DNA of 8,454 nt. Origin: Holophagales bacterium (GTDB taxonomy: Bacteria; Acidobacteriota; Holophagae; Holophagales; Holophagaceae). Shown here in pieces: positions 1 through 8,454 of the stretch. The stretch covers positions 1 through 8,454 of the forward strand of contig JAITFL010000033.1 of assembly GCA_031281385.1 (NCBI GenBank), in the 5' to 3' direction. The translations under genes were made by a program, and so were the position numbers. The number at the start of each line of letters is the position of its first letter. Position 1 is the stretch's first letter. Under the pieces are notes generated by a model. The model was not told the origin of the DNA. It worked only from the letters and a program-made list of their open reading frames with translations, and searched no databases.

Positions 1-2
1 TG

Positions 3-68
3 GTCTTCGTCCAAGACAAAAAGACAAAGCATGTCTATAACGCGTTTGTGGCGGAGGTGAGTTTTTAG
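3..68 (+). CDS. 3' end of an unidentified protein gene (partial)
   Basis: The frame starting at base 3 is open from the window edge to a TAG at 66-68 and reads VFVQDKKTKHVYNAF followed by six more residues. Its alternating hydrophobic and charged residues and ordinary codons (GTC, GAC, AAG, GCG) look more like protein than the other two frames, one of which also stays open for 19 codons to a TGA at 58-60. Only 21 residues are visible, so no family can be named. In many genomes a sensor kinase gene precedes an NtrC-class regulator, but nothing in this tail shows that here. Confidence 0.4.
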   Translation, partial: VFVQDKKTKHVYNAFVAEVSF

Positions 69-470
69 TAGGGATTAGGTTGCAGGAGGCAGGGACGCTC
101 AACCCGTATTGCCCTTGACCCCGACTCCCTAGCCTCTGTAGCCTATCTTTATTTGCTGCGGCTTGGAACTGGTGCGATTTAATCCAATCCCTAATAAAAT
201 CAATACTGATTCTATTAGGGGTTGGAATGCGCGACAGGATGTCGCGCCCGAAATGCGAAGCATTTCGTGTGGCAGAACGAAACTGAAATTTGCAGTCAGC
301 CGAAAAATGGGGAAAAGCCGACATTTCAAGAAATGCCCATCAGTACAGTCTTGCGTATCCGATGGGGCATCGGATACCAAGAGGGCGAGCCGCGCCTCGC
401 CACAGCCGACTAATTCAAAATTGCATGGACGCAATTTTGAATTAAAAATAGAATTAACTAGGAATCCAGC
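69..470 (+). other. Non-coding leader region upstream of the response regulator
   Basis: About 400 bases without a credible gene. Bases 69-180 hold no feature I can support; a TTGACC at 115-120 has no well-spaced -10 partner. From 181 the region is repeat A1. Short open frames across it on both strands fall in the hairpin repeat, and similar frames recur in the second copy, so they reflect the repeat and are not called as genes. Confidence 0.6.
181..455 (+). repeat. Repeat A, copy 1: multi-hairpin element upstream of the response regulator
   Basis: This stretch matches 6053-6328 along its whole length and folds into the same ordered hairpins. They are: 22-base arms 181-202/207-228 with a 4-base loop (one wobble, two mismatches); 229-236/240-247; 249-256/260-267; 307-311/336-340; 355-364/368-377 around GGG; 384-389/396-401; and 14-base perfect arms 411-424/431-444. 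The last hairpin ends 26 bases before the ATG at 471. No run of T follows any stem, so these do not look like intrinsic terminators. The family is not one I recognise. It could be a 5' UTR RNA element or a MITE-like dispersed repeat. Confidence 0.85.
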
Positions 471-1943
471 ATGTCCACCAGCCACAAGCGAGCCGATGAC
501 AAGCAAGTCCTCATAGTGGAGGACGATGAGGGCTTTCGCGAAGTCCTTTCTTTGGGCTTGGGCGCCGAGGGCATAGAAACCTTTGCCGTTGGCTCTTTGC
601 GGGAGGCCAAGGAGGCGCTGGCAAGGCAAAAATTTGCCGCCGTGGTCTCCGACATGCGCCTGGGTTCCGAGAGCGGGCTAGACCTTTTGTCTTGGATAAA
701 GGAAGAGAGCCTTGACATTCCATCGGTGATAATGACGGCGTACGCGACCGCTGAGACGACGGTGCAGGCGCTTTCGTTGGGCGCAGTTGATTTTCTAACA
801 AAAGCGAAGAATGACATACACGAATTGGTCAAGGTGGTTCAGGGTCTGATGACTAAGGCCGCTCCGTTTGATATGTCCGAAGATGATTCTTCGAGTGACC
901 TAGTGGGCAGCAGCGACAGCATAAGGCGAGTACAGGCGCTGATAGGCAAGTACGCCATAGCCGATGCAACCGTGCTGATCACGGGCGAAAGCGGCACGGG
1001 GAAGGAGATTGCGGCTAGGCTGATCCACCGACATTCGGCAAGGGCCAAGGGCCCATTCGTGGCGGTGAACTGCGCGGCCCTGCCCGAAAATTTGTTGGAG
1101 TCCGAGCTATTTGGCTACGAAAAGGGCAGCTTCACGGGCGCAAGCACCGCCAAGCGCGGCCTTTTCGAGGATGCAAAGGGCGGCGTTGTGTTCTTGGACG
1201 AAATCGGGGAGATGCCACTTCCGCTGCAAGTAAAGCTGTTGAGAGTGCTACAGGAGCTAAAAGTGAGGCGGATAGGCTCCAGCAGGGAGACGCCCATAGA
1301 CGTCAGAGTGATATGCGCCACCAACCACAACATAAGGGAACTGGCGGACAATGGCAGTTTCCGACAAGACCTGTACTATCGGCTCAATATTCTTCACTTG
1401 GAGATGCCACCGCTTAGGCAGAGATTGGAAGACCTGCCCGCGCTCATCGGACATTTTTTGGCTGGTGCCTGCGCTAGGCACGGCAAGCCTTCCATGAGCC
1501 TGACGCAGGATGCCATGGACGCGCTGATGTCATATTCTTTCCCCGGCAACGTGCGCGAACTGGAGAACCTCATGGAGCGCTTCGCTGCCCTTGGCTCTGG
1601 CGGCGCCCTCGACAAAGACGTTTTCCCCGACAACATACTCGCAGAACTGGAGAGCAAAAGGCACGACAATGCCGAAAGCCCGGCTACTGCCAGCCATGTG
1701 CGCGGACATGAGGCGTGGATACCAAGCGGCGGGCTGGACTTGGACGCATACCTAAAATCCACCAAGGGCTATTTCGTGCAAAAGGCCCTTACGCTTTCCG
1801 GCGGAAACAAGACTAAGGCCGCCCATCTGCTGGGCATGGGCTACAGGCCCTTGAAATACTTGCTTGAAGAAGCGGGCGGCGCGGAAGCCTTGCCCAAAGA
1901 GCATCCCGCGCCGCAAGATTTTCCTCTTCCAAAATCTCCCTAA
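471..1943 (+). CDS. NtrC-class sigma-54-dependent response regulator
   Basis: A 490-residue three-domain activator. The receiver domain (about 11-128) has acidic residues E17, D18 and D19, phosphoacceptor D61, T89 and K111. The AAA+ domain (about 143-375) has Walker A GESGTGKE (172-179), the sigma-54 contact loop as GSFTGA (219-224, Ser where Ala is usual), Walker B VVFLDE (239-244), FRQDLYYRLN (297-306) and PGNVREL (358-364). A Fis-type helix-turn-helix lies near 440-470 (GGNKTKAAHLLGMGY). After phosphorylation such proteins oligomerise, hydrolyse ATP and open sigma-54 promoters. Lys111 is followed by Ala, not the common Pro. The ATG is preceded by AGGA at 460-463, a good spacing. No sensor kinase is visible, so the target regulon is unknown. 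About the last nine residues overlap repeat B1. Confidence 0.95.
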   Translation: MSTSHKRADDKQVLIVEDDEGFREVLSLGLGAEGIETFAVGSLREAKEALARQKFAAVVSDMRLGSESGLDLLSWIKEESLDIPSVIMTAYATAETTVQALSLGAVDFLTKAKNDIHELVKVVQGLMTKAAPFDMSEDDSSSDLVGSSDSIRRVQALIGKYAIADATVLITGESGTGKEIAARLIHRHSARAKGPFVAVNCAALPENLLESELFGYEKGSFTGASTAKRGLFEDAKGGVVFLDEIGEMPLPLQVKLLRVLQELKVRRIGSSRETPIDVRVICATNHNIRELADNGSFRQDLYYRLNILHLEMPPLRQRLEDLPALIGHFLAGACARHGKPSMSLTQDAMDALMSYSFPGNVRELENLMERFAALGSGGALDKDVFPDNILAELESKRHDNAESPATASHVRGHEAWIPSGGLDLDAYLKSTKGYFVQKALTLSGGNKTKAAHLLGMGYRPLKYLLEEAGGAEALPKEHPAPQDFPLPKSP

Positions 1944-2205
1944 CGCTCATCGAAGCCATGTCCATATATCTGCCCCAACATTGGGCCGTAAGCGAGGCGA
2001 GTACTCGGGGTCTGGGGTGCAAGCGGGGCAGCGCGAGAACAACGCTGAACAAGCTGAAAACGCACATGGCAGCACTGGCGACCAATGTGCCGCAGAGACT
2101 AACGGAGGATGTCTCGCGTATCCGGAGCGCAAGCGCAGGATACCGAGAACCTGCGAGCGATGCAACCGAGCGCACCCCAGTTTAGCATCCGGGCGGGCTC
2201 CATGA
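1913..2205 (+). repeat. Repeat B, copy 1: starts inside the regulator's 3' end
   Basis: Matches 7671-7958 and, in its outer parts, 3499-3645. Shared blocks include CATCGAAGCC near the 5' end, a GCGAGTACTCGGGGTCTGGGG-like core near 1995-2017, and AGCATCCGGGCGGGCTCCAT at the 3' end. A long-range pair of 9-base arms (2012-2020/2172-2180) encloses the interior. Inside it, 2112-2123 pairs with 2138-2148 with one bulged base. The similarity begins at about 1913, so the repeat overlaps the last ten codons and the stop of the preceding gene. Frames running through it are not conserved as protein between copies. Confidence 0.8.
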
Positions 2206-2297
2206 CCTTGCGCGAAATGAAGCAAATTGTCGGGCCGCGAATCCGAGGACGAAAAATAGAATCAGGAGCTAGAAACAAATTGAGCGCCCACGCTGAA

Positions 2298-2334
2298 CGG
2301 AGTCTTACACACAAAATCAGCTAGGTTCTGCAAG
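2298..2334 (+). repeat. Short repeat C, copy 1
   Basis: A 37-base motif beginning CGGAGTCTTACAC and ending GCTAGGTTCTGCAAG. It resembles 3858-3895 at its 5' end and 6014-6045 at its 3' end. The inverted CTTGCA...TGCAAG ends seen in the other two copies are imperfect here (CTTACA). It lies ahead of the pseudopilin promoter. Confidence 0.5.
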
Positions 2335-2379
2335 CACCTAGCTCGGCGGCAATCAGCAATAAACGCCGCCCCGAAATAC

Positions 2380-2409
2380 TTGTCACTTTTGGTGCAGATG
2401 GCGCATAAT
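2380..2409 (+). promoter_or_regulatory. Candidate sigma-70 promoter for pseudopilin-yceD
   Basis: TTGTCA (2380-2385) and CATAAT (2404-2409) are separated by 18 bases. Each is one base from the TTGACA/TATAAT consensus, and they lie about 45 bases ahead of the start codon. Transcription would begin near 2416. Confidence 0.55.
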
Positions 2410-2441
2410 AATCATAGATATTACAAAGGCCATCTTTTGCC

Positions 2442-2449
2442 AAGGAGGT
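2442..2449 (+). promoter_or_regulatory. Strong ribosome binding site for the pseudopilin gene
   Basis: AAGGAGGT is a full Shine-Dalgarno match and the strongest in the window. It ends three bases before the ATG at 2453, which fixes that start and puts the prepilin signal in the expected place. Confidence 0.8.
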
Positions 2450-2452
2450 TCC

Positions 2453-2968
2453 ATGAAAGCCGAAAAAACGACCAATAGGCTCAAGAAGATAAGCCAAATG
2501 GGGTTCTCGCTGATGGAGCTAATGATCGCGCTGACTATCGTGGGGATCATGGCCGTTGTTGGCCTCAACGTCCTTCGCAACCAGACGGACGATGCTAGGC
2601 GCATAAAGGCCTTCGATCAGATGCGGCAAGTCCAGAACGGCTTGGCCGAGCATTATATGAGGTACGGCTACTATCCAGAATTGGGAAGCTGGGAGGCTAT
2701 GATAAGTGCCAGCTCCCCGCTCCTGCTCAAAAATTTCATACCCGTAAACATTCCGGTCAACGACCCTTGGGGGCAGCCCTACGAAGGAAAGTCAGAAAAG
2801 ACCAAGTTTGAGCTGAAGTGCTTGGGCCGCCCCGACAAAGGGCCTGAACTTGGGCCGATCATCATGAACCAAGACCGAACCATCGGAGCGCCTGGCGAAG
2901 TGCAGGCCGATGATGGCGACCAGCGCGGAGTTCCGGCCACAGCCGAGCCAGAGACAGCCCCGCAGTGA
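2453..2968 (+). CDS. GspG-like type II secretion/type IV pilus-type pseudopilin
   Basis: A 171-residue protein with a prepilin leader: a 17-residue basic leader ends in Gly17 and is followed by FSLMELMIALTIVGIMAVVG, with Phe18 at +1 and Glu22 at +5. Prepilin peptidase would cut after Gly17. The hydrophobic helix (18-40) is the membrane anchor and filament core. The later segment VNDPWGQPYEG matches the major-pseudopilin (GspG) hallmark DPWGNPY. The C-terminus, after about residue 150, is Ala/Glu/Asp-rich and probably disordered. GspG proteins form the periplasmic pseudopilus of type II secretion. No other secretion or pilus gene is nearby, so this may serve a system encoded elsewhere. Its stop overlaps the yceD start by four bases. 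Confidence 0.88.
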   Translation: MKAEKTTNRLKKISQMGFSLMELMIALTIVGIMAVVGLNVLRNQTDDARRIKAFDQMRQVQNGLAEHYMRYGYYPELGSWEAMISASSPLLLKNFIPVNIPVNDPWGQPYEGKSEKTKFELKCLGRPDKGPELGPIIMNQDRTIGAPGEVQADDGDQRGVPATAEPETAPQ

Positions 2969-3492
2969 TCGAGATAGCCAAACTGCCGCAAGACGGCCTG
3001 CGATTAGAAGGCTCCAGCGAGTTTGTGCTTTTAGAAGAAAAGGAAGCGCTTAGGGGCCTCTCTTGGCAACTGTTTCTGGTGCCGACAGACAAGGACGGCT
3101 ACAAGGACATCTTCTTCGACATACGCGCCGAGGCCCTCTATGAGGGCTTCTGCTGCAGGTGCCTTGAACCAGTTGATACGCCAATGGTGCTGCGGGCGCA
3201 GTTCTTGGGTAGCTCCGACCCAAACCTAGTGGCCAGGGGTTCGTACATGCTCGGCGCCCAAGACCTAGACGTTGTCTATCTGCCAGAGGGCATTTTGGAC
3301 GAGGCGGCACTGGTGGCGGAGCAATTTGTCTTGCAGCGCCCCATGCACGCACTATGTGTGGAAGACTGCAAGGGGCTGTGCCCCCAGTGTGGCAAGAACT
3401 TGAACAAGGGCCAATGCGCCTGCCGACCCGCTGGCGATGCGCCAAATGGGGCACTGGCGAAGGCACTGGCGCAATTGACTATTGACGATTGA
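2965..3492 (+). CDS. yceD: YceD/DUF177 family protein
   Basis: A 175-residue protein with the DUF177 cysteine pattern: CCRCLEP (63-69) in the middle, then C131-x3-C135 KGLCPQCGKNLN (C139, C142) and C151-A-C153. The cysteines suggest metal binding. The family is usually encoded directly before rpmF; a role in 23S rRNA or ribosome maturation has been proposed, and its plant relative acts on 23S rRNA in chloroplasts. The GTG start (2965-2967) overlaps the TGA of the pseudopilin gene (2966-2968) in GTGA, which indicates translational coupling. Unlike the usual arrangement, rpmF is not adjacent: about 510 bases with repeat B3 and a separate promoter come between. Confidence 0.9.
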   Translation: MIEIAKLPQDGLRLEGSSEFVLLEEKEALRGLSWQLFLVPTDKDGYKDIFFDIRAEALYEGFCCRCLEPVDTPMVLRAQFLGSSDPNLVARGSYMLGAQDLDVVYLPEGILDEAALVAEQFVLQRPMHALCVEDCKGLCPQCGKNLNKGQCACRPAGDAPNGALAKALAQLTIDD

Positions 3493-3498
3493 GCCTAT

Positions 3499-3645
3499 TG
3501 CAAAACTCTCTACGCTTCCATCGAAGCCTTCTCCATGTATCCGCTCCTATTTAGGGCAGTAAGCAAAGCGAGTACTAGGGGTCTGGGGAGTAGCGAGGGA
3601 AGCGTTCGCATGCGAGCGCGACCGAGCGAATCCCCAGTTAGCATC
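3499..3645 (+). repeat. Repeat B, copy 3: short form after yceD
   Basis: It shares the B-family 5' block (CATCGAAGCC at about 3519-3528, GGGCAGTAAGC, GCGAGTACTAGGGGTCTGGG) and the 3' block TCCCCAGTTAGCATCCGG, but has a much shorter, unrelated interior. The outer arms CTGGGGA (3583-3589) and TCCCCAG (3631-3637) are kept. The arm starts lie about 50 bases apart, against about 160 in the other copies. The interior forms its own hairpin, 3602-3608/3613-3619. It starts six bases after the yceD stop. Confidence 0.7.
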
Positions 3646-3709
3646 CGGAAGATTTTTCCAAGCCTCGGCAGTGAACGCAACCGGCCGAAGGACAGTTGTT
3701 CCGAGCTTA

Positions 3710-3750
3710 CGCGGCGAATGACCTCGCCGCGCATCTATTCGGCGTGTTTT
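3710..3750 (+). terminator. Weak candidate terminator for pseudopilin-yceD
   Basis: CGCGGCGA (3710-3717) pairs with TCGCCGCG (3724-3731). An alternative five-base stem, CGCCG (3725-3729) with CGGCG (3740-3744), is followed by TGTTTT. The stronger stem has no T-run, and the one with a T-run is short, so intrinsic termination is only possible. Confidence 0.25.
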
Positions 3751-3857
3751 AGTTGCATTCATACCACTCTCTCTTGCGAATCACTCCCAGAAGCTCGCGA
3801 TGTTAGGTAGCCTCACAGTTGAAAAATATCGGTGCGCAAGTGCCTCAATTTGCTAAT

Positions 3858-3895
3858 CGGAGTCTTGCAGCCTCAAGTCAGGCAGTTTTTGCAAG
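3858..3895 (+). repeat. Short repeat C, copy 2, overlapping the rpmF promoter
   Basis: CTTGCA (3864-3869) and TGCAAG (3890-3895) are inverted with 20 bases between, the same spacing as at 6014-6045. Of the 32 bases of the two copies, 24 agree. Inside, GCCT (3870-3873) can pair with AGGC (3880-3883). The right arm contains most of the promoter's -35 box, so the motif could be an operator. Confidence 0.5.
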
Positions 3896-3917
3896 CGGTT
3901 CAATTGTGTGATATAGT
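3889..3917 (+). promoter_or_regulatory. Candidate sigma-70 promoter for rpmF-plsX-pyrH
   Basis: TTGCAA (3889-3894), 17 bases, then TATAGT (3912-3917). The spacing is ideal and the -10 box is one base from consensus. It lies about 90 bases before the rpmF start, which suggests that rpmF has its own transcript here and is not read through from yceD. Confidence 0.6.
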
Positions 3918-4005
3918 AATAAGTGCGCTGCCTAAGTCACTGATGTTCGGCGCCCGATCATTCGGCCAAGCCCTTGATCGCGAGAAAAATCAATAGGAGA
4001 TACAA

Positions 4006-4191
4006 ATGCCAAACCCCAAGCGCCGACATTCAAAAGCTAGACGCGACCGCCGCCGCTCGCATGACGCGCTGGACGTGATGAGCGCAAGCACTTGCCCCAA
4101 CTGCAGCTCCCCCAAGCTCCCCCACCGGGTATGCCCATCCTGCGGCTTTTATAGGGGCAAGCAGGTCATCAGGGTAATGGACGCAATCTGA
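4006..4191 (+). CDS. rpmF: Large ribosomal subunit protein bL32
   Basis: A 61-residue basic protein beginning MPNPKRRHSKARRDRRRSHD, the typical bL32 N-terminus. A zinc-ribbon pair follows: C30-x2-C33 and C43-x2-C46 (CPNC...CPSC), then GFYRGKQVI. This is the cysteine-containing, zinc-binding form, and the length is usual for the family. AGGAGA (3995-4000) lies five bases before the ATG. plsX starts eight bases after the stop, a long-known pairing of ribosomal and lipid-synthesis genes. Confidence 0.96.
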   Translation: MPNPKRRHSKARRDRRRSHDALDVMSASTCPNCSSPKLPHRVCPSCGFYRGKQVIRVMDAI

Positions 4192-4199
4192 GGCAATAG

Positions 4200-5237
4200 A
4201 TGCCCAACTTTTATCGCATAGCGCTGGACGCGATGGGGGGCGACATTGGCCCCAAGGCGACCATTTCTGGCGCGGCGATGGCCCTTAAGGCGATTCCCGA
4301 CCTGTACTTGATACTCGTGGGCAACGAAGACCAAATCGAGCAGCAACTGGCGTCCCACTCCCTTGAAGACGATCAACTGGCGCGCACCAAGATTGTCCAT
4401 TCCAGTTCGGTGGTCAGCATGCAAGACAGGGCCACGTGCATTCTGAGGGAAAAAAAGGACAGCTCGATAAGGGTGGCCGCAGAGTGCGTCAAAAATGGCG
4501 ATGCACACGGGATGGTGTCAATGGGGCACACCGGCGCGGCTATGGTGGCTTCCATGAAGGTCATAGGCAACTTGCCGGGCATAGACCGCCCGGCTCTGGC
4601 GGCCATCTTCCCCAGCCTAAGGGGTACCCCCACCGTTTTGCTTGACGTGGGCGCAAATGTTGACTGCAAGGCAGAACACATCGCCAAGTTTGCGCTGATG
4701 GGGGCCGTGTATGCCGAGGTGGTTCTGGGAGTGGACAAGCCAAAGATAGGCGTACTAAGCGTTGGCGAAGAAGACGGCAAAGGCTCTGAAACCACAAAGC
4801 AGGCATCGGGCTTTTTGCGCGACCTAGACATCAATTTCGGGGGGAACGCCGAAGGCCGCGACATCTGGAATGGCGACTTCGACGTTGTTGCCTGCGATGG
4901 ATTCGTTGGCAATGTGGTTCTAAAATCATCGGAAGCGCTGGCAGAGGGCATCCGCTACGGACTAAAGGAAAGCCTAGAGTGCAACCTTTTGGGCCGCATG
5001 GGTGGCTTGCTCGTCCGCCCCTCGATGAGAAAATTCTACAAAAAATTGGACTACGCAGAATATGGCGGTGCGCCGCTGTTGGGCGTTAATGGCATCTCCA
5101 TCATCGGCCACGGGCGTAGCCACGGCAAGGCAGTGGCAAGTGCCATACGCGCCGCCGCCAGAGGGGACAGGAACCACATCAACGACCGGATCCAAGAGCG
5201 TATGCGCCGTCTGCTGGACGCGGGGCAAGGCAAATGA
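4200..5237 (+). CDS. plsX: Phosphate acyltransferase PlsX
   Basis: A 345-residue protein of normal family length. PlsX converts acyl-ACP and phosphate to acyl-phosphate, the acyl donor for PlsY in the first step of phospholipid synthesis, and is a peripheral membrane enzyme. Visible family motifs are ALDAMGGDIGP (8-18), VSMGHTGA (106-113, a variant of the common VSAGNTGA), PTVLLDVGANVDCK, LSVGEEDGKGSE, EGRDIWNGDFDVVACDGFVGN and the C-terminal YGGAPLLGVNGISIIGHGRS. The ATG follows TGAGG at a suitable distance, overlapping the rpmF stop codon. The usual downstream partner fabH is not here; pyrH follows after 64 bases. Confidence 0.96.
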   Translation: MPNFYRIALDAMGGDIGPKATISGAAMALKAIPDLYLILVGNEDQIEQQLASHSLEDDQLARTKIVHSSSVVSMQDRATCILREKKDSSIRVAAECVKNGDAHGMVSMGHTGAAMVASMKVIGNLPGIDRPALAAIFPSLRGTPTVLLDVGANVDCKAEHIAKFALMGAVYAEVVLGVDKPKIGVLSVGEEDGKGSETTKQASGFLRDLDINFGGNAEGRDIWNGDFDVVACDGFVGNVVLKSSEALAEGIRYGLKESLECNLLGRMGGLLVRPSMRKFYKKLDYAEYGGAPLLGVNGISIIGHGRSHGKAVASAIRAAARGDRNHINDRIQERMRRLLDAGQGK

Positions 5238-5241
5238 CTTG

Positions 5242-5263
5242 GGCTGCGGCAACCATTGCAGCC
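5242..5263 (+). other. Hairpin in the plsX-pyrH gap
   Basis: GGCTGC (5242-5247) pairs with GCAGCC (5258-5263) around a ten-base loop, just after the plsX stop. No T-run follows, so it is more likely an RNA processing or stability stem, or chance, than a terminator. Confidence 0.3.
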
Positions 5264-5301
5264 ACCCGCCGAAAGATAGTTCAATTTGAAGAGGCGCTGG
5301 G

Positions 5302-6009
5302 ATGAAATATAAAAGGATATTGCTCAAACTGTCGGGCGAGGCCATGATGGGCGAACAAAAGGGGGGCATAGACCCCAACGTCGTCAAGAGTATAGCCGCC
5401 CAGATAAAAGAGCTGAGGGATCGCAACATAGATGTGGGGATAGTCATCGGGGGCGGCAACATCATCCGTGGGATGGTCGCCGCTTCGATGGGCATGGACA
5501 GGGTGACGGCAGACCACATGGGGATGCTGGCTACCGTTATCAACGCGCTGGCACTCCAGGACGCTGTAGAGCATTTGGGCATCCCGGTGCGCGTGCTCAG
5601 CGGTATCGAGATGCAGAAAATAGCCGAATCCTTTATCAGGCGCCGCGCCATGAGCCATCTTAGCAAGGGCAGGGTGGTCATATTCGGAGCGGGGACGGGC
5701 AACCCATTCTTTAGCACCGACACGGCCGCCGCGCTGAGAGCTATCGAAATTAACGCCGAGGTGATACTAAAGGCCACAAACGTGGATGGCGTCTATTCGG
5801 AAGACCCCAAAAAAAACCCAGAAGCCATTCGGTTCGAGCAAATAACCTTTCAGGACGTGCTGGAAAGAAATCTTAGGGTGATGGACGGCGCGGCCATAGC
5901 CATTTGTAGGGAGAGCGGCATACCCATATTGGTATTTGACATGAAGGTGCCAGGCAACCTAGTGGCAGCCGTGGAAGGCGCCGCGGCCGGAACTTTGGTA
6001 GGCAATTGA
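5302..6009 (+). CDS. pyrH: UMP kinase (uridylate kinase)
   Basis: A 235-residue amino-acid-kinase-fold protein, the normal length for bacterial PyrH, which phosphorylates UMP to UDP with ATP in pyrimidine nucleotide synthesis and is usually a hexamer controlled by GTP and UTP. Motifs seen: LLKLSGEAM (7-15), VIGGGNIIRG (48-57), DRVTADHMGMLATVINALAL (66-85), GAGTGNPFFSTDTAAALRA (129-147), KATNVDGVYSEDPKKNP and the C-terminal FDMKVPGNL. GAAGAGG (5288-5294) lies seven bases before the ATG. The usual neighbours tsf and frr are absent; here it follows plsX and is followed by repeat A2. Confidence 0.96.
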   Translation: MKYKRILLKLSGEAMMGEQKGGIDPNVVKSIAAQIKELRDRNIDVGIVIGGGNIIRGMVAASMGMDRVTADHMGMLATVINALALQDAVEHLGIPVRVLSGIEMQKIAESFIRRRAMSHLSKGRVVIFGAGTGNPFFSTDTAAALRAIEINAEVILKATNVDGVYSEDPKKNPEAIRFEQITFQDVLERNLRVMDGAAIAICRESGIPILVFDMKVPGNLVAAVEGAAAGTLVGN

Positions 6010-6013
6010 GGTG

Positions 6014-6045
6014 CTTGCAGTCTAAAATTGGCTAGGTTTTGCAAG
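6014..6045 (+). repeat. Short repeat C, copy 3
   Basis: CTTGCA (6014-6019) and TGCAAG (6040-6045) are inverted with 20 bases between them, matching 3864-3895 in ends, spacing and most positions. Its right half (GCTAGGTTTTGCAAG) closely matches 2320-2334. It lies five bases after the pyrH stop and directly ahead of repeat A2. Confidence 0.5.
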
Positions 6046-6052
6046 AGGCTTT

Positions 6053-6328
6053 ATTCCAATTCCAGATAGAATCAGCCATGATTCTATCTGGAATTGGAAT
6101 GCGCGACACGGAGGTCGCGCCCGAAATGCGTAGCATTTCGTGAGGCCAGAACGAAGCTGAAATATGCAGTAGGACGAAAAGTTGGGGGAAGCCAACACTT
6201 CCGCAAAGCCCAACAGGGCGGCCTTGGTATCCGATGGGGCATCGGATACCAAGAGGCGAGCCGCGTCTCGCCGTAGCCGACTAATTCAAAATTGCATGGA
6301 GGCAATTTTGAATTAGAATTGGAATTAA
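6053..6328 (+). repeat. Repeat A, copy 2: multi-hairpin element upstream of the FAD oxidase
   Basis: It has the same ordered hairpins as copy 1: perfect 22-base arms 6053-6074/6079-6100 with a 4-base loop; 6101-6107/6114-6120; 6122-6129/6133-6140; 6181-6186/6209-6214; 13-base arms 6224-6236/6240-6252; 6255-6260/6267-6272; and perfect 14-base arms 6282-6295/6302-6315. The final stem ends 15 bases before the ATG at 6331. GAATTGGAAT recurs at both ends of the element (its complement opens the first stem at 6053), giving short terminal inverted repeats, as in MITE-like elements. Confidence 0.85.
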
Positions 6329-6330
6329 AG

Positions 6331-7665
6331 ATGAATAAGTATCTAGCCAAAATCCCCAATGCCGCAGTCATTGACCTGCCAGAGGCCCTAGAGTGCTTCC
6401 GAACTGATGAATCACACATAATCGGTGACTTGCCGCTGGCCGTAGTGAAGCCAAAAGGCCCAGACGCATTGAGAGCTTTGGTGAGCGTTGCCAAGGGGGA
6501 AGGGCTTACATTAGTTCCACGTGGAACGGGCACGGGGAAGGCGGGCGGGGCCCTGCCAGTGGGTGCCTCGATAGTTGTTGACCTCTCGGAATACCCGGGC
6601 GAGTTGAAAGCATCACCGGAAGCTATGGCACTCCGCGCACCCGCTAGCGTGTTTCTGAGGGACGCAAAGTCGGCGGCGTCCGAAAAGGGGCTATTTTATC
6701 CACCAGACCCAAATTCATGGGATCAATGCTCCTTTGGAGGCAGTTTGGCCACAAACGCCGGGGGGCCATGCGCGTGTAAGTATGGCGTGACGCGCCATTG
6801 GGTGCTCTCGGTAGATGCGCTGATGGAAGATGGCGAAATTCACCGTTTTGGGGTGGAAATAGTAAAAAACAACGCCGGGCCTAATATGACGCAACTTTTG
6901 GTGGGCAGCGAGGGCATCTTTGGGATAATCACGTCGGCGGCAGTGCGCCTCATACCAGCCCCAAAAGAGCGCGTTGCAATGCTGCTGCCCGTGTCGAGCT
7001 GGGGCGACCTGCTGGGCCTGCCCAGCCGCCTAGTGGGCGGCGGCCTAGTGCCAAGTGCGCTGGAATTTTGGGATCCTCAAGTACTTCAACACTTACGTCA
7101 ATTCGGCCCAGAGGAGGCTAAGAGCCTGCCCGGCGAGGCGCTGGCTATTCTCGAATTTGATGACGCAGGCTGCACGGGCGAAAAATTTTTGGGCGACTTG
7201 ATGGACTTTTTGGGCCCGCTGGCCGAACACGCACAAGCGGCTAAGGACGAGAGGCAGCGTGAGGCTGTTTGGGCCGTCCGCCGCCAAACAAGCACGATGC
7301 TAAAGGAACACTTCCCCCATAAAGTGAGCGAGGACATAGCAGTGCCAAGGCCAAAGATAGAGGCATTTTTCGAGGGCGCACAAAGGCTGGGGCTGCCCAT
7401 AGCCACCTACGGCCACCTTGGGGACGGCAACCTGCACGTCAACATCCTTGGCAAACTGGGCCGCAAAGAAATGGACGCCCACATAATGACCCTTTTCAGG
7501 CTGGTGCTGGAGCTGGGAGGCACCATCACCGGCGAGCACGGCATTGGCCTGGCAAAGAGGGACGCATTCCTGGCTCTGTCAGACCCTTGGCAGGTGCAGG
7601 CAATCAGAGCCATGAAGAAAGCTCTGGATCCGTGCGGCGTTTTCAATGCGGGCAAAATAATTTGA
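6331..7665 (+). CDS. GlcD-type FAD-linked oxidase (glycolate oxidase/D-lactate dehydrogenase family)
   Basis: A 444-residue flavoenzyme of the VAO/PCMH fold. The FAD-binding half shows VPRGTGTGKAGG (62-73) and PPDPNSWDQCSFGGSLATNA (124-143) followed by GG. The C-terminal half has YGHLGDGNLHVN (360-371), TGEHGIG (400-406) and DPCGVFNAGKII at the end, all typical of GlcD and D-lactate dehydrogenases, which oxidise 2-hydroxy acids. Substrate cannot be set from sequence alone. It is slightly shorter than most GlcD proteins. GlcE and GlcF are absent, so it may act alone or with other electron carriers. I chose the ATG at 6331; an in-frame TTG at 6292 lies inside the last hairpin of repeat A2 and would add 13 residues encoded by repeat sequence. 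GGAATT (6321-6326) is a weak ribosome binding site. Confidence 0.88.
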   Translation: MNKYLAKIPNAAVIDLPEALECFRTDESHIIGDLPLAVVKPKGPDALRALVSVAKGEGLTLVPRGTGTGKAGGALPVGASIVVDLSEYPGELKASPEAMALRAPASVFLRDAKSAASEKGLFYPPDPNSWDQCSFGGSLATNAGGPCACKYGVTRHWVLSVDALMEDGEIHRFGVEIVKNNAGPNMTQLLVGSEGIFGIITSAAVRLIPAPKERVAMLLPVSSWGDLLGLPSRLVGGGLVPSALEFWDPQVLQHLRQFGPEEAKSLPGEALAILEFDDAGCTGEKFLGDLMDFLGPLAEHAQAAKDERQREAVWAVRRQTSTMLKEHFPHKVSEDIAVPRPKIEAFFEGAQRLGLPIATYGHLGDGNLHVNILGKLGRKEMDAHIMTLFRLVLELGGTITGEHGIGLAKRDAFLALSDPWQVQAIRAMKKALDPCGVFNAGKII

Positions 7666-7670
7666 GTCCC

Positions 7671-7958
7671 TTGCAAATTTTTCTTCCAAACAGACATGGC
7701 TACATCGAAGCCATGTCCATGTATCTGTCACAACATAGGGCAGTGAACGAGGCGAGTACCCGGGGTCTGGGGAGCGAGCGGGGCAGCGCGAAAACGACGT
7801 TGAACAAGCTGAAACGCCCATAGCAGCATTGGCGACCAATGTGTCGCAGAGAACAACGGAGGATGTCTCGCGTATCCAAGCGCCAGCGCAGGATACCGAG
7901 AAGTTGTGAGCGATGCGACAAGCGAGTTCCCCAGTTCAGCATCCGGGCGGGCTCCATG
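7671..7958 (+). repeat. Repeat B, copy 2: after the FAD oxidase
   Basis: Matches B1 (1913-2205) over its length, with small indels. It begins TTGCAAATTTTTCTTCCAAA five bases after the stop codon. It carries an extra local hairpin, GACATGGCT (7693-7701) with AGCCATGTC (7709-7717). It keeps the outer arms CTGGGGA (7767-7773) and TCCCCAG (7928-7934), and the inner bulged stem 7866-7877/7891-7901. The ending AGCATCCGGGCGGGCTCCAT is identical to B1. Confidence 0.8.
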
Positions 7959-7966
7959 AACCGGCG

Positions 7967-8101
7967 ATGAGTAGGCCAAATTACAAGAATGTTCGCCCCG
8001 AGTACGAAAATTACGCGCCGGGCAAATACCCCAGCCGGGTACCCATTCTGCCCGATGAATTAGCCAAGCGCATGACCGCGCTGCGTGATCAATCGGCATA
8101 A
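7967..8101 (+). CDS. Possible small hypothetical protein (44 residues)
   Basis: The ORF reads MSRPNYKNVRPEYENYAPGK, then YPSRVPILPDELAKRMTALR and DQSA. It is rich in Tyr, Pro and charged residues, with no membrane segment or signal peptide. It begins just past the end of repeat B2, so the sequence is unique in this window. There is no clear Shine-Dalgarno; GGGCGGG lies about 20 bases upstream. Its ATG overlaps the TGA of a five-codon frame (7956-7970) in ATGA, which may be chance. An in-frame ATG at 7913 would start within the repeat. I recognise no family. It may be a real small gene, a gene remnant or a chance frame. Confidence 0.35.
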   Translation: MSRPNYKNVRPEYENYAPGKYPSRVPILPDELAKRMTALRDQSA

Positions 8102-8150
8102 ACATGACGCGGGCGGAGCCCACAGCAATACCAAGTTTTTCTAAAAACTC

Positions 8151-8180
8151 TTAGACCACCTCCCCAAATTGTGTTATAGT
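8151..8180 (+). promoter_or_regulatory. Candidate promoter for an unseen downstream gene or RNA
   Basis: TATAGT (8175-8180) is preceded by AAATTGTGT, close to the CAATTGTGTGA that precedes the same -10 box in the rpmF promoter. The possible -35, TTAGAC (8151-8156, 18 bases away), is poor. No start codon with a ribosome binding site and a long frame follows within the window. Confidence 0.4.
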
Positions 8181-8338
8181 CAACGCCCTTGACCATCGCT
8201 ACAGATTGGTATGCTTCACCTGCGCCTTCCATTCCGCTTTTAATGCAGCCTATCGCCGTAAAGTCTTCATTCCTTTTGGAAGAGTGCGGTAAATCCGTTG
8301 CGGGCATAAGTCTGCGCCCCCAGTGTATGTGATATCAG

Positions 8339-8394
8339 GTACAAGTTACAAGATGAAAACCGTTGTTGCAAGCGGCTTTGCATCTTGCATGTAC
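8339..8394 (+). other. Possible stem structure downstream of the 8175 promoter
   Basis: Nested pairing can be drawn: GTAC (8339-8342/8391-8394), CAAGA/TCTTG (8349-8353/8383-8387) and TGCAA/TTGCA (8367-8371/8378-8382) with a GCGGCT loop. The stems are short and interrupted by unpaired bases. It may be part of a leader or small RNA, or chance. Confidence 0.25.
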
Positions 8395-8427
8395 CGCATC
8401 AGCAATAGGATTTGGTATGAGATATTT

Positions 8428-8453
8428 AGCCTCACAGCCCAAAATGAGAGGCT
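8428..8453 (+). other. Hairpin at the window edge
   Basis: AGCCTC (8428-8433) pairs with GAGGCT (8448-8453). What follows is cut off by the window end, so it cannot be said whether a T-run makes it a terminator. TAGCCTCACAG also occurs at 3808-3818. Confidence 0.25.
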
Positions 8454-8454
8454 T

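Follow-up and report, generated by a model that had tools for sequence, protein, structure and literature searches.

Two copies of a repeat, here called repeat A, stand in the window (the whole stretch of 8,454 nucleotides that was analysed), and each folds into a chain of hairpins in which several base pairs have changed on both sides. The locus raises the question of whether such compensatory changes mark a structured RNA or belong to a mobile element. We are highly confident that repeat A is a non-autonomous DNA transposon (MITE) that uses transposase supplied in trans and TNA targets, and that it is not a cis-regulatory RNA of its neighbours. It represents a new MITE family, which was not found in the literature searched with queries that could not target the family by name.

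Repeat A in the window and its paired changes

The window is a chromosomal piece with genes for a sigma-54 response regulator, a pilin-like protein, YceD, rpmF (identified by eye), plsX, pyrH and an FAD-linked oxidase. The closest relative of its PlsX was found in a Holophagales MAG (L001, 75% identity), followed by two Holophagaceae at 65% and 64%. The window and L001 have a common gene order from the response regulator through pyrH; in L001, repeat A is absent both ahead of the regulator gene and from the 159 bases available past pyrH. The repeat family was analysed in G001, the Holophagales MAG genome that contains L001.

Both window copies, A1 and A2, adjoin + strand genes and lie upstream of them (response regulator at 471, FAD oxidase at 6331); their parts are listed in Table 1. 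The extent given for the first copy in an earlier note, 181-455, was one to two bases off the element itself. The terminal inverted repeats (TIRs) of the family, TTCCAATTC and GAATTGGAA, are intact in A2 and degraded in A1, where none was recognised at one mismatch or less. In both copies the middle is ~100 bp longer than in the main G001 forms. We also observed that the right end of A2 places GGAA six bases ahead of the FAD-oxidase ATG (window 6321-6333), where it may act as the ribosome-binding site of that gene.

Table 1. Features of repeat A in the window, with the evidence for each where recorded
Feature	Position	Strand	Basis or remark
MITE copy A1 (272 bp)	182-453	+	sequence; covariance model match 179-269, 80.9 bits (A1 is in the model)
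Left target-site duplication TTA of A1	179-181	.	read off sequence; family rule TNA
Right target-site duplication TTA of A1	454-456	.	read off sequence; family rule TNA
A1 hairpin 1 (22+4+22; one A.A, one A.C, one T.G)	181-228	+	
A1 hairpin 2 (GCGCGACA gga TGTCGCGC)	229-247	+	
A1 hairpin 3 (CGAAATGC gaa GCATTTCG)	249-267	+	
A1 hairpin GTATCCGATG ggg CATCGGATAC	355-377	+	in middle module, absent from 166-bp G001 form
A1 hairpin 4 (GGCGAG ... CTCGCC)	384-401	+	
A1 hairpin 5 (TAATTCAAAATTGC ... GCAATTTTGAATTA)	411-444	+	
MITE copy A2 (271 bp), TIR TTCCAATTC ... GAATTGGAA	6054-6324	+	ends intact; covariance model match 6051-6142, 95.2 bits (A2 is in the model)
Left target-site duplication TTA of A2	6051-6053	.	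read off sequence
Right target-site duplication TTA of A2	6325-6327	.	read off sequence
A2 hairpin 1, 22 perfect pairs	6053-6100	+	
A2 hairpin 2	6101-6120	+	
A2 hairpin 3	6122-6140	+	
A2 hairpin GTATCCGATG ggg CATCGGATAC	6227-6249	+	
A2 hairpin 4	6255-6272	+	
A2 hairpin 5	6282-6315	+	

The double changes to which the earlier note had drawn attention are all present. When stem 1 was recomputed, C-G at 189-220 was found as T-A at 6061-6092, T-A at 192-217 as A-T at 6064-6089, and A-T at 193-216 as G-C at 6065-6088, while in a further stem A-T at 307-340 corresponds to T-A at 6182-6213. Three complementary coincidences in stem 1 between A1 and A2 have a chance probability of ~9e-4. The arm lengths claimed for this stem in both copies (22+4+22) also hold, with full pairing in A2 only; A1 has A.A at 182/227, T.G at 188/221 and A.C at 197/212, and single, pair-weakening changes thus coexist with the double ones.

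Compared with the G001 consensus, stem 1 of A2 shows five double changes, all Watson-Crick, and not one single change (P=1.6e-7 if the arms vary independently), and that of A1 shows six double Watson-Crick and three single changes (P=3.5e-6). The folding energy lies at z -7.8 for A1 and -11.6 for A2, with 0/200 shuffles as good for each copy. The covariation shuffles and covariance model R1 were based on the two window copies together with 12 copies selected from G001. Across these 14 selected sequences, all 500 shuffles stayed below the observed value for four of the five covariation measures, a control that ignores relatedness, and 350/500 reached it for the fifth. The changes are therefore genuine against a third sequence and against shuffles, and to this extent the claim that the fold is kept stands; they do not prove a kept RNA fold. 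The double changes are real, yet they are no demonstration of repeat A as a working RNA.

No Rfam family reaches its gathering score. The window matched just mir-4081, at 42.2 and 41.5 of 70 bits, one match per strand, and this identity was rejected for repeat A as a palindrome match below threshold on both strands. The earlier note had named two findings that would speak against its reading, transposon ends that explain the element and further copies altered in one arm alone, and both were found: the former as TIRs, 3-bp duplications, unoccupied sites and an insertion sequence (IS) with the same ends, the latter as 62 single against 4 double changes over 2465 pair cells.

A dispersed family and its insertion sites

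The core hairpin is matched 44 times in G001 when up to 3 mismatches are allowed, compared with 0 for the reversed pattern, and TNATTCCAATTC ends number 91, compared with 1. All 46 candidates scored there with model R1 also matched; their number was capped and is therefore a lower bound. Copies at contig ends may be counted twice in these figures. With the best 46 candidates of each genome taken under strict filters, the model had no match in any of 92 further genomes of the class. A search for viral, phage and plasmid carriers of the MITE gave 0 matches. In G002, a stretch of 23 nt identical to window hairpin 2/3 (L111, C8:713-735) was considered as a relative and rejected, but only as such, for it lies in a coding-looking stretch; it is possibly an old remnant. 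Nine TNATTCCAATTC sites in G002 and G004 were also set aside, two in G004 that share another repeat and seven that are unlike the MITE by eye. G004 has, in addition, a 37-nt match to hairpin 5.

The main G001 forms measure 163-166 and ~196-200 bp (163-200 bp overall), with stems of 22 bp in hairpin 1, 8 bp in each of hairpins 2 and 3, 7 bp in hairpin 4 and 15 bp in hairpin 5. The element is short and non-coding, as a MITE should be, and a transposase gene is too large for it, both at 163-200 bp in G001 and at 271-272 bp in the window. Seven solitary hairpins were also seen in G001 (L190, L199, L201, L206, L207, L214 and L239; stretches of 43-51 bp). Each is one end alone with a TIR on either side, and the 3-bp flanks are inverted in 4, direct in 1 and neither in 2.

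Variant counts were made on 54 of 76 model rows, those that reached 75 or more consensus matches, after blocks that were misaligned locally had been masked. Duplications and gene context were read from 27 model rows, two of them without readable ends, one of which (L184) is a hybrid with TCA...TCA. In the 43-row listing of copies, two rows are the opposite strand of an already listed palindrome.

Identical 3-bp flanks of the type TNA were found at 20 of the 25 G001 copies with readable ends, and the other 5/25 are without identical flanks. The duplicated triplets are TTA, TAA or TGA, the last of which reads TCA on the opposite strand, with the middle base free. The end search nearly fixes the left A and the right T of the flanks and leaves the central base free; this base agrees in 20 of the 23 copies with TNA at both ends, where 38% would be expected (p=1.7e-6). 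Unoccupied counterparts were identified for two copies. The joined flanks of L229 match L220 at 98/103 bases (23 left and 80 right of the junction), and those of L217 match L239 at 62/68 bases (42 left, 26 right). Both sites are paralogous and lie within other dispersed repeats. Given the duplications and the unoccupied sites, repeat A therefore inserts by transposition and duplicates TNA.

Other repeats were observed nearby. A second dispersed family occupies window 1948-2212, 3519-3648 and 7703-7966; its copies are 64-91% alike in pieces, and two have an internal GTATCC...GGATAC hairpin. Window 8200-8290 resembles, by eye, the G004 repeats L271 and L277 (CGCTTTTAATG and CGCCGTAAAGTC stretches), and is perhaps a third repeat family of the lineage. 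Repeats with TTGCAAAACCTC-type ends are found at window 6014-6049 and in L229/L220, and one such G001 repeat (~100 bp) carries a MITE and is the source of an unoccupied site (L229/L220).

A candidate source of the transposase

Five more TTCCAATTC ends in G001 run into sequence other than the MITE, and they were taken as ends of a candidate source IS (TTCCAATTCTAA): left ends at C44 and C110, right ends at C102, C130 and C161. All five are TNA-flanked, a feature that the end pattern used to locate them demanded. C44 and C110 are mutually identical, with an ORF that begins ~50 nt inside, and the left end of the IS equals that of the MITE for 17 nt. C102, C130 and C161 are alike, and their reading frame terminates in the TIR. 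Searches of G001 without the end pattern returned the same places only, with 2 matches for DNA (40 of 65 candidates scored) and 3 for protein.

The right-end frame (65 aa) scored 35.9 bits over 42 aa with the IS630 transposase model NF033545 (cut-off 100) and 27.1 bits with DDE_3 (cut-off 28.6). With both domain scores below cut-off, it is a putative C-terminus of an IS630-type transposase. The middle of the source IS was not found in G001, where only its two ends were seen, at contig ends, and we infer that left and right ends belong to one IS. Because its ends are shared with the MITE, an IS630-type insertion sequence with these ends and TNA flanks is, judged from sequence, the likely source of the transposase. 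The IS630-type protein has relatives in 8 further genomes of the class; the MITE was not found in these. On a viral contig, a more distantly related IS630-type element (L312, 44% identity over 63 aa) has perfect inverted ends with TTA on either side; no clear duplication was seen in the other relatives inspected.

The classical duplication of the IS630-Tc1-mariner group is given as TA (PMC7386202). The duplication here is TNA, which is unusual for IS630, and repeat A is therefore classed as a MITE with IS630-like ends and not filed as a standard IS630 MITE.

Another transposase, on C19 (DDE_3, 86 bits), first seemed decisive as the parent, the sequence adjoining it being identical to the MITE left end for 27 nt. 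It was ruled out by another copy of the same IS (C157, L281), which has a different flank and meets the IS at TA. The C19 IS, a different IS630-type element (L180 1-152), therefore appears to sit inserted within hairpin 1 of a MITE copy.

Pairing, competing explanations and known systems

Variants found in one copy should mostly post-date its insertion, and their frequency is the same in stem bases (36/5058) and unpaired bases (15/2077; p=1). Variants common to at least two copies are rarer in stems (13 over 119 stem columns vs 14 over 47 unpaired; p=0.005). Raw substitutions are also lower in stems (75/5058 vs 94/2077; p=4e-13), partly through a few columns polymorphic between subfamilies. 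Because these two classes are rarer in stems, pairing is under some constraint. Among the 26 copies in which 50 or more pairs were scored, only 5 are Watson-Crick throughout. An excess of G.U was considered as a sign of selection on RNA and rejected, since G.T numbered 18 and A.C 31 over all cells (p=0.085), the opposite direction; as distinct events, they numbered 16 and 23 (p=0.34). There is no tolerance of wobble on the + strand, and the surplus of A.C over G.T, owed in part to one shared variant, leans weakly towards wobble on the opposite strand.

Among G001 copies, 4 double Watson-Crick changes were counted, compared with 0.13-0.39 expected from independent hits, and in L233 a double change is accompanied by inversion of a hairpin loop. 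When templates are switched between inverted repeats, the footprint described is one of homogenised arms and an inverted spacer (PMC8604942), and such switching has been proposed as a mechanism for stem maintenance (PMC8794818). Between species, stem 1 differs mainly by double changes. Pairing is kept in the spreading lineage and not per site as RNA, and it is probably maintained in part by DNA template switching. The surplus of double changes and the L233 footprint therefore favour template switching, with selection on the lineage perhaps also at work; the present data do not separate the two.

A conserved structured RNA, such as a riboswitch-like leader or small RNA transcribed from the + strand with its pairs selected at each locus, would fit the strong folding of both window copies, their covariation beyond shuffles, their place upstream of + strand genes, and the scarcity of shared variants and raw substitutions in stems. 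We consider it very improbable in view of the target-site duplications and unoccupied sites, the equal frequency of one-copy variants in stems and unpaired bases, and the missing excess of G.U over A.C. Rfam offers no family at gathering score and only a sub-threshold palindrome match on both strands, and L001 is without a copy at the places compared. The gene context in G001, where the repeat keeps no constant orientation to genes, also speaks against such an RNA. Full-length copies are intergenic in 27/27 cases (crude ORF call, ORFs of 130 aa or more); 9 are at contig ends, and the 18 between two called genes comprise 7 convergent, 7 co-directional (4 in the same and 3 in the opposite orientation) and 4 divergent cases, where neighbour pairs at the same loci number 26 convergent, 84 co-directional and 22 divergent. 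In several full-length copies, two or three bases are shared with the end of a called ORF, as would be expected wherever a TAA or TGA target had been a stop codon.

Two other readings keep repeat A mobile and change its mover. The IS5/IS1031 group makes a 3-bp TNA duplication, and the TNA found here would fit a MITE whose mover is an IS1031-type transposase of the IS5 family, as would the four DDE_Tnp_1 (PF01609) matches in G001, three of them above cut-off and one a fragment ~75 bp from a MITE copy on C127. The IS630-type element would then have the same ends by coincidence or parasitism. This is unlikely, as an IS630-type frame is found three times, and a left-end ORF twice, beside these ends with their TNA flanks, and the perfect inverted ends of the related L312 element each adjoin a TTA. 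A RAYT (Y1) enzyme that spreads REP/BIME-like palindromes, or a palindromic element derived from IS200/IS605, would suit the many intergenic palindromes and the existence of solitary hairpins of ~50 bp. Such elements are not known to make a target duplication, whereas TNA is duplicated here, and we give this reading only the slightest chance.

We therefore return to the non-autonomous transposon. The MITE consists of five to seven short hairpins between its inverted ends, and a transposase from elsewhere, most likely that of the IS630-type IS with the same ends, moves it into TNA with duplication of the 3 bp. Inserted copies afterwards decay irrespective of pairing, and the perfect stems and both-arm changes would be a property of the copy lineage that goes on spreading. 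Replication in this lineage probably switches templates, so that one arm is rewritten from its partner, and selection on the element as a mobile unit perhaps helps to keep the stems. More tentatively, pairing could be selected in the transposing lineage only, the hairpin chain aiding its own spread as single-stranded DNA or transcript, with inserted copies free to decay, arms renewed by template switching, and an IS630 branch that duplicates TNA rather than TA.

The case offers a worked caution: compensatory double changes, usually taken as proof of functional RNA, occur here in a transposon whose inserted copies give no sign of selection for pairing. Dozens of insertions allow template-switch mutation to be told from selection. 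The analysis adds a MITE family from a Holophagales lineage and suggests that the IS630-type elements may include a branch that duplicates TNA.

Among known systems, RUP (repeat unit of pneumococcus) is short, high-copy and folded, with TIRs described as like those of the resident IS630-Spn1 (PMC3049150). Repeat A is likewise short, high-copy and folded, with TIRs as in a putative resident IS630-type element. It differs from RUP, which is 107 bp long and has a TA duplication, in its length (mostly 163-200 bp in G001, 271-272 bp in the window), its five or more separate hairpins and its 3-bp TNA duplications. BOX elements of Streptococcus pneumoniae are reported as modular and strongly folded, with TIR, TSD and a variable number of modules (PMC3049150). 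Compared by description, repeat A resembles them as a modular, strongly folded repeat with TIR and TSD; BOX has another host and is linked to ISSpn2, not IS630 (PMC3049150). For the cyanobacterial MITE Nezha, movement in trans is attributed to a resident ISNpu3-like IS with like ends (PMC3049150), and repeat A, again by description, shares the property of ends like those of a resident IS. A review describes MITE transcripts as forming stable stem-loops (PMC10969869). In the wider IS630-Tc1-mariner group, most Fot elements (Fot/Fot-like, pogo) are said to have 3-bp TAA rather than TA duplications (PMC7386202); Fot elements are eukaryotic and autonomous, whereas the duplication of repeat A has a free middle base.
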